Below are positions 1 to 64,000 of a DNA stretch of 64,000 bases, piece by piece. This DNA comes from Desulfotignum sp. (GTDB lineage: Bacteria > Desulfobacterota > Desulfobacteria > Desulfobacterales > Desulfobacteraceae): contig JAABUD010000237.1 in assembly GCA_011389555.1 (NCBI GenBank), forward strand, positions 1 to 64,000. The letters run 5' to 3'. The position numbers were made by a program, and so were the translations under genes. The notes below the pieces were generated by a model. It ran no database searches, was not told the DNA's origin, and was given only the letters and a program-made list of their open reading frames with translations. Within the stretch, counting starts at the first letter, position 1, and each line of letters opens with the position of its first letter.

Positions 1-1288
1 CAGCCGATCTCTTGGCCCCCCGGGCGGTTTTCATGGACTGAAAGGGATAATGACACTGGTACACCATGCCAAGGGATTCCACGGTCCGGTTCCGCCGGTA
101 TTCCGGGTTGTTCTGAAAGGTGTGGAGCCGGGCCATGTTGAACCCGGTGATATCCACCCGGGGATTTCCGGTCAGGATCCACCGGGCCATCATCTGTCCC
201 AGACCCGGCCCCATGATGATGCCCACGGAATTGAGTCCAGCCGTTACAAAATAGTTTTTCAGCTCCGGGGCTTCGCCGATGATGGCCTGGAGATCCGGGG
301 TAAAGCTTTCCGGGCCGCAGAAAAATTTTTTTACGCCCAGCTCCATGGTCACCGGCACCCGGGACATGGCTTTTTCCAGAAACGGTCCCATGCGGTCCCA
401 GTCCGGTGCGATCTCCCCGAAGGTGAAATTTTCCGGCACCCGGCCGATCTTCCAGGGGGCGCACACCGGTTCAAACAGCCCGATCATCAGTCCCCCCACC
501 TCTTCTCTGTAATACCCGTAATGGGAAGGGTCTTCCAGCACCGGCATGTTTTTGGGGATATTGTCCAGCTCTTCGGTGATCAGGTAATAATGTTCCGCCG
601 CCTGGTTGGGGATGGTGATCCCGTCCACCGCTCCCAGCTGTCGGGCCCACATGCCGGCGCAGTTGACCACTTTATCGGCAAGGATATCCCCGCGGGCGGT
701 TTTCACGCCGGCCACAGACCCGTTCTTTTTGATCAGGCCGGTTACCGCCACCTTTTCCATGATGGTCACCCCGAAATTCCGGGCGCCCCTGGCCAGGGCC
801 ATGGTGGCGTCCACCGGGTTGACCCGGCCGTCTTCTTTGACATAGAACCCGGCCAGAAGATCATCCACCCGGGCCAGGGGGAAAAGGTCCTTGATCTCTT
901 TGGGCGATATTTCATGGACATCCACCCCGCAGTACCGGTTGAAGGCTGCCACCCGGCGGTATTCCTCCAGCCGGTCCCGGTTGGCCGCCGCCTCGATGAA
1001 TCCCACGGGGGTGAATCCGGTGGACAGTCCGGTTTCTTCCTCCAGCCGGGCATACAGGTCCCGGCCGTAAATCCGCATCTGTGTGGCGGTTTCAGACAGG
1101 GACCCGAACGTGACCATGAGTCCGGCCGCATGCCAGGTGGTGCCGCTGGTGAGTTCATCTTTTTCCAGGAGTATCACCTCTTTACATCCCATCTGTCCCA
1201 GGTGATAGGCAATGGAACACCCGATTATTCCTCCGCCGATAATGACCACCCGGGCATGTCCGGGCAGCGCAGTCTCTGATTTTTCCAT
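1..1288 (-). CDS. FAD-dependent oxidoreductase, dimethylglycine/sarcosine dehydrogenase-like (3' end cut by window edge)
   Basis: The minus strand is open from an ATG at 1288 to the window edge, giving 429 codons. The N-terminus has a Rossmann motif GGGIIG (about residues 18-23) followed by TSGTTWHAAGL (about 47-57). This HAAG block is typical of the DAO-fold dimethylglycine/sarcosine dehydrogenase and PDPR group; in some members its His carries covalent FAD. The segment NNPEYRRNR near the edge is also typical of that group. Full-length relatives are about 800 aa with a C-terminal GcvT-like folate domain, so roughly half the gene is probably missing. Likely role: oxidative N-demethylation of a methylated glycine or related amine. 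The substrate cannot be told from this part. It is divergent from the MTA phosphorylase gene. Confidence 0.85.
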   Translation of the reverse strand, partial: MEKSETALPGHARVVIIGGGIIGCSIAYHLGQMGCKEVILLEKDELTSGTTWHAAGLMVTFGSLSETATQMRIYGRDLYARLEEETGLSTGFTPVGFIEAAANRDRLEEYRRVAAFNRYCGVDVHEISPKEIKDLFPLARVDDLLAGFYVKEDGRVNPVDATMALARGARNFGVTIMEKVAVTGLIKKNGSVAGVKTARGDILADKVVNCAGMWARQLGAVDGITIPNQAAEHYYLITEELDNIPKNMPVLEDPSHYGYYREEVGGLMIGLFEPVCAPWKIGRVPENFTFGEIAPDWDRMGPFLEKAMSRVPVTMELGVKKFFCGPESFTPDLQAIIGEAPELKNYFVTAGLNSVGIIMGPGLGQMMARWILTGNPRVDITGFNMARLHTFQNNPEYRRNRTVESLGMVYQCHYPFQSMKTARGAKRSA

Positions 1289-1523
1289 TTTCTTATCCTA
1301 CGCTTTCTACAATTTTTATTTCCGATCCATCTCCCGCAGTCAGGCATCGTTTATTGTGTTGTCACCCTACAGCTGTCAGACTTATATTTTTTACAACGCC
1401 AGATCAACCATGAATGCAAAAAAAACTTCAAAATTGAATTTTCATTTTGATATTTGCCTGGTTTAATGGTATGAGGCGGTACTGAAAATTCAAATCAACC
1501 CCATTTTGAGGAACTCATACAAG

Positions 1524-2369
1524 ATGCTTGCAATTATCGGCGGCACCGGGCTTTATCATATCCAGGGACTTGAAACCATTGAAACATTGCAGACCGACAC
1601 CCCGTTCGGGTCCCCTTCTGCGCCGATTGTCAAAGCCGCATACCAGAACACAAAGATGCTGTTTCTTCCCCGTCATGGCAACAGCCATGAACGGCTGCCC
1701 CATGAAATCAATTACCCGGCCAACATTTTTGCGCTCAAAAAGCTGGGGGCCACCCGGATCATCAGTGTGTCTGCCACCGGAAGCCTTCAGGAAGATATCC
1801 ATCCCGGCGACATCGTTTTCCCGTCCCAGTATTTTGACTGGACCCGGGGCAGGCGGCAGTCCAGCTTTTTCGGCAGCGGGCTGTCGGCCCACATCTCTAC
1901 GGCTGAACCGGTATGCGCCCGCCTGAACCGATGGATGGCAGACCATGCCGGAAAAATGGATCTGACCTTTCATTTCGGCAAAACCTATGCCTGTGTGGAA
2001 GGCCCCCGCCTGGGCACCAAAGCGGAAAGCCATTTTCTGCGCCTGGCCGGAGGCGATTTGGTGGGCATGACCAATGTGCCGGAGGCGTTTCTGGCAAAAG
2101 AGGCCCAGATCTGCTATGCCGCCATCTGCATTGTCACCGATTATGACTGCTGGAAGGAGGATCCGTCCCACCATGCCAGTCTGGCATCGGTGCTGGCTCT
2201 TTACAGTCAGAGCATTACGTCTGTCCAGGATCTGCTGCGGTTGCTGATGGTATCTGAGCCGCCACCGGCAGATTGCAGCTGCCGGTCCTCTTTACAAGAC
2301 GCGGTGATCACCCCGGATGATCAGGTTCCGGCATCTTTCAAAGACATGCTGACAATCTTGCGCAAATAA
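1524..2369 (+). CDS. mtnP: S-methyl-5'-thioadenosine phosphorylase family protein
   Basis: A 281-aa PNP/MTAP-family phosphorylase that would cleave methylthioadenosine with phosphate to adenine and methylthioribose-1-phosphate in the cytoplasm. Seen: N-terminal IIGGTGLY, the phosphate-site PRHG followed by an INYPANIFALK block, the MTNVPEA segment, and TDYDCW, whose acidic residues recognise 6-aminopurines in MTAP. A C-terminal CSC pair matches the CXC found in some thermophile and anaerobe MTAPs. The usual DRTRGR reads DWTRGR here, a non-typical substitution. The start is the ATG at 1524 with GAGGAA 10 nt upstream; an in-frame TTG at 1506 is less likely. No other methionine salvage gene is adjacent. 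Confidence 0.88.
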   Translation: MLAIIGGTGLYHIQGLETIETLQTDTPFGSPSAPIVKAAYQNTKMLFLPRHGNSHERLPHEINYPANIFALKKLGATRIISVSATGSLQEDIHPGDIVFPSQYFDWTRGRRQSSFFGSGLSAHISTAEPVCARLNRWMADHAGKMDLTFHFGKTYACVEGPRLGTKAESHFLRLAGGDLVGMTNVPEAFLAKEAQICYAAICIVTDYDCWKEDPSHHASLASVLALYSQSITSVQDLLRLLMVSEPPPADCSCRSSLQDAVITPDDQVPASFKDMLTILRK

Positions 2370-2384
2370 GATAAAAAACCAGAG

Positions 2385-2807
2385 TCATCTGTTCTTGAAA
2401 ATCGGGAAAACAAAAGGCGGCCGCCCTTTTTTTCTGCGGATCCAGTTCAAAGAGGCCTGTATGGTTTTCAGGCGGATCAGGAACCGGATCACCTTTCTTT
2501 TCCCTGGAAAATTCATGAGCACCAGCCCCAGAAACAGGGTCAACAGGCCCTGGCCAGGCACAATCAGCATCACCAGGCCCAAACAGACCAATACGGCCCC
2601 TGCCATATTTTTGACGATCTGCACCCGGGGTCGAAACAACCCGGGCCCGGATGTCGGATTGTCAAACAGCATAAAATAATTGGACGGCAGCCAGGAAACC
2701 AGCCAGGAAACCCCCAGAATACTGAAAATAAACCCAGCCACAGATACAATGGTCACCCCGGCCAGCACCGACGGATACTGCATGACCATTTCAAGTATCC
2801 GGTTCAC
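2385..2807 (-). CDS. PGPGW-type small membrane protein
   Basis: A 140-aa predicted inner-membrane protein. Two hydrophobic spans near residues 15-40 and one or two near 68-100 enclose IVPGQGLLTLFLGL, a variant of the PGPGW signature of the transmembrane Tmp family. The C-terminus is basic (RRKKGR). The start is GTG at 2807 with GGAG 7 nt upstream. It lies 25 nt downstream of surE on the same strand, so it is probably the last gene of a DUF1847-surE-PGPGW operon. Its function is unknown. It converges on the MTA phosphorylase gene with 15 nt between the stops. Confidence 0.75.
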   Translation of the reverse strand: MNRILEMVMQYPSVLAGVTIVSVAGFIFSILGVSWLVSWLPSNYFMLFDNPTSGPGLFRPRVQIVKNMAGAVLVCLGLVMLIVPGQGLLTLFLGLVLMNFPGKRKVIRFLIRLKTIQASLNWIRRKKGRPPFVFPIFKNR

Positions 2808-2832
2808 TTATGGACTCCTGGAAATAATAACT

Positions 2833-3585
2833 TCAGTCAATGGAAAATCTGGGCATCTGGGCCAGGGTTTTGTAATCCGTGAGATCACACTGAATCGGGG
2901 TAATGGAAAGGCAATTCTGCGAAACCGCATTGACATCGGTATCCGGTTTTCCGGATACCGGCTCCTGAGTGCCATACCAGTAATAATTGCGCTGTTTGGG
3001 ATCCTGCCTTTTTTCAAACCGGCTGGACAGATTGTTCAACGCCTGGCGGGTGATTTTGATCCCCTGAATTTGTGAAAAAGCGATCCCCGGTGCATTGACA
3101 TTCAGGAACGTGCCGGATGGCAGGCCTTTTTCACCGATGGCCTCAACCATATTCATCACATACCGGGCCAGGTTGTCATAATCCATGACCCGATCCAGCC
3201 TGATGGAAGCGGCCAGCCCGGAAATTCCGTTCAAAGCTCCCTCCCGGGCCGCGCCCACGGTTCCGGAATAGTTGATGTCAATACCGATATTGCTTCCGGG
3301 ATTGATTCCGGCAATCACCCAGTCCGGCGGGGTCTTGAAACATTCGGCCAGCCCGAGTTTGACACAATCGGCCGGGGTGCCGTCCACGGCATAGATTTTT
3401 TTTTGGCGGCCGGAATCGATTCTGTGCATCCGCACCGGGTGATGCAGGGTGATACTGTGACTCACCGCGCTCCTTTCCCGATCCGGCGCCACCATGACCA
3501 CCTGGTGTTTTTGACCCAGTACCTTGAACAGCGACTGAATACCTACTGCCTGATACCCGTCATCATTGGTGAGAAGAATTTTCAT
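2833..3585 (-). CDS. surE: 5'/3'-nucleotidase SurE
   Basis: A 250-aa SurE phosphatase that dephosphorylates nucleoside monophosphates with a divalent metal. Metal ligands are visible: TNDDG (Asp8, Asp9), Ser39 in PDRERSAVSHS, and Asn95 in GINPGSN. The length matches the family. Its ATG overlaps the stop of the upstream DUF1847 gene (ATGA-type), which indicates translational coupling. Confidence 0.96.
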   Translation of the reverse strand: MKILLTNDDGYQAVGIQSLFKVLGQKHQVVMVAPDRERSAVSHSITLHHPVRMHRIDSGRQKKIYAVDGTPADCVKLGLAECFKTPPDWVIAGINPGSNIGIDINYSGTVGAAREGALNGISGLAASIRLDRVMDYDNLARYVMNMVEAIGEKGLPSGTFLNVNAPGIAFSQIQGIKITRQALNNLSSRFEKRQDPKQRNYYWYGTQEPVSGKPDTDVNAVSQNCLSITPIQCDLTDYKTLAQMPRFSID

Positions 3586-4280
3586 AAATCAGGATGGCGA
3601 ATTTTCCGATAATAGGAATCGGCCTGGTAAACAGCGGCCAGGGGGTTATGTCCGGTGACCCGGTCCTTGACCGCCAGCACAGTGGTAGGAACATTCGTAT
3701 ACTTGAAAAACAGGGAATCATGACCCACGCACAACCCCAGAAGAATATTGAAATCCACGTTTTCCCGGTTCAGCAGCATGGCCTGAAAAACAGGATTGCA
3801 CATGGATTCATCGGTTCCCCTGTAGATCTTGTCTTCTTCGTCAATACCGATCCGGTCCTTGGACGTTCTGCCGGCTTTGCAGCACACCGACACCACCTCA
3901 AATCCATGGTCGGCAAGAATCTCTCCCACGGTTTCGGCTTCCCGTGTCAACCCCAGACAGAAAGCCAGGCCGATCCGCTGATATCCCATTTTTTTCGCGA
4001 ATTCACAGGTTTCCACGATCCGGGTTTTGCACGGCTGCATCACATAGGGTGTTTGATCCCGGTTGGCATAACAGGCCGCTTCCTGCGCCGATGCCATATG
4101 AGCGAACCGATTGACATCCGATGTTTCATACGCCTGATTGGCCTCTTCCAGAACTGATGCATAAGAAACTGTGGGGCACCCTTTCGGACCTTTGCCCTGA
4201 TCTGTAAAACAGATTTTCTGTCCCACTGGTATATCACAGGCCGCACATGCGGGAGAGTTCTTTTTTTTCTGATGGGCCAT
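3582..4280 (-). CDS. DUF1847 cysteine-rich protein
   Basis: A 232-aa protein resembling DUF1847. It has an N-terminal CAACDIPVGQKIC cysteine cluster, then PCKTRIVETCEFAKKMGYQRIGLAFC, and further Cys in VCCKAGR, MCNPVFQA and LGLCVGHDS, which suggests a metal or Fe-S site. The biochemical function is not established. The start is the ATG at 4280 with an excellent GGAGGA just upstream; a longer reading to 4313 would run into tRNA-Arg and is rejected. It is the first gene of the surE operon. Confidence 0.8.
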   Translation of the reverse strand: MAHQKKKNSPACAACDIPVGQKICFTDQGKGPKGCPTVSYASVLEEANQAYETSDVNRFAHMASAQEAACYANRDQTPYVMQPCKTRIVETCEFAKKMGYQRIGLAFCLGLTREAETVGEILADHGFEVVSVCCKAGRTSKDRIGIDEEDKIYRGTDESMCNPVFQAMLLNRENVDFNILLGLCVGHDSLFFKYTNVPTTVLAVKDRVTGHNPLAAVYQADSYYRKIRHPDL

Positions 4281-4307
4281 GTTTTCCTCCTGGAACTTCA
4301 ATGACTG

Positions 4308-4384
4308 TGGCACGCCCGGAGGGATTCGAACCCCCGACCCTTGGATTCGAAGTCCAATGCTCTATCCAGCTGAGCTACGGGCGC
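4308..4384 (-). tRNA. tRNA-Arg(TCG)
   Basis: A 77-nt cloverleaf on the minus strand. The acceptor stem GCGCCCG pairs with CGGGCGT (one G-T at the end). The D arm is GCTCAGCTGGATAGAGC. The anticodon stem TTGGA/TCCAA encloses loop CTTCGAA, so the anticodon is TCG. The T arm contains GGTTCGAATCC, and CCA is encoded. It reads CGA and other CGN arginine codons. Confidence 0.97.
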
Positions 4385-4455
4385 GCAGATTACAAAACGG
4401 ATCATGAATAACACAGTTGCAGAAACTTCGCAAGATCCCCATTGCGGGGATAGAA

Positions 4456-4635
4456 TCAATCCTTTCCCACCTGGTAGGTCCCGTCCAGCCGGCGCCACAT
4501 ATCGGCCAGTTGCCGGTCCAGTTCCGCCACGGCCCGGTCATAGGCTTTTAGGTCCATTTTCCCTTGCTTGCACTTTGTGTCAATGATGAACAATTCATCA
4601 TCATACCATTTGTCCGGATCGAAATTATATGTCAT
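4456..4635 (-). CDS. Unrecognised 59-aa small acidic protein
   Basis: An ORF of 59 codons from ATG 4635 to TGA 4456. The protein begins MTYNFDPDKWYDDELF, is rich in Asp, Glu, Lys and aromatics, and has no membrane segment. Residues about 27-52 (MDLKAYDRAVAELDRQLADMWRRL) look like one amphipathic helix with heptad-like hydrophobic spacing, ending in DGTY. A GAGG lies 13 nt upstream of the ATG, a weak ribosome site. The frame is free of stops and its composition looks like real protein. I do not recognise the family; a small soluble regulatory or adaptor protein is possible. It sits between mtgA (divergent) and tRNA-Arg. Confidence 0.6.
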   Translation of the reverse strand: MTYNFDPDKWYDDELFIIDTKCKQGKMDLKAYDRAVAELDRQLADMWRRLDGTYQVGKD

Positions 4636-4762
4636 AAGACGTTTGTTGCCTCTGGTCCTTCCAATTATGAGATCTTCTGGTTCATAGCGGGTCTATATCA
4701 TGGACAAACCGGATTGACAACCACCCGAATTGCCGATACGATTCCGGACAAAAAGGAAACCC

Positions 4763-5467
4763 ATGAGAAAAAAAACACCACGCCGGTCCATTGTTGCATG
4801 GGTGTTCAAAGCCCTGATCAAATTTTTTCTGGTCCTGGTCAGTCTGACCCTGCTCCAGGTGGCGGTATTGAAATATGTCAACCCGCCGTTTACCGTGAAC
4901 ATGGTATGGGAACGGCTGCGCCATCAATGGTTTGATGCCCCCTATGTGGAGCCTGCCCATGAATGGCGGAATCTGTCAGACATCTCGCCACATTTGAAAC
5001 AAGCGGTCATTGCCGCGGAAGACCAGCGTTTTCTCACCCATCATGGATTTGATTTCCAGGAAATTAAAATCGTTTTGACCCAGGTGCTGGAAGGAAAACC
5101 GCCCAGAGGCGCCAGTACCATCACCATGCAGGCGGCCCGGTCCGTGTTTCTGCCGTCCACACGAAATTTTGTGAGAAAACTGGGGGAAGCCTGGTACACC
5201 CTGTTCATGGAGCTGACCTGGGACAAATCGCGAATTCTGGAAATGTATCTGAATACCGTGGACTGGGGCACGGGTATCGTGGGTGCCCAGGCCGGAGCCC
5301 GTCGCTATTTCAAAACCACCGCAGCCGGTCTGACCCGGGATCAGGCTGCTTTGATGGCAGCCATCCTGCCCAGTCCCCACAAGTGGTCTCCCGTAAATCC
5401 CACCCCATACGTAAAAAAAAGACAGCAGCGAATTCTTACATACATGCCGGACATGCCTTTGTTGTAA
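4763..5467 (+). CDS. mtgA: Monofunctional biosynthetic peptidoglycan transglycosylase
   Basis: A 234-aa GT51 glycosyltransferase that polymerises lipid II into glycan strands at the outer face of the inner membrane. One N-terminal membrane anchor spans about residues 12-36. The catalytic Glu86 is in AVIAAEDQRF, followed by GASTITMQAARSVFL, and then the ELTWDKSRILEMYLN block typical of GT51. There is no transpeptidase domain. The start is the ATG at 4763 with AAGGAA 5 nt upstream; a TTG at 4730 is less likely. Confidence 0.95.
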   Translation: MRKKTPRRSIVAWVFKALIKFFLVLVSLTLLQVAVLKYVNPPFTVNMVWERLRHQWFDAPYVEPAHEWRNLSDISPHLKQAVIAAEDQRFLTHHGFDFQEIKIVLTQVLEGKPPRGASTITMQAARSVFLPSTRNFVRKLGEAWYTLFMELTWDKSRILEMYLNTVDWGTGIVGAQAGARRYFKTTAAGLTRDQAALMAAILPSPHKWSPVNPTPYVKKRQQRILTYMPDMPLL

Positions 5468-5557
5468 GGGATCGTGCCACCTCGCACCACAACCCAGTAC
5501 CCAATTCGCCCAACAAATAAAAAAATCTTCGACAATGGAAAACACAGGAAGAAAATA

Positions 5558-5634
5558 TGGGGTGAGTGACGGGACTTGAACCCGCGGCCACCAGGGCCAC
5601 AACCTGGTGCTCTACCAACTGAGCTACACCCACC
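5558..5634 (-). tRNA. tRNA-His(GTG)
   Basis: A 77-nt minus-strand cloverleaf including the extra 5' G(-1) opposite discriminator C73 that marks tRNA-His. Acceptor GTGGGTG pairs with CACTCAC, the anticodon loop contains GTG, the T arm has GGTTCAAGTCC, and CCA is encoded. Confidence 0.97.
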
Positions 5635-5649
5635 GCAAAAAACCTTCTT

Positions 5650-5678
5650 ACTATATCTGAACGGGTCATGTTTTTCAA
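5650..5678 (-). promoter_or_regulatory. Sigma70-type promoter of tRNA-His
   Basis: On the minus strand, TTGAAA (5673-5678) and TATAGT (5650-5655) are separated by 17 nt. Transcription would start about 8 nt before the mature 5' end of tRNA-His. Confidence 0.7.
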
Positions 5679-5724
5679 TAGTTTTTTACCAGACCCCGCT
5701 GAAAAAAGAGGGTGACATTAAACA

Positions 5725-5753
5725 TTGACCTGACCCGGTTGTTTGACTATTAT
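5725..5753 (+). promoter_or_regulatory. Sigma70-type promoter of the selB operon
   Basis: TTGACC (5725-5730), a 17-nt spacer, then TATTAT (5748-5753). It gives an about 40-nt leader before the small membrane protein gene that precedes selB. Confidence 0.7.
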
Positions 5754-5801
5754 CGTTGATACAAAAAAAATACAGAACCATACAGACAATAAAGGAACCG
5801 C

Positions 5802-5984
5802 ATGAATACATTGCTCATCTTTGTGATCCGGCTCATTCTCGGACTGGTGTTCGGCATCCTTCTGATCCGGGTTTTCCGGCCGGAATGGGGGTTGTTTTAC
5901 GGCGCTATCACCGGTCTGGTACTGGTGGCCCTGGCATATGGCCTCCGTTTTTTCAAAACCCCGAAACCCGGCAAAAAGGGATAA
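5802..5984 (+). CDS. Small two-helix membrane protein upstream of selB
   Basis: A 60-aa protein with two hydrophobic spans (about residues 4-24 and 29-50) joined by a short RVFRPEWG turn, and a basic KTPKPGKKG tail. The ribosome site AAAGGAA is 5 nt before the ATG. It ends 5 nt before the selB GTG, so the two are probably cotranscribed. The family is not recognised, and a functional link to selenocysteine is not shown. Confidence 0.65.
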   Translation: MNTLLIFVIRLILGLVFGILLIRVFRPEWGLFYGAITGLVLVALAYGLRFFKTPKPGKKG

Positions 5985-5989
5985 CTTCA

Positions 5990-7903
5990 GTGGAAAATAT
6001 CATTCTTGGTACCGCCGGCCACATCGATCACGGCAAGACCAGTCTGGTCAAAGCTTTGACCGGCATCGAGACCGACCGTCTCAAAGAAGAAAAACAACGG
6101 GGCATCACCATCGAACTGGGATTTGCCTTTCTGGACCTTCCCGGCGGCACGCATATCGGGATCGTGGACATGCCCGGCCATGAGAAATTTGTGAAAAACA
6201 TGGTGGCCGGATCTTCAGGCATCGATGTGGTCACCATGGTCATTGCGGCGGACGAAGGCGTGATGCCCCAGACCCGGGAACACATGGAGATCTGTCACCT
6301 CATGGGCATCGAACACGGGCTGATCGCATTGACCAAGACCGATCTGGTGGATGAGGATCTGCTGGAGCTGGCTCTGGAAGATATTCATGATTTTGTCGAC
6401 GGCACCTTCCTGGAAGACCAGCCGGTCATCCCCGTGTCTTCGGCTACCGGCCAGGGAGTGGATGCCTTTGTAACAGCTCTGGAAAAGATCTGCCACCAGC
6501 TGCCGGAGCGCAGATTTTCTTCCATTTTCCGGCTGCCCGTGGACCGGGTGTTCAGCATGAAAGGATTCGGCACAGTGATCACCGGCACCCTGACCTCGGG
6601 CCAGATCCGGGTGGGAGAAGACATCATGGTCTATCCCAAGCGGATCGTTTCCAAAGTCCGGGGGGTTCAGGTCCATTCCAGCAGCGTGAACGAGGCCGGC
6701 CCCGGCACCCGGACCGCCATCAATTTCCAGGGGCTTGACAAGGAATCGGTCGGCCGGGGCGATATTCTTTCCACCCCGGATATGTTGATCGAAAGCTATA
6801 TGGTGGATGCAGGATTCCATTATCTGACATCCAATGCCAAACCTGCCAAAACCCGGACCCGGGTGCGGTTTCACTCCGGAACCAGTGAAATCTTAGGATA
6901 TATGGTCCTTCTGGACAGAGACGAACTGCTGCCCGGCGAAGACGCGCTGGTACAGTTCCGGCTGGAATCCCCGGTGTGCTGTATCAAGGATGACCGGTAT
7001 GTGATCCGGAGCTATTCACCGGTGAAAACCATCGGGGGGGGAGCCATTCTCAACCCCGTGGCAAAAAAATACCGGCACATGGATGCCAGGGTGGTCGAGG
7101 GCTTGACCGCACTGGCTGCGGAAGATGCAGAGCAGACCATTTTATTTTTTCTGTCTTTGAACGGATTCAAGGGGTTGAGTTTCAACGATCTGCGGATCAT
7201 GACCAACCTGTCGGACAAAAAAATGACCGCGGCCCTTCAGAAACTGCTGGCCCGGCAGATGATCATTCAGACCGACAAGGAAAAACAGACGTTTGTCAGC
7301 GGGGCGTTTTTCGATGACTTCAAAAAAAAGGTCGTGGAAAAGATCCAGCAGTATCATACCGCCAATCCGTTGAAAGAAGGCATGCCCACCCAGGAGCTGA
7401 AATCCAAGTTCCGCTACATCAAGGATCCAAAATTCTTCAATAACCTGTTCTCCCGGCTGGAAAAAGAAAACGCCGTGATCCAGGACAAAAACCTGGTGAA
7501 ACTGGCTGATTTCAAAGTGGCATTGCAGGTGGATCAGCACCAGATCAAAGAAGACATTATCCGCATCTACCGGTCTGCCGGCCTGACCCCGCCCTTTTTC
7601 CGGACCGTGTGCCAGGACCTGGATCTTGACAAAAAAAATGCCAAAGATGTGCTCCAGATGCTCATCGATGAAAAACAGATCATCAAAACAAAAGATGACC
7701 TGTACTTTGATGCAGAAGTGATGGCCCGCCTTGAAGACGAACTGGTGACATTTCTGAAGAAAAACGAATCCATCACCACCCCGGAATTCAAGGACATGAC
7801 CGGGATCTCCCGCAAATACGTGATCCCTTTGATCGAGTATTTCGATGCCATTCACCGGACCATCCGGGTGGGGGACACCCGGCAGCTCCGGCGGAAATCA
7901 TGA
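5990..7903 (+). CDS. selB: Selenocysteine-specific elongation factor SelB
   Basis: A 637-aa GTPase that delivers Sec-tRNA to UGA codons marked by a SECIS hairpin. G1 is [11 protein letters not shown] (about residues 7-17), then [16 protein letters not shown] and LTKTD, followed by two beta-barrel domains and a C-terminal half of winged-helix repeats that bind SECIS RNA. The start is GTG 5990 with AAGGG 9 nt upstream; an in-frame reading back to 5756 runs through the small membrane protein gene and is rejected. selA and selC are not in the window. A probable client, the HesB-like selenoprotein, is at 22990-23298. Confidence 0.96.
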
Positions 7904-7908
7904 GTCAT

Positions 7909-9183
7909 TCACATTATTTTCCGGACAATCGCATCCACAATACTGTCCAGACAGGTCAACCCGGATCGGGTCAGCCTGAACCGATGGGCCCTGAAATCCG
8001 CGCTGTTGTGGTGAAAGAAAACACCTAAGCCCTGACCGGCCAGCCGGTCCATCAGGGCCCGAATCTCCCGGTGAAGCCCGTTGACATCGACCCCGATGTC
8101 TGTCCGCAGTCCGAGCATGATCCGTTCCATCATTTCCTGGACCGGACTGAGGATTTCATGACCCTCCCAGGGAAGACCGCCCACTGCCAGCCGATCCAGC
8201 CAGGCCCGAATGTCACCCATGTTCCAGGCCCGGACCGGACCGGCATCTCCGGCGATACCCGGCAGTGCTTCTGCCCCGGCTCCCGGAGCGGTCCTGACAC
8301 CAAAACGTTGCCCGACAGGGCCTGGCGGCACTCCGGGAAGAAACGAATGGGCCGACGGACCGAATCCCATATATGCCCCCCGTTCCCAGTAATGGGTGTT
8401 GTGATTCGATCGATACTGTCTGCTTTTGGCAAAGCTGGACACCTCATAATGACAATACCCGTCATTTTCCAGCACCCGGGAGGTGTGGACAAAAAAATCA
8501 CTGCGCCGGTCCGGATCACAGGGGCTGAAATACCCGTTTTTATATTGTCCATAAAAAGGGGTACCCGGCTCCAGGGTCAGCATATAGCAGGACAGGTGCG
8601 GCAGCTGTAATGCCAGGGCCGTGTCCAGATCTGTCTGCCACGCATCTGAGGTTTCTTGGGGAAGCGCATACATCAGGTCCAGGCCCAGATTGGAAAACCC
8701 GGCCCGGACAGCCCCGGACAGGGTCTCGAACACCTGATCCCTTGTATGGATCCGGGACAGGAAAGACAGTTTTGCCGAATCAAAAGATTGGGCCCCAATG
8801 CTGAGGCGGTTGATTCCCAGTTGCCTGATGGCAGACAGATACGCGGCATCCACAGTCCCTGGATTCACCTCCATGGTGATTTCCGCATCCGGTGTCACAG
8901 CAAATACCTGATACACTGTTTCCAGAATCTTTGCTGTCTGGGACACAGACAGCAAAGACGGGGTCCCGCCCCCCAGATAAACCGTATGAACCAGGGCCTG
9001 ACACCCGCTGCCTGTCATGCCGGCCCCCAGCTGGATCTCTTTGCACACCCCGTCCACATATGCCGGGATCAAAAAGGGATCAATCACTGAAAAAAAATCA
9101 CAATACGGACATTTTTTTTTGCAGAACGGCACATGAATATACAAAGACAATGGCTTCACACTGTTTGACCCTGATATTTTCAT
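7909..9183 (-). CDS. hemW: HemW-like radical SAM protein
   Basis: A 424-aa HemN/HemW-family radical SAM protein. CKKKCPYC (Cys21, 25, 28) binds the 4Fe-4S cluster. The fourth cysteine typical of coproporphyrinogen dehydrogenase HemN is Phe here (YCDFF), which points to HemW, the heme chaperone, rather than the biosynthetic enzyme. YLGGGTPSLL and the SIGAQSF block are present, with the HemN C-terminal region after about residue 300. GGAGC precedes the ATG. It converges on selB with 5 nt between the ends. Confidence 0.92.
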   Translation of the reverse strand: MKISGSNSVKPLSLYIHVPFCKKKCPYCDFFSVIDPFLIPAYVDGVCKEIQLGAGMTGSGCQALVHTVYLGGGTPSLLSVSQTAKILETVYQVFAVTPDAEITMEVNPGTVDAAYLSAIRQLGINRLSIGAQSFDSAKLSFLSRIHTRDQVFETLSGAVRAGFSNLGLDLMYALPQETSDAWQTDLDTALALQLPHLSCYMLTLEPGTPFYGQYKNGYFSPCDPDRRSDFFVHTSRVLENDGYCHYEVSSFAKSRQYRSNHNTHYWERGAYMGFGPSAHSFLPGVPPGPVGQRFGVRTAPGAGAEALPGIAGDAGPVRAWNMGDIRAWLDRLAVGGLPWEGHEILSPVQEMMERIMLGLRTDIGVDVNGLHREIRALMDRLAGQGLGVFFHHNSADFRAHRFRLTRSGLTCLDSIVDAIVRKIM

Positions 9184-9329
9184 ATTTGCTCCAAGGCTCC
9201 GAGGTTGTCCGGCTTTTTGAACACGGCATGATTTGGCGGTGATGCCTGGTTTGAAAGCCGGATCGCATTATACGCAGGGCCATCATCACAGGTCAATGCC
9301 TTTTCACCGCAGGAATTGATGAACGACGC

Positions 9330-9359
9330 TTGAAACTTGAACCAAGGATGTGGTAGATA
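9330..9359 (+). promoter_or_regulatory. Possible promoter of the kdnA-kdnB-kdsB operon
   Basis: TTGAAA (9330-9335), an 18-nt spacer and TAGATA (9354-9359), 55 nt upstream of the kdnA start. It is the best match in the 230-nt gap between hemW and kdnA; support is moderate. Confidence 0.4.
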
Positions 9360-9414
9360 AGCATTTATTTGAATGTTTCAGTCGAATGTCCAAATGACAT
9401 GATAGGAGTCTGCC

Positions 9415-11696
<2,282 letters not shown>

Positions 11697-11705
11697 GGCA
11701 CCTTC

Positions 11706-12449
11706 ATGACCATTGCCATCATACCCTCCCGGTTCGGCTCCAGCCGCCTGGCAGGAAAACCCCTTATGGAAATTGCCGGCAAATCCCTGATCCAGCGGGT
11801 GGTTGAGCAGGCCCAAAAATCATCCACCGTCACCCAGACCTGGGTGGCCACGGATGATCCGCGCATTGTTCAGGCGGTGCAGGCATTCGGCGGCAACGCC
11901 ATCATGACCTCGGATACCTGCCGGTCCGGAACCGACCGGGTGGCTGAAACCGCCAATCTGCTCGACCTGGATCCGGATGAGATCATCATCAATATCCAGG
12001 GGGATCAGCCGGCATTTCACCCCGGAGCCCTGGATGACCTGATTGCCCCGTTCGGGAAAGACACGGATACGGTGATGACCACCCTGGCCTATAAAATCCA
12101 GGACCCGAGGGAAATAACCGATCCCAAGGATGTCAAGGTCACTTTTGATGTCCATGGATCGGCTTTGTATTTTTCCCGGGCCCAGATCCCGTTTCCCCGG
12201 GAAAAGGACACCCGGGCCGATTTTTACAAACACCTGGGGTTTTACGCCTATAAAAAATCATTTCTGGATGTTTTCGTATCTCTGCCCACAGGCCGGTGTG
12301 AAGATGTGGAAAAACTGGAACAGTTGCGGGCACTGGAATTCGGATATCCCATAAAGGTGGCGGTCACAGAATTTGACTCACCTGAAATCGATCTGCCCGA
12401 AGACATCAGGCGAATGGAGAAAAAACTGCTGCAAAGCCACATCCCATGA
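11706..12449 (+). CDS. kdsB: 3-deoxy-manno-octulosonate cytidylyltransferase
   Basis: A 247-aa KdsB that forms CMP-Kdo, or CMP-8-amino-Kdo in this context, from CTP. N-terminal IAIIPSRFGSSRLAGKPL is the nucleotide loop; SDTCRSGTDRVAE and INIQGDQP are family blocks. It lies 9 nt after kdnB and overlaps the next glycosyltransferase by ATGA. Activated sugar would be the donor for WaaA at 18592-19902. Confidence 0.94.
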   Translation: MTIAIIPSRFGSSRLAGKPLMEIAGKSLIQRVVEQAQKSSTVTQTWVATDDPRIVQAVQAFGGNAIMTSDTCRSGTDRVAETANLLDLDPDEIIINIQGDQPAFHPGALDDLIAPFGKDTDTVMTTLAYKIQDPREITDPKDVKVTFDVHGSALYFSRAQIPFPREKDTRADFYKHLGFYAYKKSFLDVFVSLPTGRCEDVEKLEQLRALEFGYPIKVAVTEFDSPEIDLPEDIRRMEKKLLQSHIP

Positions 12450-13624
12450 GATCCCATTACAAAATCGTGCACACCACCTGTGACACCGGCTGGGGGGATC
12501 TGGAAAAACGCATTTTCAATGAATCTGTGTGGATGGACAAAAACGGACACCAGGTGGTGATCGTGGCACCGGATGGCACTCCTTTGTTCCGGAGGGCAAA
12601 AAAACATGGTTTCCGGGTCTATGCCATGTCCTTTACCCCCATGGGGCGGATAAACAATTACCGGGAGCTGATCCGCATTTTTCAAAATGAGCGGCCCCAT
12701 GTTCTCAATGCCCACGGCCATACCGATGCCAAAGTGGCCCTGGCTGCGGCCCAAAAAGCGGATGTGCCTTGCAGGGTACTGTCTTTTCATGACACGGCCC
12801 ACGTCCGCAACTCCTGGTATAACCGCAGAATGTACCAAAAAATGAGCCATTATATTTTCACCACAACGGATTATGCCGCCCGGCATCTGCAGGCCCTGTT
12901 TCATCTCAAAAGTACACAGGTTTTTTCCATTCCCAGCGGGATTCCGGCTTCTGCAGCACTTATTCCCAGAGAAACGGCCCGGAAAGACCTGGCCCTGGAA
13001 CTGGGATGTGATCCTGCCACACGGTTCATCGGATATATGGAACAAATATGCCGGAATAACGGGGTGACCACCATTTTCCAGGCATTCAGGCAGATGCGGT
13101 CCAGAACAGATCATCACCTGCTACTGGTGGACCACGGACCTGACAATCACAGAACCAGGCACATGGAGACGGCACAGAAAATGGGAATTTGCAGCCGGAT
13201 CCATTTCATTGAATGGGAAGAAGATACCCGGGCCGGTTACCGGGGGATAGACTGCATGGTTCTGGCACCCGAAGATATCGGGGGCATGCCGGATAATGGT
13301 GTGTCCCGGGCACTGCTGGAAGCCATGTATTGCTCCTGCCCGGTGATCGGAACCCGGACCGCGGGTATACCCGATATCATACAGCACGGCATAACAGGAC
13401 TTGTGTGTGATCCGGGAAATGCCAGTGCCCTGTCAGATCTTGTGCTTGATACCCTGAACAGGGAAGCTGCCACGCTTGAACGGGTCCATGCAGCCAGAGA
13501 ACAGGTCCGACGGTTTCATACCATTGATGCCATGGGCCGGGACATTATTCGCATCTACCGGCTGCACCAGGTGAAACGCAGCAGACAGCAGGGATTTGAG
13601 CACAATTTTCAGTCCCGGGAGTAA
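12446..13624 (+). CDS. Family 4 glycosyltransferase
   Basis: A 392-aa GT4/GT-B glycosyltransferase. The C-terminal half has the donor-site pattern: a central acidic segment ending SRALLEAMYCSCPVIGTRTAGIPDII, with the Glu of the LLEAM block corresponding to the E-X7-E nucleotide-sugar site. There is no signal peptide. Coupled to kdsB, it probably acts in the LPS core; donor and acceptor are unknown. Confidence 0.85.
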   Translation: MRSHYKIVHTTCDTGWGDLEKRIFNESVWMDKNGHQVVIVAPDGTPLFRRAKKHGFRVYAMSFTPMGRINNYRELIRIFQNERPHVLNAHGHTDAKVALAAAQKADVPCRVLSFHDTAHVRNSWYNRRMYQKMSHYIFTTTDYAARHLQALFHLKSTQVFSIPSGIPASAALIPRETARKDLALELGCDPATRFIGYMEQICRNNGVTTIFQAFRQMRSRTDHHLLLVDHGPDNHRTRHMETAQKMGICSRIHFIEWEEDTRAGYRGIDCMVLAPEDIGGMPDNGVSRALLEAMYCSCPVIGTRTAGIPDIIQHGITGLVCDPGNASALSDLVLDTLNREAATLERVHAAREQVRRFHTIDAMGRDIIRIYRLHQVKRSRQQGFEHNFQSRE

Positions 13625-13708
13625 CGCTCATACCCATCGGGCTGGTTTTTTCCGGGAACAAGACATTTTCACATCCAGCGCCTATTATCACCAGTTTCTG
13701 TGAATGAT

Positions 13709-14305
13709 TTATTGCCATTCCTCTCTCTTTTCCCGGAAAAAAGAGATCCGCTCCATGAGCTGCCTCCGTCTGCGAACCATTTTTCTTCTGGCAAAATATT
13801 TGCTGTAACTTGATACAGGGATGGTTTCCTTGTTATCGAAACGTCCTTTCAAATCAACTGCAAAAGGGGCATAAACGCCATCTTTTTGCAGTTTTAAAAC
13901 AATATTCTTCAGGTTCAGGTCAAACAGCCGGGTATCTCTCTGGGTCAAAAACCGGCAGAAATCATGGGTAACTTTTTTTATTTGATCAACATCACAGTCA
14001 TCCTGATAAACAATAATATCCCATATGGTTTTAGAAATCAGACCATCATCATTGCGAATACAGTCACACACAAGTCCCTTGCCAAGGCTGGTTGTGACAA
14101 ATCCATAACAATGACTGATACAGAACAGATCGACCTGTTCCCGCATCAATATCTGATATCCACGCAGTTCGGTTATATTGGACCTGTTGTCTGTTTTTTT
14201 GTTTCCGACAGGCACCTTGACCACCAGGTCCTTGTCCCCGGGGTGCTGATAACAGGCACGCGTTCTTCCTTCATTGATCAGCAGACGGTTATCAAGCACG
14301 AGCAT
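13709..14305 (-). CDS. YrbL-like protein with kinase-fold residues
   Basis: A 198-aa protein of the YrbL type (ACYQHPGDKDLVVKV near the N-terminus). The kinase-fold residues are all visible: Lys30 in VVKV, Glu46 in a following helix, DLNLKN with Asp129 and Asn134 as catalytic loop, and DLKG with Asp151 in the DFG position. The start is the ATG at 14305 with GGGGGA 4 nt upstream; an upstream ATG at 14380 adds a hydrophobic stretch without a ribosome site. Lying at the end of an LPS gene row it may phosphorylate a core sugar, as KdkA/WaaP-type kinases do. That role is inferred. Confidence 0.75.
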   Translation of the reverse strand: MLVLDNRLLINEGRTRACYQHPGDKDLVVKVPVGNKKTDNRSNITELRGYQILMREQVDLFCISHCYGFVTTSLGKGLVCDCIRNDDGLISKTIWDIIVYQDDCDVDQIKKVTHDFCRFLTQRDTRLFDLNLKNIVLKLQKDGVYAPFAVDLKGRFDNKETIPVSSYSKYFARRKMVRRRRQLMERISFFREKREEWQ

Positions 14306-14386
14306 GTTTCCCCCGATGCAATGACAGATCAGTACAAAAAAATATCTGTGACCAGATAAAAATACGCATGGATAAAGCACCAGGCA

Positions 14387-15520
14387 TCACAGGGTCCGGG
14401 GGGCTGCCACCAATTCTTCATACAGCCTGAGGGTTTTTGCGCACATATGGGTTGTGGTAAAATGCTCTTCCACCCATGCCCTTGCTCTGGAGCCCATTTC
14501 TTTTCTCGTTTTTTCATCTTTTACAGATTCTGACAGAACGTTTGCAAACCCATCTATATCAGCAGGAGAAAATAGCCACCCGGTTTTTCCCGGCACTATG
14601 GTTTCCAGGCTTCCCCCATGTGCTGTTGCCACCACAGGAACGCCCATGGCCTGGGATTCCACCCCTATCCTGCCGAATGACTCCGGATGGATGGAGGCAC
14701 TTATGGTGACATCACAAAGCATAAAGGCAGCTGCCATATCACTGCAATGCCCTGCAAAAACTACCCGGTCCCCCAAACCTTTTTCCAATGCTTCTTTTTG
14801 CAACCGGGCAGCATAGTCCGGTTTTTCATTCATATCTCCAACCAGGACAGCTGTCCATGAAAGATGCTTTATCTTTTCCAGTGCCGATAAAAAAAGCCGG
14901 TGCCCTTTCAGTTCTGTAAACCTTCCAGGCAGCATCAGAACCGGACCCTTTTTTCCATCAATTTTCCACTTTTCCCTGAGATCAGACACCGGTTGTTTAT
15001 CCACCAGCAGAGGATCAAAGCATGATGCATCAAAACCCCGATGAATCACTTTCACATGGTTTCCACAGACACCATATTGGTGACATATATGGTCCTTGAT
15101 CAGTCTGGAAACCGCAATCACCCGTTCCCCTTTGGTCATGATTGCAGAGTAGGGGTTGATTGAATAGAACCCGTGAAATGTGGTCACAATCCTCGGCCGG
15201 GTTTCTTTGGGGATGGATTTTGCCGCCAGCAGGCCCATCCATGCCGGTAATCTGGAGCGCAGGTGCAGTATGTCCACCTTTTCTTTTATAAATAATTGTC
15301 TCAGACGGGGTATGCAAAACAACGCCCTGGGATTTTTTTCTCCCACAGGCAGGGTGATGTGTTCACTGCCATTTTTTTCAAGCGCCTCCACCATTGGGCC
15401 GCCATTGGAAACCACAATGGACCGGTGGCCTTTTTTTACAAAATAAGCCCCTGTTTCCAGGGTCCCTCTTTCAACCCCGCCGGTAACCAATTCCGGCAGC
15501 ATCTGAACTATTGTAAGCAT
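14387..15520 (-). CDS. Family 4 glycosyltransferase
   Basis: A 377-aa GT-B fold transferase. The N-terminal half has LPELVTGGVERGTLE, the acceptor-side loop common in LPS and capsule GT4 enzymes. The C-terminal half has MLPGRFTELKGH and SIHPESFGRIGVESQAMGVPVVATAHGGSLETI with the E-X7-E donor motif. The start is taken at 15520 (MLTIVQ), overlapping the ELM1 gene by 13 nt; ATG 15532 is an alternative. Probably builds the LPS core. Confidence 0.88.
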   Translation of the reverse strand: MLTIVQMLPELVTGGVERGTLETGAYFVKKGHRSIVVSNGGPMVEALEKNGSEHITLPVGEKNPRALFCIPRLRQLFIKEKVDILHLRSRLPAWMGLLAAKSIPKETRPRIVTTFHGFYSINPYSAIMTKGERVIAVSRLIKDHICHQYGVCGNHVKVIHRGFDASCFDPLLVDKQPVSDLREKWKIDGKKGPVLMLPGRFTELKGHRLFLSALEKIKHLSWTAVLVGDMNEKPDYAARLQKEALEKGLGDRVVFAGHCSDMAAAFMLCDVTISASIHPESFGRIGVESQAMGVPVVATAHGGSLETIVPGKTGWLFSPADIDGFANVLSESVKDEKTRKEMGSRARAWVEEHFTTTHMCAKTLRLYEELVAAPRTL

Positions 15521-16467
15521 TCCGGCCACCATCTCTCCAATATTTTTGCGGCACACCGCCGGGCCTCATTCAGAAGGGAATGATCCGGATATACTGCATT
15601 CTGCATAAATGATGCAAAAGATACAATTTTGTTGTTTTTTTCCAGAAGCGCAATTGCCCGGGCCAGCCGGCCGCCTTTTTTTTTCCAGTCCACCGGCAGA
15701 ATGCCCACCCGGCATCCAGCTGAAAGCGCCTCATATACCATGGAAACAGAATCCGCACTCACCCATACAACACTGGATTCTGCGTACCGGTTTTCAATCC
15801 AGCCGGAACCGGTTTGTTCAAAGGGAACAAACCTTGTATTGTACCCTTTTTTTGCAATATCAGCCAGCATGTGGACCATTGTTTGAGGGGTACGGGGAGA
15901 GGTGGACAGGGTCCAGGAAATATGGGGCTGGATATCAAGCACCCGGCGGACCTGATCGGCCATTTTTTCATTATCCCAGTGATGGGTTTTGCTGTCTATG
16001 CCGCCAATGACAATAAGCCCCTGCAAAGGATCCTGGGTATTGCGGTCAACCGCTGTATTGGGCGGTCCCAGGGTGGTAATGATATTGTCTGCCGATTTTG
16101 GGGCATCATGTTCCGGAATAAAACACAGATCCATATATTTTACCAGCGGCCATTCCGGGGTCATGCAGGTGACAATCTTTCCCCCGTGGCTGCGGCGGTG
16201 CAGAAGCATGGGGATATGAGTGTGGGTGCCTGTACCCAGAATCAGATCCGGGTTCGGCAAATCTGTACCCTTTCTTTCCGGCATCCCCCCCATGAAGCCC
16301 AGCCAGTCATGAAAAATGCGGGACAGGCTGTAATCGGGCAGAAACACCTCCGCTATCTGAACCGGGGTGAATGCTTTTAATGCCTGAATCAGGCCCAGGG
16401 TCTGTTTTACATGCCCCGGCCGGGTATCATAAAAGGCAGTGATGCACAATGGGGACTGTTTTTGCAA
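15508..16467 (-). CDS. ELM1-family (mitochondrial fission ELM1-like) protein
   Basis: A 319-aa member of the ELM1/DUF1022 family, which has a GT-B-like fold. Seen: TAFYDTRPGHVKQTLGLIQAL at the N-terminus, LILGTGTHTHIP, ETD-like GGIDSKTHHW, and VSADSVSMVYEALSAGCRVGILP near the C-terminus, where glycosyltransferases bind nucleotide sugar. Bacterial members often sit among LPS genes, as here. A transferase role is likely but unproven. It lies 28 nt after the acyltransferase gene. Confidence 0.82.
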   Translation of the reverse strand: MQKQSPLCITAFYDTRPGHVKQTLGLIQALKAFTPVQIAEVFLPDYSLSRIFHDWLGFMGGMPERKGTDLPNPDLILGTGTHTHIPMLLHRRSHGGKIVTCMTPEWPLVKYMDLCFIPEHDAPKSADNIITTLGPPNTAVDRNTQDPLQGLIVIGGIDSKTHHWDNEKMADQVRRVLDIQPHISWTLSTSPRTPQTMVHMLADIAKKGYNTRFVPFEQTGSGWIENRYAESSVVWVSADSVSMVYEALSAGCRVGILPVDWKKKGGRLARAIALLEKNNKIVSFASFMQNAVYPDHSLLNEARRCAAKILERWWPECLQ

Positions 16468-16494
16468 AAACGGTGTCCTTTATTTCCATCTTCG

Positions 16495-17391
16495 TCAAAT
16501 GGGGGAAAAGGGTTGGGTCTTCCACCGGTTGTGTACCCAGAAATATTGTTCCGGGCATTGTCTGACCATGGTTTCAACAGCTGTTACATAATTCTGGGTA
16601 TTGACTTCAATGTCCTTGATGGGGCAACCGGTCCTTTGCAGAGGAATTTCCGGCAGAAATTCAACAACATAACGGGCATTTTTTTTTACCATGAAAACCG
16701 GCACCACCGAAGCACTGGATTTTAAAACAAGTTTGGCCAGGCTGTTTTTGGAACAGGCAGGTCTGCCGAAAAAATCTGTAACCACACCGTTATACCACCC
16801 GGCATTCTGGTCGAACAAGGTGGCTACAACACCCCCATGATGTAAAATATTATCTATTTTTCTTGCTGCCCCGCCTGTGGGGATCATCACAGTCCCAAAC
16901 CGCTGCCGCATCTCAAGCATGAGCCGTTCCAGGGGCAAAAAATCAAATTTCCGGTATATCGCATGAAGATTTTTTATCCCGGCTGCCTGCTGGGCAGCCG
17001 GAAGCAGTTCAAAATTTCCCAGATGACAGGTAACAAAAATAATCCCCCGGCCCTTTTTTTTTGCATTTTCAAAATATCCGCGGTTTTTTACCGAAAAATA
17101 CGGGGCCAGGGTTTTCCATGGCTTGCCATAGAACCAGAGGACTTCAAACGGGATGCCGGCAATATTTTTAAATATGGTTTTTGCCAGCCTTTCTGTCTCA
17201 AAAGGGCTGAATTTTCCCGGATACGCTGTTCGAATGTTTTCAAGGGCAACCGTTCTGTGACGCTTGTCAATTTTGTACCAGACCAGCCCCAGTATATCTG
17301 AAAAAAAATTCAGCATACCCCTCGGCAGCATGCCAAGTAAAAAAAACACCTGCCTGATCAACTGGTATGCAATGGTATCTTTGGCCGTCAT
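16495..17391 (-). CDS. Lipid A biosynthesis acyltransferase (LpxL/HtrB family)
   Basis: A 298-aa inner-membrane acyltransferase that adds a secondary acyl chain to lipid A. The catalytic H-X4-E is HLGNFE, followed by TLFDQNAGWYNGVVTDFFG and the YFWVHNRWKT C-terminal block typical of LpxL/LpxM. A hydrophobic N-terminal segment (about 8-35) anchors it. Whether the order is LpxL- or LpxM-like cannot be told. It follows lpxK by 66 nt. Confidence 0.92.
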   Translation of the reverse strand: MTAKDTIAYQLIRQVFFLLGMLPRGMLNFFSDILGLVWYKIDKRHRTVALENIRTAYPGKFSPFETERLAKTIFKNIAGIPFEVLWFYGKPWKTLAPYFSVKNRGYFENAKKKGRGIIFVTCHLGNFELLPAAQQAAGIKNLHAIYRKFDFLPLERLMLEMRQRFGTVMIPTGGAARKIDNILHHGGVVATLFDQNAGWYNGVVTDFFGRPACSKNSLAKLVLKSSASVVPVFMVKKNARYVVEFLPEIPLQRTGCPIKDIEVNTQNYVTAVETMVRQCPEQYFWVHNRWKTQPFSPI

Positions 17392-17456
17392 TTTTTACAT
17401 GTTCACCATAAATTTATATATTGTGCTGCCTTATGGATGTTCACCCACAGAAAAAG

Positions 17457-18599
17457 TCATATATGCAGCCGGTTTGTGATAAAGGATTGAAAAATTTTTT
17501 TCTTTGAAAATATCAGCTTCACACCCACCACTGCCAGGTCTTTCACCCATTTCTCCCCGGGATACAGTTTTGCCCAGTCCTTCTGGGTGGTAACCAGCAT
17601 ATCTGCTCCCAGAGATACCGCCCGATCCTGAATCTTGCGGATATCTGCCCCCTTATACCGGTAATGATCCTCAAATTCAAGATGATCCAGGATATTTGCC
17701 CCGAACCGCTGGATGGTGTGAAAAAAAACCCGGTTGTCGGCAATACCGGAGAACAGAACCGCAGACACGCCCTGAAGATTATCTGACGCAGGGATCGTTT
17801 CTGATTTTTTTTGAGTGTTTGGATGCGGTTGGCTGTTTTGGGTGTCGTCGGCCGGATACACACTTGCCAGAAACGGCTGGTGCCGGCTGTAAAACACGGG
17901 CAGATCCGGTGCAAGCGCCGAAACCGGATGGGAAAAATCCTCCGGTGATTCCGGACACCGGGTCAGAATCACGGCATCGGCCCGGGTCAGTGCCCGGGCT
18001 GGGGGTTCCCTGAGGCGGCCGGCCGGCAGAATCCGGCCGTTTCCCAATGGAGAATCATAATCCATCAGGACCAGGTCCAGATTCCGCCGCAACTGCATAT
18101 GCTGAAACCCGTCATCCAGAACCACCACATCCACATCCAACTGGTCCAGAGCCAGGCACCCGGCCCGGTATCTGTCTTTTCCCACCACCACGGGAAACCG
18201 TTTCAGACAGGCCATCATATAGGGTTCATCTCCGGCCACCCGGGCATCCAGAAACAGGCGGGTGCCGTCGCTGACCATCGCGGCCGGGTGTTTCAGACTG
18301 CCTTTGTATCCCCGGCTGATCACCACGGGTTTTTTGCCCGATCGGATCAATAGATCTGCCAGATACACCGCCATGGGCGTTTTACCCGTCCCGCCGGCCA
18401 TAATATTGCCCACGGAAATCACTGGACAGGGCAGGCGTTTCCGGGACATTCGGCCGGAGTGGTACCAGCGGTTTCTGAGAACCGCACCGGCCTCATACCC
18501 GTAAGACACTGCTTTGAGCAGGGTATCAAACGACAGAAAAGGGGCGGAATCCTGACGTGTGGATGCGTGAATAATTTTTTTTTCCAGGGTGTTACACAT
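17457..18599 (-). CDS. lpxK: Tetraacyldisaccharide 4'-kinase
   Basis: A 380-aa LpxK that phosphorylates the 4' position of the lipid A disaccharide at the inner membrane. The P-loop is VGNIMAGGTGKTP, followed by VISRGYKG, DDGFQHMQLRRNLDLVLMD and the LTRCPES block. About 25 residues near 250-275 (NSQPHPNTQKKSE region) form a polar insert. It overlaps waaA by 8 nt. Confidence 0.96.
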   Translation of the reverse strand: MCNTLEKKIIHASTRQDSAPFLSFDTLLKAVSYGYEAGAVLRNRWYHSGRMSRKRLPCPVISVGNIMAGGTGKTPMAVYLADLLIRSGKKPVVISRGYKGSLKHPAAMVSDGTRLFLDARVAGDEPYMMACLKRFPVVVGKDRYRAGCLALDQLDVDVVVLDDGFQHMQLRRNLDLVLMDYDSPLGNGRILPAGRLREPPARALTRADAVILTRCPESPEDFSHPVSALAPDLPVFYSRHQPFLASVYPADDTQNSQPHPNTQKKSETIPASDNLQGVSAVLFSGIADNRVFFHTIQRFGANILDHLEFEDHYRYKGADIRKIQDRAVSLGADMLVTTQKDWAKLYPGEKWVKDLAVVGVKLIFSKKKIFQSFITNRLHI

Positions 18600-19902
18600 T
18601 TTTTTCCCCGGTCTGAAGTTGTGACAGAAGCGTCAATGTCCGGTCCACGGCACCGGCGTTTTCTTTGAACACGGTAAACGCCCGGAGTCCCATTTGCGCG
18701 GCCCGATCCGGAAAAGCCAGCAGATCGGCCAGGTTGCCGGCCAGGTCGTTTGCATCTTTCACCTGACAGGCCCCTGCCCGGGCCAGCAACCGGTCTGACA
18801 CTTCTGCAAAATCTTCCATATACGGGCCGAACAATATCGGTTTTTTGAACATGGCCGGTTCCAGCGGATTATGGCCTCCGCACGGCACCAGAGACCCGCC
18901 GATAAAGGCGGCATCACACACGGCATAGGCCCTGGCCAGCACACCCAGACAGTCTAAAAGCATCACCGGCGTATCTTCTGGACGGTTTCGGGTGGCAGAA
19001 AGCAATATCGCCTTCCCCCCTTTTTTTGCCAGGTCTCTGGCCACCTGCCCGCACCGGGCCGGATCCCTGGGCGCGATCAACAGTTTCAGGTCCGGCACCT
19101 GACGGCGCACCTGCTGAAAAACCTCCCACAGCATGGATTCTTCTTTGGGATGGGTGGATCCGGCCACCCACAGTGGATGAGTGTTACCCATTTGAAACCA
19201 GTTTTCAAGCTCGTTTTTCTCTGTATCGGTCATGGTTTTCAGCGGATAATCAAATTTGATGTTCCCGGCCAGAGTCAGCCGGGACATGGGAACTCCCAGG
19301 GCATTGAACCGTTCCAGATCACGGCGGGTCTGCACCGCCACATGGGTCAGTCTGGGAAAAAAAAGCGATCCGGCCGGCCCCAGCCGGCGGTACCCGTGAA
19401 AAGAACGACGTGACAGCCTGGCGTTCACCAGAACCACTGGAATTTTTTTCCGGTCCATGGCATGAAGAAATCCCGGCCACAGGTCGGTTTCCACCAGACA
19501 GACCCATGCCGGATCAATCTTTTTTTGGACCCTTGCAACGGCCCAGGGCAGATCAAAGGGAAAATACGCAAGTTGAGAAACCAGGGGCGGATCCGGCCGG
19601 CAGAACAGGGTACTGGCCGTGTCATAACCGGTCCGGGTGGATACAGTGAAAACAATCGGAGTCTGTGGAAAATGATCATGGACCGCCATAACCAGCGGCA
19701 GAGCGGATTTGACTTCCCCCACGGAAAGGGCGTGAATCCAGACCGGTTTCCGGAGACCGGTCGGTTTGTTTATTCCGGTACACAGTCCCAGACGCTGCAA
19801 CAGATTGGCCCGCCGCTTTTTAGAGACCAGCCAGACAATCGGTAAAAAAGGCAGCACCAGTATGAATCCCGAAACAACCAGGATGTGATAACACCAGATC
19901 AT
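18592..19902 (-). CDS. waaA: Kdo transferase (lipid IVA 3-deoxy-manno-octulosonic acid transferase)
   Basis: A 436-aa GT30 enzyme. An N-terminal hydrophobic anchor (about 5-25) is followed by WIHALSVGEVKSALPL, whose Glu is the catalytic base in the family, and VETDLWPGFLHAM. The C-terminal half has VAGSTHPKEESM and the donor site GGSLVPCGGHNPLEPA. It moves Kdo from CMP-Kdo to lipid A precursor. With kdnA-kdnB-kdsB nearby, the real donor may be CMP-8-amino-Kdo. Confidence 0.96.
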   Translation of the reverse strand: MIWCYHILVVSGFILVLPFLPIVWLVSKKRRANLLQRLGLCTGINKPTGLRKPVWIHALSVGEVKSALPLVMAVHDHFPQTPIVFTVSTRTGYDTASTLFCRPDPPLVSQLAYFPFDLPWAVARVQKKIDPAWVCLVETDLWPGFLHAMDRKKIPVVLVNARLSRRSFHGYRRLGPAGSLFFPRLTHVAVQTRRDLERFNALGVPMSRLTLAGNIKFDYPLKTMTDTEKNELENWFQMGNTHPLWVAGSTHPKEESMLWEVFQQVRRQVPDLKLLIAPRDPARCGQVARDLAKKGGKAILLSATRNRPEDTPVMLLDCLGVLARAYAVCDAAFIGGSLVPCGGHNPLEPAMFKKPILFGPYMEDFAEVSDRLLARAGACQVKDANDLAGNLADLLAFPDRAAQMGLRAFTVFKENAGAVDRTLTLLSQLQTGEKNV

Positions 19903-19908
19903 AACCGC

Positions 19909-20985
19909 TTATTCCGTGTTGATCAGAAAAATGATGCCGCCGCACAGAAACAACGCATTGGCCACCCAGGGCGCCACCATTGCAGGGAGCACCCCGGCAT
20001 ATCCCATGGACAGGCAGATGCCGTATACCACCCAGTAAAAAAACGAGACCGCCACCCCCAGTCCGATGGCCCCGGGCAGGTTCACCCGGGCAAAAGACCG
20101 CATGCCCGCAGCCGCACCGGTCAGGGCCATGATGACACAGATAAAGGGAAATGCGATTTTTCCGTGCATGTCCACTTCATACGTGGTGGCATCATAGCCT
20201 TCCTTGCGGACTTTTTCCACATAGGATTTCAACTCGAAAAAACCCATTTCATCGGATTTTTTCACCCATTGTCCCAGATCTTCGGGCACCAGACCCAGAT
20301 CCGACAACATCATGTCCGACAGGGTCACATCATAATCGTGGGTGTCCGGGTTATAGGTCTGTTCCACCACGTCCTCCAGAAGCCACTGCCCCAGATCATA
20401 TCTGCCGAAACGGGCATCGATGCGGGAAACCAGGGAAAAATCATCCGCCAGGGTGGTGGCGCAGACACCAGCCACGGTTTTCTGAACCGGATCAAAAAAA
20501 CGGATGTGCACCAGCCGGTTATCCGATTTGATCCAGATATTGTTCTGATTCTGGGTCATCTGATTTTGCTTCCGGATCTCATACTGACGGATCTCATTGG
20601 ATTTTGCCATGGACAACGGCACCAGGGATTCGCCTAAAAGAAACATTATCCCGGCCATAATCAGACTGATGCCCACGGCCGGTCTGACCAGAAAATACAC
20701 GGAGATGCCTGAAGATTTCACCGCGGTCAGCTCATTGTTCCGGTTCATCAGCCCGAACACGGTGATGGTGGCCAGCAGAACGGCAGCCGGAGTCAGTTGA
20801 ACAAACATGAACGGGAGTTTGAGAGCCACATACCAGAACGCATACACCAGAGAAATACTGGATTCCAGAAATTTGTCCATGCGGGACAGATAATCGATGA
20901 TCACGAACAGCACCAGGATCAGGGCCTGAATCACCCCGAAAAAGGTCAGAAATTCTTTGAGCCAGTATCTATGCAGGCAGGTCAT
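19909..20985 (-). CDS. lptG: LPS export system permease LptG
   Basis: A 358-aa LptF/LptG-family permease. N-terminal HRYWLKEFLTFFG, two hydrophobic helices, a jellyroll periplasmic middle part (about 140-265), then helices near the C-terminus. With LptF and the LptB ATPase (not in the window) it extracts LPS from the inner membrane. Its start lies within lptF (17-nt overlap), so translation is coupled. Confidence 0.93.
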   Translation of the reverse strand: MTCLHRYWLKEFLTFFGVIQALILVLFVIIDYLSRMDKFLESSISLVYAFWYVALKLPFMFVQLTPAAVLLATITVFGLMNRNNELTAVKSSGISVYFLVRPAVGISLIMAGIMFLLGESLVPLSMAKSNEIRQYEIRKQNQMTQNQNNIWIKSDNRLVHIRFFDPVQKTVAGVCATTLADDFSLVSRIDARFGRYDLGQWLLEDVVEQTYNPDTHDYDVTLSDMMLSDLGLVPEDLGQWVKKSDEMGFFELKSYVEKVRKEGYDATTYEVDMHGKIAFPFICVIMALTGAAAGMRSFARVNLPGAIGLGVAVSFFYWVVYGICLSMGYAGVLPAMVAPWVANALFLCGGIIFLINTE

Positions 20986-22171
20986 GGCGTGTCAGTTTCG
21001 TGTAGATATGTTTGATCCAGACCCCGGCCCGGGTGATCTGTGCCGGCATCTTTACCGGATTTTCATCGGCATTTCGCTTGAGCAGATACATGCCGGCCCC
21101 GCCCATGACCAGGTTGGGAAGCCACATGCCCAGAACCGGGGGAAATCGACCGGTTTCTCCGGCAGACCACCCGGCAGCCAGAAAAATATAGTACACGACA
21201 AGGGAAAACACCCCGAACCCCAGTCCGGAAGACCGTCCCGCCACCAGAGACTGAACCCCCAAAGGAAACGCCAGCAATCCCAGGAACAGGCAGGCAAACG
21301 GCACGGAAAATTTTTCATGCAGCACCATTCTGGCCTCGCTCAATTTATTCTTGTCTCCTGCATGGGTGCGGATAAAATTCACCAGTTCCCGGATGTCATA
21401 CTCATCCAGATCCTTGCGAACGCCAGTACCGCTTTTCTGCTGGATCTGCGCCAGGTCGATATTGATATCATAATGTCCGAACCGGATGTTGGACACCGTT
21501 TTTTCCTCGATGTCCACCTGATTGATCATCCCGTTGAACAGCCGGATGGTATATATATTGTTGTTTTGTGACTGAATCAACCTCCCTTTCGGTGCGATGG
21601 AGATCCGGGTCATGCCCTTGACCGATCGGTCTTCGATGAACACATCTGTCAGGTCTTTTGTTTTCACATCCACGTGTGACACATAGATCATGATACCTTC
21701 CAGCCGGGAGTTGAACTGCCGTTCCTCTATGGCCAGATCCATGCTGGAGCGGGCCAGATCCAGGGTTTTCTCCTTGATGGACAGCTTGCCCCAGGGAACG
21801 GCGAACACGGTGACAAAAAGAGTCAGACCGGTCCCGAGCAGGCAGAAGACCAGCACCGGCGGCAGCAGCCGGTACAAAGACAGACCCGCCCCTTTCATGG
21901 CGGTCATCTCATTTTCTCCGGACATGCGCATGAAGGTCAGCAGCACGGCCACCATCACGGACATGGGAATGGTGAATTCCATGAATCTGGGCAATGTGAA
22001 CACAATCATCATGATCACAGCCGACATGTCTGCATGGTAATTGACCACCAGGTTCATGATTTCCGGAATCCGGGTCATCAGAAACACAAAGGTCAGAAAA
22101 CACAGGCTGATGCCGAAAGGCGGAAAAAATTCCCTGAAGATATACCGATGTATAGTGGTGGTAGCACGCAT
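20969..22171 (-). CDS. lptF: LPS export system permease LptF
   Basis: A 400-aa LptF/LptG-family permease with IHRYIFREFFPPFG at the N-terminus, membrane helices near 15-35, 55-80 and 100-120, a periplasmic jellyroll (about 150-290) and a C-terminal helix group. It is the first gene of the lptF-lptG-waaA-lpxK row, divergent from thiN with an 80-nt gap that must hold both promoters. Confidence 0.92.
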   Translation of the reverse strand: MRATTTIHRYIFREFFPPFGISLCFLTFVFLMTRIPEIMNLVVNYHADMSAVIMMIVFTLPRFMEFTIPMSVMVAVLLTFMRMSGENEMTAMKGAGLSLYRLLPPVLVFCLLGTGLTLFVTVFAVPWGKLSIKEKTLDLARSSMDLAIEERQFNSRLEGIMIYVSHVDVKTKDLTDVFIEDRSVKGMTRISIAPKGRLIQSQNNNIYTIRLFNGMINQVDIEEKTVSNIRFGHYDINIDLAQIQQKSGTGVRKDLDEYDIRELVNFIRTHAGDKNKLSEARMVLHEKFSVPFACLFLGLLAFPLGVQSLVAGRSSGLGFGVFSLVVYYIFLAAGWSAGETGRFPPVLGMWLPNLVMGGAGMYLLKRNADENPVKMPAQITRAGVWIKHIYTKLTRHDLPA

Positions 22172-22251
22172 AACAAAGGAAGTTATAAGTTTGGTCTCCC
22201 GGTGTCAAGGCAAGATGCAAATACCGGTTTTCAAACCCGGTATTTCATGGT

Positions 22252-22917
22252 ATGAACACCCTCATGAACTGCATTGTCATCGCCGGGGGCCGCCTGGATC
22301 CGGCCCGGACCCGAACCTGGCACCGGCACATCCACCGTCTGCTGAAAACCGCGGATCTGATCGTTGCTGCGGACAGCGGGGCCGGGCATCTGAAAAAAAC
22401 CGGATACCTGCCCCATGTGATTGTCGGAGATCTGGACTCCATCGACCCGGACACGCTGACCTTTTTCCAAAAAAGCAAGGTCTTGATCCAATCTTATCCC
22501 AGCCGGAAAAACCGGACGGATATGGAACTGTGCCTGGATTATGCACAAGACCGGGGGGCCACCCACATCACCATGCTGGCCGCCACCGGCACCCGGCTCG
22601 ACCATACACTGGCCAACATCCTGCTGCTGGCCCCCCTGGCAGATGCCGGTATCCATGTCAGAATCATGGATGCGCACAATGAGATCTGCCTGGTGAAAGA
22701 CCGATTGGAACTGTCCGGAAATCCCGGAGATCTGGTGTCGCTGATCCCTTTGACCCCCACGGTCACCGGCGTCACTCTCACGGGCCTGTCCTATCCGCTC
22801 AAAGATCACACACTGAAAATGGGTGCCACCCTGGGCATCAGCAATTTTTTTTCAGGATCTGTGGCACAGATCTCTATCCGGTCCGGCACGCTTCTGGTGA
22901 TCCGGTCCATGGATTGA
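22252..22917 (+). CDS. thiN: Thiamine pyrophosphokinase
   Basis: A 221-aa enzyme that pyrophosphorylates thiamine with ATP. VAADSGAGHLKKTGYLPHVIVGDLDSID holds the acidic metal residues, followed by the YPSRKNRTDMELCLDYA block and the GTRLDHTLANI nucleotide site. An alternative start lies at 22264 (MNCIVIAGG), which matches family N-termini better; neither has a clear ribosome site. A strong terminator follows. Confidence 0.93.
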   Translation: MNTLMNCIVIAGGRLDPARTRTWHRHIHRLLKTADLIVAADSGAGHLKKTGYLPHVIVGDLDSIDPDTLTFFQKSKVLIQSYPSRKNRTDMELCLDYAQDRGATHITMLAATGTRLDHTLANILLLAPLADAGIHVRIMDAHNEICLVKDRLELSGNPGDLVSLIPLTPTVTGVTLTGLSYPLKDHTLKMGATLGISNFFSGSVAQISIRSGTLLVIRSMD

Positions 22918-22931
22918 ACAAACAATCAGAC

Positions 22932-22967
22932 AAAAAAAGGTGTGCTGTTCCCAGCACACCTTTTTTT
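22932..22967. terminator. Bidirectional rho-independent terminator
   Basis: AGGTGTGCTG, loop TTCC, CAGCACACCT, flanked by seven A on the left and seven T on the right. It can end thiN transcripts on the plus strand and the selenoprotein transcript on the minus strand. Confidence 0.92.
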
Positions 22968-22989
22968 GGTTTTTATCCAGCAGATATTA

Positions 22990-23298
22990 TCAGCTGCAGG
23001 ACCCGCCGCATCCCCCGCAATCGGCTGCGCCGAGATCCATGTTGGAATCCAGGTGAAATCCCATTCCCGTGAAATCGATTTTAATCCGTTCCGCTTTCTG
23101 CATAAACTCTTTGTCCACAACAAATTTGTGTCCTTTCACATCATAACTGTCATCCGAATTTTTAGGCTCATCCAGAGCCATGGCAAGGGAAGGTCCCCCT
23201 CAGCCGCCGGAATTCAGAAAAATGCGGATCGGGGTTGGTTCCTTCCCCTGAAAGTAGTTGTCTATTTGTTCCTTTGCAGGATCTGTCAATTCAATCAT
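22990..23298 (-). CDS. HesB/IscA-like selenoprotein with in-frame TGA (Sec33)
   Basis: Read from ATG 23298 to TGA 22990, the gene gives 102 aa if the TGA at codon 33 (23200-23202) is selenocysteine. The context is NSGGUGGPSLA. In IscA this place is the first cluster-binding Cys of SGCSGM. The C-terminus CGGCGGSC matches the CGCG pair of IscA. GGAG is 10 nt before the ATG. The frame after the TGA continues without stops in well-formed IscA-like protein (DDSYDVKGHKFVVD). A stem-loop suited to SECIS follows 20 nt after the TGA, and selB is in the window. Likely role: Fe-S cluster handling or redox. Conventional gene finders would call only the part from Met 23181. Confidence 0.88.
23165..23179 (-). 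promoter_or_regulatory. Candidate bacterial SECIS stem-loop
   Basis: On the minus strand, GGCTC-TGGAT-GAGCC forms a 5-bp GC-rich stem with a 5-nt loop having G at loop positions 2 and 3. It begins 20 nt after the TGA codon of the HesB-like gene, within the distance used by bacterial SECIS elements. Confidence 0.6.
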
Positions 23299-23326
23299 TT
23301 GGTAAACTCTCCTTATGGGTTGTTGA

Positions 23327-23349
23327 ATTCAGGCGATGCCCGCCTGAAT
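23327..23349. repeat. Perfect 9-bp inverted repeat upstream of the HesB-like gene
   Basis: ATTCAGGCG, loop ATGCC, CGCCTGAAT, about 28 nt upstream of the selenoprotein start on the minus strand. It could be an operator or an RNA hairpin in the leader. No protein is assigned. Confidence 0.5.
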
Positions 23350-23375
23350 GTATGTAACGGTAATCACCATGCCAT

Positions 23376-23404
23376 GGCCTGTCAATGTCAGGCCGCCTTT
23401 TTTT
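23376..23404 (+). terminator. Terminator-like hairpin before the U32-type gene
   Basis: GGCCTG, loop TCAATGT, CAGGCC, three bases, then seven T on the plus strand, 68 nt upstream of the U32-type gene. It may end read-through from thiN or act as a leader attenuator for the U32 gene. Confidence 0.45.
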
Positions 23405-23471
23405 GTCTTCCAGGAATCAAAACGGCATTCATGCATTGCCAAATTTCAAAAAATCTATATAACATAAACAC

Positions 23472-24536
23472 ATGAAATTGTCCGTCCCTTTTGTTGCTGA
23501 CAACACCTATATCGATTTTCTGGTTGAAAATAAATCGAGGATATCATCTGTGTATTTTGCGCCGCCAGAGGGTCTGCCGCTTGATGCACGAGTCCAGTCC
23601 GGATCTCTGGATGCGCTGTTTTTCAAACACCATCTGCCCCGCCTGGGTGAAATCAAGACCTATTGTCTTTTCAACACCCGGTTTATCACCCCGGACCGGT
23701 ATTTTGATCTCCGGTTTCTGAACCGGATACTGGACCGGCTCCAGGCCCTGGATTCGAATGGCGGCCTCAGCGGCATCGTGTTCTCGGATATGTATCTGCT
23801 CACGGCTCTGTCCAAAACCGGGCACAAACAGGTAAAATCCCTGGAAGCCGTGCCCGGGATCAACACGATGCTGGACAATGCCCCCAAAGCATTTTCCCTG
23901 CTGGAAGCCATCCGGAAAACCCGGTTTAAACTGCCTGGAAAACTGGTGCTGGACCGATCCTTGAACCGGGATTTCAAGGCACTGGAAAACACCGTGTCCG
24001 CCATCCGGCAGGCATACCCGGATGTGGACATTGAACTGATGGCCAATGAAGGGTGTCTGAACCACTGCCCGTTCAAACTCACCCATGACGCCCAGATTTC
24101 ACTGTCCAACACCAGACTGGTCCCGGAAATGACTCACCGGATCAGTCAAAAGCACGGGTGTCATGATTTTTTTCTGGGTCATCCGCATCTGTTTCTCAGC
24201 AGCCCGTTCATCCGGCCCGAAGATCTGACTGCGTATGCCCAGCTTGCCGACACCGTCAAAATCAGCGGCCGAACCCTGGGATCACGATTTTTACGTCAGG
24301 CCGTCAATGCATATATCCACCAATCATTTGACGGCAACCTGCTGGAATTGATGGATGCCACCCGGTTTTTAGCGGAATCGTATCACGTGGACAACAAACA
24401 ACTGGGACCCGATTTTTTACACACCCTTGCAGGGTGCAACCACTTGTGTGTAAACTGCACCCGATGCCGGGACCTGTTCAACCGAACCGCCCGGCAACAG
24501 ACACGGACACTCAAACCTTACAAGGACAGACCATGA
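23472..24536 (+). CDS. U32-type peptidase-like protein
   Basis: A 354-aa protein resembling the U32 family, which includes TrhP and UbiU/UbiV. The hallmark is ELMANEGCLNHCPFKLTHDA (about residues 192-211). The C-terminus carries a second cysteine group, AGCNHLCVNCTRCRDLF, suggesting an Fe-S cluster. It lacks clear protease residues, so a role in O2-independent hydroxylation or RNA modification is possible by family analogy but not shown. It overlaps galE by ATGA. Confidence 0.72.
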   Translation: MKLSVPFVADNTYIDFLVENKSRISSVYFAPPEGLPLDARVQSGSLDALFFKHHLPRLGEIKTYCLFNTRFITPDRYFDLRFLNRILDRLQALDSNGGLSGIVFSDMYLLTALSKTGHKQVKSLEAVPGINTMLDNAPKAFSLLEAIRKTRFKLPGKLVLDRSLNRDFKALENTVSAIRQAYPDVDIELMANEGCLNHCPFKLTHDAQISLSNTRLVPEMTHRISQKHGCHDFFLGHPHLFLSSPFIRPEDLTAYAQLADTVKISGRTLGSRFLRQAVNAYIHQSFDGNLLELMDATRFLAESYHVDNKQLGPDFLHTLAGCNHLCVNCTRCRDLFNRTARQQTRTLKPYKDRP

Positions 24537-25549
24537 AAATACTGGTGACCGGTGGTGCCGGCTATATCGGCAGCCACACCTGCGTGGCCCTTCTCGAACA
24601 GAACATGGATGTGGTGGTGGTGGACAATCTGTGCAACAGCACGGAAGCCTCCTTGACCCGGGTGGAACAGATCACCGGCAAATCCGTGGATTTCTTTACC
24701 AGGGATCTGCTGGACAAAGACGCGATCAGCCAGGTCTTTCAACGGTCCCGGCCCGATGCGGTGATTCATTTTGCCGGGCTCAAAGCCGTGGGGGAATCCA
24801 TCACCCTGCCGTTGACCTATTTTCACAACAACATCACCGGCACCTTGAACCTGTTGTCGGTCATGGCTGAATCAGATGTCAAAAAAATTATTTTTTCCTC
24901 TTCCGCCACCGTGTATGGAGATCCCGACACCCTGCCCATCACGGAAACGTTTCCGTTGTCCGTCACCAACCCCTACGGCCGGACCAAATTAATGATCGAA
25001 CAGATTCTTGAGGATCTGTTCATATCTGATCCTGCATGGCATATTGCCCGGCTCCGGTATTTCAATCCGGTGGGGGCCCATCCCAGCGGTCTGATCGGAG
25101 AAGACCCCTTAGGAATTCCCAACAATCTGGTGCCGTATATCGCCCGGGTGGCCATTGGTTCCCTGGACCGGGTCCGGGTGTTCGGCAATGATTACCCGAC
25201 CCCGGACGGCACCGGGGTCCGGGATTACATTCATGTGTGTGATCTGGCGGAAGGTCATGTCAAAACCCTGCCCAGACTGCTGGCCGCCCCCGGTGTTCTC
25301 ACCTACAACCTGGGCACGGGAAAAGGATATTCGGTATTGGAAATGATCCAGGGATTTGAACGGGCCTGCGGCCGCCCCATCCCGTATGACACAGATCCGA
25401 GGCGGCCCGGAGATATCGCAGCCTGCTGGGCCGACCCCGGCAAAGCCGAAAAAGAACTGGGGTGGAAGGCCACTCGAACCGTAGACGATATGTGTGCAGA
25501 CGCCTGGCACTGGCAGCAGAAAAATCCCCATGGCTATGACCGATCCTAA
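24533..25549 (+). CDS. galE: UDP-glucose 4-epimerase
   Basis: A 338-aa short-chain dehydrogenase fold epimerase that interconverts UDP-glucose and UDP-galactose. GGAGYIG (residues 7-13) binds NAD, SSSATVYG holds the catalytic Ser, and YGRTK gives Tyr148 and Lys152. The length is typical of GalE. The start is ATG 24533, overlapping the U32 stop; an upstream reading to 24434 lies inside the U32 gene. It likely supplies sugars for LPS. Confidence 0.95.
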   Translation: MKILVTGGAGYIGSHTCVALLEQNMDVVVVDNLCNSTEASLTRVEQITGKSVDFFTRDLLDKDAISQVFQRSRPDAVIHFAGLKAVGESITLPLTYFHNNITGTLNLLSVMAESDVKKIIFSSSATVYGDPDTLPITETFPLSVTNPYGRTKLMIEQILEDLFISDPAWHIARLRYFNPVGAHPSGLIGEDPLGIPNNLVPYIARVAIGSLDRVRVFGNDYPTPDGTGVRDYIHVCDLAEGHVKTLPRLLAAPGVLTYNLGTGKGYSVLEMIQGFERACGRPIPYDTDPRRPGDIAACWADPGKAEKELGWKATRTVDDMCADAWHWQQKNPHGYDRS

Positions 25550-26339
25550 CCTTTGTCCGGCCAATTCAGGCCTGGTGGCCATCGGGGCACGGCTCAGGCA
25601 CTGTTCCCGGATCACGACACTGGGATTCCGGCCCAATTTCCACGACTATACCCTCGAGCAGCGGCAGCAGCTGATCTCGGCCCGGCGCATCCTCTACCCC
25701 ACCGCGTTTTACGCCGGTCTGTTCAATGCCATGGGCAAACCCACGTTTCCCAGTGTTCACACCTACACTTTTGCCATGGACAAAATCCGGCAGACCGCCA
25801 TGTTTCAGATGCTGGGCGTTCCGCATCCCAAAACCCGGGTATATTATGGTCCCCGCCAGAAACAGACCATTCTGTCAGAATTTTCTTTTCCATTCATTGC
25901 CAAAATTCCCCGGGGTTCGGCCCGGGGCCAGGGGGTTTTTCTCATTACAAATCCAAACGATCTGTCCACGTACCTGAACCGGAAAAGCCCGGCCTATATC
26001 CAGGAATACCTGGCTGTAGACCGGGACATGCGGATCATCATCATCGGCCGGGACGTGGTGCTGGCCTACTGGCGGGTCGCCCCGGCAGACACGTTCAAAA
26101 CCAACCTCTCCCAGGGGGGACACATCTGTTTTGATCCGGTGCCGGCCGCTGCCCTGGATCTGGCGCTTTCAACCGCTGACAAATGCGGGTGGGATGATGT
26201 GGGCATCGATATTGTGGAATCCCAGGGCCGGTTTCTGGTGCTGGAAGGCAATATGAAATACGGGACCAAAGGATTTAAAACCGTGGGAATCGATTACAAG
26301 CAGATGCTGTGCGAAAAAATTCTCAACAATGAGGTCTGA
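25530..26339 (+). CDS. RimK-type ATP-grasp protein
   Basis: About 269 aa. FPFIAKIPRGSARGQGVFLI is the ATP-grasp lysine and glycine-rich loop, AYIQEYLAVDRDMRIIIIGRDVV is the RimK-like central block, and GIDIVESQGRFLVLEGNMKYG gives the metal acidic residues. Such enzymes join a carboxylate to an amine or amino acid. The substrate is unknown. The start lies inside galE (20-nt overlap); ATG 25536 is an alternative and no ribosome site is clear. Confidence 0.78.
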   Translation: MAMTDPNLCPANSGLVAIGARLRHCSRITTLGFRPNFHDYTLEQRQQLISARRILYPTAFYAGLFNAMGKPTFPSVHTYTFAMDKIRQTAMFQMLGVPHPKTRVYYGPRQKQTILSEFSFPFIAKIPRGSARGQGVFLITNPNDLSTYLNRKSPAYIQEYLAVDRDMRIIIIGRDVVLAYWRVAPADTFKTNLSQGGHICFDPVPAAALDLALSTADKCGWDDVGIDIVESQGRFLVLEGNMKYGTKGFKTVGIDYKQMLCEKILNNEV

Positions 26340-26349
26340 CCGGGACCGG

Positions 26350-26889
26350 CTACAGCAACCCGGCGTCTTTTTCGTCTTTTTCCCATTCCGACAGATAGCC
26401 CTGAACAGCGGCATACCTGGCATTTTCCCGGGGCCTTAACCACACATATCCCATGGCCTCCAGATGATTTTCCAGCAGACTGAAAAATGCGACCGCCACC
26501 TGGTGCCCATCATCGCCAGGCACGGGGACCGCATTCATCCGGTTTTCCACCGCCCGGGTCAGGTGCCCTTCAGGGACAAAAAAATCACACACCACATGAT
26601 TCCATTCTTCGGGAAAATCCTGGATTTTCCATGGAATCAGATGGTCCGGCCGCAGAATCCGGGTATTTTTCACATTGAAATCCGACCGGACAATTTTTGT
26701 TTTTCCCGGGGCAAATCCCATCAATGCTTCGAGCACATCCCGGGCCGTATGCCCGAAAATCCACTCCTCAGGCCCCAGCAGCACCGGGGGGAATTCCGCA
26801 CTGGTCAACGCGAATTCAAACGGACCGGTCTCTTTCCAGAACCGCCTGAAATCGGAGGCATGGGGCAACACCTGTCTCACGACCTTCAT
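26350..26889 (-). CDS. Hypothetical protein, 179 aa
   Basis: An unrecognised soluble protein with no membrane segment. It has many Trp, His and Pro residues (for example VRSDFNVKNTRILRPDHLIPW and EEWNHVVCDFF) and a charged C-terminus. It is convergent with the ATP-grasp gene and divergent from birA. The plus-strand reading of 26464-26925 is a shadow. No function is assigned. Confidence 0.6.
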   Translation of the reverse strand: MKVVRQVLPHASDFRRFWKETGPFEFALTSAEFPPVLLGPEEWIFGHTARDVLEALMGFAPGKTKIVRSDFNVKNTRILRPDHLIPWKIQDFPEEWNHVVCDFFVPEGHLTRAVENRMNAVPVPGDDGHQVAVAFFSLLENHLEAMGYVWLRPRENARYAAVQGYLSEWEKDEKDAGLL

Positions 26890-27005
26890 ATCTGTGTTTC
26901 CTTTTCGCTCATATTTCTTTTATAGACCACATGGGCGGTCCGGTTCAAGCAAAACCGAAAAACCGAACCCGACGGATCAATTTTCTTGACCGGATGTGAT
27001 TTTTC

Positions 27006-27036
27006 TGTTAACCATTCTTTCCTGTTATGGTTAACG
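27006..27036 (+). promoter_or_regulatory. BirA operator overlapping the birA start codon
   Basis: TGTTAACC, 15-nt spacer, GGTTAACG: the inverted-repeat pattern recognised by biotin-bound BirA (consensus TTGTTAACC-N-GGTTAACAA). The birA ATG (27027-27029) sits at the spacer/right-half boundary. A TTGACC at 26986-26991 followed after 16 nt by TTAACC makes a promoter whose -10 coincides with the left half. Confidence 0.85.
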
Positions 27037-27974
27037 AAACACAACATATCCGCCAGATCATCCTGGAAAAGTTATACCGGGCAAAGGGCCGCACCCTTTC
27101 CGGAGTCAGGCTCAGTGAACTGACCGGCATCTCCCGGGTGGCCATATGGAAACATATTCATGCTTTGAAACAAGACGGGTTTCTGATCGAATCCAGCCCT
27201 AAGGGGTATTTTCTGACAGACCCGGACAACCTGCTGCTGCCGGTCTGCTTTGACCCGCCTTTATCCGAGCGGATCCATTATTTTCCCCGGGTGACCACCA
27301 CCATGGACACGGCAAGAGAACTGGCCCGGCAGGGTGTGCCCCATGCCAGCTGTGTGGTGGCGGAACATCAGACAAAAGCCCGGGGCCGGCTCAACCGCAA
27401 ATGGGAATCAGACCCGGGCGGGCTGTGGATCACCCTGATTTTGACTCCAGACACCCCGCCGGCCCTGGCCTATCTGTACAATTTTGCTGCATCCCTGAGC
27501 CTGTCCCTGACGTTGGAAACCCTGTTCAAACTGAATGTGCGGGTCAAATGGCCCAATGATCTTCTGCTGGAGGGAAAAAAACTGGCAGGGCTATTGTCTG
27601 AGATCGAAACCCGGGCGGATATGATCCGGTTTCTGCTGGTGGGTATTGGTATCAATGTCAACAACGACCCCTCTTCCAGTGCATTTGAGGCCATCTCCAT
27701 TGGCCAGGCCCTGGGCCGACCCGTATCCAGACAAAAAATTCTGGCGCAGTTTCTCCAGTGTTTCTTTGACCGGATCCAGGATTTGAATGCCCGAAACATC
27801 ATGGCGGCATGGAAGCAGCGCACCAGTACCATCGGCACCCGGGTCCGGGTGGAAACCCGGAATCAGACCATCCAAGGCCTGGCCCAAGATGTGGATGACG
27901 CGGGCACCCTGTGGGTGAAAGATTCAAAAGGACAGGATCATCCCATTATTTACGGGGACTGTTTTCATACCTGA
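27027..27974 (+). CDS. birA: Bifunctional biotin-protein ligase / biotin operon repressor
   Basis: A 315-aa BirA. An N-terminal winged helix (about residues 5-65, LTGISRVAIWKHIHALKQDGF) binds DNA. The ligase core has the adenylate loop ARGRLNRKW, WPNDLLLEGKKLAGLL and GIGINVN, with a C-terminal SH3-like domain. It makes biotinyl-AMP and biotinylates carboxylase carriers, and when not needed represses at the operator. The ATG has no ribosome site and lies within about 20 nt of the predicted transcription start, so the mRNA may be leaderless. First gene of birA-bioY-bioM-bioN. Confidence 0.95.
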   Translation: MVNETQHIRQIILEKLYRAKGRTLSGVRLSELTGISRVAIWKHIHALKQDGFLIESSPKGYFLTDPDNLLLPVCFDPPLSERIHYFPRVTTTMDTARELARQGVPHASCVVAEHQTKARGRLNRKWESDPGGLWITLILTPDTPPALAYLYNFAASLSLSLTLETLFKLNVRVKWPNDLLLEGKKLAGLLSEIETRADMIRFLLVGIGINVNNDPSSSAFEAISIGQALGRPVSRQKILAQFLQCFFDRIQDLNARNIMAAWKQRTSTIGTRVRVETRNQTIQGLAQDVDDAGTLWVKDSKGQDHPIIYGDCFHT

Positions 27975-27987
27975 AAGGAAATATACA

Positions 27988-28518
27988 ATGACTCAGACAG
28001 ACAGTTTGCGGCCCATGGTTCATGCGGCATTGTTTGTGGCTTTGATATGTGTGGGTGCATTTATCGCCATTCCCATTGGACCGGTTCCCATAGTGCTGCA
28101 GAACATGTTTGTTCTGCTGGCCGGCCTGATTCTGGGACCGGCCTGGGGTACCGCCTGCGTTGCCGTGTATCTGCTGATCGGCCTGGCCGGTTTGCCGGTA
28201 TTTGCCGGCGGCACGTCAGGAATCGGAAAAATATTCGGCCCCACAGGCGGATATCTGCTGGGATACCTGCCTGCGGTCCTGGTGACCGGGGCGATATCCA
28301 GGTTTCTGGGCCAAACACCGCTCCGGGATATCCTGGCCATGATCGGAGGTTCCATCATGCTCTACGGGGTCGGGGTCCCATGGTTGAAGCTGGCGTTTTC
28401 CCTGTCCTGGGGCCAGGCCCTGGCGCTGGGCCTGATTCCGTTTCTTCTGGGGGATGCCGTGAAAATCGCGGGCGCTGTGGTCATGGCCCGAAAAATCCGG
28501 CCCCTGCTCAAGGAATAA
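27988..28518 (+). CDS. bioY: Biotin transporter substrate-binding protein BioY
   Basis: A 176-aa S-component with about six membrane helices, FIAIPIGPVPIVLQN near the N-terminus and GLAGLPVFAGGTSGIGKIFGPTGGYLLGY, the BioY signature. It binds biotin and works with BioM and BioN. It lies 13 nt after birA. Confidence 0.95.
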   Translation: MTQTDSLRPMVHAALFVALICVGAFIAIPIGPVPIVLQNMFVLLAGLILGPAWGTACVAVYLLIGLAGLPVFAGGTSGIGKIFGPTGGYLLGYLPAVLVTGAISRFLGQTPLRDILAMIGGSIMLYGVGVPWLKLAFSLSWGQALALGLIPFLLGDAVKIAGAVVMARKIRPLLKE

Positions 28519-28524
28519 TTTATC

Positions 28525-29280
28525 ATGCCCCGGCCCATTCTGGAAATCGATCATTTAACCCATGCCTATTTCAACGGTACAGGGATTCATGATATCTGCG
28601 CCCGGATCTTTCCCGGAGAATTTATTCTTCTGGCCGGACCCAACGGATCTGGAAAAACCACGCTGATAAAGCATCTCAATGCCCTGGTCCGGCCGACATC
28701 CGGTGAAATCCGGCTCCATGGCCGATCCGTGACCGAAAATCTGATTGTCACCCGGAAAACCATCGGCATGGTTTTCCAGGATGCAGACACCCAGATTGTT
28801 GCAGACACGGTCGAAGATGAGGTGGCATTCGGCCTGGAAAACCTGAATACACCCCGGGCCCGGATTCTTGAAAAAGTCGATCAGACCCTGGCATACATGA
28901 ATCTGATCCATTTACAAGACCGGAACCCTTCCACCCTGTCCGGCGGTGAGAAACGACGGCTGGCCATTGCCGGCATCCTGGTCATGGATCCGGAAATCGT
29001 CGTGCTGGACGAGCCCTTCGCAAACCTGGATCACCCCGGCTCCCGGGACCTGGTGGAGATCATCTGCCGGTTGAACCGGGAAGGGCAGACCATTATCATG
29101 GCGACCCATGAAGTGGAAGAGGTGATCCCCCACGCGTCCCGAATGTTCATCATGGACGGTCAGGGCCGTCTGGTGAAAGATGGCCCGCCCAATGAACTGC
29201 TGGGGGACCTGGAGCGATTCGGTATCAGGGAACCCTGTTTTTCCCGAATGGGATATACCACCCCGCCATGGCAGACCTGA
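28525..29280 (+). CDS. bioM: Biotin ECF transporter ATPase BioM
   Basis: A 251-aa ECF-type ABC ATPase. Walker A GPNGSGKTT, Q-loop GMVFQDADTQ, signature LSGGEKRRLAIAG, Walker B IVVLDEPFANLD and switch His in MATHEVEEV. It energises BioY uptake. It overlaps bioN by 13 nt. Confidence 0.95.
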   Translation: MPRPILEIDHLTHAYFNGTGIHDICARIFPGEFILLAGPNGSGKTTLIKHLNALVRPTSGEIRLHGRSVTENLIVTRKTIGMVFQDADTQIVADTVEDEVAFGLENLNTPRARILEKVDQTLAYMNLIHLQDRNPSTLSGGEKRRLAIAGILVMDPEIVVLDEPFANLDHPGSRDLVEIICRLNREGQTIIMATHEVEEVIPHASRMFIMDGQGRLVKDGPPNELLGDLERFGIREPCFSRMGYTTPPWQT

Positions 29281-30053
29281 CCCTGTTTTCTTTTCAGTCC
29301 GGCACCACGATCCTGCATGACCTGGATGTCCGGGTCAAGACCGTGCTGGTCTGCATGGTGAGCATGGCGCTGTTCACCGCCGGGTTCAGTGCCTGCCTGG
29401 CCTGTTTCCTGGTGGTGTATCCATTGATGTGTGCCATCGGCATGACCATGGACCGCCTGATGGCCCGGTTAAAAGGATTTATCCTGCTTCTGACCCTTAT
29501 GGCGGCCACCCGGGCGGTCACGGTACCGGGAGAACCGATTTTATCCGTTTCTGGAATTGAGATCACCCGGCAGGGCCTGGCCCAGGGAACTCTGGTAGGG
29601 GTGCGGTTTTTTCTGGTCATGGTGATCGGTATGCTCTTTGCCGCCACCACCCGGCCAGCTGCGTTGAAAAGCGCGGCCCAGTGGTTTTTGGCACCTGTTC
29701 CGTTTGTGCCGGAAAAGCGGGTGGCCATCATGATCAGCCTGTGCCTGCGATTTTTTCCCCTGATCCTTTCCCGGGCCGGACAGACGGCGGATGCGGTGAA
29801 TGCACGGTGCGGCAGTTTCAGAAAAAATCCGGTCCGGCGAATCCGGTTTCTGACCCTGCCCCTGCTCAAAAAAACCGTCATGAGTGCCGATCATTTGTGC
29901 CTGGCCATGGATGCCCGGTGTTACACGGAACAGCGTACCGATCCCGCATTTGAATCCAGTGGCCAAGAACGGCTTGTTCTGGGGGCCGGCTTCGGGATAT
30001 GCGTGGTTATGGCGGTTCTCTCCCTGGACTCTTTCTGGATGATATTTTGGTAA
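29268..30053 (+). CDS. bioN: Biotin ECF transporter transmembrane protein BioN
   Basis: A 261-aa EcfT-type membrane protein with about five helices. The coupling-helix Ala-Arg-Gly signature region is DAVNARCGSFRKNPVRRI and LAMDARCYTEQRT. It couples BioM hydrolysis to BioY. Last gene of the biotin unit. Confidence 0.9.
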   Translation: MADLTLFSFQSGTTILHDLDVRVKTVLVCMVSMALFTAGFSACLACFLVVYPLMCAIGMTMDRLMARLKGFILLLTLMAATRAVTVPGEPILSVSGIEITRQGLAQGTLVGVRFFLVMVIGMLFAATTRPAALKSAAQWFLAPVPFVPEKRVAIMISLCLRFFPLILSRAGQTADAVNARCGSFRKNPVRRIRFLTLPLLKKTVMSADHLCLAMDARCYTEQRTDPAFESSGQERLVLGAGFGICVVMAVLSLDSFWMIFW

Positions 30054-30178
30054 TCTCCCATATTTTTGGTTGATCCGGCTTCCAATTTGTTGTACAGTTT
30101 TTGATCACGATAATTCATCATTACTTTTATGAATGACCTGATTAAATAATATGGGCATTGTAAAAGGAGGTAGCCATT

Positions 30179-30754
30179 ATGACATCCCCCATGGCCCCTG
30201 TTTCAGGCCCCTCCGTGCTGGATTTGCGGGGAAGACAGTCTGTCCGGGCGACATTCAAACTGTCCCAGAAGGCCATCGATGCCATCGGACTGGTGTCGGT
30301 TCACATGGGCATCAAGCAGAAATCCCTGTTCGATCATATCATCGAAGATATGGATGCCATGGAAAAACTGGCCCGGTCCATCCGGCTGCCGCAGTTTGAA
30401 AAAATCCCCAGACGTCAGAAAACCTATGTCATGAGCCGCCGGACCATCGATGCATTGAGCACGGTGTCAAGGGCCCATGACATGCCAAGGGATGCACTGG
30501 TGGAATACGCGGTGCAGAAACTGGAATCCGTGATTCAAAGTGAAAAACGCCGCCATGAAGAACGCAAAAAGATGGCGGTTGAAGTGATGGCCCACTTTGA
30601 GAAAGGCGAACAGCTGTACCGGTCGGTCACCCGGAATCTGGGCAAGGACGACCCGTTTTGCCGGCATCTGGGCAAAGCGGTTCAGGCGGCCCGGAAAACA
30701 GCGGAAGAACTTCAGGCATTTCTGAATAAAAGCCGGGTTCTGGAAGATTTTTAA
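30179..30754 (+). CDS. Protein with two ribbon-helix-helix-like repeats
   Basis: A 191-aa unrecognised protein. Two similar segments are seen: residues about 21-55 (RATFKLSQKAIDAIGLVSVH) and about 80-115 (KTYVMSRRTIDALSTVSRAH), each a beta strand followed by two helices, like the RHH fold (Met/Ser-x-x-IDAL spacing). A basic helical tail follows (about 115-190). A strong AAAGGAGG is 7 nt before the ATG. It is likely a DNA-binding regulator or structural protein of the downstream ABC set, 15 nt away. Function inferred only. Confidence 0.65.
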   Translation: MTSPMAPVSGPSVLDLRGRQSVRATFKLSQKAIDAIGLVSVHMGIKQKSLFDHIIEDMDAMEKLARSIRLPQFEKIPRRQKTYVMSRRTIDALSTVSRAHDMPRDALVEYAVQKLESVIQSEKRRHEERKKMAVEVMAHFEKGEQLYRSVTRNLGKDDPFCRHLGKAVQAARKTAEELQAFLNKSRVLEDF

Positions 30755-30768
30755 CCAAGGAGGTTGCA

Positions 30769-31713
30769 TTGATAGAGATTCAAGATCTGACCAAATACTA
30801 TAATGATTTCTGCGCGGTGGATCACATCAGCCTGTCGGTTCGACCCGGAGAGATTCTGGGCCTGCTCGGGCCCAACGGCGCAGGAAAGACCACCGCCCTG
30901 CGAATGCTTACCGGATATTTCAAACCCACATCCGGACAGATCTCGGTCAAGGATCTTCACATGCCTGAGCATACCCTGAAAATCAAATCATTGATGGGGT
31001 ATCTGCCGGAATCAGCGCCGTTGTACCACAATATGCTGGTGTATGATTATCTGTCCTATGTGGGCCGGCTCAAAGGATTGAAGGACCCGGCCCGCCAACT
31101 GGAACGGCTTCACACCCTTGTCAATCTGTGCGGTTTGTCCGGCATCATGCACAAACCCATCGCCACCCTGTCCAAAGGGCTTAAACAACGGGTGGGGCTG
31201 GCCCATGCCATGATGACGGATCCGGAAATCCTGATACTGGATGAACCCACCTCCGGCCTGGATCCCAATCAGATCGCCGAGATCCGGAGCATCATCCGGC
31301 AGATCGGCAGGAAAAAAACCGTTATTTTTTCCACCCATATCCTCAGTGAAGCCGAAGCCACCTGCGACCGCATCGTGATCATCAACAACGGCAAGGTCGT
31401 GGCCGACGACACCACCGCCCGGCTCAAACAGGGCGCACTTCAGAACAATCTGATCCGTCTGGCTTTGAAAGGACCGGATCTGAAAACCGCGTGTCAGTTT
31501 CTGGCGGACATGAACCTACATCTGTCGGTCAGCGCTTTGACCCCGGACATGGATGACCAGGTGTGCGTTGAAATCCAGGGGCCGCCGGACCGGGATGTCC
31601 GGTCGGACATCTACCTGAAAATCAAGGAAACCGACTGGATTATCATGGAACTGACCAAAGAGACCCAGGCACTTGAACATATATTCCAGAAACTGACCCG
31701 GGAGACGACCTGA
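30769..31713 (+). CDS. ABC transporter ATPase, Gld/NatA type
   Basis: A 314-aa ABC ATPase. Walker A GPNGAGKTT, Q-loop MGYLPESAP, signature LSKGLKQRVGLAHAMM, Walker B LILDEPTSGLDPNQ and His in FSTHILSEAE. The C-terminal about 90 residues form the extra domain of DrrA/GldA-type exporters. The start is TTG 30769 with AAGGAGG 6-8 nt upstream. It works with the two following membrane proteins. Confidence 0.93.
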   Translation: MIEIQDLTKYYNDFCAVDHISLSVRPGEILGLLGPNGAGKTTALRMLTGYFKPTSGQISVKDLHMPEHTLKIKSLMGYLPESAPLYHNMLVYDYLSYVGRLKGLKDPARQLERLHTLVNLCGLSGIMHKPIATLSKGLKQRVGLAHAMMTDPEILILDEPTSGLDPNQIAEIRSIIRQIGRKKTVIFSTHILSEAEATCDRIVIINNGKVVADDTTARLKQGALQNNLIRLALKGPDLKTACQFLADMNLHLSVSALTPDMDDQVCVEIQGPPDRDVRSDIYLKIKETDWIIMELTKETQALEHIFQKLTRETT

Positions 31714-31715
31714 TC

Positions 31716-32420
31716 ATGTCACAAATCAAAATCATTGCATTAAAAGAGTTCAAGGATTATTTCATATCCCCCATCGCCTATATTGTGATCGCCCTGTTTC
31801 TGATCGTGGTGGGATGGTTTTTCTTTTCCACTTTTTTCATTTACAGCCGGGCGGATCTGCGGGATTTTTTCGCCTTGCTGCCCATCGTGTTCTCATTTTT
31901 TGTTCCCGCGCTGACCATGCGTCTGTTTGCGGAAGAAAAAAACGTGGGGTCCTATGAAACCCTGTTGACCATGCCGGTGTCTTTTGTCCACATCGCTGTA
32001 GGAAAATTTCTGGCCGCCACCCTGTTTACCTGTGCCATGCTGGTACCCACCCTGTCCTACCCCATAGTCATCTCTTTGATCGGGGATCTGGACTGGGGTC
32101 CGGTGGCCGGCGGATATATCGGGGCCGTGTTCCTGGCCGGGGCATACTGTGCCATGGGATTGTTTGCATCCGCTCTGACCCGCAATCAGATCATCGCGTT
32201 TATCATCGGATGCGCACTGTGCTTCACCTTGACCATCATCAACCGGATGCTGTTTTTCATGCCTTCTGAAATTGTGGCGGTGATTGAATATTTCGGGGCC
32301 AACACCCATTTTGCCAATTTTTCCAAAGGGATCCTGGATACCCGGGATATTCTGTATTTTCTCAGCCTGATATCCATTTTTCTTTTCTCAACCCATCTTG
32401 TGATGCAGGAAAAAAACTAA
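31716..32420 (+). CDS. ABC-2 type permease, GldF-like
   Basis: A 234-aa membrane protein of the ABC-2 fold with six helices, an N-terminal KEFKDYFISPIAYIVIALFL and LRLFAEEKNVGSYETLLTMPVS, the short amphipathic elbow typical of GldF-like permeases. It starts 3 nt after the ATPase. Confidence 0.9.
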   Translation: MSQIKIIALKEFKDYFISPIAYIVIALFLIVVGWFFFSTFFIYSRADLRDFFALLPIVFSFFVPALTMRLFAEEKNVGSYETLLTMPVSFVHIAVGKFLAATLFTCAMLVPTLSYPIVISLIGDLDWGPVAGGYIGAVFLAGAYCAMGLFASALTRNQIIAFIIGCALCFTLTIINRMLFFMPSEIVAVIEYFGANTHFANFSKGILDTRDILYFLSLISIFLFSTHLVMQEKN

Positions 32421-32429
32421 GGAGGCTTC

Positions 32430-34640
32430 ATGGGATTTTTCAAAGAACAATACATTAAATTCATTTTATATATGGCCGTGATTGTGCTGGTGAACATTGT
32501 CGGGCTGACCCTTTTTCTCAGAGCCGACCTGACCGCCGGCAAAATTTTTTCATTGTCCGATGCCAGCCAAAAAGCTGTGGCCACCTTGTCTGAACCCTTG
32601 AGCATCAAGGTGTTTTTCTCAGACAACCTGCCGGCCCCCCACAACAATACCCAAAGGTATCTCAAAGACCTGCTGGATGAATACGCAGCCCGGGCCGGCC
32701 GGCTGTTCAATTACCAGTTCTACAATGTCTCCTCTGCTGAAGGGGATTTGAGCGCCCGTGCCGTGAAAAACCGGGAACTGGCCAAAAGCTACGGCATTTC
32801 TCCCATCCAGATCCGGATGATGGAAAATGATGAACTCAAATTCACAAACGCTTACATGGGCCTGGTGATCATCCATGGGGATCTCATTGAAAAAATCAAT
32901 GCAGTGACTTCCACAAACGGACTGGAATACCGGTTGACCACTGCCATCCAGAAACTCAACAACAAGGTCTCCGCCCTGTTGCGTTTAGAAGACAGCATTC
33001 AGGCCACCTTGTATCTGTCCTCTTCACTGAACGAGATCGCCCCGCTGATCGGACTGGACAACCTGCCCGGCTTGAAAGATTCCGTGAAAAAAACCATTGA
33101 CGGCATCAACGCCAAAAGTCTGGACATACTGTCATTTGATCACCAGGATATCACAGACAAACACGCCTTGAACGATATCGGAGAAAAATATGATCTTTTG
33201 GCCCTGTCCTGGCCCGACATTCAGGACCAGAACATTCCGGCCGGCCAGGGCGCAGCCGGCCTGGTGCTGACATACCAGGACCAGGCAGCCAGCCTGCCGC
33301 TCATCACAGCCGTGGATCTGCCCATCATCGGCACCACCTATCAGATGACGGATCCGGACACACTGGAACAGGATATCATGGGGATCATCGAAAAAATGAT
33401 CGGTATCAACCAGGATATCGGATTTCTGGCGGATCACGGCACACCGGCTTTGGTTCAGGACCGCCGGGCCATGATGCAGGGGGGATCGGGGGGCGAGATG
33501 CAGGTGTTCAACGACCTGTTGTCCCACCGGTACAATATCAGACAGATCGCTCTCAAAGATCAGACCATTCCCGACGGTCTCAACTGCCTGATCATTACCA
33601 AACCCACGGAACCGTTTTCCGATTACGAGCTGTTCCAGATCGACCAGGCCCTGATGAAAGGCACCAACATCGCTTTTTTCGGAGACGCATTCAATGAAAT
33701 CGCTCCCCGGGGCGGCATGGGCATGCCCCAGTACTTTCCCATCGACACCGGACTTGAAAAGCTGCTGGCCCACTACGGCATCACCCTGACGCCCGCGTTT
33801 GTGATGGACAAAACCGCGTATAAACACCAGCCCCGGGAAGGCGGAGAACAGGTGATCTATTTCGCGCCCATGCTCAAGAAAGATACCATCAACAATACGC
33901 CTGAGTTCATGCAAAACATCAAAGGGATCATTGCCATGCAGGCCTCGCCATTGTCTCTGGTGCCGGACAGTCTGGAATCCGGCAGTGTGACCGCCACCCG
34001 GCTGCTGAGCAGTTCAAAAGAGTCCTGGCTCATGAAAGACGACATCAACCTGAATCCCATGTTCATCTCTCCCCCGGAAGCATCGGAGGAAATGGACAGT
34101 TATGATCTGGCCTATCTGCTGGAAGGTACATTCACCAGCTATTTCAAAGACAAACCCATTCCTGAAAAAGAAACCGGAGAAGTCGATATTACCGAATCCG
34201 ATGAGATGACCGATGATTCGGAAAAAACCGATCCGGCAGCAACGGATACTGCTGAATCCGAAATTGCGGCACCAGGGGCGGATATCCCGGAAGTGACCGC
34301 GGAAAACCGGATTCTGGAAACCTCCCGGCCGGCCAAAATCTTTGTGCTCGGATGTTCTCAGATGCTGATGGACAATATGCTGGACCCGGAAGGCCGGACC
34401 ACCAATGCGACATTCATTCTGAACACCATCGACCATTTGAACGGCAAAGATGAGATTGCAGCCATGCGAAGCAAACAGCAGATGCTCAATCCTCTGGCCA
34501 CCACCACCCCCTTTGTCCGGGCAATGATCAAGGCCTTGAACATCGCCGGATTGCCCGTACTGGTGTTTGTTTTCGGAATCGGTGTCTGGGGGGTCGGAAA
34601 AGCCCGCCGGAAAAGAATTGCCAACCAGTTCAACGCATAA
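32430..34640 (+). CDS. GldG-like ABC auxiliary protein
   Basis: A 736-aa protein with a membrane helix at each end (about 10-32 and 705-728) and a large periplasmic part of the ABC_transp_aux/GldG type. The N-terminal part has LSDASQKAVATLSEPLSIKVFFS, typical of this family. A 45-residue Asp/Glu/Thr-rich linker is seen near 585-630. It is likely part of the exporter encoded upstream; substrate unknown. GAGG precedes the ATG. Confidence 0.88.
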   Translation: MGFFKEQYIKFILYMAVIVLVNIVGLTLFLRADLTAGKIFSLSDASQKAVATLSEPLSIKVFFSDNLPAPHNNTQRYLKDLLDEYAARAGRLFNYQFYNVSSAEGDLSARAVKNRELAKSYGISPIQIRMMENDELKFTNAYMGLVIIHGDLIEKINAVTSTNGLEYRLTTAIQKLNNKVSALLRLEDSIQATLYLSSSLNEIAPLIGLDNLPGLKDSVKKTIDGINAKSLDILSFDHQDITDKHALNDIGEKYDLLALSWPDIQDQNIPAGQGAAGLVLTYQDQAASLPLITAVDLPIIGTTYQMTDPDTLEQDIMGIIEKMIGINQDIGFLADHGTPALVQDRRAMMQGGSGGEMQVFNDLLSHRYNIRQIALKDQTIPDGLNCLIITKPTEPFSDYELFQIDQALMKGTNIAFFGDAFNEIAPRGGMGMPQYFPIDTGLEKLLAHYGITLTPAFVMDKTAYKHQPREGGEQVIYFAPMLKKDTINNTPEFMQNIKGIIAMQASPLSLVPDSLESGSVTATRLLSSSKESWLMKDDINLNPMFISPPEASEEMDSYDLAYLLEGTFTSYFKDKPIPEKETGEVDITESDEMTDDSEKTDPAATDTAESEIAAPGADIPEVTAENRILETSRPAKIFVLGCSQMLMDNMLDPEGRTTNATFILNTIDHLNGKDEIAAMRSKQQMLNPLATTTPFVRAMIKALNIAGLPVLVFVFGIGVWGVGKARRKRIANQFNA

Positions 34641-34653
34641 AGGATCTGTTGCC

Positions 34654-35604
34654 ATGAAAAAAGAATATCTGATTCTGATATTGATCATTGTGATCCTGGG
34701 CGGCTATCTTGTCCTGAAAAAAGAAGACGGCCGTCATTATACCCTGCCCAAACCCCCGTCAGTGGATACTGAAAAAATCGATCGCCTGACCGTGGAAAAA
34801 AAAGAGCAGACCGTTGTTTTCAATCGCACGGCATCGGGATGGGTGGTCACAGAACAGGCGTATCCGGCAGATGACCGCAAGGTCGAAAAAATGCTGAATG
34901 TCATGTCCGGACTGACCTTGTCCGCCCTGGTTTCTGAAAAACAGGATGTGGCCCGGTATGAACTGGATCCGTCCCGGGCCTTGACCGTGACCGCCTTCCA
35001 GGGGGATACCCCGGCCATGGCGTTTCAAATCGGCAAAACCGCCCCCACTCTCAACCACACGTTTGTGATGCTGAAAAACGATCCCCGCGTCTATCATGCC
35101 AATGACAGTTTCCGATCCGTTTTCAACCAATCCGTGGATGAATTCAGAGACCGGCAGGTTTTGACCTTTCCGGAAAACGACATCCAGAAAATCATTCTTC
35201 AAACCCCTGAAAAACAGGTGGTGCTGACCGCCCGAAAACCGGCGGCGGACGAGGCAAAGAAATCGACACCGGTTTTCCTATACCCGGACGGGACTTCACC
35301 GGATCCGAAAACCGTGTCCAACCTGCTGTCTTCCCTGTCCGCACTGACCTGTGACCGGTTTGTGACAAACACGGATAAAACCGACCTGGAAGCATCATCA
35401 CCCCGTCTGGCTGTCATTCTTGAAAACGGGACTTCCCGGGTGCTGAAACTGTTCGGGCCGGATGGGGAAGAATCAGTGGCAGCCATTTCATCCATGAGTG
35501 ATTATGTGTTTTCGCTAAAACCCCGTGTTGCTGACGATATCACCTCCTATGTCCTGGATCTGGCCGGACTCACCCCGCCGGAACCAGAGCAATCCGAGGA
35601 ATAA
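34654..35604 (+). CDS. DUF4340 protein
   Basis: A 316-aa protein with one N-terminal membrane helix (about 5-22) and a repeat of two DUF4340-like beta-rich units (RLTVEKKEQTVVFNRTASGWVV then later segments). AAAGGA lies 10 nt before ATG 34654; an in-frame reading from 34567 lies inside the gldG-like gene. Co-occurrence with the Gld-type ABC set is known, and it may be a periplasmic partner. Confidence 0.85.
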   Translation: MKKEYLILILIIVILGGYLVLKKEDGRHYTLPKPPSVDTEKIDRLTVEKKEQTVVFNRTASGWVVTEQAYPADDRKVEKMLNVMSGLTLSALVSEKQDVARYELDPSRALTVTAFQGDTPAMAFQIGKTAPTLNHTFVMLKNDPRVYHANDSFRSVFNQSVDEFRDRQVLTFPENDIQKIILQTPEKQVVLTARKPAADEAKKSTPVFLYPDGTSPDPKTVSNLLSSLSALTCDRFVTNTDKTDLEASSPRLAVILENGTSRVLKLFGPDGEESVAAISSMSDYVFSLKPRVADDITSYVLDLAGLTPPEPEQSEE

Positions 35605-35612
35605 CCCAGCCT

Positions 35613-36341
35613 GTGAACCGGATTTTACCGTGGATATATCAACCGTATAAGTGGTTGATTGTCATCCCCTTCATGGTGATCATCACCCTGATTCTGGGAA
35701 TGATCTGTATTGTGGTGGGCACTTTTTTTTCCCGGGATGCCACCAATGCACTTGCCGTGCTGTGGTCCCGCCTGGCCTGCGGCATCGTGCCCGTCAAAGT
35801 GAAACTGACCGGCAAAAAAAACTACCATCAAAGGCATTCTTATGTGGTGGTGGCCAATCACCAGTCCATGGTGGACATCCCGGCGGTTCACGGGTTTATC
35901 GGACTGCACATCAAATGGGTGATGAAACAGGAACTCAGAAAAATCCCCGTCTTCGGCACTGCCTGTCATTCTCTGGGGTGTATCTTTGTCGACCGGTCCC
36001 ATCGAGATGCAGCGGTCCACTCCATTCATCAGGCCAAAAAACGGATGTCGTCAAAAGCATCGGTTTTGTTTTTTGCAGAAGGCACCCGAAGCCGGGACGG
36101 ACAGGTGCAGCCCTTTAAAAAAGGCGCGTTTGTGTTTGCCAGGGAAACCGGACTGCCGATTCTGCCGATCACCATCAAACACTCCCGTCAAGTGCTGCCC
36201 CCGGACTCCCTGAACCTGACCCCCGGGCCGGTTGAAATTATCGTGCACCGGCCCGTGTATGTTCTGCCCAAAGATGCAAAACGGCTGTCAGAAACCATTG
36301 AAGCGGTCCGGACCACCATTGCCGGGCCGCTGTCCGACTGA
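35613..36341 (+). CDS. plsC: 1-acyl-sn-glycerol-3-phosphate acyltransferase
   Basis: A 242-aa PlsC-type enzyme that makes phosphatidic acid at the inner membrane. N-terminal helix (about 12-40), catalytic NHQSMVD (H-X4-D) and FAEGTRSRDG. The start is GTG 35613. It lies 9 nt after the DUF4340 gene and upstream of the dcw cluster. Confidence 0.92.
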   Translation: MNRILPWIYQPYKWLIVIPFMVIITLILGMICIVVGTFFSRDATNALAVLWSRLACGIVPVKVKLTGKKNYHQRHSYVVVANHQSMVDIPAVHGFIGLHIKWVMKQELRKIPVFGTACHSLGCIFVDRSHRDAAVHSIHQAKKRMSSKASVLFFAEGTRSRDGQVQPFKKGAFVFARETGLPILPITIKHSRQVLPPDSLNLTPGPVEIIVHRPVYVLPKDAKRLSETIEAVRTTIAGPLSD

Positions 36342-36514
36342 TTTCCGGGGCGGTTCCATCAACTCCCCCTTGCTCCACTTTTCAATCCACTTTACTCCCC
36401 GCTGCTTGTCTGCCTGTATTTCGGTAAAAACTCAAACAATTTTCTGAATTATCTTTATTTTTTTATATTTTTCTGCATTTTTTTCTTGACTTATGCCTGA
36501 ATTTTAGCAAGAGT

Positions 36515-36539
36515 GTGTCAAATGGTGGAGGAAAGTGGA
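36515..36539 (+). promoter_or_regulatory. Direct-repeat MraZ box array
   Basis: Three units at exact 10-nt spacing start at 36515 (GTGTC), 36525 (GTGGA) and 36535 (GTGGA), as in MraZ operator arrays. A -35-like TTGACT lies at 36486-36491, but no clear -10 was found. The 232 nt between plsC and mraZ is AT-rich and holds no gene. Confidence 0.65.
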
Positions 36540-36573
36540 TCTCTCACCCAAACCAGGAAAGCAGGCAACGCAC

Positions 36574-37014
36574 GTGTTTCGATCAAGCTCCTTTCATACC
36601 ATCGACCCGAAGGGCAGGATTATCATTCCGGCACGATTCCGGGATGTTCTCAAGTCCGATGACGAATACGGGGTGGTGGTGTCCATCAAGGACGGTTGCC
36701 TGTATGCCTACACCTTCAGCGAATGGAAGCAGCTGGAGAAAAAAATTCTGGCCGCCAAAAGCGCGGCCATGGAAAAATTCAAACGATTTTTCCTGGGCAA
36801 TGCCTGCCCCTTGAACTGTGACAAACAGGACCGGATTTTGATTCCCCCCAGCCTGCGCACCTATGCCGGCATTGAAAAGGACATTGTCCTGGTGGGGGTT
36901 CTGGACCGGTTCGAAATATGGGCGCGGGAACGATGGGACCAGGAGAACATGAAAATGGAGCAGGAACTTGAAAAAGAGGAAGTAAGAGAGGAAATTGCTT
37001 CCCTGGGGCTGTAG
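36574..37014 (+). CDS. mraZ: Transcriptional regulator MraZ
   Basis: A 146-aa AbrB-fold regulator that binds its own promoter. Two DxxxR motifs are visible: IDPKGRIIIPARFRD and DKQDRILIPPSLRTYAG. The start is set at GTG 36574 (VFRSSSFHT), which matches family N-termini and has AGG 8 nt upstream; a longer reading to 36535 is possible and would overlap the box array. Confidence 0.93.
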   Translation: MFRSSSFHTIDPKGRIIIPARFRDVLKSDDEYGVVVSIKDGCLYAYTFSEWKQLEKKILAAKSAAMEKFKRFFLGNACPLNCDKQDRILIPPSLRTYAGIEKDIVLVGVLDRFEIWARERWDQENMKMEQELEKEEVREEIASLGL

Positions 37015-37016
37015 CC

Positions 37017-37955
37017 ATGGGATTTGATCACACGACCGTGATGCCGGCGGAGGTGTTTGCGCACCAGAACCTGAAACCCGGAGATATCTGCGTGGACGGC
37101 ACTCTGGGAGGAGCGGGGCATGCCGAAAAAACCATACAGGCCATACTTCCGGACGGCCTGTTCATCGGCATCGATCAGGATCTGGATGCCATCACTCACG
37201 CCCGAAACGTGCTGCACCCGTTCAAACAGAACCTCATCCTGGTCCATGACAATTTTTCCCATCTTTCAGCGATCCTGGATCAGCATGGTATCGACCCGGT
37301 CAATGCCATTGTGCTGGACTTAGGCTTTTCATACAACCAGATCACCCGGGCGCACCGGGGATTCAGTTTCAACCGGGATGAACCTTTGGACATGCGGATG
37401 GATACCCGACAGACCATGACTGCAGACATCATTGTAAACACCTTTTCCCAGCAGGCCCTGGCAGATCTGTTTTTTTCCTTTGGGGAAGAAAAATTCTCCC
37501 GCCGAATTGCCAAAGCCATTGTCCGGGAACGGGCCGGTCATCCGTTGAAAACCACCCGGCACCTGACCCGGATCATCGAGGACACCATCCCCAAAGCCCG
37601 GGCCGCGGCATCGAAAATCCATCCGGCCACCCGGGTATTTCAGGCGCTGCGCATTGCCGTAAACCAGGAACTGGATCACCTTTCCCGATTCATGGAACAG
37701 GTCCCGGACCTGCTGACCAGAGGCGGCCGGGTCTGTATCATCAGTTTTCACTCGCTGGAAGACCGCATTGTCAAACAGCATTTAAAAACGTATGAAGCCG
37801 GGTGCACCTGCCCCAAAACCCTGCCCCGGTGCGTGTGCCATCAACAGCCGGTCATGAGATCGATTGTAAAAAAAACGGTGACCCCCACTCCCGGGGAAAT
37901 CGCGGCCAATCCCATGGCCCGAAGCGCCCGGCTCAGAGTAGCGGAAAGGATATGA
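37017..37955 (+). CDS. rsmH: 16S rRNA (cytosine1402-N4)-methyltransferase
   Basis: A 312-aa SAM-dependent methyltransferase. DGTLGGAGHAEKTIQA binds SAM, and LDLGFSYNQI, RMDTRQTMTA and the C-terminal PMARSARLRVAERI are family blocks. It lies 2 nt after mraZ. Confidence 0.97.
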   Translation: MGFDHTTVMPAEVFAHQNLKPGDICVDGTLGGAGHAEKTIQAILPDGLFIGIDQDLDAITHARNVLHPFKQNLILVHDNFSHLSAILDQHGIDPVNAIVLDLGFSYNQITRAHRGFSFNRDEPLDMRMDTRQTMTADIIVNTFSQQALADLFFSFGEEKFSRRIAKAIVRERAGHPLKTTRHLTRIIEDTIPKARAAASKIHPATRVFQALRIAVNQELDHLSRFMEQVPDLLTRGGRVCIISFHSLEDRIVKQHLKTYEAGCTCPKTLPRCVCHQQPVMRSIVKKTVTPTPGEIAANPMARSARLRVAERI

Positions 37956-37956
37956 G

Positions 37957-38235
37957 ATGAGAGACGCCGCTTTGAAATGGGTGGTGATCCTCTCTGTTCT
38001 GTTTGGAGAACTGCTGCTTCATGCCTGGGTGAGAACCGGAACCACCCAGGCGAACCTTGAAATATCCCTGGCCCAGTCCCGGTTGTCCGACCTGTTGTCC
38101 TATCAAAGGAAACTCACCCTGGAAAGAGACCGGCTCAAATCCGACACCCGCATCATCGGCATTGCCCGGTCCCGGCTGGGCTTGACCGACGAAGTGTTCA
38201 ATCAGACCCTCTTTCTTGGAAAGGAGGGTGACTGA
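37957..38235 (+). CDS. ftsL: Cell division protein FtsL
   Basis: A 92-aa bitopic membrane protein: one helix (about 8-28) and a short coiled-coil (SLAQSRLSDLLSYQRKLTLE). Divisome partner of FtsQ and FtsB. Identified mainly by size and position between rsmH and ftsI. Its TGA overlaps the ftsI ATG by one base. Confidence 0.85.
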   Translation: MRDAALKWVVILSVLFGELLLHAWVRTGTTQANLEISLAQSRLSDLLSYQRKLTLERDRLKSDTRIIGIARSRLGLTDEVFNQTLFLGKEGD

Positions 38236-39968
38236 TGTCGGACCCGGTTCAAAAAAAAATATCCAACCGGATCCGGTTCATCCAGGTGGTTCTGGTACTC
38301 ATTTTAACAGGACTGGGAATCAAGTCCTTTGATATTCAGATCCTCAAAGCCGGCGAATATGCCCGCCGGGCGGAAAGCGGGTATTCCCGGCACCTGACCA
38401 TCAAAGGGGAGCGCGGCCGGATTCTGGACCGGCACTGGAACAAACTGGGTGCGACCCTGGATGCCCTGACCGTCACCGCCGACCCGATCCGCATCGAAGC
38501 GCCGGTGAAAACCGCCCGGGCACTGGCTTTACTGCTGGAGATGGACCACCAGGATCTGGCCCAGAAATTTTCCAGAAACAGTCGATACGCCCTGGTGGCG
38601 GAAAACATCTCTCCGGATCTGGCTTTGCAGGTGCGGGCCCTGAACCTGCCGGGCATCTATTTCCGGAAAAGCTTTCAGCGGTTTTACCCCAACCGGGATC
38701 TGGCAGCCCAGGTCATCGGATTTACCGGCAAAGAGGGTGTGGGACTGGAAGGCCTGGAATTCAAATACAATGATGTCCTGGAAGGTCATTCCGTGACCAT
38801 CCGGGTCCGGCGGGACGGCACCGGCCGAATTTTGGACATCGACAGAAAAAAACAGGCGGAACTTCGTGGAAATGACGTTGTGCTGACCCTGGACAAAAAA
38901 ATTCAGTTGTTCACGGAAACCGCGCTGGAGGAAACCGTCCGGAAACATCAGGCAAAATCCGGCATGGCCCTGGTCATGCACCCGGCCACCGGCGAACTGC
39001 TGGCCATGGCCCAGTATCCCCGGTTCAACCCCAACAATTATCGTGAATTCGACCCGTCCCTGTACCGGAACCGGTCGATCACAGACGCATTCGAGCCGGG
39101 CTCCACCATGAAGGTGTTCACGGCTGCGGCGGCCCTGGAAAACGGCATGACCCCGACAGCCATCTTTTTTTGTGAAAACGGCCGATACCGGATCGGAAAA
39201 TACACGGTCCGGGATACCCACCCCCATGACTGGCTGTCCATCAACCATATCATTGCATATTCCAGCAATATCGGTGCGGTCAAGATCGCGGAAGAAATGG
39301 GCAGACAAACGCTGCATGACTATCTGATCCGATTCGGGTTCGGAAACCGAACCCGGGTGGACTGTCCGGGCGAAACCGCGGGGACACTGATGTCACCGGA
39401 ACGATGGTCCCGGATCGATACCGGTGCCATTTCCTTTGGTCAGGGTATTTCCGTGTCAGCCATCCAGTTGATTTCAGGCATCAGCGCCATTGCCAACAAC
39501 GGCCAGATCATGAAACCCATGCTGGTGAAAAAAATTGTTTCCAGCATGGGACAAGATATTCAGGTGTTTCATCCCACCCCGGTGCGCCAGGCGGTCTCCC
39601 CCCGGACCGCGGACCGGGTCAAACACATGATGGCGCTGGCTGTCCAGGAAAAAGGAACCGGCACCAAGGCGGCTCTGGCAGGATACAATGTGTGCGGAAA
39701 AACCGGCACGGCCCAGAAAGTGATTCAGGGACAGAAAGGATATGCCAAAAACATCTACACATCGGTGTTTGCCGGGTTCGCCCCGCTGCAGAATCCCCGG
39801 CTGGCCGTGCTGGTGGTGGTGGATGAACCCCAAAACAAATATTACGGCGGAGATGTGGCCGCACCGGCATTTAAGGATATCCTGGCCCAGTCCTTCAATT
39901 ATCTGAGTATTCCCCCGGCGACCGGCAGCATGGTGGCGGCGGTGACGGATCAAGGAGAACCATTGTGA
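38235..39968 (+). CDS. ftsI: Penicillin-binding protein 3 / septal transpeptidase
   Basis: A 577-aa class B PBP. N-terminal membrane anchor (about 12-32), pedestal domain with RGRILDR, then transpeptidase: catalytic Ser290 in GSTMK, SSN at 343-345, and KTG at 489-491 (CGKTGTAQK). No PASTA domains. Makes septal peptidoglycan with FtsW. Its TGA overlaps the GTG of the next gene. Confidence 0.95.
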   Translation: MSDPVQKKISNRIRFIQVVLVLILTGLGIKSFDIQILKAGEYARRAESGYSRHLTIKGERGRILDRHWNKLGATLDALTVTADPIRIEAPVKTARALALLLEMDHQDLAQKFSRNSRYALVAENISPDLALQVRALNLPGIYFRKSFQRFYPNRDLAAQVIGFTGKEGVGLEGLEFKYNDVLEGHSVTIRVRRDGTGRILDIDRKKQAELRGNDVVLTLDKKIQLFTETALEETVRKHQAKSGMALVMHPATGELLAMAQYPRFNPNNYREFDPSLYRNRSITDAFEPGSTMKVFTAAAALENGMTPTAIFFCENGRYRIGKYTVRDTHPHDWLSINHIIAYSSNIGAVKIAEEMGRQTLHDYLIRFGFGNRTRVDCPGETAGTLMSPERWSRIDTGAISFGQGISVSAIQLISGISAIANNGQIMKPMLVKKIVSSMGQDIQVFHPTPVRQAVSPRTADRVKHMMALAVQEKGTGTKAALAGYNVCGKTGTAQKVIQGQKGYAKNIYTSVFAGFAPLQNPRLAVLVVVDEPQNKYYGGDVAAPAFKDILAQSFNYLSIPPATGSMVAAVTDQGEPL

Positions 39969-42900
39969 AATTATCTGAATTGCTGGGCAACATCGTTTCT
40001 TCATTGCCGCAAACAGACATGGAAATCTCCGGCATCCAGACCCGGGCCCAGAACATCCTGCCCGGCCAGTTGTTTCTGGCCATCAAAGGATATGCAGCCG
40101 ACGGCCATGATTACATACAAACCGCCCTGGACAGAGGTGCGGCTGCTGTAATTGCCCAGGACAACCCCCACCACCTGGACCGGGTCATTCAAGTGGACAA
40201 TTCCCGCCGGGCCGCCGGGATCATTGCCGCCGAATTCTTCGGAAATCCGTCCCGGGATCTGTTTCTGGTGGGCGTGACCGGTACCAACGGAAAAACCACC
40301 ACCACCTATCTGCTGGAACAGATGTTTCTGGCGGCCGGTTTCCGGTGCGGGGTGATGGGCACCATCAACATCCGCTACAACGGCAGGCATGTGGATACCC
40401 CCACCACCACTCCGGATGCCTTGACAATCCAGCAGACCCTGGCGCAGATGAAACAGGCCGGCATCACGCATGTCATCATGGAAGTGTCTTCCCACGGCCT
40501 GGATCAGTTCCGGGTGGACGGGTGTCATTTCAATATGGGCATTTTCACCAACCTGAGCCGGGATCACCTGGATTATCATCCGGACATGACCGCGTATTAC
40601 CACTGCAAAAAACGGTTTTTCACTGATTTTCTCACGCCCGGTGCTTCGATCTTTCGATTTTCAGCCGTCATCAACATGGATGACCCCTGGGGTGCCCGGC
40701 TGGCCGGTGAACTGGATTTTCCGGTCATCCGCGTCAGCACCGAAAACACGGGAAAACACACAGACTCAGAGGTCCGGGTCCAGGATATCATGGACTCCAT
40801 CCAGGGACTCTTCGGCCGCATGCATCTGGGCAACGACACCATGGCGTTTTCTTCTTCACTCACCGGCCGGTTCAATCTGGAAAACATCTTGTGTGCCGCC
40901 GGGGCCGCCCATGGTGCAGGGGTTGAGCCGATACATATCCAGCAGGGACTGGCGGCATGCACCGGGGTTCCGGGCCGGCTGGAAAAAGTGACCAATCCGT
41001 TGAACCGGTATCTGTTTGTGGATTACGCCCACACGCCGGACGCCCTGGAATCGGTACTCAAAACCCTGAAACAGCGGGCCACCCGCCGACTGATCACCGT
41101 TTTCGGATGCGGCGGGGACCGGGACCGCACCAAACGTCCTCTGATGGGAAAAATTGCCTGCCGCTACAGTGACGTGACCCTTGTCACATCAGACAATCCC
41201 AGAACGGAAAATCCGGACCAGATCATTGAACAGATCCTGGCAGGTATCCGGGATACGGGCGCGTCGATCACTTCATGGCCCGATCTGTCCAGCGGCGACG
41301 AACCTTCCAGATATGCGGATTTTTTCGGGGTGATCTGTCTCACCGACCGAAGTCTTGCCCTGGATGCGGCCGTCCGGATTTCCCGGCCCGGAGATATCAT
41401 CCTGGCTGCGGGAAAGGGCCATGAAACCTACCAGATCACCCATACCGGCACCATCCATTTCGATGACCGGGAACAGCTGGCTGCGGCCTGTGCCGCCATG
41501 GCGGATCAGTTCGTTCCCATCGCCTGGACCCGAAACGACCTGACTGCGGCACTGAAAACTTCCCCGGCAACCGACACGTCGGCGGATGCCATGGTGTTCA
41601 ACGGCATCAGTACCGACTCCAGGACCATCCATTCCGATGAAGTGTTTCTGGCTTTGACCGGAGACACGTTTGACGGCCACCGGTTTATTCCGGATCTGGT
41701 CAACCGCGGCATACAGGGGTTTGTGGGAAAAACCGGCACCCGTGTTTCCCTGAAACAAAAAACTACTTCCTCTGCCCCGGTATCCGGACCGGTGGTGTAT
41801 GAAGTGCCCGATACCCTTGAAGCCTTCGGACGGCTGGGTCATTTCCAGCGGGTACGATCCGGCGCAAACGTGCTGGCCATAACCGGTTCCAACGGAAAAA
41901 CCTCCACTTGCCACATGGCCCGGGCCATGTTTCAAACCACATTTGACACGCTGGCCACCCAGAGGAACTTCAACAACGAAATCGGGGTTCCCCGGACCCT
42001 GCTTTCATTGTCTTTCGCCCATCAATGGGCCGTGGTGGAAATGGGCATGAACCAGCCCGGCGAGATGGGCCGCCTGTCCGGCATTGCCGGTCCAAATATC
42101 TGCATTGTCACCAACACCACCGGAGCCCACCTGGAAGGATTGAAAACTGCTGACAATGTGGCCCGGGAAAAAGCCCGGATCTTTGATCATGCGGCTTTGG
42201 GCAGTGTGGCTGTTCTTTTTAACGACGATCCCAGAGCCCATATTTTACTGAACAAGGCCCGAAACACCCCGGCTATTGAAAAGATCGTGACATTTGGCAG
42301 CGACGACACGGCCGATGTGTATGCCACCGATATCCGGTCCACCGGAGGCATGACCCATTTTCTGGGTCATATCCACGGAGAAACCGCCCGCTTCCATCTG
42401 CAGTCTCCGGCCCGGTTCATGGTGTTCAACGCCCTGGCCGCTCTGGCAGCCGCAGCAGCTGCCGGTATCCGCGTGCCGGACATGCAGGCCGGCCTGGCCG
42501 CATTCACCCCGGTTTCAGGACGGATGGACATTCAGACACTGCCCGGCGGCATTCATCTGATCGATGACACATACAATGCCAATCCCGCTTCCGTGACCCG
42601 GGCTTTGACCACCCTGGCCGAACGGGCAAAAGATTCGATGGCCCCTGAAACCGGCCGGACTGTCGCGATTCTGGGAGATATGCTGGAGCTGGGGCCTGAC
42701 AGCGAGCACCACCATCGGCTTGTGGGTCGAACCGCTGCCACACTGGGAATTACCCGGTTGTATCTGTACGGCCCGCTGAGCAGCCACACCCGGGCAGGTG
42801 CTCTGGCAGAAGGCATGGCAAAACATACCGTGTTTCACGGCACCAAACAGGAAATCGGAGACCGGGTTCAGGCCTTTGCACGTTCCGGGGACTGGATCCT

Positions 42901-42994
42901 GATCAAAGGATCCCGGAGCATGGCCATGGAAACCCTCATTGACCGGTGGCGGACGTCTCTGGATGACACCTCTTCAAGACAGGGAAAGGATTGA
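39965..42994 (+). CDS. murEF: MurE-MurF fusion: DAP-adding ligase and D-Ala-D-Ala-adding ligase
   Basis: One uninterrupted 1009-aa frame carries two Mur ligases. MurE: P-loop GVTGTNGKTT (about 103-112), DNPR at 410-413, the motif for meso-diaminopimelate, ends near 515. MurF: DSRTIHSDEVFLALTGD then P-loop ITGSNGKTS (about 638-646), DDTYNANP, ends at 1009. The linker (about 510-545) is short. It joins meso-DAP then D-Ala-D-Ala to UDP-MurNAc-peptide. The start is GTG 39965. Confidence 0.95.
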   Translation: MKLSELLGNIVSSLPQTDMEISGIQTRAQNILPGQLFLAIKGYAADGHDYIQTALDRGAAAVIAQDNPHHLDRVIQVDNSRRAAGIIAAEFFGNPSRDLFLVGVTGTNGKTTTTYLLEQMFLAAGFRCGVMGTINIRYNGRHVDTPTTTPDALTIQQTLAQMKQAGITHVIMEVSSHGLDQFRVDGCHFNMGIFTNLSRDHLDYHPDMTAYYHCKKRFFTDFLTPGASIFRFSAVINMDDPWGARLAGELDFPVIRVSTENTGKHTDSEVRVQDIMDSIQGLFGRMHLGNDTMAFSSSLTGRFNLENILCAAGAAHGAGVEPIHIQQGLAACTGVPGRLEKVTNPLNRYLFVDYAHTPDALESVLKTLKQRATRRLITVFGCGGDRDRTKRPLMGKIACRYSDVTLVTSDNPRTENPDQIIEQILAGIRDTGASITSWPDLSSGDEPSRYADFFGVICLTDRSLALDAAVRISRPGDIILAAGKGHETYQITHTGTIHFDDREQLAAACAAMADQFVPIAWTRNDLTAALKTSPATDTSADAMVFNGISTDSRTIHSDEVFLALTGDTFDGHRFIPDLVNRGIQGFVGKTGTRVSLKQKTTSSAPVSGPVVYEVPDTLEAFGRLGHFQRVRSGANVLAITGSNGKTSTCHMARAMFQTTFDTLATQRNFNNEIGVPRTLLSLSFAHQWAVVEMGMNQPGEMGRLSGIAGPNICIVTNTTGAHLEGLKTADNVAREKARIFDHAALGSVAVLFNDDPRAHILLNKARNTPAIEKIVTFGSDDTADVYATDIRSTGGMTHFLGHIHGETARFHLQSPARFMVFNALAALAAAAAAGIRVPDMQAGLAAFTPVSGRMDIQTLPGGIHLIDDTYNANPASVTRALTTLAERAKDSMAPETGRTVAILGDMLELGPDSEHHHRLVGRTAATLGITRLYLYGPLSSHTRAGALAEGMAKHTVFHGTKQEIGDRVQAFARSGDWILIKGSRSMAMETLIDRWRTSLDDTSSRQGKD

Positions 42995-42997
42995 TTC

Positions 42998-44077
42998 ATG
43001 TTTTTCGAATTTTTATATCCCCTTCATGAGCAGTTATCCTTTCTCAATATTTTCCGGTATATCACGTTCCGAACGATTTACGGGGGATTGACCGCCTTTT
43101 TGATCTGTTTTTTTCTGGGTCCTGTGGTGATCCGGAAGCTGACTGTCATGCAGATCGGCCAGGTGATCCAGACGGACGGTCCCCAAACCCATCTGGGCAA
43201 ACAGGGCACGCCCACCATGGGGGGGATCATGATTCTGGTTTCCGTGTTCACTGCCACCATTTTCTGGGGCAACCTGACCAACCACTACATCTTTATTTTA
43301 CTGCTCACACTGCTGCTGTTCGGGGCCATCGGATTTGTGGATGATTTTCTCATGCAGGTAAAAAAACGAAACATGGGATTCACTGCCAGAGGCAAATTCA
43401 TCATCCAGATCGCCTGCGGACTGATGATCAGCCTGCTCATTTTTCTCAGCCCGGACTTTACCACCACCTTGACCGTGCCGTTTTTCAAGGATTTTGCACC
43501 GGACTTAGGCATCTGGTACATCCCGTTCGCCTGCCTGGTCATCGTGGGGGCCTCCAACGCGGTGAACCTGACCGACGGGCTGGATGGACTGGCCATCGGG
43601 CCGGTGATCGTGGCATCGGTCACATATATGTTTTTTGCCTATGTGGCCGGACACATCCAGATTGCCGAATACCTGCATGTCCGCCACATCACCTCCGCCG
43701 GTGAAATTTCTGTCATCTGCGCCATTCTGGCCGGGGCCGGCATGGGGTTTTTGTGGTTCAATGCCCACCCGGCCCAGGTCTTTATGGGGGATTCCGGGTC
43801 TCTGCCTTTGGGCGCGATTCTGGGTGCCATTGCCGTGGTGGTCAAACAGGAAATCCTGCTGCTGATCGTGGGCGGGCTGTTTGTCATCGAAGCCCTGTCC
43901 GTGATCATCCAGGTGAGCTATTTCAAACTGACCCAAGGAAAACGGATCTTCAGAATGGCCCCTTTGCACCATCATTTTGAACTCAAAGGCTGGCATGAAT
44001 CCAAAGTGATTGTCCGGTTCTGGATCATTGCCATCACCCTGGCCATTTTATCTTTAGGCACGCTGAAAATAAGGTGA
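42998..44077 (+). CDS. mraY: Phospho-MurNAc-pentapeptide translocase
   Basis: A 359-aa membrane enzyme with about ten helices that makes lipid I. TPTMGGIM, NLTDGLDGLAIG and APLHHHFELKGW (the metal and substrate motifs) are present. GGAAAGGA is 7-8 nt before the ATG. Confidence 0.97.
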   Translation: MFFEFLYPLHEQLSFLNIFRYITFRTIYGGLTAFLICFFLGPVVIRKLTVMQIGQVIQTDGPQTHLGKQGTPTMGGIMILVSVFTATIFWGNLTNHYIFILLLTLLLFGAIGFVDDFLMQVKKRNMGFTARGKFIIQIACGLMISLLIFLSPDFTTTLTVPFFKDFAPDLGIWYIPFACLVIVGASNAVNLTDGLDGLAIGPVIVASVTYMFFAYVAGHIQIAEYLHVRHITSAGEISVICAILAGAGMGFLWFNAHPAQVFMGDSGSLPLGAILGAIAVVVKQEILLLIVGGLFVIEALSVIIQVSYFKLTQGKRIFRMAPLHHHFELKGWHESKVIVRFWIIAITLAILSLGTLKIR

Positions 44078-45462
44078 CTGAACCCATGCAATTACCCCGG
44101 ACATCCTACATACTGATTTGCGGCCTGGGCCGATCCGGACTGTCCATGGCCCGGTTCCTGGCCGCCCGAGGCTACAGGGTCAAAGCCACGGACGCCGATG
44201 CCGCCAAAAAGGTCCATGCATCCGAGCTGCACGCACTGGGCATTGACACACGGATCGGAAGTCACGACTCAGACACCTTTATCCGGGCCGGGGCCATTGT
44301 GGTAAGCCCGGGAATCCCCTTGAACATGCCGCATCTGTTGCAGGCAAAAGCCGCCGGCGTGCCGCTGTTCGGTGACCTGGACATCTTTTCTTCATACAAC
44401 ACAACCCCGATCGTGGCCATCACCGGCACCAACGGCAAAACCACGGTCACCACCCTGGTGCGGGACATGCTCGAGGCATCGGGCATATCCACGTTCACCG
44501 GAGGCAATATCGGCACACCCCTGGTGGAGTATCTCATGTCGGAAACACCCGCCCGGGTGGTGGTGGCGGAAGTTTCCAGTTTTCAGCTGGATCTGGCCCG
44601 CAGGTTCACACCGGAAACCGCGGTGCTGCTCAATATTTCGCCGGACCATTTGGATCGATATGCAGACATGGCTGATTACTGCCGGTCCAAATGGTCGATT
44701 TTCAAACACCAGACCCCTGCCCATGCCGCCATTGTCAATGCAGACATGGGTGATACCGGTCATGTCCGGCCGGATATAGCTGCCCGGTTATATGAATTTT
44801 CATCCACCCCCGGTACCGTGATCCGCCAGGGGGCCAAAGTGGAAAATCAGGCCCTTCGTCTGATTCTGCCCGAAACCGCAGACGATCATCCGATGCACAT
44901 CAATTGTGAAAACCGGGTCCGGCTCCCCGGCAGTCACAACCTGGAAAACATTGCGGCCGCGGCCCTGGCAACCCTGTGCGCCGGGGGGAATCTTTCCGGT
45001 ATTATGGCAGCGGTCAACGCATTCAACGGACTGCCCCACCGCTTGACATTGGTTGCCAAGATCGATGGCATCGAATTTTACAACGATTCCAAAGCCACCA
45101 ATACCGATGCGGTGATCCGTGCATTGGAATGTTTCACAAAACCGGTGGTCCTGATCCTGGGGGGTCAAGAAAAAGACACGGATTTCACCCTTCTGCAACC
45201 GGCCCTCTCACCGGTCCGGCAGATCATTGCCATGGGTGACGCTGCAAGCCATATTCATGAGGTGTTCTCTCCGGTCTTGCAGGTAAAAATGGTATCGGAC
45301 ATGAAAGCGGCAGTCACCGCAGCCCATGCTGCAGCCCGGTCCGGGGACGCGGTACTGCTGTCTCCGGCCTGTGCCAGTTTTGATCTGTTTGACAATTACG
45401 CGGCCCGGGGGAATGCATTCATCTGTCATGTTCAGGAACTGGAGACAATGATCCATGGATAA
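44074..45462 (+). CDS. murD: UDP-MurNAc-L-Ala:D-Glu ligase
   Basis: A 462-aa Mur ligase that adds D-glutamate. N-terminal GLGRSGLSMARFL, ATP loop GTNGKTTVTTL, and NDSKATNTDA, with the MurD C-terminal block VLILGGQEKDTDF. GTG start, overlapping mraY by 4 nt. Confidence 0.96.
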   Translation: MTEPMQLPRTSYILICGLGRSGLSMARFLAARGYRVKATDADAAKKVHASELHALGIDTRIGSHDSDTFIRAGAIVVSPGIPLNMPHLLQAKAAGVPLFGDLDIFSSYNTTPIVAITGTNGKTTVTTLVRDMLEASGISTFTGGNIGTPLVEYLMSETPARVVVAEVSSFQLDLARRFTPETAVLLNISPDHLDRYADMADYCRSKWSIFKHQTPAHAAIVNADMGDTGHVRPDIAARLYEFSSTPGTVIRQGAKVENQALRLILPETADDHPMHINCENRVRLPGSHNLENIAAAALATLCAGGNLSGIMAAVNAFNGLPHRLTLVAKIDGIEFYNDSKATNTDAVIRALECFTKPVVLILGGQEKDTDFTLLQPALSPVRQIIAMGDAASHIHEVFSPVLQVKMVSDMKAAVTAAHAAARSGDAVLLSPACASFDLFDNYAARGNAFICHVQELETMIHG

Positions 45463-46594
45463 CGTTCGGTACGGGCATCCGATTTTCAAGGAAAGACTGC
45501 TGCTGTTCCCGGCATTGATGTTGTGCGGCATCGGCATTGTCATGGTCTATTCGGCATCCTCGGCCATTTCCATGCAGAACCACCACACGCTTTTTTATTA
45601 TTTCCAGCGCCAGATCCTGTTTTTCGGCATCAGCCTGGGCGTCTTGTTTGTGGCCGCCTCTTTTCCCCACCGGTTCTACAATCACCTGGCCTATGTGATT
45701 TTGATCACGGCCCTGATCAGCCTGACTGCGGTTCTCATCCCGGGTCTGGGTGTTGAAGCCAATGGCGCGCACCGGTGGCTGGATCTGGGCATGTTCCGAT
45801 TCCAGCCGGCAGAATTTGCCAAACTGGCGCTGATTTTGTTTCTGGGGTACAGCCTGGCCAAAAAGCAGGCCATGATCACGGATTTTTCCGTCGGATTCAT
45901 GCCCCATATAATCATCTTTTCCCTGTTTGCCACGTTGATCATTTTTCAACCGGATTTCGGCACCATCGTGGTTTTGGGGATGATCTGCTGGGGGATGATG
46001 TTTGTGGCAGGGGTCAAAATATGGCATCTGTTGTGCCCGCTGCCGTTTATCATTCCAGTGGTGTATTTTCTGATTTTCAAGGTGGAATACCGGCTCGCCC
46101 GGATCCTGACCTTTCTGGACCCCTGGGATGACCCCTACAATGCCGGATACCAGATCACCCATTCTTTGAAAGCCTTTGGATCCGGCGGGCTGTTCGGTCA
46201 GGGCATCGGCCTGGGCATGCAGAAAATGCATTACCTGCCCGAACCCCATACCGATTTTATTTTTTCCATTATCGGGGAGGAACTGGGCTTGATCGGCGTG
46301 CTGGGCATATTGACTCTGTATGGCGTCATTCTGGTCCGGGGCTGCCATATTGCCAGACATGCCGACACCGTGTTCGGCGCCATTACCGCCGCCGGGCTCA
46401 CCCTGTATCTGGCCATTCAGATCATTATCAACATCGGCGTGTCGTTGAGCGTGTTTCCCACCAAAGGGCTGACCCTGCCCTTCATCAGTTATGGCGGCAC
46501 CTCACTGATCATCAACATGGCGGTGATGGGCATTTTAATGAACATCGGCGCGACCGGTTCCACACCGTCCAAAAAAAAGGGGGCCCAGCCATGA
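45455..46594 (+). CDS. ftsW: Septal peptidoglycan glycosyltransferase FtsW
   Basis: A 379-aa SEDS protein with about ten helices. FQPAEFAKLALI, and the C-terminal FISYGGTSLIINM and GLTLPF are family marks. Partner of FtsI. It overlaps murD by 8 nt and murG by 4 nt. Confidence 0.95.
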   Translation: MDNVRYGHPIFKERLLLFPALMLCGIGIVMVYSASSAISMQNHHTLFYYFQRQILFFGISLGVLFVAASFPHRFYNHLAYVILITALISLTAVLIPGLGVEANGAHRWLDLGMFRFQPAEFAKLALILFLGYSLAKKQAMITDFSVGFMPHIIIFSLFATLIIFQPDFGTIVVLGMICWGMMFVAGVKIWHLLCPLPFIIPVVYFLIFKVEYRLARILTFLDPWDDPYNAGYQITHSLKAFGSGGLFGQGIGLGMQKMHYLPEPHTDFIFSIIGEELGLIGVLGILTLYGVILVRGCHIARHADTVFGAITAAGLTLYLAIQIIINIGVSLSVFPTKGLTLPFISYGGTSLIINMAVMGILMNIGATGSTPSKKKGAQP

Positions 46595-47709
46595 CAGACC
46601 GCTTCCATGTGCTTATCGCCGGCGGAAAAACAGGTGGACATCTGTTTCCCGGTATTGCCGTGGCCCAGGCCCTTCAACGCAGGCACCCAAAAATTCGGCT
46701 CCTGTTTGCGGGCACGGATGCCCCGTTCGAGACCACCACGTTGAACGCGTATGGGTTTGATCATACCGCGGTCTTTTCCCGGCCCCTCAAAGGCCGGTCC
46801 CGGTTTCAGAAGCTGAAAGGGCTTGCCGCCATCCTGGTGTCTCTGATCCAGTCATTGTGGCTTGTCTGGCGGTTCAAGCCGGATTTTGTTCTCGGTGTGG
46901 GGGGATATTCCTCTTTTGCCGTGGTACTGGCTGCCTGGATTTTGCGGATACCCACCGCCATTCAGGAACAAAATGCCTTCCCCGGCATGACCAACCGGAT
47001 GCTGGCCCGATTCAGCACTGTGATTTTCACCGCCTTTGAAGACACCCGGGGATTCAGCCGGAACCCCAAAACCCGGGTGACTGGAAACCCGGTCCGGGAA
47101 CAGGGGCCGCTGGTTCAAACCAAGGGCAACTGGATGAAAGAGATCGATTCAAAAGACTTTGTTCTTCTGGTCACCGGCGGCAGTCAGGGAGCCGCCAGCA
47201 TCAACCGGGCCGTGATGGACATGGCCCCCCGCATGTCCGGAATGAAAGATTTTTTTATCATCGTTCAAACCGGCAAAGGTCATGACACCGACGTCACAAA
47301 AAAATTGCAGTCTTCAGGAATCCGGGCCCGGGTCCAGCCTTTTTTTTCCGACATGCCGTCGCTTCTGAAACAGGCGGATCTGGTGATCTGCCGGGCCGGG
47401 GCCGGCACACTGGCTGAACTGGCCGCCAACGGAGTCCCTGCCGTCCTGATTCCCTACCCTTATGCGGCGGATGACCACCAGACCCACAATGCCCGATCCA
47501 TGGCCGACCACGGTGCCGCCCTGGTCATGGCAGACGAAGAACTGTCCGCAGACATTCTTTACCGGGCGGTCATGGATCTCAAATCCGACCCGGACCGGCT
47601 GAAACGAATGTCAAATGCCATGGCAAAACTGGCAAAACCGGATGCAGCCGATCAGATTGCAGCCCATATTTTACCAAGCAAAGGAGTCACACCCCGTGTA
47701 CCAGACTGA
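46591..47709 (+). CDS. murG: UDP-GlcNAc transferase MurG
   Basis: A 372-aa GT28 enzyme that forms lipid II. GGKTGGHLFPGIAVAQAL near the N-terminus, IQEQNAFPGMTNRML and VTGGSQGAASIN, and the donor-site block RAGAGTLAELAANGVPAVLIPYP are present. It overlaps murC by 14 nt. Confidence 0.96.
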   Translation: MTDRFHVLIAGGKTGGHLFPGIAVAQALQRRHPKIRLLFAGTDAPFETTTLNAYGFDHTAVFSRPLKGRSRFQKLKGLAAILVSLIQSLWLVWRFKPDFVLGVGGYSSFAVVLAAWILRIPTAIQEQNAFPGMTNRMLARFSTVIFTAFEDTRGFSRNPKTRVTGNPVREQGPLVQTKGNWMKEIDSKDFVLLVTGGSQGAASINRAVMDMAPRMSGMKDFFIIVQTGKGHDTDVTKKLQSSGIRARVQPFFSDMPSLLKQADLVICRAGAGTLAELAANGVPAVLIPYPYAADDHQTHNARSMADHGAALVMADEELSADILYRAVMDLKSDPDRLKRMSNAMAKLAKPDAADQIAAHILPSKGVTPRVPD

Positions 47710-49063
47710 TTATCATATTCATTTTGTGGGCATCGGCGGCATTGGCATGAGCGGTATTGCCGAACTGCTCATCAACCTGGGATATACCGTGTCCGGCTCA
47801 GATCTCAAACTGTCTTCCATCACCCGGCGCCTGACGGATAAAGGGGCGACCATATACCAGGGGCACAGTAAAAAACAGGTGGGCAATGCAAATGTCCTTG
47901 TCGTCTCTTCCGCCATATCCTTGGAAAACCCGGAAGTCGTCCGGGCAAAAGAGCTGACAATTCCCATCATTCCCAGAGCGGAGATGCTGGCGGAACTGAT
48001 GCGCATCAAGTATGCCATTGCCGTGTCCGGGGCCCACGGGAAAACGTCCACCACGGCCATGATCGCCCAGATCCTCAACACCGCGGGACTGGACCCCACC
48101 GTGATCATCGGTGGCCTGCTCATGGGCCTGGACACCAACGCCCTTCACGGGCAGGGGGAGTTTATCGTGGCGGAAGCCGATGAGAGTGACGGCTCGTTTC
48201 TTTCATACGCCCCGGCCATTGCCACGGTGACCAACATCGATCTGGAACATCTGGATTATTACAAAGACATTGAAGACATTAAAAACAAATTCGTCCAGTT
48301 CATCAATTCCGTGCCGTTTTACGGGGTGGCCATTCTATGCCTGGACAATGAACATGTCCAGAACATTCTGCCCCGGATCACCGTGCGCTACACCACCTTC
48401 GGCATGGCAGCCCAGGCCGATCTGCGGGCAAAAAAAATCCGCTTCAATGAAGGCAAAAGCCGGTTCACGGTCATTCGGCAGAACCAGGAACTGGGCACCA
48501 TTGTCCTCAACCTGGCCGGACAGCACAATATTTCAAACGCCCTGGCCGGGATTGCCACCGCCCTGGAGCTGAAGATCCCTTTTGACACCGTCAAACAGGC
48601 CCTGGAGCAGATCAAGGGGGTCAAGCGCCGGCTGGAGATCAAGGGCGAGAAAAAAAAGATGTTGGTCATGGATGATTACGGGCATCATCCCACTGAAATT
48701 GTGGCCACCTTGAATGCGGTGCGGGAAAGTTTTCCGGGGCGGCGCCTGGTGGTTGTTTTCCAGCCCCACCGCTATACAAGGACCCGGGCCCTGTTCAATG
48801 AATTTTCCCGGGCCTTTTACCAGTCGGATGTATTGATTCTGGTGCCCATTTACGCGGCCAGTGAACCCCCCATCCCTCAGGTCGATTCCGGGCAATTGTG
48901 CCAGGGCATCCAGGCGCACGGTCACAAAGATGTCTCCTTTGCCCCGGATTTTACCCAGGCATTGTCCATGATCACCCACAAACTCGAACCCCATGATCTG
49001 GTACTCACCCTGGGTGCGGGAGATATCCACACCCTGGGCGAGCAACTGTTGGAGATTTTATAA
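47696..49063 (+). CDS. murC: UDP-MurNAc:L-Ala ligase
   Basis: A 455-aa Mur ligase that adds the first L-Ala. N-terminal GIGGIGMSGIAE, ATP loop GAHGKTSTTAM, ADESDGSFL and DDYGHHPTEI. The start is GTG 47696 with AAGGAG 9 nt upstream; the in-frame reading from 47615 lies inside murG. Confidence 0.96.
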   Translation: MYQTDYHIHFVGIGGIGMSGIAELLINLGYTVSGSDLKLSSITRRLTDKGATIYQGHSKKQVGNANVLVVSSAISLENPEVVRAKELTIPIIPRAEMLAELMRIKYAIAVSGAHGKTSTTAMIAQILNTAGLDPTVIIGGLLMGLDTNALHGQGEFIVAEADESDGSFLSYAPAIATVTNIDLEHLDYYKDIEDIKNKFVQFINSVPFYGVAILCLDNEHVQNILPRITVRYTTFGMAAQADLRAKKIRFNEGKSRFTVIRQNQELGTIVLNLAGQHNISNALAGIATALELKIPFDTVKQALEQIKGVKRRLEIKGEKKKMLVMDDYGHHPTEIVATLNAVRESFPGRRLVVVFQPHRYTRTRALFNEFSRAFYQSDVLILVPIYAASEPPIPQVDSGQLCQGIQAHGHKDVSFAPDFTQALSMITHKLEPHDLVLTLGAGDIHTLGEQLLEIL

Positions 49064-49073
49064 TTTTTTTCAC

Positions 49074-50006
49074 ATGACATCTCATTTTGGCATAAACCAG
49101 CTGCAGCAGCAATTTCATCTGGAAACCGATGTGTTGATGGCCGCACATACCCGTTTGAACGTCGGGGGACCGGCAGATCTTCTGGCACGGCCCGAAACCC
49201 GGCGGGAACTGGTGGACCTGCTGGTAGCGGCCCGAAACGCGTCTGTGCCGGTAACCATCGTGGGAGGCGGGTGCAATCTGCTGGTGTCGGATCAGGGGAT
49301 CCGGGGACTGGTGGTGGTAACCACACACCTGAAATCGGGTATCCAGACCCGGCCGCATTCCGGCGACCCCGTTCATCTTTTCATGGAAGCCGGCCAGCGG
49401 TTGTCCACGGTCTGCAAATATGCCGTAACCCGGGGGCTGGCCGGCCTGGAATTCTGTGCCGGAATTCCGGGGACTGTCGGCGGTGCCGTGATCATGAACG
49501 CCGGCACGGCAGACCAGGGCATCGGCAACCGGGTGTACAGCCTGGACGTTCTGGACTTGAACACCCTGCGCATCCACACCCTGAAAAAAGAAAAACTGAC
49601 GTTTTCTTATCGGCGGTTGCATCTGGACCATCATATGATTGTAGGAATCACCCTGGCCCTGTCACCGGGAGATCCGGCCCGGATCAAACAGAGGCATGAA
49701 GCCGTTCTTTTCCGCAAGCAACACACGCAGCCCATGGATCTGCCCAGCGCCGGGTGTTTTTTCAAAAACCCGGATCCGGACCGTCCGGCCGGCAAACTGA
49801 TCGAAGAGGCCGGGCTCAAGGGAAAAACCATCCATGGTGCTCAGGTATCATCGATCCATGCCAACTATATTGTCAATCTCGGGCATGCCACCTGTCGGGA
49901 TATTCTGGCACTGACTCAGCACATTCAACAACAGGTGCTGGACCGGTACAACATCGTTCTTGAAACCGAAGTCATCACTACAGGAGAGGGAATGACAAAT
50001 GAATGA
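49074..50006 (+). CDS. murB: UDP-N-acetylenolpyruvoylglucosamine reductase
   Basis: A 310-aa FAD enzyme that reduces UDP-GlcNAc enolpyruvate. FAD site GGGCNLLVSD and AGIPGTVGGAVIMNAG; PSAGCFFKNP carries the catalytic Ser. The start is ATG 49074, matching the family. No ddl gene follows, unlike many dcw clusters. It overlaps ftsQ by 8 nt. Confidence 0.95.
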   Translation: MTSHFGINQLQQQFHLETDVLMAAHTRLNVGGPADLLARPETRRELVDLLVAARNASVPVTIVGGGCNLLVSDQGIRGLVVVTTHLKSGIQTRPHSGDPVHLFMEAGQRLSTVCKYAVTRGLAGLEFCAGIPGTVGGAVIMNAGTADQGIGNRVYSLDVLDLNTLRIHTLKKEKLTFSYRRLHLDHHMIVGITLALSPGDPARIKQRHEAVLFRKQHTQPMDLPSAGCFFKNPDPDRPAGKLIEEAGLKGKTIHGAQVSSIHANYIVNLGHATCRDILALTQHIQQQVLDRYNIVLETEVITTGEGMTNE

Positions 50007-50874
50007 GAAACATGTGCCCAACCGGTACAAAGAACCGGAAAAAGACGTACCCTCCCCGGAAACTGCCAAAAAATCATCCATTTTTTCCATTTTCCTGAAA
50101 CCGGTGCTGTTCATCTGCATTTTGAGCGTGTCTGCCGTGCTGGTCCATGATGGGGTCGTCCAAAGCCCGTTTTTCACCATTCGTCAGGTCAATATCCAGG
50201 GGGAACACCGGGTGAAAAAAGAAGAGATTTTGGACCTGGCCGAACTTTCAGGGCCTGCCAATATTTTCCAGGTCAATCTGCCGATCATGGAAAAACGCAT
50301 TACGTCCCATCCCTGGATTGCGGCAGCCATGGTGCATCGATCCCTTTTTTCCACTTTGACGATTTCCATTGAAGAGCAGTACCCGCTGGCCATTGTGCGG
50401 ATTGAAAATTTTCCGGACATGATCATCAATCGGCACGGGGTGCCGTTCAAAGCGTATGAACCGGAAATGGATCAGGATGTGACCCTTCCGGTGATCACCG
50501 GCCTGGATCTGACCCGCAGTGACGATTTCTACCATTTTGAGGGGCCGTTATTCAACGCGGTGCTGGATCTTCTCCAGGGACAATACCAGAACAACATCCG
50601 TTCCATTCACGGGGATGAACTGGTGGGCATCACCATCCGGGCAACCGGGCTGATCAATCCGCTTCTTGTGCCAAAAAACAGGGCCATATCCATCTGTCTG
50701 GGATTTGATGATTTTGACCGGAAACTGCGCAAAGCCCGGCAGATCAGCCAGTACATTCTTGCCAACATTCCCGGAAAAACCCTGTGTGCCATGGATCTGT
50801 TCAATCTGGACACGGTCTTTGTGCAAACCGCACACAGGGAAACTTTGCCAGCCAATATAGAAAAGGGGGTCTGA
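49999..50874 (+). CDS. ftsQ: Cell division protein FtsQ
   Basis: A 291-aa bitopic protein: cytoplasmic N-terminus, one helix (about 30-53), then a POTRA domain (RQVNIQGEHRVKKEEILDLAEL) and the FtsQ beta domain (LAIVRIENFPDMIINRHGVPF). Recruits FtsL and FtsB. Confidence 0.9.
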   Translation: MNEKHVPNRYKEPEKDVPSPETAKKSSIFSIFLKPVLFICILSVSAVLVHDGVVQSPFFTIRQVNIQGEHRVKKEEILDLAELSGPANIFQVNLPIMEKRITSHPWIAAAMVHRSLFSTLTISIEEQYPLAIVRIENFPDMIINRHGVPFKAYEPEMDQDVTLPVITGLDLTRSDDFYHFEGPLFNAVLDLLQGQYQNNIRSIHGDELVGITIRATGLINPLLVPKNRAISICLGFDDFDRKLRKARQISQYILANIPGKTLCAMDLFNLDTVFVQTAHRETLPANIEKGV

Positions 50875-50876
50875 CT

Positions 50877-52103
50877 TTGCAGGTGAATGAAAAAATAGTT
50901 GTGGGCCTGGATATCGGAACCACCAAAATCTGTACCGTGGTGGGAGAAATCCTGGATGACGAAATCAATATCATCGGTGTGGGCTCCCATCCGTCCACGG
51001 GTCTGCGAAAAGGGTCGGTGGTCAATATTGAATCCACGGTGGATGCCATCAAAAAAGCGGTCCAGGAAGCGGAGCTCATGGCCGGGTGCGACATCTCCTC
51101 GGTCTATGCCGGTATTGCCGGCAATCATGTCAAAGGATTCAACAGCCATGGCATTATTGCCATCAAAGGCCGGGAAATCACCCAGAACGATGTGGAACGG
51201 GTGATTGACGCGGCCAAAGCCGTGGCCATCCCGGCGGACCGTGAAATTCTCCATGTGATTCCCCAGGAATTTGTCGTGGATGACATGACATCCATCCAGA
51301 ACCCGGTGGGCATGACCGCCATCCGTCTGGAAGCAAAAATACACATTGTCACCGGGGCGGTCTCTTCGGCCAGAAATCTGGTCAAATGCTGCAACAAGGC
51401 CGGTCTTGAAGTCTGTGATATCGTGATGTCCTCACTGGCTTCCGGTCAGGCAGTGCTCAGTGCCGAAGAAAAGGAACTGGGGTGTCTGGTGGCGGATATC
51501 GGCGGGGGCATCACGGATCTGGCCCTTTTCAAGGACAACAATCTCAAATTTATTTATGAATTGACTGTGGGCGGTCACAACCTCACCAATGACATATCCA
51601 TCGGATTGAGAACCCCGTTGCCGGAAGCGGAAAAAATCAAAATCGATCATGGAACCTGCATGCCGGAACATATCCGGAACGGGGCGACCATCGAAGTCCC
51701 GGCTGTGGGCGGCCGGGCACCGAAACGATTGTCCAGAGGAATTCTGGCTGAAATTCTGGAACCCCGGGTGGAAGAAATTTTTTCTCTGCTCAAAAAAGAG
51801 CTGTTTTCCAACGGGCTGGAGAATGCGTTTCCTGCCGGATTCGTTCTCACCGGAGGCAGTGTGGTGATGGACGGGACCATCGAAATTGCTGAATCGGTCT
51901 TCAATGTACCGGTGAGGATCGGAGAACCCGACCGGATCGGCGGGTTGAAAGACATTGTCAGAAACCCGGCCTATGCCACCGGCGTGGGCCTGGTTATTTT
52001 CGGGGCCACGGCCGCCTGTGATTTGCCCGCGGCAGAGCCGGTCAAGCCCGGGTTAAGACCTGCAATCACGCGAATGAAACAATGGTTTAAAGATATTTTA
52101 TAA
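50877..52103 (+). CDS. ftsA: Cell division protein FtsA
   Basis: A 408-aa actin-fold ATPase that ties FtsZ to the membrane. GLDIGTTKI, the 1C domain, VADIGGGITDLALF and LTGGSVVMDG are present, and the C-terminal MKQWFKDIL is the amphipathic membrane helix. The start is set at TTG 50877 with GGGGGT 7 nt upstream; GTG 50883 is an alternative. Confidence 0.95.
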   Translation: MQVNEKIVVGLDIGTTKICTVVGEILDDEINIIGVGSHPSTGLRKGSVVNIESTVDAIKKAVQEAELMAGCDISSVYAGIAGNHVKGFNSHGIIAIKGREITQNDVERVIDAAKAVAIPADREILHVIPQEFVVDDMTSIQNPVGMTAIRLEAKIHIVTGAVSSARNLVKCCNKAGLEVCDIVMSSLASGQAVLSAEEKELGCLVADIGGGITDLALFKDNNLKFIYELTVGGHNLTNDISIGLRTPLPEAEKIKIDHGTCMPEHIRNGATIEVPAVGGRAPKRLSRGILAEILEPRVEEIFSLLKKELFSNGLENAFPAGFVLTGGSVVMDGTIEIAESVFNVPVRIGEPDRIGGLKDIVRNPAYATGVGLVIFGATAACDLPAAEPVKPGLRPAITRMKQWFKDIL

Positions 52104-52125
52104 ACAACTCATCAGGGAGGTGGAC

Positions 52126-53412
52126 ATGAATTTTTCTTTTGTGGAAAGTAACGCGTCAGCAAAAATCAAGGTGATCGGTGTCGGCGGGGCCGGCGGGAAC
52201 GCGGTCAACAACATGATCGATGCCAATCTGCAGGGCGTGAAATTCATCGTGGCGAACACGGATTCCCAGGCCCTTGAAACGTCCAATGCGGAAATCAAGA
52301 TTCAGCTGGGAAAATCCCTTACCGAAGGACTCGGGGCCGGTGCGGATCCGAACATCGGCAGAGAAGCGGCCCTGGAAAGCATGGATGAACTCCGGGAATC
52401 GCTGGAAGGAAGCCACATGGTGTTTATCACGGCCGGTTTCGGAGGTGGTACCGGTACCGGAGCTGCGCCGGTGATTGCGGAAATTTGCAAGGACTTAGGC
52501 ATTCTCACGGTTGCCGTGGCGTCCAAGCCGTTTTCCTTTGAAGGCAAAAAACGGGAACGCCAGGCCCTGGACGGACTGGAAAAACTCCATGGCATCACCG
52601 ACACCGTTATCACCATTCCCAATGACCGGCTTCGAGGCATCGCGCCCAAAGGTGCCAGAATGGTGGATATGTTCATCAAGGCGGACGAGATTCTTCACCA
52701 TTCCGTCAAAGGGATCACCGATCTGATCATGATGCCCGGTCACGTGAACCTGGACTTTGCCGATGTCAAAACCACCATGCAGAAAGCCGGCAAAGCCCTG
52801 ATGGGAATCGGCATCGCCACGGGTGAAAACCGGGCCACGGAAGCGGCGGAAAAAGCCATTTCCCATCCCCTGCTGGAAGATATTTCCATCTCCGGCGCCA
52901 AAGGGGTGCTCATGAACATCACGTCTTCCTCCGACCTGACCCTGGACGAGATGACCGAAGCGTCGGACCGGATCTTCCAGGAAGTGGGAGAAGCCGCCGA
53001 AATCATCTGGGGACAGACCTTTGACGAAACACTGGGAGATGAAATCCGGATCACGGTGATTGCCACGGGCATCGGTTCCCAGGAACCGGAACTGGCCGAA
53101 AACATGCACCGGTTCGAACCCCAGGCAGCGCCGGTCCCGCCACAGGGATATACGGGTCAGCCGGCCCGGAACCAGGCAGCGGCCCAGCCTCGTCCGAACA
53201 CGTTCGAAAATTTGGCAGATCCCATTGCCCGGGGCCGGGTGCGGACCCCCACCGATGAAGAACTGGCCAGCTGGAACGAATCCGAAAACCCGGTCCGGGT
53301 CACCCACCGGCGGGTGGTGGGCGGAGAGGACATGGTATCCCCCTACACGGATACTGCGTTTGACAACGACAACCTGGAGGTGCCCACTTTTTTGAGAAGG
53401 AAAGCCGACTGA
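52126..53412 (+). CDS. ftsZ: Cell division GTPase FtsZ
   Basis: A 428-aa tubulin homologue. GVGGAGGNAVNNM, the signature GGGTGTGAAPVI, and NFADVKT are present. A linker of about 80 residues follows, then EVPTFLRRKAD, the C-terminal peptide that binds FtsA. ATG 52126 has GGGAGG 5 nt upstream. Confidence 0.98.
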   Translation: MNFSFVESNASAKIKVIGVGGAGGNAVNNMIDANLQGVKFIVANTDSQALETSNAEIKIQLGKSLTEGLGAGADPNIGREAALESMDELRESLEGSHMVFITAGFGGGTGTGAAPVIAEICKDLGILTVAVASKPFSFEGKKRERQALDGLEKLHGITDTVITIPNDRLRGIAPKGARMVDMFIKADEILHHSVKGITDLIMMPGHVNLDFADVKTTMQKAGKALMGIGIATGENRATEAAEKAISHPLLEDISISGAKGVLMNITSSSDLTLDEMTEASDRIFQEVGEAAEIIWGQTFDETLGDEIRITVIATGIGSQEPELAENMHRFEPQAAPVPPQGYTGQPARNQAAAQPRPNTFENLADPIARGRVRTPTDEELASWNESENPVRVTHRRVVGGEDMVSPYTDTAFDNDNLEVPTFLRRKAD

Positions 53413-53413
53413 G

Positions 53414-55117
53414 TTGTCGTCACCGTCCTCCAGACCGTCTCGGCCTCCTCCGGCTGAAAAGGGGATCATCATCAAGCAGGGAAAGGGATTGACCCGGGTG
53501 GGCCTGGTCTATCCCAACACCTACCGAACCGGCATGTCCAACTTAGGGTTTCAGCGGGTGTACCACCTGATCAACCAGGAACCCGACATTGCCTGTGAAC
53601 GGATCTTTCTGCCGGCGCCCGGACAAAAACATGCGGCAGTGATCAGCTGTGAAACCGGGCAGCCCCTGCAACGGTTTGATATCATCTTGTTTTCCATCTC
53701 TTTTGAAAACGATTATATCCATCTGGTTGACATCCTCAGACAAGCAGGCATCCCGCCGCGGTCATCCGATCGACACCACCTCCATCCCCTGGTGGCCGCG
53801 GGCGGGGTGGCCTGTTTTCTGAACCCGGAACCGATCGCCCCTTTCATGGATTTTTTTCTGCTGGGAGAAGCGGAGTGCCTGATCAACGAATTTTTCGGGC
53901 TGTTTCATCGATATTCCCATCGAACCGATCTGCTGGCTTTTCTGGAAACCGATCTGCCCGGGGCCTATGTACCGAACCGGCATCCGCCGTTTTCCGAAAA
54001 AAAAATACCGGTCCGGTTTCTGGAAAACCTGGATCACATCCAGACCCATACCTGTGTGCTGACGTCGCACACCGCTTTCAAAGACAAATTTCTGGTGGAA
54101 ATACTCAAAGGCTGTCCCCATGGATGCCGGTTCTGTACGGCCGGGTTCATTTACCGCCCGCCCCGGATCTATCCCAAAGAAAATGTATTGAACGCCATGG
54201 ACAAGGCCGCTGGAAACACCAGGAAAATCGGTCTGGTAAGTTCCGCCATCCTGGATCATCCCGATATTGCCGACATCTGTCAATATGGCACGGACCACGG
54301 ATTTTCTCTGTCGTTTTCTTCTCTGCGGGCCGACAAACTTGACGGGACCATGATCGATCTGCTGAGCCGTTCCCGGGTCAAAACCGCCACCATTGCCCCG
54401 GAGGCCGGATCTGAACGCATGCGCCGTGTCATCAACAAAAAAATGACCCGGACCGATATTTTCCAGGCCGTGGAAAAACTGGTGGCAAAAGACATCTTGA
54501 ACCTGCGGCTGTATTTCATGATCGGTCTGCCCTTTGAAACCGATACCGATGTTCAGGCGATTGTCGACCTGACCCGGGAGATCAAGGAACGGTTTTTGAC
54601 TGTTTCCAGAAAACAAAAACGCATGGGCACCATCACCCTGAGCATCAACGCCTTCATTCCCAAGCCGGCCACCCCGTTTCAATGGGCGTGTCTGGCCGAT
54701 GATGCCACGCTCAAACACCGGATGGGTATCCTCCGGCAGGGTCTGAAACAAACACCCAATGTCATCGTGAATCTGCCTTCGGTGAAAACCGCAAAAATCA
54801 GCGCGCTTTTGTCTTTGGGTGACCGGAACACAGCGGATGTGATAGAAACCGCCTGTGACCATGGATGGGCGTATGCATTGAGACGTCATGCAGACCATTG
54901 CCGGCAGATCATTCATACTGAAACATCGGTACCCGACCTGTCCGAGGATTCCGCTGCCGGTTCTTTGCCCGCCGGGCCGCCCCTGCCCTGGCATTTTCTG
55001 GATTCAGGTCTCTTTGAACCGTTTCTGGCAAAAGAGTGGCACCGGGCCGAACAGGAAACACAGTCGGCCTCCTGCCCCATGATCCGCTGCGACCAGTGCC
55101 GGGTATGCAGGACCTGA
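53414..55117 (+). CDS. B12-binding-type radical SAM protein
   Basis: A 567-aa protein of the class that pairs an N-terminal cobalamin-binding-like half (VGLVYPNTYRTGMSNLGFQRVYHL) with a radical SAM core. CPHGCRFC (CX3CX2C) binds the cluster; TIAPEAGSERMRRVINK is the SAM block. The C-terminus has a Cys group, CPMIRCDQCRVC, an extra Fe-S or metal site. The start is a TTG one base after ftsZ; substrate unknown. Probably cotranscribed with the dcw cluster. Confidence 0.85.
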   Translation: MSSPSSRPSRPPPAEKGIIIKQGKGLTRVGLVYPNTYRTGMSNLGFQRVYHLINQEPDIACERIFLPAPGQKHAAVISCETGQPLQRFDIILFSISFENDYIHLVDILRQAGIPPRSSDRHHLHPLVAAGGVACFLNPEPIAPFMDFFLLGEAECLINEFFGLFHRYSHRTDLLAFLETDLPGAYVPNRHPPFSEKKIPVRFLENLDHIQTHTCVLTSHTAFKDKFLVEILKGCPHGCRFCTAGFIYRPPRIYPKENVLNAMDKAAGNTRKIGLVSSAILDHPDIADICQYGTDHGFSLSFSSLRADKLDGTMIDLLSRSRVKTATIAPEAGSERMRRVINKKMTRTDIFQAVEKLVAKDILNLRLYFMIGLPFETDTDVQAIVDLTREIKERFLTVSRKQKRMGTITLSINAFIPKPATPFQWACLADDATLKHRMGILRQGLKQTPNVIVNLPSVKTAKISALLSLGDRNTADVIETACDHGWAYALRRHADHCRQIIHTETSVPDLSEDSAAGSLPAGPPLPWHFLDSGLFEPFLAKEWHRAEQETQSASCPMIRCDQCRVCRT

Positions 55118-55588
55118 AATTTACAGGGTGACTCAGACAGTCCGTCAGCAACCTACCCTCCACCGGGGGCTCCCATCGTGCAAGAAGGACACCTGCCCAA
55201 GGTCTGTCCACCATATCAGCGACTAGTGCCGGGGGGTCTCTGTGGGTTGAATCCCATTCTGACGCGTTTGCTACAGGGAGTTGGGCATGCGGAGCGTCAA
55301 GAACGGCAAACTGTTTGAGGACATACCTGCCCGCAGTTTTTGCCGTTCAGCGAAGCATGCCCTACTCCCTGTCAAACGCGGCAGAGGGTGACACCCACAG
55401 AGACCCCCCGGCACGGGTCTTCTGACCCGCTGCTTTTCCTCGATTCAGGCCGCTTGACCTGTCGATACCTCTCAACATGGGTTGTTTGACCCGCCGGTAC
55501 CGTCATGGACAAACGCCTGGTGGATCAGGCCGTGGCCGCCGCGATCCAGGCCGGCGATCCTGCCCTCGAAATAAAGCACACTCAGGGG
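55118..55588. other. 471-nt gene-free gap between convergent units
   Basis: No plausible gene on either strand. It holds the 189-nt hairpin at 55226-55414 and, directly after it, a small stem CGGGTC-TTCT-GACCCG (55414-55429). The stretch 55118-55225 shows no clear feature. Confidence 0.7.
55226..55414. repeat. 189-nt near-palindromic hairpin
   Basis: The outer arms are a perfect 22-bp inverted repeat (55226-55247 with 55393-55414, starting GTGCCGGGGGGTCTC). The inner arms also pair: CGCGTTTG with CAAACGCG, CAGGGAGT with ACTCCCTG, GGGCATGC with GCATGCCC, and GAACGGCAAA with TTTGCCGTTC, with small bulges, leaving a loop near 55305-55335. It may be a MITE, a structured RNA or a strong fold-back terminator. 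No clear target-site duplication flanks it. Confidence 0.85.
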
Positions 55589-57397
55589 TCATCGATACAT
55601 GGCCTCGATGATGTCCTTGAAGGTATCATGGACGATCTTGCGCTTGATCTTCATGGTGGGCGTCACCTCACCGTCCTCCTCGTACAGTCGCTTGGGCAGG
55701 ATGGTGAATTTTCGGATGTTTTCGACCCGGGCCAGGGTCTGGTTCACCGCGGCCACCTCTTTGTCGATGAGATCGATCACCCGGTGGCTCCGTGTCAGAT
55801 CCCGGTAGGTGGAAAACTGGATTTTGTGATCCTGGGCATATTTGGCCACATTGTCCTCATCGATCATGATCAGGCAGGTCAAATATTTTCTGCGGTCTCC
55901 GATCACCACGGCATCATTGATATAAATACTGGCCTTGAGCTTGTTTTCAATGTACTGGGGGGTGATGTTCTTGCCCCCGGCCGTGACAATGATATCTTTT
56001 TTCCGGTCCGTGATCCGTAAAAACCCGTCTGCATCCAGTTCTCCCACATCCCCGGTGAGCAGCCACCCGTCTTTGAGGGTCTGGGCCGTGGCGTCTTCGC
56101 CTTTGTAATATCCCTTGAACACCCCGGGGGATCTCACCAGTATTTCCCCGTCTTCGGCAATTTTCATTTCCGTGCCGGGCAGGGCCTGGCCCACAGTGCC
56201 GAATCGGACCCGGCCTTCCGGGGACAGGGTGGTGACTCCGGTGCCTTCGGTCTGGCCGTATCCTTCGATCAGGTTCATGCCGATGGACTGGAAAAAACGC
56301 AGCACCTCCTGGGAGATGGGCGCGGCCCCGGAGTAGGCCACCCGGATCCGCTCAAACCCGAGCCGTTCTCTGAGTTTTCTGAACACGGCCAGGTTTGCCA
56401 GGAAAAACAGGCCCCGCAGCCTCAAGGGTACGGGCTCGAAATTCATGACCCGGTCGGCCCGGCGCTCTCCGATGGCCAGGGCCGTCCGGAACACGGCCCG
56501 CTTGAACCAGTCGGCATCCGCCATCTTGATCATGACATTGGAATAATATTTTTCCCATATCCGGGGCACGGCATACCCCACGGTGGGCGAGACCTCCATC
56601 ATGTTCTGCATCACAGTGTCCGGCTTTTCCACAAAATTGACGGTATAGGCATACCGGATCTGGATGAACACGGTGAACAGCCGTTCAAAAATATGGCACA
56701 ACGGCAGAAAGGACAACACCTGGTCCGTGTCATCCACCGGGTTGGTGGCAGCCACGGCATCGGCCATCCAGGTGACATTGCCGTGGGACAGCATGGCGCC
56801 CTTGGGCGGACCGGTGGTACCCGATGTATAGATGATCACGGCCGTGTCTTCAAGTGTCACCGCTTCCCCCATCCGGGTAAACAGGACCGGGTCGTTTTGA
56901 CGGGCCGCCTCCCCTTTTTCCAGAAGTTCGTCAAAGGTGAGGACCATGGGATCGGAAAACCGGGTCAACCCCCGGGTATCCCAGACAATCACCTGTTCAA
57001 GCCCGGGTACGTCGTCCCGAAAGTTGAGCCATTTGTCCAGCTGTTCCTCGTTTTCCACAAACAAAAATTTTGCGTCAGAATGGGACACCACATACGCCAC
57101 CTGCTGCCAGGCATTGGTGGCATAAATCCCTGCGGACACCCCTCCCACACACTGGATGCCCAGATCGGCCACCACCCATTCCACGGCATTGTCGCCGATG
57201 ATACAGGCGGTATCCCCTTTTTCAAGTCCCATGGACACCAGGGCACACCCGATTTTTTCCACCTGGTCGTAAAACTGATCAAATGTCAGATCATGCCACA
57301 GCCCCAGCGTCTTGTACCGCAGCGCGGTTTGATCCCGGTTCTTCTCCACAGTCCGGGCAAACACCCGGGGCACGGTCTGCAACGGCGTATGATTCAT
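55589..57397 (-). CDS. Long-chain-type acyl-CoA synthetase
   Basis: A 602-aa AMP-binding ligase that activates a carboxylate with ATP and CoA. YTSGTTGPPKGAMLSH is the P-loop, GYGQTEGTG the A4-A5 block, GWLLTGDVGELDADGFLRITDRKKDI the A7-A8 block and PTMKIKR the C-terminal lysine region. It resembles FAA1-type enzymes in length. The start is ATG 57397, overlapping the livF stop (ATGA), with AAAGG 7 nt upstream; ATG 57421 is an alternative. Last gene of the liv-type operon. Confidence 0.9.
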   Translation of the reverse strand: MNHTPLQTVPRVFARTVEKNRDQTALRYKTLGLWHDLTFDQFYDQVEKIGCALVSMGLEKGDTACIIGDNAVEWVVADLGIQCVGGVSAGIYATNAWQQVAYVVSHSDAKFLFVENEEQLDKWLNFRDDVPGLEQVIVWDTRGLTRFSDPMVLTFDELLEKGEAARQNDPVLFTRMGEAVTLEDTAVIIYTSGTTGPPKGAMLSHGNVTWMADAVAATNPVDDTDQVLSFLPLCHIFERLFTVFIQIRYAYTVNFVEKPDTVMQNMMEVSPTVGYAVPRIWEKYYSNVMIKMADADWFKRAVFRTALAIGERRADRVMNFEPVPLRLRGLFFLANLAVFRKLRERLGFERIRVAYSGAAPISQEVLRFFQSIGMNLIEGYGQTEGTGVTTLSPEGRVRFGTVGQALPGTEMKIAEDGEILVRSPGVFKGYYKGEDATAQTLKDGWLLTGDVGELDADGFLRITDRKKDIIVTAGGKNITPQYIENKLKASIYINDAVVIGDRRKYLTCLIMIDEDNVAKYAQDHKIQFSTYRDLTRSHRVIDLIDKEVAAVNQTLARVENIRKFTILPKRLYEEDGEVTPTMKIKRKIVHDTFKDIIEAMYR

Positions 57398-58170
57398 CGC
57401 CATGCCTTTTTGCGTTTCCATCGCTGATACCCTTTGGCCGATGTTTCGGATTTAATGCCCAGGTAGAACTCCTGTACATCCTTGTCATGTAACAGGTCTT
57501 CGGATCTGCCTTTCATCACGAACCGGCCGTTTTCCAGAATCAGGCCTGTGTGGGAGATGGACAACGCCATGCGGGCGTTCTGTTCCACCAGCAGAATGGT
57601 GGTGCCTTTCCGGTTGATCTGCCCGATGATGGAAAAGATCTCTTTCACCAGGATGGGGGACAGCCCCAGGGACGGCTCATCCAGAATCAGCAGCTTCGGG
57701 TTGAGCATCAGGGCCCGGCCCATGGCAAGCATCTGCTGCTCCCCGCCGGAGAGGGTGCCGGCCCACTGGTGGGTCCGTTCCGCCAGTACCGGGAAATAGG
57801 TGAACACCTGTTCCATGTCCCGGCGCACCGCACTCCGGCCGGCGCGGGTAAAGGCCCCCATGGTCAGGTGTTCCAGCACCGTGAGTTCCTCGAAAATCTC
57901 CCGGCCCTCGGGTACATAGGCGATGCCCTGCCGAACGATCCGGTCCGTGTCCCATCCCTGGATAGGCTTGCCGTCATACTCGATGATCCCCTTGTCGGGC
58001 TGATCATCGATCAGGCCCATGACCGTTTTGAGAATGGTGGATTTACCGGCCCCGTTGGTGCCCAGGATGGCGGTGATACTGCCTTCCTCCACGGTGAAGG
58101 ACGCACCCCGGATGGCATACACCAGCCCGTAGTAAGTCTCAATGTTCTTGACCGCCAGCAGATGGGACAT
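57394..58170 (-). CDS. livF: Branched-chain-type ABC transporter ATPase LivF
   Basis: A 258-aa ABC ATPase: Walker A GTNGAGKST, signature LSGGEQQMLAMGRA, Walker B LLILDEPSLGLSP and the LVEQNARMAL switch block typical of LivF. It overlaps livG by 32 nt. Confidence 0.94.
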   Translation of the reverse strand: MSHLLAVKNIETYYGLVYAIRGASFTVEEGSITAILGTNGAGKSTILKTVMGLIDDQPDKGIIEYDGKPIQGWDTDRIVRQGIAYVPEGREIFEELTVLEHLTMGAFTRAGRSAVRRDMEQVFTYFPVLAERTHQWAGTLSGGEQQMLAMGRALMLNPKLLILDEPSLGLSPILVKEIFSIIGQINRKGTTILLVEQNARMALSISHTGLILENGRFVMKGRSEDLLHDKDVQEFYLGIKSETSAKGYQRWKRKKAWR

Positions 58171-58951
58171 CCGGCTCCTCCTCTCCGATATAGGCTTTTC
58201 GCACCTCTTTGTTCTGCTGCACCGATTCAGGCGTGCCCAGGGTGACGGGCTGGCCGAAATTGATGGCCAGCACCCGGTTGGAAATATCCATGACCAGCTT
58301 CATGTCATGCTCGATGAGCAGAATGGTGATGCCTAAGTCATCCTGGATATCCTTGATCCAGAAAATCATGTCCTGCTTTTCTTCCTGGTTCATGCCGGCA
58401 CAGGGTTCGTCCAGCAGCAGCAGCCGGGGTTCCAGGGCCAGTGCCCGGGCCAGTTCGATGAGCTTCTGGGTGCCGTAGGGCAGAGCCCCCACAGGAATGT
58501 CCCGCACGTTCTGCAGTTCCAGCAGGTCAATGATCTGCTCTACCCTTTCTCTGTGCCGGATCTCCTCTCTGGCGGCAAAAGACCGGCGGCCCCACATGGA
58601 TATGCCCCGGAACAGGCCGGTTTTCATGTGAATATGCCGTCCCAGCATGATATTTTCCATGGTGTTCATATGGGAAAACAGCTCGATGTTCTGGAAGGTC
58701 CTGGCGATTCCCAGCCGGGCGATGGCATGGGGGGTTTTCTTTTCGACGGCAGTCCCTTCAAACCGGATCGATCCGGTATCGGGCCGGTACAGCCCGGAAA
58801 TACAGTTGAACAGGGTGGTTTTTCCGGCACCGTTGGGACCGATCACGGAAAATATCTCCCCCTGTGCCATGGAAAAACTGATATCCTGCAATGCCTTGAT
58901 GCCGCCAAAGGAGATGAACAGGTTGGAAACGGTCAGAAAATCCGAAGTCAT
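58139..58951 (-). CDS. livG: Branched-chain-type ABC transporter ATPase LivG
   Basis: A 270-aa ABC ATPase: Walker A GPNGAGKTT, ARLGIARTFQNIELF, LPYGTQKLIELARAL in place of the strict signature, Walker B LLLDEPCAGMNQEE and LIEHDMKLVMDIS. The start is ATG 58951 with GGAG 9 nt upstream; ATG 58966 is an alternative. Confidence 0.93.
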   Translation of the reverse strand: MTSDFLTVSNLFISFGGIKALQDISFSMAQGEIFSVIGPNGAGKTTLFNCISGLYRPDTGSIRFEGTAVEKKTPHAIARLGIARTFQNIELFSHMNTMENIMLGRHIHMKTGLFRGISMWGRRSFAAREEIRHRERVEQIIDLLELQNVRDIPVGALPYGTQKLIELARALALEPRLLLLDEPCAGMNQEEKQDMIFWIKDIQDDLGITILLIEHDMKLVMDISNRVLAINFGQPVTLGTPESVQQNKEVRKAYIGEEEPDVPSAGGQEH

Positions 58952-59025
58952 AAAATCGGGCTCCACGGTTCAGGGTCGCAGCCGCCCTGTTGCCGGCACT
59001 TTTCGGCAGCAGGGCGGCAAACAGT

Positions 59026-60216
59026 TTACTCCAGGGTGATCCAGTCGGTCAAACGTTTCGCTTTACCGCCTTCCAGGCATTTGACCAGAAAGGTCTGGCG
59101 GGTGCCCTGGCGGGAATACATGTCATCCGGATCGAACGGCTTGAAATTCACTTCCGGCCCGATCCCCTTGAATCCGGAAATCTTTTCCATCTCCGCCACA
59201 AACCTTTCCCGGGTCAGGTCGGGTCCGGCATTTTTCAGCGCCTCGACCATGGGTTCGATAAAAATAATGCCGGCCGCATAAAACATGCCCCAGCGCTCCT
59301 CTTTGGCAGCGAACTGCTCGAACACATCCTTTTTGTACTGCTGCATCTGGGGGTGATCCGAATCCGGGAGTTCCCCGAACGTGGCACAGATCACGCCTTC
59401 CCACAGCCCCTTGGAAATATGGGTCATCAGCGGAAAATCGGAACAGGTGCTGGTGCTCATGAACTGGGGGGCGAAATTCATGGCCTTGGCCGTGCCCACG
59501 ATGCGCACTGCATGGCTCACCGTGGTCCACAGCAGCACCATGTCTGCATCGGCTTTTCTCAGTTTCATCACATGGGGTTTCATGTCTGAATCGCTTTTTT
59601 CCACGGGCACCTGGGCCACCGTCTCCATGCCATGAACTTTCAATTCCTCGATGGCGCCCCGCAGGCCGTTCTTTCCGTATTCATCATTCAGATAGGCCAC
59701 GGCCACCCGTTTTTTGCCCATCTCTTCCACGGCATACCCCACCAGGGCCCGGGCTTCGTTGTAATACAGCGGATAGACCCCGAACAGATATTTTTGCGGC
59801 GGCGATACCCAGTGCAGGGATCCGGCTGCCGGCCCTACCCAGGGAATTTTTCTTTCCATGAGATAATCTTTGACCGCCAGGCCCGGTGACGTCCCCACAC
59901 CCGAAGCCCAGGCAAAAATTCCGGTCCCCTCCTGGAGCTCTTTGACCCCGGCCAGGGTTTTGGCCGGGTTGTACCCGTCATCAAACATATGGTACACGAG
60001 TTTACGGCCATGGATCCCACCCGTTGAATTGATCCATTTAAAATAATCCCCGGTACCCCGGGCCACCGATCCCCAGGCCGCGGCCGGGCCGGTCTGGGGG
60101 CCCCACTGACCGATGTGGATTTCAGTGTCGGTCACCCCTTCCTCACTCCAGGCCAGTGACACAGACATCAGCAGAAACACCATACACCCGAACAATACCA
60201 TCAAGCCTTTTTTCAT
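59026..60216 (-). CDS. livK: Periplasmic substrate-binding protein, LivK-like
   Basis: A 396-aa secreted binding protein: signal peptide MKKGLMVLFGCMVFLLMS with cleavage near the SLAWSEEG segment, then TEIHIGQWGPQTGPAAAWG at the start of the type I binding fold, and YFKWINSTGGIHGRKL. GGAGG precedes ATG 60216. The ligand is unknown; the acyl-CoA ligase suggests a carboxylate, which is an inference. Confidence 0.9.
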   Translation of the reverse strand: MKKGLMVLFGCMVFLLMSVSLAWSEEGVTDTEIHIGQWGPQTGPAAAWGSVARGTGDYFKWINSTGGIHGRKLVYHMFDDGYNPAKTLAGVKELQEGTGIFAWASGVGTSPGLAVKDYLMERKIPWVGPAAGSLHWVSPPQKYLFGVYPLYYNEARALVGYAVEEMGKKRVAVAYLNDEYGKNGLRGAIEELKVHGMETVAQVPVEKSDSDMKPHVMKLRKADADMVLLWTTVSHAVRIVGTAKAMNFAPQFMSTSTCSDFPLMTHISKGLWEGVICATFGELPDSDHPQMQQYKKDVFEQFAAKEERWGMFYAAGIIFIEPMVEALKNAGPDLTRERFVAEMEKISGFKGIGPEVNFKPFDPDDMYSRQGTRQTFLVKCLEGGKAKRLTDWITLE

Positions 60217-60305
60217 GACATCCTCCTTTGTATCGGTTGTGAGGTCGTTTGTGCGGGACCACAACAGGCCAATAAGCCAATCCCGACCCCGCCCGGCCTC
60301 TTTTT

Positions 60306-61181
60306 TTACACTTTCTTCACGTAATGCCTGGCAAACAGGCCGCTGGGTTTGAAACAGAGCACCAGCACAATGATGGCAAAGGCCACCACGGATTTGAATT
60401 CAATGGACACATATCCGCCGAACAGGTTCTCGATGATCCCCAGCAGATAGGCGGCCGCCACGGCCCCGGGCAGGGAGGTCATGCCCCCCATGACCGCGGC
60501 CGCAAACCCTTTGAGCATGGGGTCCCACATCATGAACGGATGCATGATCACCGGGGATATCAACAGCCCGGCCGTGGCCCCCACCACCGATGAAATCGCC
60601 CAGGTCATCATCATGATCCGGTTGGTGCGGACCCCCACAATCTTTGCTGCCACCGCATTCTGCTGGGTCGCTTTCATGGCCAGTCCCAGCCGGGTGAATC
60701 TGAAGAAAAAAAACAGCAGACACATCAGAACCAGGGCCGATACCAGGGTCAACACCTCCAGTTTGGCAATGAAGAGATCACCGATGATAAAACTGTCATA
60801 AGGGCCGATGGGAAAAGGCATGGTTTTCTGCTCCGCCCCGAATTTCCAGGAAACCAGCCCCAGCAGGATCATTTCCAGTCCGATGGTGATGACAATGGTG
60901 CCCAGAATGTTGGGATCTTTGGCCCTCCTGAGCACGGCGAACTCCAGGAACGCCCCCAGGAATGCGGCAAACACCAGGGCCAGACAGAACGCCAGCCAGA
61001 CCGGATAGCTGAATGCCGTGAGCAGCATCATGGTGAAAAATGAGGTCGCCAGGGCCATCTCTCCCTGGGCGAAATTGGGGACCTCGGAGGTCTTGTAAAT
61101 GATCACCATGGCAAGCCCCATGAGTGCGTAAGAACTGCCCACTGCCACACCGCTGACAACCATCTGCAAAAAATCAATCAT
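60306..61181 (-). CDS. livH: Branched-chain-type ABC permease LivH
   Basis: A 291-aa permease with about eight helices. GSSYALMGLAMVIIYKTSEVPNFAQGEM is the LivH N-terminal block, and AVAAYLLGIIENLF is near the end. The start is ATG 61181 (MIDFLQ) with GGAAG 6 nt upstream. Confidence 0.92.
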   Translation of the reverse strand: MIDFLQMVVSGVAVGSSYALMGLAMVIIYKTSEVPNFAQGEMALATSFFTMMLLTAFSYPVWLAFCLALVFAAFLGAFLEFAVLRRAKDPNILGTIVITIGLEMILLGLVSWKFGAEQKTMPFPIGPYDSFIIGDLFIAKLEVLTLVSALVLMCLLFFFFRFTRLGLAMKATQQNAVAAKIVGVRTNRIMMMTWAISSVVGATAGLLISPVIMHPFMMWDPMLKGFAAAVMGGMTSLPGAVAAAYLLGIIENLFGGYVSIEFKSVVAFAIIVLVLCFKPSGLFARHYVKKV

Positions 61182-61275
61182 ACCCGCTTCCTTTCCCACA
61201 CACCATCCATCCTCTGATACCCGACCCCCCAACCTGAAAAAAGACCTGAAAAAAAGCCGGCCCCGGCCCTGGTTA

Positions 61276-62325
61276 TCAAAACGGCCAGGTCCGCCAGTAC
61301 CGTTTGGTTCTCAGCCATACCCCGTAAAGCCCCAGGGGCTCGAACAGCATGATGGCCACCATGATGGAACCGAACACGATATACTGAATATTGGACACCC
61401 CGGTGATGGAAAACCAGGATTTGGACAGGGTTTCCAGCCAGTCTCCCAGCAGGGGGATGTTCAGGATATTTCTGAGTTTCAGATCCAGCCAGCACAGCAG
61501 GCCGGCCCCCACCACCGGCCCCACCAGAGACCCCAGGCCCCCCACCACCACCATGGCCAGAAACATGATGGACATCATCAAAGTAAAGATTTCCGGTTCG
61601 ATGAACCGGAGGACAAACGCATAGAGACCACCGCCGATGCCGGCGTAAAATGCGGACACGGCAAAGGCCAGGGTTTTGTAGAACACGATGTTCACGCCCA
61701 TGGTCTGGGCCGCGATATCCGCATCCCGGATCGCAATGAAAGCCCGGCCCACCCGGGTCTTGATCAGGCTTCGCATGCCCAGCAGCAGCAGCACCGTGAT
61801 TCCGATCAGAAGAAAATAAAACTGCCGGTCCGTGTCCACCGCCCAGGGGCCGATGACCAGATCCGGTGCATGGAGCCCTTCTCTGCCGCCGAACAGTTCC
61901 AGGCGCCCAATCACCTGGGTGATGGTCAGCCCGAATCCCAGTGTGGCGATAGCCAGGTAAGGGCCTTCCAGGCGCAGGGCCGGCAGGCCCAGGAGAAACC
62001 CGAATCCGGCCGCCACCAGTCCGGCGCAGGGCAGTGCCACAAGAAAGGGTAACCCGGCGCTGGTCATGAGAATCACCGTGCCATAGGCCCCGATGGCAAA
62101 AAAACCGGCATGGCCCAGGCTGATCTGCCCCGTATATCCCACCAGCAGGTTCAGGCCGACGGCCACAATGATGTTGATGGCGATATAGTTGGCCACATAC
62201 ACGTAATAATTGCTGACAACAAAAGGAAACATCAGAAGCGTCACCATGAGCACGGCCAGCCAGAACAAAACCACCGGCGACGTGACAAGCTGAACATCTT
62301 CATAATAATCGCGCTTCATATCCAT
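61276..62325 (-). CDS. livM: Branched-chain-type ABC permease LivM
   Basis: A 349-aa permease with about ten helices. NLLVGYTGQISLGHAGFFAIGAYG and AFIAIRDADIAAQTMGVN are the LivM marks. ATG 62325 has GGGAG 8 nt upstream. First gene of the operon; transcription runs livM-livH-livK-livG-livF-ligase. Confidence 0.92.
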   Translation of the reverse strand: MDMKRDYYEDVQLVTSPVVLFWLAVLMVTLLMFPFVVSNYYVYVANYIAINIIVAVGLNLLVGYTGQISLGHAGFFAIGAYGTVILMTSAGLPFLVALPCAGLVAAGFGFLLGLPALRLEGPYLAIATLGFGLTITQVIGRLELFGGREGLHAPDLVIGPWAVDTDRQFYFLLIGITVLLLLGMRSLIKTRVGRAFIAIRDADIAAQTMGVNIVFYKTLAFAVSAFYAGIGGGLYAFVLRFIEPEIFTLMMSIMFLAMVVVGGLGSLVGPVVGAGLLCWLDLKLRNILNIPLLGDWLETLSKSWFSITGVSNIQYIVFGSIMVAIMLFEPLGLYGVWLRTKRYWRTWPF

Positions 62326-62378
62326 GGGCCACACTCCCTGAAGGGTAATCCGCTCGTTCGGCAAACTTGTCCTATACT

Positions 62379-62406
62379 CTTATGGGTTTCACCGGTTGTT
62401 TGTCAA
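62379..62406 (-). promoter_or_regulatory. Sigma70-type promoter of the livM operon
   Basis: On the minus strand, a perfect TTGACA (62401-62406), a 16-nt spacer and CATAAG (62379-62384, 4 of 6 to consensus). About 50 nt of leader would precede livM. Confidence 0.5.
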
Positions 62407-62499
62407 GAAGAAAAAAAAATGACCGGGATCCGGCATTTATGTGCTTGACTTAATGATCCAGATATGGTTTAGCTCAATAAACTTAACGGAGCGTTTCAC

Positions 62500-62574
62500 A
62501 TGAATTACCGCATCACAGACAGACCCTGTTACTATTTCTGGTATTATTATACAGAACTGCCTGGGCTGCGATAA
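62500..62574 (+). CDS. Aromatic-rich leader peptide of DAHP synthase
   Basis: A 24-aa ORF, ATG 62500 to TAA 62574, with GGAG 8 nt upstream. Residues 11-17 are YYFWYYY, and Tyr3 adds a sixth Tyr. Such a run, followed by a terminator and then a gene for aromatic amino acid synthesis, is the hallmark of trp/phe-type attenuators: ribosome stalling at Tyr (or Phe/Trp) codons would favour an antiterminator. It is too short for ordinary gene finding. Confidence 0.8.
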   Translation: MNYRITDRPCYYFWYYYTELPGLR

Positions 62575-62594
62575 ACCAACACTTCATATCAAAC

Positions 62595-62631
62595 AAAAAG
62601 CCGCAGGCACTCACACCGTCTGCGGCTTTTT
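62595..62631 (+). terminator. Attenuator terminator before DAHP synthase
   Basis: A 12-bp stem, AAAAAGCCGCAG with CTGCGGCTTTTT, and a 13-nt loop, 20 nt after the leader stop and 55 nt before the aroF ATG. The leader's 3' end offers alternative pairing: GCCTG (62559-62563) with CAGGC (62604-62608), or CTGCG (62566-62570) with CGCAG (62602-62606), which would block the terminator. Confidence 0.85.
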
Positions 62632-62685
62632 GCATTTCAAGGGCTTTGGGCGGCAGGGTTCTGATGACCGGCAAAGGAGACCGCC

Positions 62686-63723
62686 ATGAAAAAGACCTTT
62701 GACATCCACGTAAAAGAGTTCAAACCCCTGATATCCCCCACAAAGATGAAGCAGGTTCTGCCATTGACGGAGGGGGCCGTTCAAACGGTTGTTTCCGGCC
62801 GAAAAGAGGTCGTGGATATTCTGACGGGACACGACGAACGCCTGCTGGTCATTGCCGGACCCTGTTCCATCCATGATCCGGAAGCGGCCCTGGAATACGC
62901 GCAAAAAATGATGGCACTGCGCCGGGAAGTATCCGATAAAATCAACCTGATCATGCGGGTATATTTTGAGAAACCCCGCACCACCGTGGGGTGGAAAGGA
63001 CTGATCAACGATCCGTTTCTGGATGCCTCTTTCAATGTCAATGCCGGCCTGGAGAGTGCCAGAAAACTGCTCATCGATATCAATGACACAGGACTGCCCA
63101 CGGCCACGGAAATACTGGACCCCATCACTCCTCAGTATATTGCCGGGCTGCTCGCCTGGGTGGCCATCGGGGCCCGGACCACCGAGTCCCAGACCCACCG
63201 GGAAATGGCATCGGGCCTGTCCATGCCCGTGGGGTTCAAGAACAGCACAGACGGGCGGATTTCAGCGGCCGTCAACGCCATTCAGGCAGCCGGATCTCCC
63301 CAGCATTTTCTGGGCATTGACCCGGACGGCCGGTCCGCAGTGGTTTCCACCCGGGGCAACCCGTTCTGCCACCTGGTTCTGCGGGGCGGCGGCACACCGA
63401 ACTATGATCCGGTGTCCGTGGGACGGGCCCAGGCCATTCTTCAGCACAAACACCTGTCGGACGGCCTGATCATTGACTGTTCCCATGACAATTCCGGCCA
63501 GAAACATACGGGTCAGGCATTTGTGTTCAAAAGCGCACTGGACCAGCGGCTTGAAGGCAATTCCGGTATCCGGGGCCTGATGCTGGAAAGCAACCTGTTT
63601 GAAGGCCGCCAGAACTGCCCCGGGGACCGGTGTGCCCTTGAGTACGGGGTATCCATCACGGATGAATGCATCTCATGGCAGACGACCACCCAATTGATCC
63701 GGTGCGCTTACAGCCGGTTGTGA
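62686..63723 (+). CDS. aroF: 3-deoxy-7-phosphoheptulonate synthase (DAHP synthase, AroF/G/H type)
   Basis: A 345-aa class I DAHP synthase that joins PEP and erythrose-4-phosphate, the first step of the shikimate pathway. IAGPCSIHDPEAALEYA, MRVYFEKPRTTVGWKGLINDP, and GARTTESQTHR are present; the metal residues lie in the DCSHDNSGQK and late ECISW segments. The Tyr-rich leader suggests control by tyrosine supply. AAAGGAGA is 5 nt before the ATG. Confidence 0.95.
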   Translation: MKKTFDIHVKEFKPLISPTKMKQVLPLTEGAVQTVVSGRKEVVDILTGHDERLLVIAGPCSIHDPEAALEYAQKMMALRREVSDKINLIMRVYFEKPRTTVGWKGLINDPFLDASFNVNAGLESARKLLIDINDTGLPTATEILDPITPQYIAGLLAWVAIGARTTESQTHREMASGLSMPVGFKNSTDGRISAAVNAIQAAGSPQHFLGIDPDGRSAVVSTRGNPFCHLVLRGGGTPNYDPVSVGRAQAILQHKHLSDGLIIDCSHDNSGQKHTGQAFVFKSALDQRLEGNSGIRGLMLESNLFEGRQNCPGDRCALEYGVSITDECISWQTTTQLIRCAYSRL

Positions 63724-63739
63724 CTGTTGTTTCCGGTGC

Positions 63740-64000
63740 TCAGGCATCCACTGATGCGGCTTTCAACTGTCCGGAGATGCACTGCACCAGCATCAGGGAA
63801 ATGACACTCAATCCCGCCCCGGCAAAAAAAGGGATCCGGTAGTCGATCAGCCAGAGCAGCCCGCCCACTGCCGGGAGCACCACCGCTGCGACATGATTGA
63901 TGGTGAACCCCATGGCCATGCTGGGAGCGATATCCCGGGGATCGGCAATTTTCTGGAAAAAGGTGTTGATGGCAATGGCGAAATTGAAAAATATATGGTC
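63740..64000 (-). CDS. MFS-type transporter (C-terminal part, cut by window edge)
   Basis: The minus strand is open from the window edge to TGA at 63740, 86 residues. It contains helices and NFAIAINTFFQKIADPRDIAPSMAMGFTINHVAAVV, then LIDYRIPFFAGAGLSVISL, typical of the last membrane segments of an MFS permease. The substrate cannot be told. It converges on aroF with 16 nt between. Confidence 0.7.
   Translation of the reverse strand, partial: DHIFFNFAIAINTFFQKIADPRDIAPSMAMGFTINHVAAVVLPAVGGLLWLIDYRIPFFAGAGLSVISLMLVQCISGQLKAASVDA

Follow-up and report, generated by a model that had tools for sequence, protein, structure and literature searches.

In the pheL-pheA and trpL-trpEDCBA leaders of E. 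coli, attenuation depends on the mutually exclusive helices 1:2, 2:3 and 3:4, on control codons for the product of the pathway and on a terminator with a U tract. An attenuator of aroR-aroF in Corynebacterium glutamicum was reportedly described by Neshat et al. in 2014. The parts of PMC11802643 and PMC4046766 that deal with aroR-aroF describe a Phe-Tyr-Phe leader before the DAHP synthase gene, at which stalling is reported to raise transcription, and report a response to Phe and not to Tyr; the former also names pheL-pheA and trpL-trpEDCBA as attenuators of E. coli. For Acholeplasma, the relevant section of PMC8632094 lists uORFC-13-1 upstream of aroF, a predicted upstream ORF (uORF) with an intrinsic terminator in 24 examples, and notes that aroF attenuation had been hypothesised for E. 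coli (Camakaris 1980). In PMC1173090, Table 7 further contains predicted attenuators ahead of the DAHP-synthase/tyrA operons of Vibrio and of the aro-trp supraoperon in Desulfovibrio vulgaris. The tyrosine genes of other species are placed under T-boxes in the portion of PMC1262725 (2005) that concerns them. Attenuation of DAHP synthase is thus already published (C. glutamicum) or predicted (Acholeplasma), and the leader described here is distinguished by an unusual mixed aromatic run and by its wide conservation. Our search of the open-access literature found no description of an aroF leader in Desulfobacterota.

The leader analyzed here lies in a stretch of 64,000 nucleotides, referred to as the window, from a genome whose closest named relatives by synthase identity are Desulfotignum MAGs (89% and 83%). 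It sits between a branched-chain amino acid ABC permease gene on the minus strand (61276–62364) and a DAHP synthase gene, and we consider it very probable that it is a classical, trp/phe-type ribosome-mediated transcription attenuator of the latter. The divergent minus-strand genes (59026–62364) encode an ordinary ABC transporter of the branched-chain amino acid type, consisting of a substrate-binding protein and two permeases.

All of the elements of the leader are on the plus strand. The promoter-like element ahead of it reads TTGACT...TGGTTTAGC, with a putative –35 TTGACT (62445–62450), in which TTGAC is the same in all 10 aligned sequences of the genus, and, 17 nt after it, a putative extended –10 TGG-TTTAGC (62465–62473), which is near-invariant in 10 genus sequences. 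A Shine-Dalgarno GGAG (62488–62491) is located 8 nt before the ATG at 62500, where a 24-codon ORF begins that encodes MNYRITDRPCYYFWYYYTELPGLR, ends with TAA at 62572–62574 and is kept in relatives. Its codons 11–17 (62530–62550) are seven consecutive aromatic codons, Tyr Tyr Phe Trp Tyr Tyr Tyr; in relatives the run reaches up to 9 codons, and it is interrupted in many. The aroF-like gene (62686–63723, 345 aa) starts 111 nt after the stop codon of the leader, behind a Shine-Dalgarno AAAGGAG (62673–62679), and it matches the NCBIfam profiles PRK12755.1 (E 9.8e-149) and aroFGH TIGR00034 (E 1e-138) above their cut-offs, which makes it a type I (AroFGH) DAHP synthase gene. The first-pass annotation had proposed just such a 24-codon ORF with GGAG, a YYFWYYY run and aroF downstream, and the sequence agrees on all three points. 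It also proposed a 12-bp terminator with a T-run and an antiterminator option, of which the hairpin, its T5 and the alternative pairing stand, although the hairpin length was slightly undercounted.

The intrinsic terminator hairpin (62594–62632) consists of arms at 62594–62608 and 62618–62632 that form 15 pairs, 9 of them in a GC-rich core, closed by a 9-base loop (62609–62617), with the T5 at 62627–62631 within the 3′ arm. The hairpin alone has a folding energy of –24.0 kcal/mol. Our pattern scan, with its loop limit of 8, excludes a 9-base loop, and neither this terminator nor a promoter at this place is on its list. Region 3 (62600–62608) is common to the terminator, where it pairs with region 4 (62618–62626), the GC-rich 3′ arm, and to the antiterminator, where 62558–62567 pairs with the terminator 5′ arm at –14.7 kcal/mol. 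Region 2 (62557–62571), the 5′ half of the antiterminator, lies inside the ORF and codes for the conserved peptide end LPGLR. Its own alternative partner is region 1 (62509–62522). The anatomy comprises the following parts of an attenuator: a leader ORF with a ribosome-binding site, an aromatic run, a terminator, an antiterminator and a region 1:2 helix, preceded by the promoter-like element from which the transcript would begin. The leader folds with z = –5.28, and its full-length minimum free energy (MFE) structure is made up of helices 1:2 plus 3:4. In a model of a shortened window RNA without a ribosome, the 2:3 pairing reaches 0.89, so that termination on untranslated RNA is not predicted in that model. 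A second GC hairpin followed by a T tract, forming tandem terminators, was observed in 24 of 106 class leaders (for example L026, L142, L143, L148 and L190), and no second terminator hairpin was seen in the window leader.

In the Rfam search, no family matched the leader at its gathering score; sub-threshold scores included 31.5 of 45 bits for STnc40, 23.4 of 59 for the trpB motif and 13.7 of 55 for Thr_leader. No T-box riboswitch was detected, as the whole-window search at gathering scores gave only two tRNAs, with a library in which we take the T-box model to be present.

As compared to the described systems, the window leader shares with pheL and trpL of E. coli the helices 1:2, 2:3 and 3:4, control codons for products of the pathway and the U-tract terminator. 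However, each of those leaders is devoted to one amino acid and controls a branch enzyme, whereas here a mixed run precedes the first-step enzyme. The parts of the aroR literature cited above likewise present an aromatic-codon leader peptide ahead of a DAHP synthase gene, but that leader is actinobacterial and has a three-codon motif, in contrast to the Tyr-rich run of up to 9 aromatic codons and the region 2 inside the ORF found here. The uORFC-13-1 element, in the section that describes it, is again a uORF and a terminator before a DAHP synthase gene, but its U run codes for at least one Phe and it belongs to another phylum. The likeness to aroR and uORFC-13-1 is in kind only. The tabulated predictions of PMC1173090 similarly place attenuators at aromatic genes of γ- and δ-Proteobacteria, in gene orders that differ from that of the window, and the relevant passages name no leader peptide for them.

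To assess the alternative helices by covariation, 71 leaders were aligned by reference from 98 distinct ones, after the exclusion of near-duplicates and a few leaders with misplaced hairpins. In the terminator, 96.3% of cells are paired, and 51 cells show double changes as compared to 12.8 in shuffles, with none of the 500 shuffles as high; the signal vanishes when the partner is slid. In the antiterminator (columns 20–30 with 73–84), 82.6% of cells are paired (0/500 shuffles as high), the double-change cells number 41 versus 14.1 in shuffles (0/500), and the covariation score is 0.219 versus 0.157 (0/500). Two further measures, the pairs changed on both sides (6 versus 4.8; 122/500 shuffles) and the pair types (17 versus 15.2; 88/500), are not clearly higher than in shuffles, so that three of five antiterminator measures stand at 0/500 and two are not distinct from shuffles. 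Two inner antiterminator pairs often fail, with 29–74 formed in 32 and 30–73 in 52 of the 71 leaders. Alignment column 77 varies with its terminator partner and also with its antiterminator partner, as expected of a shared strand. In 106 leaders, with a statistic that ignores relatedness, the region 2:3 duplex has –20.0 kcal/mol with its own partner and –18.0 (sd 0.24) with swapped partners, and region 1:2 has –19.4 and –15.2 (sd 0.31). The covariation of the alternative stems, which had been suggested as a check, is therefore clear for the terminator and holds on three of five measures for the antiterminator, whose pairing is conserved with compensatory changes.

From the parts of the leader, which are conserved and whose competing helices covary, we infer how promoter use, stalling, termination, read-through and amino acid sensing would proceed. 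Transcription would probably start just upstream of the leader, and a ribosome would translate the 24 codons behind RNA polymerase. When charged aromatic tRNAs are ample, the ribosome would reach the stop codon and cover region 2 (codons 20–24), regions 3 and 4 would then form the terminator, and transcription would end before aroF. If charged tRNA-Tyr runs low, and probably also if charged tRNA-Phe or tRNA-Trp does, the ribosome would wait at codons 11–16, region 2 would pair with region 3, the terminator would not form and aroF would be transcribed. A model of the ribosome geometry that assumes a footprint from –16 to +13 gives a mean 2:3 pairing of 0.88–0.89 with the A site at codons 11–16; the value drops to 0.50 at codon 17 and 0.48 at codon 18, and to 0.0 at codons 20, 22 and stop. 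In this geometry, a ribosome stalled at any one of Tyr11, Tyr12, Phe13, Trp14, Tyr15 and Tyr16 would still allow the antiterminator to form.

The codon content bears on the signal that is sensed. The best ten-codon windows of 108 leaders contain 849 aromatic codons (495 Tyr, 307 Phe and 47 Trp). Relative to the 41 long ORFs of the window, which contain 1353 (410 Tyr, 786 Phe and 157 Trp), the leaders are thus enriched in Tyr. Tyr is found in 108/108 leaders, Phe in 103/108 and Trp in 46/108. The stalling at Tyr codons that was initially proposed is thus plausible, but with these Phe and Trp codons the sensing may not be confined to Tyr. Tyr is the likeliest signal, Phe is likely an additional one, and Trp is a possible signal in the leaders that keep a Trp codon. 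Codons ending in T are commoner in the leaders (TAT 411, TAC 84, TTT 257, TTC 50) than in the long ORFs of the window (TAT 245, TAC 165, TTT 444, TTC 342), a comparison that sets many species against one genome, and they would keep the aromatic run unstructured. On the enzyme side, all 17 synthases inspected, including two enterobacterial ones, carry the Gly of the FLG/FIG/FVG motif, a residue that may be linked to the Tyr sensitivity of DAHP synthase.

The same anatomy could be used by a TnaC-like device, in which the aromatic nascent peptide, perhaps by binding a free aromatic amino acid, halts the ribosome and thereby controls the terminator. The peptide end, with its LPGLR, LPVLR and GLPGVR variants, is indeed well conserved, as such an arrest peptide might be. 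On the other hand, Tyr, Phe and Trp interchange along the run (by the codon counts given above for 108 leaders), unlike fixed arrest residues, and changes that preserve the pairing alter the peptide end, for example to GPPRVR in L160 and GSPGVR in L164. The peptide end thus seems to be conserved for RNA pairing rather than for the function of the peptide, and we regard nascent-peptide arrest as quite improbable.

To follow the leader across the class, we sampled 291 genomes, of which 129 had any synthase match, some of them weak. With fragments and weak matches left out, 131 upstream regions with a gene start were read (42 loci and 89 fetched stretches). The best 8-codon window within 400 nt of the gene has at least 6 aromatic codons in 101/131 regions on the forward strand as compared to 2/131 on the reverse strand. 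With at least 5 of 8 aromatic codons, 109 of the 131 loci have a leader, or 108 after removal of one of an identical pair, and an SD-like motif of at least 3 nt, a loose criterion, is present in 102/108. L199 and L211 also reached at least 5 of 8 aromatic codons but were dropped as spurious from the 111 candidates. A terminator was called automatically in 102/111 candidates, the nine misses including the spurious L199 and L211; in some loci, the simple scan picked a second, downstream hairpin. The comparison of the aroF upstream regions of relatives, which the first-pass annotation had recommended, thus returns both the aromatic run and the terminator, and with the antiterminator conserved as well, control of the DAHP synthase gene by an attenuator appears strongly supported. 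The two contrary outcomes named in that annotation, a lack of conservation in close relatives and transcripts that begin downstream of the leader, did not appear, the second being addressed only indirectly through the promoter-like element conserved before the leader.

The 22 leaderless loci among the 131 comprise 14 second copies and the lone copy L199 (49% identity); the remaining 7 are first or lone copies (52–60%). Since the 14 second copies have no leader, AroFGH-type copies are probably controlled differently. These leaderless second AroFGH-type copies, with 48–57% identity, are L189, L191, L192, L196–L198, L200–L206 and L211.

In the phylum sample of 345 genomes, 80 had a match and 56 upstream regions were read. 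In 12 of these 56 regions from elsewhere in the phylum (L282–L290, L292, L294 and L313), an aromatic-run leader is followed by a GC hairpin, and the other 44 have no such leader; the reverse strand reaches at least 6 aromatic codons in 1/56. Among the named loci L046–L110, the run plus terminator occurs in L048 and L052, whereas L049, L050, L084 and L091 have 6 of 8 aromatic codons and yet fail when a terminator is required; L066 and L096 have too little upstream DNA. A quick tree was built of 103 synthases, after removal of 7 truncated or near-duplicate loci and with leader labels assigned by the aromatic run. In it, the synthases with a leader group in a single clade (SH-aLRT 100), 39 of whose 40 rows have one. 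L048 is inside this clade, and L052 is placed elsewhere. The latter, upstream of position 1501 in a Latescibacterota MAG, is a leader RYFYFYFYY with a terminator before a DAHP synthase gene; it may reflect independent origin, transfer or contamination of the MAG.

The promoter region invites a second alternative, namely that the main control is exerted there by a repressor of the TrpR or TyrR type, with the leader as a minor add-on. The host genome has TyrR-type HTH domains and a TrpR-family protein, and the –10 region GGTTTAGCT is near-invariant within the genus. However, GGTTTAG occurs in only 12/108 leaders and is lost beyond the genus and a few neighbours, while the run, the terminator and the antiterminator persist, which makes this reading a quite improbable one. 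The genus-wide –10-like GTTTAGCT was considered as a repressor site and rejected, as it is absent beyond the genus and a few neighbours. Across the class, 93/108 leaders have TTGAC in the 85 nt that precede their start, versus 7/108 on the other strand. The TrpR-family protein (E 3.4e-17) is encoded at 25538–25783 of contig 124 of the host genome (G000; L342 region). With these two kinds of regulator in the genome, repression at the promoter may be added to attenuation by the leader.

Chance was evaluated with a criterion of an ORF of at most 60 codons, at least 6 of 8 aromatic codons and a terminator within 90 nt. On both strands of the 64-kb window, the single such case is this leader. In L001–L122 (951,116 bases, both strands counted), such an ORF with its terminator lies within 400 nt upstream of the synthase in 52 of 122 loci, and just one case occurs away from the synthase upstream regions. 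When 20,000 sequences were simulated with a first-order Markov model of the local region, an ORF with at least 7 of 8 aromatic codons arose in 2 of them, and none contained such an ORF together with a terminator. Five-codon F/Y patterns occur at 51 places in the host genome as compared to 105 for a control pattern; none of the ten stretches inspected among the 51 had a recognisable leader. Runs interrupted by Trp escape this pattern, and so did the Phe-run leader of the fused synthase described below.

That a chance short ORF stands before an ordinary constitutive terminator or an insulating hairpin is conceivable in principle, in that intrinsic terminators are common between genes and short F/Y runs do arise by chance, as the 51 places show. 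Nevertheless, the empty simulations, the leader in 109/131 loci, the covariation and the single clade all speak against it, and, with the upstream neighbour on the minus strand, the terminator has no preceding gene on its own strand to end; we give this explanation hardly any credence. Translational coupling or reinitiation from the leader onto aroF, instead of transcription termination, could be read into the 111-nt spacing of the leader stop and the aroF start, but it is just as improbable given the terminator-like hairpin that lies between the leader and the gene in the 102 of 111 candidates as scanned, at 25 to 235 nt from the gene.

Transcription attenuation of the AroFGH-type synthase in the window has to be placed among the other DAHP synthases of the host genome. 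The window synthase is the only AroFGH-type copy found there, and two further synthases, of the B. subtilis type, are encoded on contigs 121 and 24; no type II DAHP synthase was found in the genome, and contig 124 contains a weaker match below the cut-off. The control of DAHP synthase in this lineage that was originally claimed would thus concern the AroFGH-type enzyme, a narrower scope, as this is one of three synthases in the genome. The synthase on contig 24 is fused with prephenate dehydratase, and its gene is preceded by a Phe-run leader MMKRMTPQFVCNFGRFFFFRSVHPV and a terminator CCCCGGGTGGAC..GCCACCCGGGG (L249:180–320), and pairing is possible between GTTCATCCGG in this leader and CCGGGTGGAC in the terminator. 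The third synthase, a 348-aa frame on contig 121 (L341), has no upstream aromatic run above 4 of 8.

Similar leaders accompany related genes in this and other genomes. Among 30 prephenate dehydratase loci, 17 have a B. subtilis-type synthase adjoining or fused, and a Phe-run leader precedes 15 of these 17; for four of the 15 leaders (L235, L236, L249 and L250), the terminator was read as well. None of the other 13 loci has a Phe-run leader. One of the 13, L248, has RYFFFFRYF with a terminator. In L237:947–1110 (reverse strand; G014), a mixed-aromatic leader of the aroF type, RYFFYFWFYFRTGLQAVC, and a terminator were observed before the prephenate dehydratase gene. Upstream of trpE, a run of at least three Trp codons with a terminator-like match is present in at least 11 of 30 loci, and no Trp-run leader was seen at the trpE of the host itself. 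The Trp-run trpE leaders within the same order are L253, L254, L256, L258, L259, L261, L263, L266, L268, L269 and L271. Taken together, the runs are Tyr-rich at aroF, Phe at the fused synthase and, in relatives, Trp at trpE, indicating that the leader codons differ by gene.

In enteric bacteria, three DAHP synthase isozymes are under the control of TyrR and TrpR. In the host of the window, we lean slightly towards an isozyme-specific attenuation, in which the DAHP synthases of one genome are split among different leaders, one Tyr-rich and mixed, one a Phe run, and one synthase with none found. The mixed run of the aroF leader would then possibly serve as an OR gate for shortage of Tyr, Phe or Trp. 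More broadly, control of the first aromatic-pathway enzyme by attenuation appears to be common to most of the AroFGH-type loci read in the class and to some elsewhere in the phylum. The presence of a mixed aroF leader and a Phe-run leader in one genome suggests that the codons of the leaders distinguish between isozymes of a single step and, if this is true, attenuation would be doing here what enteric bacteria do via TyrR and TrpR.
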